9,389 nt of DNA from positions 1-9,389 of the forward strand of contig JACPKR010000069.1 of NCBI GenBank assembly GCA_016186945.1. The letters run 5' to 3'. Source of the stretch: Deltaproteobacteria bacterium. GTDB lineage: Bacteria > Bdellovibrionota_B > Oligoflexia > Oligoflexales > Bog-1112. Position numbers and translations under genes: made by a program. Positions 1 through 9,389 of this stretch are shown here, piece by piece. The notes beneath the pieces were generated by a model, which searched no databases, was not told the DNA's origin, and saw only the letters and a program-made list of their open reading frames with translations. Numbering within the stretch: position 1 is the first letter of the stretch; each line of letters opens with the position of its first letter.

Positions 1-15
1 CAGAGGACATAAAGG

Positions 16-47
16 AAGGCGTTTCAACCAAGCGGGATGCCTTTTTT
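16..47 (+). terminator. Probable intrinsic terminator of an upstream gene
   Basis: AAGGCGTTTC at 16-25 can pair with GGGATGCCTT at 34-43, giving about ten pairs including G-T wobbles and an 8-nt loop. The T-run at 42-47 forms the tail. No coding region is visible in the 15 bases before it, so it most likely ends a plus-strand gene lying outside the window. In many proteobacteria clpX precedes lon, but that gene is not visible here. The wobble pairs make the stem only moderately strong. Confidence 0.5.
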
Positions 48-50
48 GCA

Positions 51-137
51 CTGTCATCCCGCGGCTTGACCGCGGGATCCAAAGGGGCAGTCTTCCTCGA
101 ACAAGTTGGATCCCGCGGTCAAGCCGCGGGATGACAG
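51..137. repeat. Perfect 30-bp inverted repeat (palindromic element) upstream of lon
   Basis: The arm at 51-80 (begins CTGTCATCCCGCGGCTTGAC) is the exact reverse complement of the arm at 108-137, with a 27-nt spacer at 81-107. Each arm also contains the inner palindrome CCGCGG...CCGCGG around TTGAC. The element fills the gap between the upstream terminator and the lon ribosome-binding site. Similar GTCATCCCxxxGCTTGACxxxGGGAT palindromes are known to be dispersed in genomes of intracellular alphaproteobacteria such as Wolbachia; membership in such a family is inference. It has no coding capacity of its own. A TTG inside its right arm could be mistaken for an upstream start of lon. Confidence 0.9.
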
Positions 138-168
138 AGGGCTTTATTATCGAAAACAAGGAGATCGC

Positions 169-2685
169 ATGGGCAACAACCGAGAGCCAGTTTCAGACCG
201 TAAAAACGACATGAAAATATCTTTGCTGCCACTGCGAGACATCATCGTCTTCCCAGCTACGGTAGTTCCTCTTTTCGTGGGGAGGGAGAAGTCCATTCAG
301 GCTCTTGAACATGCGGTTGCGGGGAATAAGGAAATACTCCTGGCAGCCCAGAGGAAAGCTAAAACCAACGAACCAGGAAAGGACGATATCTTCCTCGTAG
401 GAACAGTTGCCAACGTCCTCCAATTGTTACGTCTGCCTGACGGCACCGTGAAGATCCTCGTAGAAGGTTTACGACGAGCACGGATTACAAAATTTCTGGA
501 GGTTGACCGTTTTTTTTTCGTGGAAGCCCAGGAACTTCCCGAACCAAACTTACCCAGCCTGGAAAACGAAGCACTCATACGAACCGTCAAGCTTGCCTTT
601 GACAACTACGTGAGGCTCAATAAACGGATTCCTCCCGAAATGTTGCTGTCCATTGCTCAGATCGAGTCGGAGTCGAAGCTTTCCGACACTCTCGTTGCCC
701 ATCTGCCCAACCTGAAACTGGAGGACAAACAAAAACTTCTGGAGGAAATAAACCCACAAAAACGTCTCGAAATCCTCTACGGTTTCATCCAGTCAGAAAT
801 TGAAATCATCCGAGTCGAAAAGAAGATCCGCGCTCGTGTCAAACGCCAGATGGAAAAGACTCAGAAAGAATACTACCTCAACGAGCAGATGGCCGCGATT
901 CAGAAAGAACTTGGAGAAAAAGACGAAAGTCGAGCAGAAATCAGCGAGATGGAAGAGCTGATCGCCAAGAAACATCTTTCCGACGAGGCCAGGGATAAAC
1001 TCACTCGCGAAGTCAAGAAACTGAAACAAATGTCGCCCATGTCCGCAGAGGCAACTGTTGTGCGGAACTATATCGAAACGGTCCTCTCCCTTCCGTGGAA
1101 AGAATACACGACCGACATCAAGGACCTCAACTTCGCAGAAACGATACTCAACCGGGATCACTACGGGCTTGAGAAGATCAAAGAGCGCATCCTCGAATAC
1201 CTGGCCGTTCTCAACATGGCGGATGACTTGAAAGGCCCCATCCTGTGCCTGATTGGTCCCCCCGGTGTGGGAAAAACGTCCCTCGCGCGCAGTGTCGCAG
1301 AATCACTCGGTCGAAAATTCGTCCGCATCTCCCTCGGTGGCGTACGCGACCATGCGGAAATCAGAGGCCATCGCAAAACCTACATAGGGTCGATGCCCGG
1401 CAAAATCATGTTGTCGATCAAAAAAGCAGGCTCAGCAAACCCCGTCATGCTGCTCGATGAAGTTGATAAGCTGGGAATGGACTATCGAGGAGACCCCGCA
1501 TCGGCTCTTCTTGAAGTGCTAGACCCAGAACAAAACAATAAGTTCAACGATCACTACCTCGACCTCGACTTCGACCTTTCCAAGTGCCTTTTTATCGCAA
1601 CTGCCAATTCGCTCGATGGAATCCCGCTCCCTCTCCTCGACCGGATGGAAACCATCCCCCTCGCAGGATATACGGAGGGGGAAAAACTGGAGATCGCCCA
1701 ACGTTTCCTCGTCCCCAAACAACAAAAGGAAAACGGACTAGGCGAGCAAAATATCAGCTTCCTACAAGCCGCTATCTTGGAACTCATCCGCTTCTATACA
1801 AGAGAAGCAGGTGTGCGAAACCTGGAGCGAGAAATCGCCTCCGTCTTCCGCAAAGTCACCCGCAAGCATATGCAGAAACATACAGATAAAAAGAAGGCCG
1901 CTGAAGAACCAGCAACGACCGAAGAAAAGAAAACCGAGGAAGACACAACCGCTTTCGATAAGGCTCAATTCAAAATTAAGGAACAGATTACCCCCAAACT
2001 TATCAATCAATATCTTGGTCCGCATCGCTTCCGCATTGGCAAACAAAACGAAAAGGACGAAATTGGTATCTGCACAGGTCTTGCCTGGACTTCCGTGGGT
2101 GGGGATATTCTGTTCGTCGAAGTGACGATACTGCCAGGAAACGGAAAACTTACGATCACAGGAAAACTAGGAGAAGTAATGCAGGAATCCGCCCAGGCAG
2201 CCCTGAGTTATGTTCGCTCACGTGCAACCTTTCTCGGACTGGAGGAAGACTTCTACCAGAAAATCGACATCCATATTCACATCCCAGAAGGCGCCATCCC
2301 CAAGGACGGCCCCTCGGCGGGCCTTTGCATAGCAACCGCTCTGACCAGCGCTCTGACATTGAGGCCCGTTGATCAAAACGTCGCTATGACAGGGGAAATC
2401 ACTCTGCGTGGAAGAGCCCTAGCCATCGGCGGCCTGAAAGAAAAGTCACTCGCTGCTCACCGAGCGGGCATAAAAAAACTGCTGTTCCCTATAGACAATA
2501 AGAAGGATTTGTACGAAATCCCAAAAGCAGTGCAAAAAGACATTCAATTCATCCCTGTCTCCCACATGGACGAGGTCTTACTGCAAGCCTTGGTTTGGAC
2601 GGGAAAAAAATCGACAGATAAACTCTACAAGCGACTTTCCAAAATTCAGGTAGAAGACCGTGTAGACGACTTTGTCTCCCACTAG
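169..2685 (+). CDS. lon: ATP-dependent endopeptidase La (Lon protease)
   Basis: Lon unfolds and degrades misfolded and short-lived regulatory proteins in the cytoplasm, as a hexameric AAA+ ring fused to a Ser-Lys protease. The 838-residue product has an N-terminal LON substrate-binding domain (about residues 15-205, with [10 protein letters not shown] near its start), a charged helical region, an AAA+ module with Walker A GPPGVGKT at 363-370 and Walker B MLLDE ending at 431, and a C-terminal protease domain. The catalytic dyad is Ser716 in PKDGPSAG and Lys759 in GGLKEK; their 43-residue spacing matches E. coli S679/K722. The ATG at 169 is chosen because AAGGAG lies 5 nt upstream (158-163); the in-frame TTG at 106 is inside a palindromic repeat. 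ATG 211 is a weaker alternative. A hydrophilic Lys/Glu/Thr-rich linker (573-594) precedes the protease domain and helps explain a length above the 784 residues of E. coli Lon. No clear promoter is visible between the repeat and the gene. Confidence 0.97.
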
Positions 2686-2706
2686 AGTATTTGAGAAAAA
2701 GAATTT

Positions 2707-2848
2707 GTGGAGAGGACCTTTTTTGAAAAAAAGTTCCCCTCCACGCCTCCCCCCAAAAAACTTTAAATACTGAAGTTTTTGGAAAGGGGGTTGGGGAAAT
2801 AACTTTTTTCAAAAAGTTTGTCCCCAAATTGATTATCTTGAACACTAT
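2707..2848. repeat. Hairpin-rich dispersed repeat, copy A, between convergent lon and rpmG
   Basis: Three consecutive stem-loops are visible. First, GTGGAG (2707-2712) pairs with CTCCAC (2739-2744) around CTTTTTT/AAAAAAG. Second, AAAAACTT (2756-2763) pairs with AAGTTTTT (2773-2780), flanked by CCCCCC (2749-2754) and GGGGG (2786-2790). Third, TTGGGGA (2791-2797) pairs with TCCCCAA (2821-2827), enclosing AACTTTTT/AAAAAGTT (2801-2818). The part 2739-2848 recurs at 6772-6880 with about six substitutions and one length difference. It lies between two gene stops (lon 2685, rpmG 2852), so it could act as a bidirectional terminator; that role is inferred. The minus strand is open across it in one frame, which can generate spurious small-protein calls. 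Confidence 0.9.
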
Positions 2849-2851
2849 AGC

Positions 2852-3019
2852 TTATTTCACAAGCTTCGCTTCTTTGAACTCGACATGCTTTCTAACTTTG
2901 GGATCATATTTTTTAAGCGCCATCTTCTCTTTGGTTTTAAGCTTGGCCGTTGTGTAATAGTAGCCAGTTCCCGCAGTGGAAACCAATTTGATTTTCTCTC
3001 GACGTGTAGACTTTGGCAT
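2852..3019 (-). CDS. rpmG: Large ribosomal subunit protein bL33
   Basis: A 55-residue basic protein starting [17 protein letters not shown] and ending with the family signature [19 protein letters not shown]. bL33 binds 23S rRNA near the E site of the 50S subunit. This copy has no cysteines, so it is the zinc-independent form usual in Proteobacteria. The length matches the family norm (50-56). The ATG at 3019 is preceded by AAAGGAT (3027-3033), which overlaps the fumC stop codon; the gap to fumC is 11 nt, so the two are very likely cotranscribed and perhaps translationally coupled. The gene ends 4 bases from copy A of the hairpin repeat, the only visible candidate for its terminator. Confidence 0.96.
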
Positions 3020-3030
3020 CTTTTTATCCT

Positions 3031-4422
3031 TTATTGGGAAGGTGAAACCATCTTTTCCGGTCTGACATGCTTATCAAATTCACTTGCGGAGAGATAGCCC
3101 AAAGCCACCGCCGCTTCTTTCAAGGTGCGCCCCTCCTTGTAGGCCTTCTTCGCTATCTCCGCTGCCTTATCGTAACCCACGACAGGATTGAGGGCCGTGA
3201 CCAGCATGAGGGAATTGCTCAGATGCCGCTGGATCATCTCCTTGTTTGGCTCGATTCCCTGAGCACAGTTCTCATGGAAACTCGTCATGGCATCGGATAA
3301 AAGGCGCAGTGACCCTAGAACATTGTGGATGATAACGGGTTTGAAGACGTTGAGTTCGAAATTTCCCATACTTCCCGCAACGTTAACAGCGACGTCGTTC
3401 CCCAAAACTTGCGCACAAACCATGGTGAGCGCCTCGCACTGGGTGGGGTTGACTTTCCCCGGCATGATGGAACTCCCGGGTTCATTCGCAGGGATGAAAA
3501 GCTCGCCAATTCCGCAGCGGGGACCACTTGCCAGCCATCTGACATCGTTTGCAATTTTCATCAGCGCGACGGCCAGGGTTTTCAACGCTCCGTGGCATGC
3601 CACAAAAGCATCGTGGGCGGCAAGCCCCGCGAACTTGTTCGCCGCACTGACGAAGGGAAGACCCGTCAGCTGGGCGATTTTATCCGCGACCAGCTCAGCA
3701 TAATTCGGGTGCGTGTTTAACCCCGTCCCTACAGCCGTGCCACCCAGAGGAATTTCGTAAAGACCAAGAAGCGAGCGTTCGACTTCCTTCCCTGCAAAAC
3801 GGAGCTGGGCTGCCCATCCGCTTATCTCTTGACCGAGAGTGAGCGGGGTAGCGTCCATAAGGTGCGTTCGTCCAATCTTGATAATATCGCGGTATGCTTC
3901 TGCCTTCTTCTCAAGCCCCTCCGCAAGTCGGTCCAGAGCCGGACGTAGAGAATGGTGAATTTCCATAACAGCAGCAATATGCATGTACGTGGGGAAGGTG
4001 TCGTTTGACGACTGTGATTTGTTGACGTCATCGTTGGGATGAACCGGCTTTTTGGTCCCCATCTCCCCACCTGCCAATTCAATCGCACGGTTGGAAATAA
4101 CTTCGTTGGCATTCATGTTCGACTGCGTGCCCGATCCTGTCTGCCAAACGACCAGGGGAAAATGTTCGTCCCATTTGCCTTCAATAACTTCGTCACAGGC
4201 TTTGCAGATAAGTTCGCTTTTCGACTTTTCCAAGGTGCCTAATTGGTGGTTCGTCAGTGCGGCCGCCTTTTTCACAATCCCCATGGCTTGAATCATGGCC
4301 CGGGGGAAACGGTGGCCTCCAATCTTGAAATTTTCCAGGGAACGTTGTGTCTGCGCTCCCCAATAGCGCTTCGACTCAACTTTGACATCGCCAATGCTAT
4401 CTTTTTCTATCCGGTAGTTCAT
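3031..4422 (-). CDS. fumC: Class II fumarate hydratase
   Basis: FumC interconverts fumarate and L-malate in the TCA cycle as an iron-independent homotetramer. The 463-residue product is near the usual length of about 465. The N-terminus [21 protein letters not shown] matches the class II pattern. The active-site blocks are [14 protein letters not shown] (95-108), SSNDTFPT (138-145), [10 protein letters not shown] (184-193; His187 equals E. coli H188) and the superfamily signature [10 protein letters not shown] (316-325; Ser317 equals S318). The ATG at 4422 is preferred over the upstream in-frame codons because it aligns with FumC N-termini and has GAGGAG just upstream; the nine extra codons would run towards a repeat. 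The gene sits 103 nt after der, with the intervening space made of a tandem repeat, and 11 nt before rpmG. Aspartase and argininosuccinate lyase belong to the same superfamily, but the overall match is to fumarase. Confidence 0.96.
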
Positions 4423-4440
4423 GAGGCTCCTCAAACATCT

Positions 4441-4519
4441 TTGCCGCAAGGAGGTGGTTTGGAGGAAACTGCTTGCCGCAAGGAGGTGGTTTGGAGGAAA
4501 CTGCGCAGCTGGTTCCTCC
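4441..4519. repeat. Two tandem 32-bp units plus hairpin (AAGGAGGTGG repeat) between der and fumC
   Basis: Two identical 32-bp units lie head to tail at 4441-4472 and 4473-4504. Each contains TTGCCGCAA, AAGGAGGTGG (4448-4457, 4480-4489) and GGAGGAAACTGC. The second unit continues into a stem-loop in which GGAGGAA (4493-4499) pairs with TTCCTCC (4513-4519). A diverged single copy with the same hairpin occurs at 8543-8589. On the minus-strand mRNA the element starts 6 nt after the der stop and ends 18 nt before the fumC start, so it forms nearly the whole der-fumC spacer. Read on that strand it carries several CCTCC and CCACCTCCTT runs, complementary to ribosome-binding sites. Confidence 0.92.
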
Positions 4520-4525
4520 CATTAC

Positions 4526-5878
4526 CTACGGTCTATTACGCGCAAGCCTCTTCGACTTGAGTACCAACTCCATCGGAACCTGCGTAAGACCCAATTGTCT
4601 TCGCAGCCCATTGCTAATAAAGCGTCTGTAAGACTCTTTTATATGCTTTGCCCGCGTACAGGTCAGCACAAATTTTGGAGGTGTTTGCGGTGCCTGTCGC
4701 AGTGAGAAAAACAAAACAGGTTTCCGTGACGTACCTTTCACATCAGGCGATCGCTGATTCGTGATCGTTTCCAGAGCTGCCTGTAAATCTTCCTCAGGAA
4801 ATTTTAGCATAAACTGCTGAGAAAGCTCCTCTACACGAGCTAAAATTTTATGGACTCGCTGGTTCTCCAGACAAGAGATGAAGTGAATAGGAATATAAGC
4901 GAGGTCTCCGAGTTGACGACGCAATGAAGTTTCCACATCACGGATCGTGTTGGCACTTTTTGCGGGGAGCAGATCCCACTTATTGACGACCAGTAGGACG
5001 GCTCGACCTCTGTCGATAGAAAGGTTAATCAGCCGCAAATCCTGATCCGTTAAACCAAGCTCAGCGTCGATGACAAGAAGGACAATGTCTGCTTTCTCAA
5101 TGGCGCTCAGACTGCGGACGACGCTTTGTTCTTCGAGCGTGTCGTGAATCCTTGCCTTCCGGCGAATACCGGCTGTGTCGATGATGACGTAAGGTTTTCC
5201 GTTATAAGTCAAAGTCGTGTGAATACTGTCGCGTGTGGTCCCGGCAATGGGGCTTACCAGGCTGCGTTCTTCGCCGAGCAGACGGTTGAGGATGGAAGAC
5301 TTGCCAACGTTAGGTCGTCCAATTAGGGCAAGACGGATACCTTTTTCTGTCCAGTTTACTTTTTTCCCTTGACCCTGAAGTTTTTCTGCCATGAGGGCGC
5401 GCAAGTCACGCAAGCCCATTTTTTGTACCGCACTCACGGCATAAAAATCGTCAACGCCTAGTTCGCAAAAATCCCAAACCGCATGTTTTTCTTCTGGGGA
5501 GTCGATCTTATTGACTACGAAGAGAATCTGCTTGTCAGCTTCACGAAGGAATTGAAAAATTTCCGTGTCGTGCGGATGCATGCCCGTCTTGCCATCGAGG
5601 AGGAAGACGACCAGGTCTGCTTCTCGCACGGCCATCTGGGTTTGTTTCCATACGATGTTTTCACCGAAGGGTTGGAACGACAACTCGTCCTTTTCAAATC
5701 CCCCTGTGTCGATGATCATACAACCCTGGCCTTCACCAAGATCAGCGCTACCGTACAAACGGTCTCGTGTCACTCCAGGCATGTCCCCTACGATCGCCTG
5801 CTTAGTGCGGGTGAGACGGTTGAAAAGTGTTGATTTGCCGACATTGGGCCGGCCTACGATGGCGACTATCCCTCGCAT
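4526..5878 (-). CDS. der: Ribosome-assembly GTPase Der (EngA)
   Basis: Der is a double-GTPase needed for maturation of the 50S subunit. The 450-residue product shows two complete G domains: the first has GRPNVGKS (9-16), DTGG (57-60) and NKID (123-126); the second has GRPNVGKS (187-194), DTAG (234-237) and NKWD (299-302). A C-terminal KH-like domain follows (about 355-445, with PKFVLTCT and the closing PMELVLKSKR). Two G domains rule out Era, the more usual neighbour of rnc. The ATG at 5878 is chosen because the protein then begins MRGIVAIVGRPNVGKS, as in the family, and AAGGA lies just upstream; a 30-codon in-frame extension to 5968 would only translate the repeat and the rnc end. The start overlaps the last 13 bases of rnc in another frame, which suggests translational coupling. 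It is slightly shorter than the E. coli protein (490). Confidence 0.97.
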   Translation of the reverse strand: MRGIVAIVGRPNVGKSTLFNRLTRTKQAIVGDMPGVTRDRLYGSADLGEGQGCMIIDTGGFEKDELSFQPFGENIVWKQTQMAVREADLVVFLLDGKTGMHPHDTEIFQFLREADKQILFVVNKIDSPEEKHAVWDFCELGVDDFYAVSAVQKMGLRDLRALMAEKLQGQGKKVNWTEKGIRLALIGRPNVGKSSILNRLLGEERSLVSPIAGTTRDSIHTTLTYNGKPYVIIDTAGIRRKARIHDTLEEQSVVRSLSAIEKADIVLLVIDAELGLTDQDLRLINLSIDRGRAVLLVVNKWDLLPAKSANTIRDVETSLRRQLGDLAYIPIHFISCLENQRVHKILARVEELSQQFMLKFPEEDLQAALETITNQRSPDVKGTSRKPVLFFSLRQAPQTPPKFVLTCTRAKHIKESYRRFISNGLRRQLGLTQVPMELVLKSKRLARNRP

Positions 5879-6693
5879 ATAGTTTTTTCCTTCCTCACAG
5901 GGGAGAGGGGGGTCAGGGGGGGCGAGGGAAGCGTCGCTCCCTCTGAAAAAAGTGCCCGAAGGGCACACCCAGCAGCAGCTTGAGAAGCCTTTTTCTTGCT
6001 GGCTCCCCTTGCTACGGCGATCTGTTTTCCACCGACAAGCACCTTCACAGTGAAAACCCTGCGGTGAGCTGGCCCCTGCGCCTCTACTGTCTGATAATCT
6101 GGCGTCTCTTTGTATTTGCCCTGCACTAACTCCTGCAGCTGAGACTTATAATCGACGTCTGTACCGGGGCCTCCCGTCGTCCCCTCTAGGATGGGAGTAA
6201 ACCAATCTTTCACGACATCGCATGTTCGCAAAAAAGAACTATCTAAATAGATGGCCCCTACCAAGGCTTCCAGGGCATTTTCTAGCAGCGCTGGATTTTG
6301 ATGGCTGCCGTTTTTCTTTTCTGCTGACCCTAATAGAAGGCATTTGTCGAGCTTAAGCGGATCCTTGGCAATACGAGCAAGAGTCGCCTGGCTGACGAGG
6401 CAGGCTTTCAGCTTGGATAGCTGGCCCTCTGTGAGATCGTTTTGGGTTTTCCAAAGAAGGGTGGCGATGATAAGACCCAGGACCGAGTCTCCCAGAAATT
6501 CCAGTCGCTCATTCCAAGGCAAAGCCCTGGGAAGAGAGTCGACGGCGGAGCGGTGAGTGAGGGCCTCAAAGAGAAGTTGGGGGTCTTTTAGCTCCAACTT
6601 AGCGGCTAAGGCATGAATATGTTGAGCTTCTTCCGGATAAGCGGCGAGAAGTTCCTGCCAGGATGAACTAAAGTTGTCGTCAGTTTGATTCAT
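5866..6693 (-). CDS. rnc: Ribonuclease III
   Basis: RNase III cleaves double-stranded RNA in rRNA precursors and structured mRNAs as a dimer. In the 275-residue product the catalytic domain has the signature NERLEFLGDSVLGL from residue 61 (Glu62, Glu65 and Asp69 equal E. coli E38, E41 and D45). The metal-binding Glu142 lies in LENALEALVGAIYLD; the position equivalent to E. coli D114 is Asn139. A double-stranded RNA-binding domain spans 181-249, with the helix GASKKKASQAAAGCAL. After it, residues 252-265 (proline-rich) are encoded by a dispersed repeat, so the protein runs about 26 residues past the normal end. The start is uncertain: ATG 6693 (used), 6708 and 6738 and GTG 6777 are in frame, and none has a good ribosome-binding site; 6777 lies in a repeat. 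A hairpin with a U-run lies in the 3' coding end. The gene is divergent from mltG and overlaps der by 13 bases. Confidence 0.93.
   Translation of the reverse strand: MNQTDDNFSSSWQELLAAYPEEAQHIHALAAKLELKDPQLLFEALTHRSAVDSLPRALPWNERLEFLGDSVLGLIIATLLWKTQNDLTEGQLSKLKACLVSQATLARIAKDPLKLDKCLLLGSAEKKNGSHQNPALLENALEALVGAIYLDSSFLRTCDVVKDWFTPILEGTTGGPGTDVDYKSQLQELVQGKYKETPDYQTVEAQGPAHRRVFTVKVLVGGKQIAVARGASKKKASQAAAGCALRALFSEGATLPSPPLTPLSPVRKEKTICEG
5901..5940. repeat. G-rich dispersed repeat inside the rnc 3' coding end
   Basis: The 40 bases at 5901-5940 match 9350-9389 at 37 of 40 positions, including the block GGGAGAGGGGGG, a run of seven G, CGAGGGAA and CGTCGCTCC. Here the element lies within the rnc reading frame on the minus strand and supplies codons 252-265, read as GATLPSPPLTPLSP. 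The der ribosome-binding site begins a few bases beyond it. The other copy is outside any gene, at the window's right edge, so its full length cannot be judged. Confidence 0.88.
5946..5966 (-). terminator. Intrinsic-terminator-like hairpin within the rnc coding end
   Basis: Read on the minus strand, GTGCCC (5966-5961) pairs perfectly with GGGCAC (5957-5952) across a TTC loop, followed at once by six T (5951-5946). This is the canonical form of a Rho-independent terminator. It encodes the last helix of the dsRNA-binding domain (CALRALF), upstream of der in the same transcription direction. On the plus strand the hairpin is preceded, not followed, by the homopolymer, so only the minus direction fits. 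Whether it terminates while ribosomes translate across it is unknown. Confidence 0.6.
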
Positions 6694-6747
6694 AGGTGGC
6701 GGGATCATAGCGAAAGAGTGCCCCTGAGACAAGGTCATTAGGGACTG

Positions 6748-6758
6748 TGGTATATAAT
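6748..6758 (+). promoter_or_regulatory. Candidate extended -10 promoter for mltG
   Basis: TGG followed by TATATAAT (TATATA at 6751-6756, TATAAT at 6753-6758) resembles an extended -10 element on the plus strand; no good -35 is visible. Transcription would begin about 6764 and run through copy B of the hairpin repeat into mltG. The same A/T block read on the minus strand (ATTATATA) could serve rnc, with a start near 6744 that would favour the 6708 or 6693 start codon. Both assignments rest on motif shape only. Confidence 0.35.
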
Positions 6759-6771
6759 CGAAGTGAGGACT

Positions 6772-6880
6772 CTCCACACCCCCCCCAAAAAACTTTAAAT
6801 ACTGAAGTTTTTGAAAAGGGGGTTGGGGAAATAACTTTTTTCAAAAAGTTTGTCCCCAAATTAATTATCTTGAGCACCAT
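6772..6880. repeat. Hairpin-rich dispersed repeat, copy B, forming the mltG leader
   Basis: This is the second copy of the element at 2739-2848, with about six substitutions and one length change in the C-run, and in the same orientation. It retains the second and third stem-loops: AAAAACTT/AAGTTTTT and TTGGGGA/TCCCCAA enclosing AACTTTTT/AAAAAGTT. The first stem-loop seems reduced to GTGAGGAC TCTCCAC (6763-6777) with its centre missing. The shared sequence ATTATCTTGAxCACxAT ends at 6880, directly before the mltG ATG. No strong ribosome-binding site is present between the last hairpin and that ATG. Confidence 0.9.
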
Positions 6881-7906
6881 ATGACAAAAAAAACAATTGT
6901 CCTACTCCCTGGCGTGCTGATTTTGGCCTTTGCCTTATACCTCCTTTATTGGTCACAAGCGGAACACCCCCTTAGCCCCGACGGTGTCACGCTGAATCTT
7001 CCCAAGGGTGGTTCTCTCAAGCAGCTCTCCGACGAACTGGAAAGCAAACACCTCATAGACCACGCCCTCATGTTCCGCGTCTTGGTCAAAGCCCTAGGCA
7101 ACTATGGGAAGTTTCAAGCCGGCCACTACCGCTTCTCGGAAACTGTATCGCCGCAGGACATTGTTCAAACCATGGTCGCAGGGAAAACGTACACCCCCCT
7201 TGCTCTCGAATTCACCATTCCCGAGGGTTACACCCTAACCCAGGTTAAGGAAAAACTTGTGCGTTTTGGTATGGCTAAGGGCGATGAATTTGACGGTCTG
7301 GTGCGAAATTCCGAATTTCTGGCGTCTCTGGGAGTGCAAGCAAAAACCCTCGAAGGCTTCCTCCACCCCGCGACTTACCGTTTTTATGGAGACGGAGAGA
7401 AAGTCAGCGTCCAGGACGTCCTTGAAAGAGCCGTTCGGGAATTTTTTAGCAAAATCCCCATCCATTATGAGACAGACTTAACGGAAAAAGGCCTCACCTT
7501 CTACGAGGGCCTCATCTTTGCCTCACTCATCGAGAGAGAAACGCAGTGGGACGACGAAAAACCAAGAGTTGCGGAAGTCATATGGCGCCGACTCAAGGAC
7601 CACTCACCTCTTGGCATCGACGCAGCCCTCATCTACGGGATTGAAGACTACAAAGGGGACATCACCACACAACACTTGAAAGACCGAAACAACCCCTATA
7701 ATACTCGCATCCATAAGGGCCTTCCCCCCACTCCTATCGGCGCCCCCTCGCTCGTCTCTCTCAAAGCTGTACTCAACCCTACGACGGAAGGCTATTATTT
7801 CTACGTACTTTTACCCGGCAGCGAGAAACGACACCACTTTTCGAAGAACCTCAACGAGCACAACCGCTTCGTCCAAAGACTGGTGAAGTTTCAAAAAACC
7901 CAATAA
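6881..7906 (+). CDS. mltG: Endolytic murein transglycosylase MltG
   Basis: MltG (YceG family) cuts nascent glycan strands at the inner membrane during peptidoglycan synthesis, fixing glycan length. The 341-residue product has a single N-terminal membrane anchor (about 6-23, TIVLLPGVLILAFALYLLYW), a LysM-like segment (about 35-100), and the catalytic domain. The catalytic glutamate is Glu218 in ASLIERET, the same number as in E. coli MltG. Other family blocks are LEGFLHPATYRF (157-168) and the C-terminal NPYNTRIHKGLPPTPIG. The length equals the E. coli protein (340). The ATG at 6881 gives the expected N-terminus, but only a weak TTGAG lies upstream, within repeat copy B. It diverges from rnc and is followed 8 nt later by a Uma2 gene. 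The common alphaproteobacterial neighbour fabF is not here. Confidence 0.95.
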   Translation: MTKKTIVLLPGVLILAFALYLLYWSQAEHPLSPDGVTLNLPKGGSLKQLSDELESKHLIDHALMFRVLVKALGNYGKFQAGHYRFSETVSPQDIVQTMVAGKTYTPLALEFTIPEGYTLTQVKEKLVRFGMAKGDEFDGLVRNSEFLASLGVQAKTLEGFLHPATYRFYGDGEKVSVQDVLERAVREFFSKIPIHYETDLTEKGLTFYEGLIFASLIERETQWDDEKPRVAEVIWRRLKDHSPLGIDAALIYGIEDYKGDITTQHLKDRNNPYNTRIHKGLPPTPIGAPSLVSLKAVLNPTTEGYYFYVLLPGSEKRHHFSKNLNEHNRFVQRLVKFQKTQ

Positions 7907-7914
7907 GGAACTGT

Positions 7915-8523
7915 ATGGAAGCCCAGAGAAAGACAGTAGAGACAAGAGACGCACTTAAAACCATAGATGACTTGGCGAGTCTTCCCGAGGGGGAAAAGGC
8001 CGAACTCCTGGGGGGAGAAATTGTGATGATGGCCCCAGCCTCCTTCAGGCATTCCAGGCTTGTCTCGGGTTTAACGTCAATTCTTTGGAATTATTGCGAA
8101 TCACAAAAAATCAAGGGACCCAAGGGGCCCGAATCATGGATCGTCATCGCGGAGGCGTGGACCTTCTACGACCGACATAATTCATTTGTTCACGATCTCG
8201 CGGCATTCATTAGAAGCGAAGTCCCTCTGTCAATAAAAGGACCCGTCCGCTCTAAACCGACTTGGGTGTGCGAAATCCTCTCTCCTTCCAACTGGTATAA
8301 CGACATGAACCATAAGAGAGAGATGCTCGAAAAACATAAAGTCCCCTACTACTGGATCGTTGACCCAGAGAAGGAAATGATCCAAATTTTCTACCTGGAA
8401 GAATCCGCAAAGCACTACCGAATCCTGAAAATCTTCGGACGAGAAGACGGAGAAGCCCGCCTTGCACCTTTCAACGAGATGACCATCAATCTGAAGACTC
8501 TCTTCGGCGAAGACAAAGAGTGA
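7915..8523 (+). CDS. Uma2-family (DUF820) putative PD-(D/E)xK endonuclease
   Basis: A 202-residue protein with the Uma2 fold pattern: an N-terminal AELLGGEIVMMAPAS with HSRL (about 29-49), then the putative metal-binding core Asp94 (HDLAAFI, where the family usually has PD), Glu120 (WVCEILSPS), Lys134 (NDMNHKREML), and the closing VPYYWIVDPEKEMIQIFYL (143-161). Uma2 proteins are restriction-endonuclease-like in structure. They are common in cyanobacteria, Chloroflexi and some other bacteria, often in many copies, and their biological role is largely unknown. All three candidate active-site residues are present, so the gene looks intact. The ATG at 7915 follows the mltG stop by 8 nt, with AAGGA overlapping that stop, so it is probably expressed from the mltG promoter. 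Horizontal acquisition is plausible but not shown by base use. Confidence 0.87.
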   Translation: MEAQRKTVETRDALKTIDDLASLPEGEKAELLGGEIVMMAPASFRHSRLVSGLTSILWNYCESQKIKGPKGPESWIVIAEAWTFYDRHNSFVHDLAAFIRSEVPLSIKGPVRSKPTWVCEILSPSNWYNDMNHKREMLEKHKVPYYWIVDPEKEMIQIFYLEESAKHYRILKIFGREDGEARLAPFNEMTINLKTLFGEDKE

Positions 8524-8526
8524 TCT

Positions 8527-8537
8527 GTAATGCGTAA
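8527..8537. repeat. GTAATGCGTAA direct repeat, left copy
   Basis: The 11-mer GTAATGCGTAA at 8527-8537 recurs in the same orientation at 9322-9332, in both cases followed by C or G and then CC. It starts just after the Uma2 stop. The two copies bracket the toxin-antitoxin pair. The match is short, so it may be the edge of a larger repeat family or a chance match. Confidence 0.4.
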
Positions 8538-8542
8538 CCCGC

Positions 8543-8589
8543 CTGTAGCAAGGAGGTGGTTGGGAGGAAACTGCGCAGCTGCTTCCTCC
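8543..8589. repeat. Single diverged copy of the AAGGAGGTGG hairpin repeat
   Basis: This matches 4473-4519 closely, sharing GCAAGGAGGTGGTT and GGAGGAAACTGCGCAGCTG, with a few substitutions. GGAGGAA (8563-8569) pairs with TTCCTCC (8583-8589). It lies between the convergent Uma2 (stop 8523) and toxin (stop 8600) genes, 10 nt beyond the toxin stop. The other copy lies 6 nt beyond the der stop in the same orientation relative to its gene. The hairpin lacks a T-run, so it is not a standard intrinsic terminator. Confidence 0.85.
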
Positions 8590-8599
8590 AAGGAATTCC

Positions 8600-9016
8600 C
8601 TATGCAGGCTCAAATGATTTGATAAAAGAGTATCTTTTGAACCCGTTATCAAATGTGCTAATTCTTTTCACCCCATTTTCAAAGAAAGTGTACGCGATTT
8701 GAAAATCGAATATAGAGTTTCCTCCCACTCCAGAAGGGATTTTCTCCAAACCATTTTGCCACCAGTTGAAAGAACTGCTAAACACTCGAAGGTCATAAGC
8801 GTTAATCAGTTCATCCAACATATTGCATGCGTCTCTGAATTTTAGAGGCTTAGGGAACACTCGTGGATGAGTAAGAAGGCGTAGAAATTCACTCGTGTTG
8901 ACGAGAGTCGTGCTTAGGGGATCACCGACTGAAGATACCCAGTTTTTCACTTTCGCATGATGCTCGTGTTCCAAAACGCAGATGGCGACAAGCACATTGG
9001 TATCAATCCCGATCAT
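8600..9016 (-). CDS. vapC: PIN-domain toxin, VapC family
   Basis: A 138-residue PIN ribonuclease of the VapC type, the toxin of a type II toxin-antitoxin pair; such toxins cleave specific RNAs, often tRNA or rRNA. All four metal-binding acidic positions are visible: Asp5 (IGIDTNVLV), Glu43 (TSEFLRLLTHPRVF), Asp104 (IFDFQIA) and Asp123 (STFDNGF). The TSEFLRLLTHPRVF block is typical of the subfamily that pairs with short MKTxLNI antitoxins, which is what lies upstream. The ATG at 9016 has GGAGGTG 4 nt upstream (9021-9027), inside the antitoxin gene, and the two genes overlap by 14 bases, so toxin translation is probably coupled to that of the antitoxin. The gene appears intact. The RNA target cannot be read from sequence. 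Confidence 0.93.
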   Translation of the reverse strand: MIGIDTNVLVAICVLEHEHHAKVKNWVSSVGDPLSTTLVNTSEFLRLLTHPRVFPKPLKFRDACNMLDELINAYDLRVFSSSFNWWQNGLEKIPSGVGGNSIFDFQIAYTFFENGVKRISTFDNGFKRYSFIKSFEPA

Positions 9017-9242
9017 CGAGCACCTCCATCCAATGCTCTCGAGAATTGAGGTCTACTCTTGGCTTGCCAAGAGATCTTGCCCGGAATGTCTTTTTTTTCT
9101 TTTTTCCCCCTTCCATTGCCTCAAGTCTTTGACCTTTTTCTGCCCAGCCACTTATGATTTCGCTGACCGTTTTCCCTTTTTCCAAGGCTTCTTTTTTAGC
9201 GAGTTTGTAAAGGTTTTCAGCGATGTTCAGGGACGTTTTCAT
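9003..9242 (-). CDS. vapB: Ribbon-helix-helix-type antitoxin, VapB family
   Basis: A 79-residue protein beginning MKTSLNIAENLYKLAKKEA, with KTVSEIISGWAEKG after it. This is the strand-helix-helix pattern of short MKTxLNI antitoxins that bind operator DNA as dimers. The second half is basic and then acidic, including five consecutive lysines (47-51) encoded by homopolymeric A tracts, and should be the flexible part that wraps the toxin. The ATG at 9242 has AAGG about 7 nt upstream. It overlaps vapC by 14 bases and precedes it, the usual antitoxin-first order. Two identical palindromes in its promoter region are likely autoregulatory operators. Two slippery A-AAA-AAG heptamers lie at 9099-9105 and 9090-9096 in the reading frame. 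Confidence 0.88.
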   Translation of the reverse strand: MKTSLNIAENLYKLAKKEALEKGKTVSEIISGWAEKGQRLEAMEGGKKKKKTFRARSLGKPRVDLNSREHWMEVLDDRD

Positions 9243-9257
9243 CTTTTGGCCTTAATG

Positions 9258-9302
9258 GGAATATATATTCTCTATTGTGGAATATATATTCCTATTTGAC
9301 AA
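9258..9302 (-). promoter_or_regulatory. Antitoxin-toxin promoter with twin palindromic operators
   Basis: GGAATATATATTCC at 9279-9292 is a perfect 14-bp palindrome, and GAATATATATTC recurs at 9259-9270. The two centres are 21 bp apart, two helical turns, so bound dimers would lie on the same DNA face. On the minus strand a plausible promoter is TTGTCA (9302-9297), a 17-nt spacer, then CACAAT (9279-9274): the first palindrome then fills the spacer and the second covers the transcription start. This fits repression by the VapBC complex, the known mode of regulation for such pairs. The operator role and the promoter boxes are inferred. Confidence 0.7.
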
Positions 9303-9321
9303 TTGTTTTCGTCATACGGAG

Positions 9322-9332
9322 GTAATGCGTAA
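9322..9332. repeat. GTAATGCGTAA direct repeat, right copy
   Basis: This is the right-hand match of the 11-mer at 8527-8537, lying upstream of the antitoxin promoter, between it and the G-rich repeat at the window edge. Confidence 0.4.
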
Positions 9333-9349
9333 GCCACTTGGGGCAAATA

Positions 9350-9389
9350 GGGAGAGGGGGGTTTGGGGGGGCGAGGGAACCGTCGCTCC
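9350..9389. repeat. G-rich dispersed repeat, second copy, cut by window edge
   Basis: This matches the element inside rnc (5901-5940) at 37 of 40 positions, in the same orientation. The differences are TTT for TCA in the middle and CC for GC near the end. It reaches the last base of the window, so its right boundary is unknown. The bases 9303-9349 between the antitoxin promoter and this copy contain nothing else that can be identified apart from the short direct repeat. Confidence 0.88.

Follow-up and report, generated by a model that had tools for sequence, protein, structure and literature searches.

A dispersed G-rich repeat probably inserted in frame in the variable C-terminal tail of a bacterial RNase III gene

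How a conserved ribonuclease came to carry a proline-rich tail encoded by a dispersed repeat, and whether the same event made its gene overlap the next one, are the questions raised by the rnc-der locus of a 2.66-Mb draft genome in 76 contigs (G000). The window, which is the whole stretch of 9,389 nt analysed here, corresponds to contig C63 of this draft. It contains rnc (5866..6693, (-)), which encodes an RNase III of 275 aa as identified by its ORF, by the Pfam domains Ribonuclease_3 and dsrm, and by alignment with the RNase III (48-51% identical) of G001, the sole same-genus genome available. The double-stranded RNA-binding domain (dsRBD) ends at residue 247 according to Pfam and its last helix at residue 250 in the AlphaFold2 prediction, in agreement with the end near residue 249 given in a preliminary description of this DNA. 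Based on the alignment with G001, residues 1-251 and 266-272 are native, residues 252-265 (GATLPSPPLTPLSP; 5899..5940, (-)) are repeat-encoded, and the final three (CEG) run into der; the predicted C-terminal peptide is GATLPSPPLTPLSPVR. Codons 252-265 form a net insertion of 42 nt relative to the same-genus rnc, a figure that, like the exact insertion borders, comes from one close comparison (with G001) of a fast-evolving tail. The preliminary description had already assigned residues 252-265 to a repeat at 5901-5940 that is 37/40 identical to a second copy at 9350-9389, and coordinates, peptide and identity are all correct. It had also reported ten further residues overlapping the start of der: these residues do follow GATLPSPPLTPLSP, as VRKEKTICEG, but the detail of the overlap differs, as it measures 13 nt (5866..5878, (-)).

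The repeat copy within rnc (5901..5943, (+)) is a solo copy of a G-rich unit, GGGAG...CTCCC, with 3/40 mismatches to the consensus and four G runs, and the template strand of rnc is its G-rich strand. In 200 Markov simulations of the window that kept its dinucleotide make-up, no match to the consensus exceeded 26/40, whereas the two observed copies match at 37 and 40 positions, which excludes chance as an explanation of the copies in the window. Across the whole G000 genome, 100 copies lie within three mismatches of the 40-mer and 176 copies of a degenerate 36-mer were found, split about equally between both strands, while a control with the reversed pattern gave zero. Copies were absent from all 55 relatives searched, including the same-genus genome, and none turned up when 84,980 GTDB species and IMG/VR were scanned for exact matches, although the records of G000 itself may be absent from these collections. 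As judged from these searches, the repeat is lineage-specific.

A census of the stretches around the listed copies (597 kb), based on a comparison of the 30-nt G-rich core in 166 copies, demonstrated two forms of the repeat. About 140 copies are near or inside a 146-bp element, and 118/166 lie between two modules that together form a palindrome. This composite form measures 143-148 bp in 44 of 46 pairs, has perfect 25-bp terminal inverted repeats (GTAATGCGTAAGCCACTTGGGGCAA), and is flanked by target duplications of 8 bp in 19/46 and of 9 bp in 5/46 cases; with terminal inverted repeats and target-site duplication, it is a MITE. The window holds the left end of such an element at 9322..9389 (+), where the terminal repeat (9322-9346) and a consensus core (9350-9389) are cut by the contig end, as well as an incomplete element of this MITE family (8527..8591, (+)), which has the terminal repeat and the inner palindrome but lacks the G-rich core, and, between der and fumC, two tandem partial copies of the inner part (4434..4520, (+)). 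The other form consists of solo cores (23/166 copies), which have unrelated flanks and common ends, approximately GGGAGAGGGGGGTTTGGGGGGGCGAGGGAACCGTCGCTCCCCCA, and are 43-45 nt long. The rnc copy belongs to this form, and no remnant of the MITE arms is seen beside it. The 44-nt core consensus has no stop codon in any of the six frames; in the 146-bp MITE, a single frame in each direction is free of stops. Either strand of the core folds as a GC hairpin, and four runs of at least three G with short loops are retained in 160/166 copies, which makes it a putative quadruplex-forming sequence; a quadruplex on the G-rich strand is therefore possible as far as sequence can indicate.

Candidate routes of mobilization were also considered. 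No clear target-site duplication was detected among the 23 solo copies, whose only shared ends are GGGAG/CTCCC, and insertion into hairpin loops, tried as a target rule, clearly fits only 1/23. IS66 was hinted at by the GTAA ends and 8-bp duplications of the MITE, but an IS66 transposase was not found in G000. A RAYT was likewise rejected as mobilizer: Y1_Tnp genes occur at four places, two without a repeat nearby, one with the terminal repeat and one with a composite copy, and none has a solo core in its vicinity. A few MITE copies lengthen or truncate the ends of genes. Examples are an aspartokinase (G000:C3:16214-17620) and a Maf protein (G000:C54:45905-46831), in which MITE-encoded sequence takes the place of the C-terminus or adds to it, and both are possibly truncated genes. 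In addition, a perfect 32-nt inverted repeat (CTGTCATCCCGCGGCTTGACCGCGGGATCCAA) is present at 51-137 of the window, just upstream of lon, and also after one MITE copy on contig C27.

With genes called from codon usage on the fetched DNA (82% coding), 154/166 copies were intergenic and 12/166 lay within ORFs, supporting the earlier proposal that the tail peptide stems from a dispersed, mostly intergenic repeat. Solo copies are strongly enriched among the genic ones (7/23 versus 5/143 of the others; Fisher p = 2e-4), and 14 of the 16 intergenic solo copies, as counted from the list, are within ~30 nt of the 3' end of a gene, in many cases where two genes converge. Besides rnc, solo copies are read in frame in genes for MoeA, a GT4 glycosyltransferase, an AMP-binding ligase, a T2SSE-type ATPase (two copies) and a TraG-like ATPase, identities that Pfam confirmed for these ORFs. 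Four frames are used, giving GATVPSPPQTPLSL, GERRFPRPPTPPSP, RERGVWGGEGTVAP and KGEGGLGGRGNRRS. In G001, the orthologous glycosyltransferase and AMP-ligase are without the repeat peptide. In the AMP-ligase the repeat substitutes for part of a hypervariable loop without lengthening it, and in MoeA it lies in a loop of varying length with a gain of ~8-12 aa, less than 14, suggesting that a local deletion accompanied some of the copies. The T2SSE-type ATPase (G000:C15:20829-22658) has an N-terminal linker in which two tandem repeat-encoded peptides and a degenerate third can be recognized by eye, and the flanking peptide DSVGLDIEFG is duplicated.

The segment that received the repeat in rnc appears to be free to vary, as suggested by the range of tail lengths within the order and by the low confidence of the predicted tail. 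The G000 protein has 34 residues past the dsRBD anchor, compared with a median of 16.5 (range 9-43) in 28 relatives of the same order and of 12 in 64 other bacteria. AlphaFold2, run with 36 homologues, predicted the RNase III fold confidently up to residue 250 and gave pLDDT < 50 for residues 253-271; the tail is thus predicted to be disordered. The most probable reading (roughly 0.8), based on sequence comparison, is that a solo repeat inserted in frame in the variable coding tail of rnc and behaves like the Rickettsia palindromic elements (RPEs). In such a process, a solo copy of 43-45 nt would have entered the tail downstream of the dsRBD but upstream of the ribosome-binding site and the start of der, lengthening it by exactly 42 nt net. 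With a repeat that is stop-free in all frames, the frame kept and an unstructured tail, RNase III would remain intact with a translated 14-residue proline-rich insert, and the signals for der would be preserved. In at least five further conserved genes this repeat would likewise have inserted in frame, in variable loops or tails; elsewhere it lies between genes, usually against their 3' ends, as might be expected of selfish DNA tolerated by protein-coding genes. Against this reading count the comparison with a single same-genus genome, the lack of an evident target-site duplication in the solo form, and the AMP-ligase and MoeA copies, which did not add the full 14 residues. The simplest expectation is a neutral or slightly harmful effect of the insert on the enzyme, such as was reported for an RPE in Rickettsia guanylate kinase (PMC2229807). 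Another peculiarity of this RNase III, Asn in place of a metal-ligand Asp in NALEA, was set aside as ordinary, the residue being Asn in 15/80 other bacteria.

The preliminary description, whose view that the repeat behaves in a Rickettsia-like manner agrees with the data above, had placed the insertion at the original rnc stop, where it would have turned the rnc-der spacer into coding sequence and so created the overlap. It is true that the codons after the repeat peptide run into der, that a spacer exists in several relatives (gaps of 4-15 nt in four same-family genomes), and that in G005, a genome of the same family and another genus, a different repeat adjoins the rnc stop without any overlap. 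However, rnc and der already share 4 nt (ATGA or GTGA) in 15/29 relatives including G001, with the relative frame unchanged throughout, so that by this comparison the overlap is ancestral. Between SQAAA, the dsRBD anchor, and the ATATG of the der start, G001 has 17 codons; the window has 14 more, 31 in all, and the last seven rnc codons align with G001 without gaps, with the ribosome-binding site of der at equal distance. This putative site (AGGAAGGAA; 5887..5895, (-)) lies in rnc codons 267-269, downstream of the insertion, which points to an insertion inside the old coding tail, ten residues past SQAAA. The larger overlap has another source. The gene der (EngA GTPase; 4526..5878, (-)) starts in the window with MRGIVAIVG, one codon fewer than in most relatives (MIxG...): its start reads ATG CGA GGG (M-R-G), whereas M-I-x-G was counted by eye in 22/29 relatives. 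The junction codons are AAG GAC CTG CAC ATA TGA in G001 and AAG GAA AAA ACT ATA TGC in the window; the Ile2 codon is missing, and the A after ATG, which completed the rnc TGA, is gone. The rnc stop consequently moved nine nt further downstream, extending the overlap from 4 to 13 nt, and this change is explained by the altered der start and not by the repeat. Creation of the overlap by the repeat is thus very unlikely.

A regulatory role was also considered, in which the rnc copy is a domesticated element: rnc-der expression would be tuned by a hairpin or G-quadruplex on the template strand or by a hairpin at 5952-5966, with the peptide as a mere by-product. The GC hairpin of the core, the retention of four G runs in nearly all copies, the position of intergenic solo copies next to gene 3' ends and the occupation of the G005 rnc-der junction by a different repeat would all suit such a role, as would a terminator-like hairpin, GTGCCC-TTC-GGGCAC followed by TTTTTT (5952-5966, (-)), which lies within the rnc codons for CALRALF, just upstream of the rnc repeat copy and of der. 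Nevertheless, the rnc mRNA carries the C-rich strand, which is unable to form a quadruplex, and the single terminator-like match compares with 0.4 expected in shuffled sequence, leaving regulation by domestication improbable. An assembly or binning artefact, by which the repeat was wrongly joined into rnc, might be suspected in a draft of 76 contigs, some ending in the repeat, the more so as the window itself ends within a copy. Yet the mismatches of the rnc copy (TCA, G) are its own, its right end differs from that of other copies, and it is bordered left and right by unique sequence; der and rnc keep the collinearity seen in relatives; and the contamination estimate of G000 is 0.17%. Such an error is hardly credible, and the in-frame insertion of a solo repeat in the old coding tail remains the preferred reading.

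In-frame insertion of dispersed repeats in conserved proteins is best known from Rickettsia. The G000 case involves a much shorter element, open in six frames, whose copy number and spread make it possible to test by what rules insertions are tolerated (variable loops, tails and gene 3' ends). RPEs are dispersed palindromes of 100-150 nt, some of which are in frame in conserved genes (Ogata et al. 2000, 2002; PMC10969869, PMC2229807, PMC3767692). Like them, the G000 repeat is lineage-specific and dispersed, is carried in frame by unrelated conserved genes that stay intact, and is also intergenic. However, the rnc form is a 43-45-nt hairpin with G runs, open in six frames and read in at least four, and is not palindromic over its length, whereas the 146-bp palindromic form is nearly always intergenic or at gene ends. 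The rnc form was not classed as an RPE, given that it has neither the unit size of 100-150 nt nor the palindromy. The composite form resembles QMITE1 and QMITE2 of Coxiella in its 143-148 bp, 25-bp perfect terminal repeats, 8-9-bp target duplications and open frames through the element, and QMITE2 extends enhC by 33 C-terminal residues (PMC5896051); in contrast, the rnc copy is the inner core only, without terminal repeats or a visible target duplication. The quadruplex-forming repeats of Xanthomonas and Nostoc are similarly genome-wide and G-rich with four G runs, mostly intergenic and often within 50 nt of stop codons, but they are tandem heptamers (PMC4692102), whereas the G000 repeat is a fixed 44-nt unit that forms part of a MITE. 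REP elements are GTAG/CGTC-tagged palindromes, short hairpin repeats (20-40 bp) outside genes (PMC3733652). The G000 repeat is also a short hairpin and its solo form adjoins gene 3' ends, but no GTAG/CGTC-tagged end was seen by eye and no solo core lies beside a RAYT (Y1) transposase gene.

A parallel was found in the sister genus by picking the outlier among rnc tails, the longest among the relatives being that of G005. This tail holds a dispersed repeat of G005's own, with at least 40 copies near TTTCTAAAGAGGGCGTTCCCCCCTCTTTAGGATTCTCCCCCCTG, which is in frame as ..LSFSKEGVPPSLRIFPPLGM (G005:C66:4520-4636). A further in-frame copy, ..SLSLSKEGVPPSLEISPLSS.., is present in the G005 AMP-ligase (G005:C95:31743-31792), the orthologue of the repeat-bearing ligase of G000, with the insertion at another site. 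The repeats of G000 and G005 follow a common plan, a hairpin and then a C run; homology between them was rejected, as 155/500 shuffles reached the alignment score. Tentatively, the short repeats of this family may be either directed to gene ends and permissive coding sites or favoured there by selection, which would provide a recurrent route from intergenic repeat to protein. As a natural experiment, the parallel bears on whether such insertions are directed or occur at random and are simply tolerated.

Several other features of the window were observed. A second dispersed repeat of 101 nt is present at 2749-2849 and 6781-6881 (+), the two copies being 96% identical; one lies after lon and the other directly before, and just into, the YceG/MltG start codon. 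A gene for a PIN-domain (VapC-like) protein (8600-9016, (-)) has a probable small antitoxin-like ORF upstream (~9010-9241, (-)) and is adjoined by a Uma2 gene (7915-8523).
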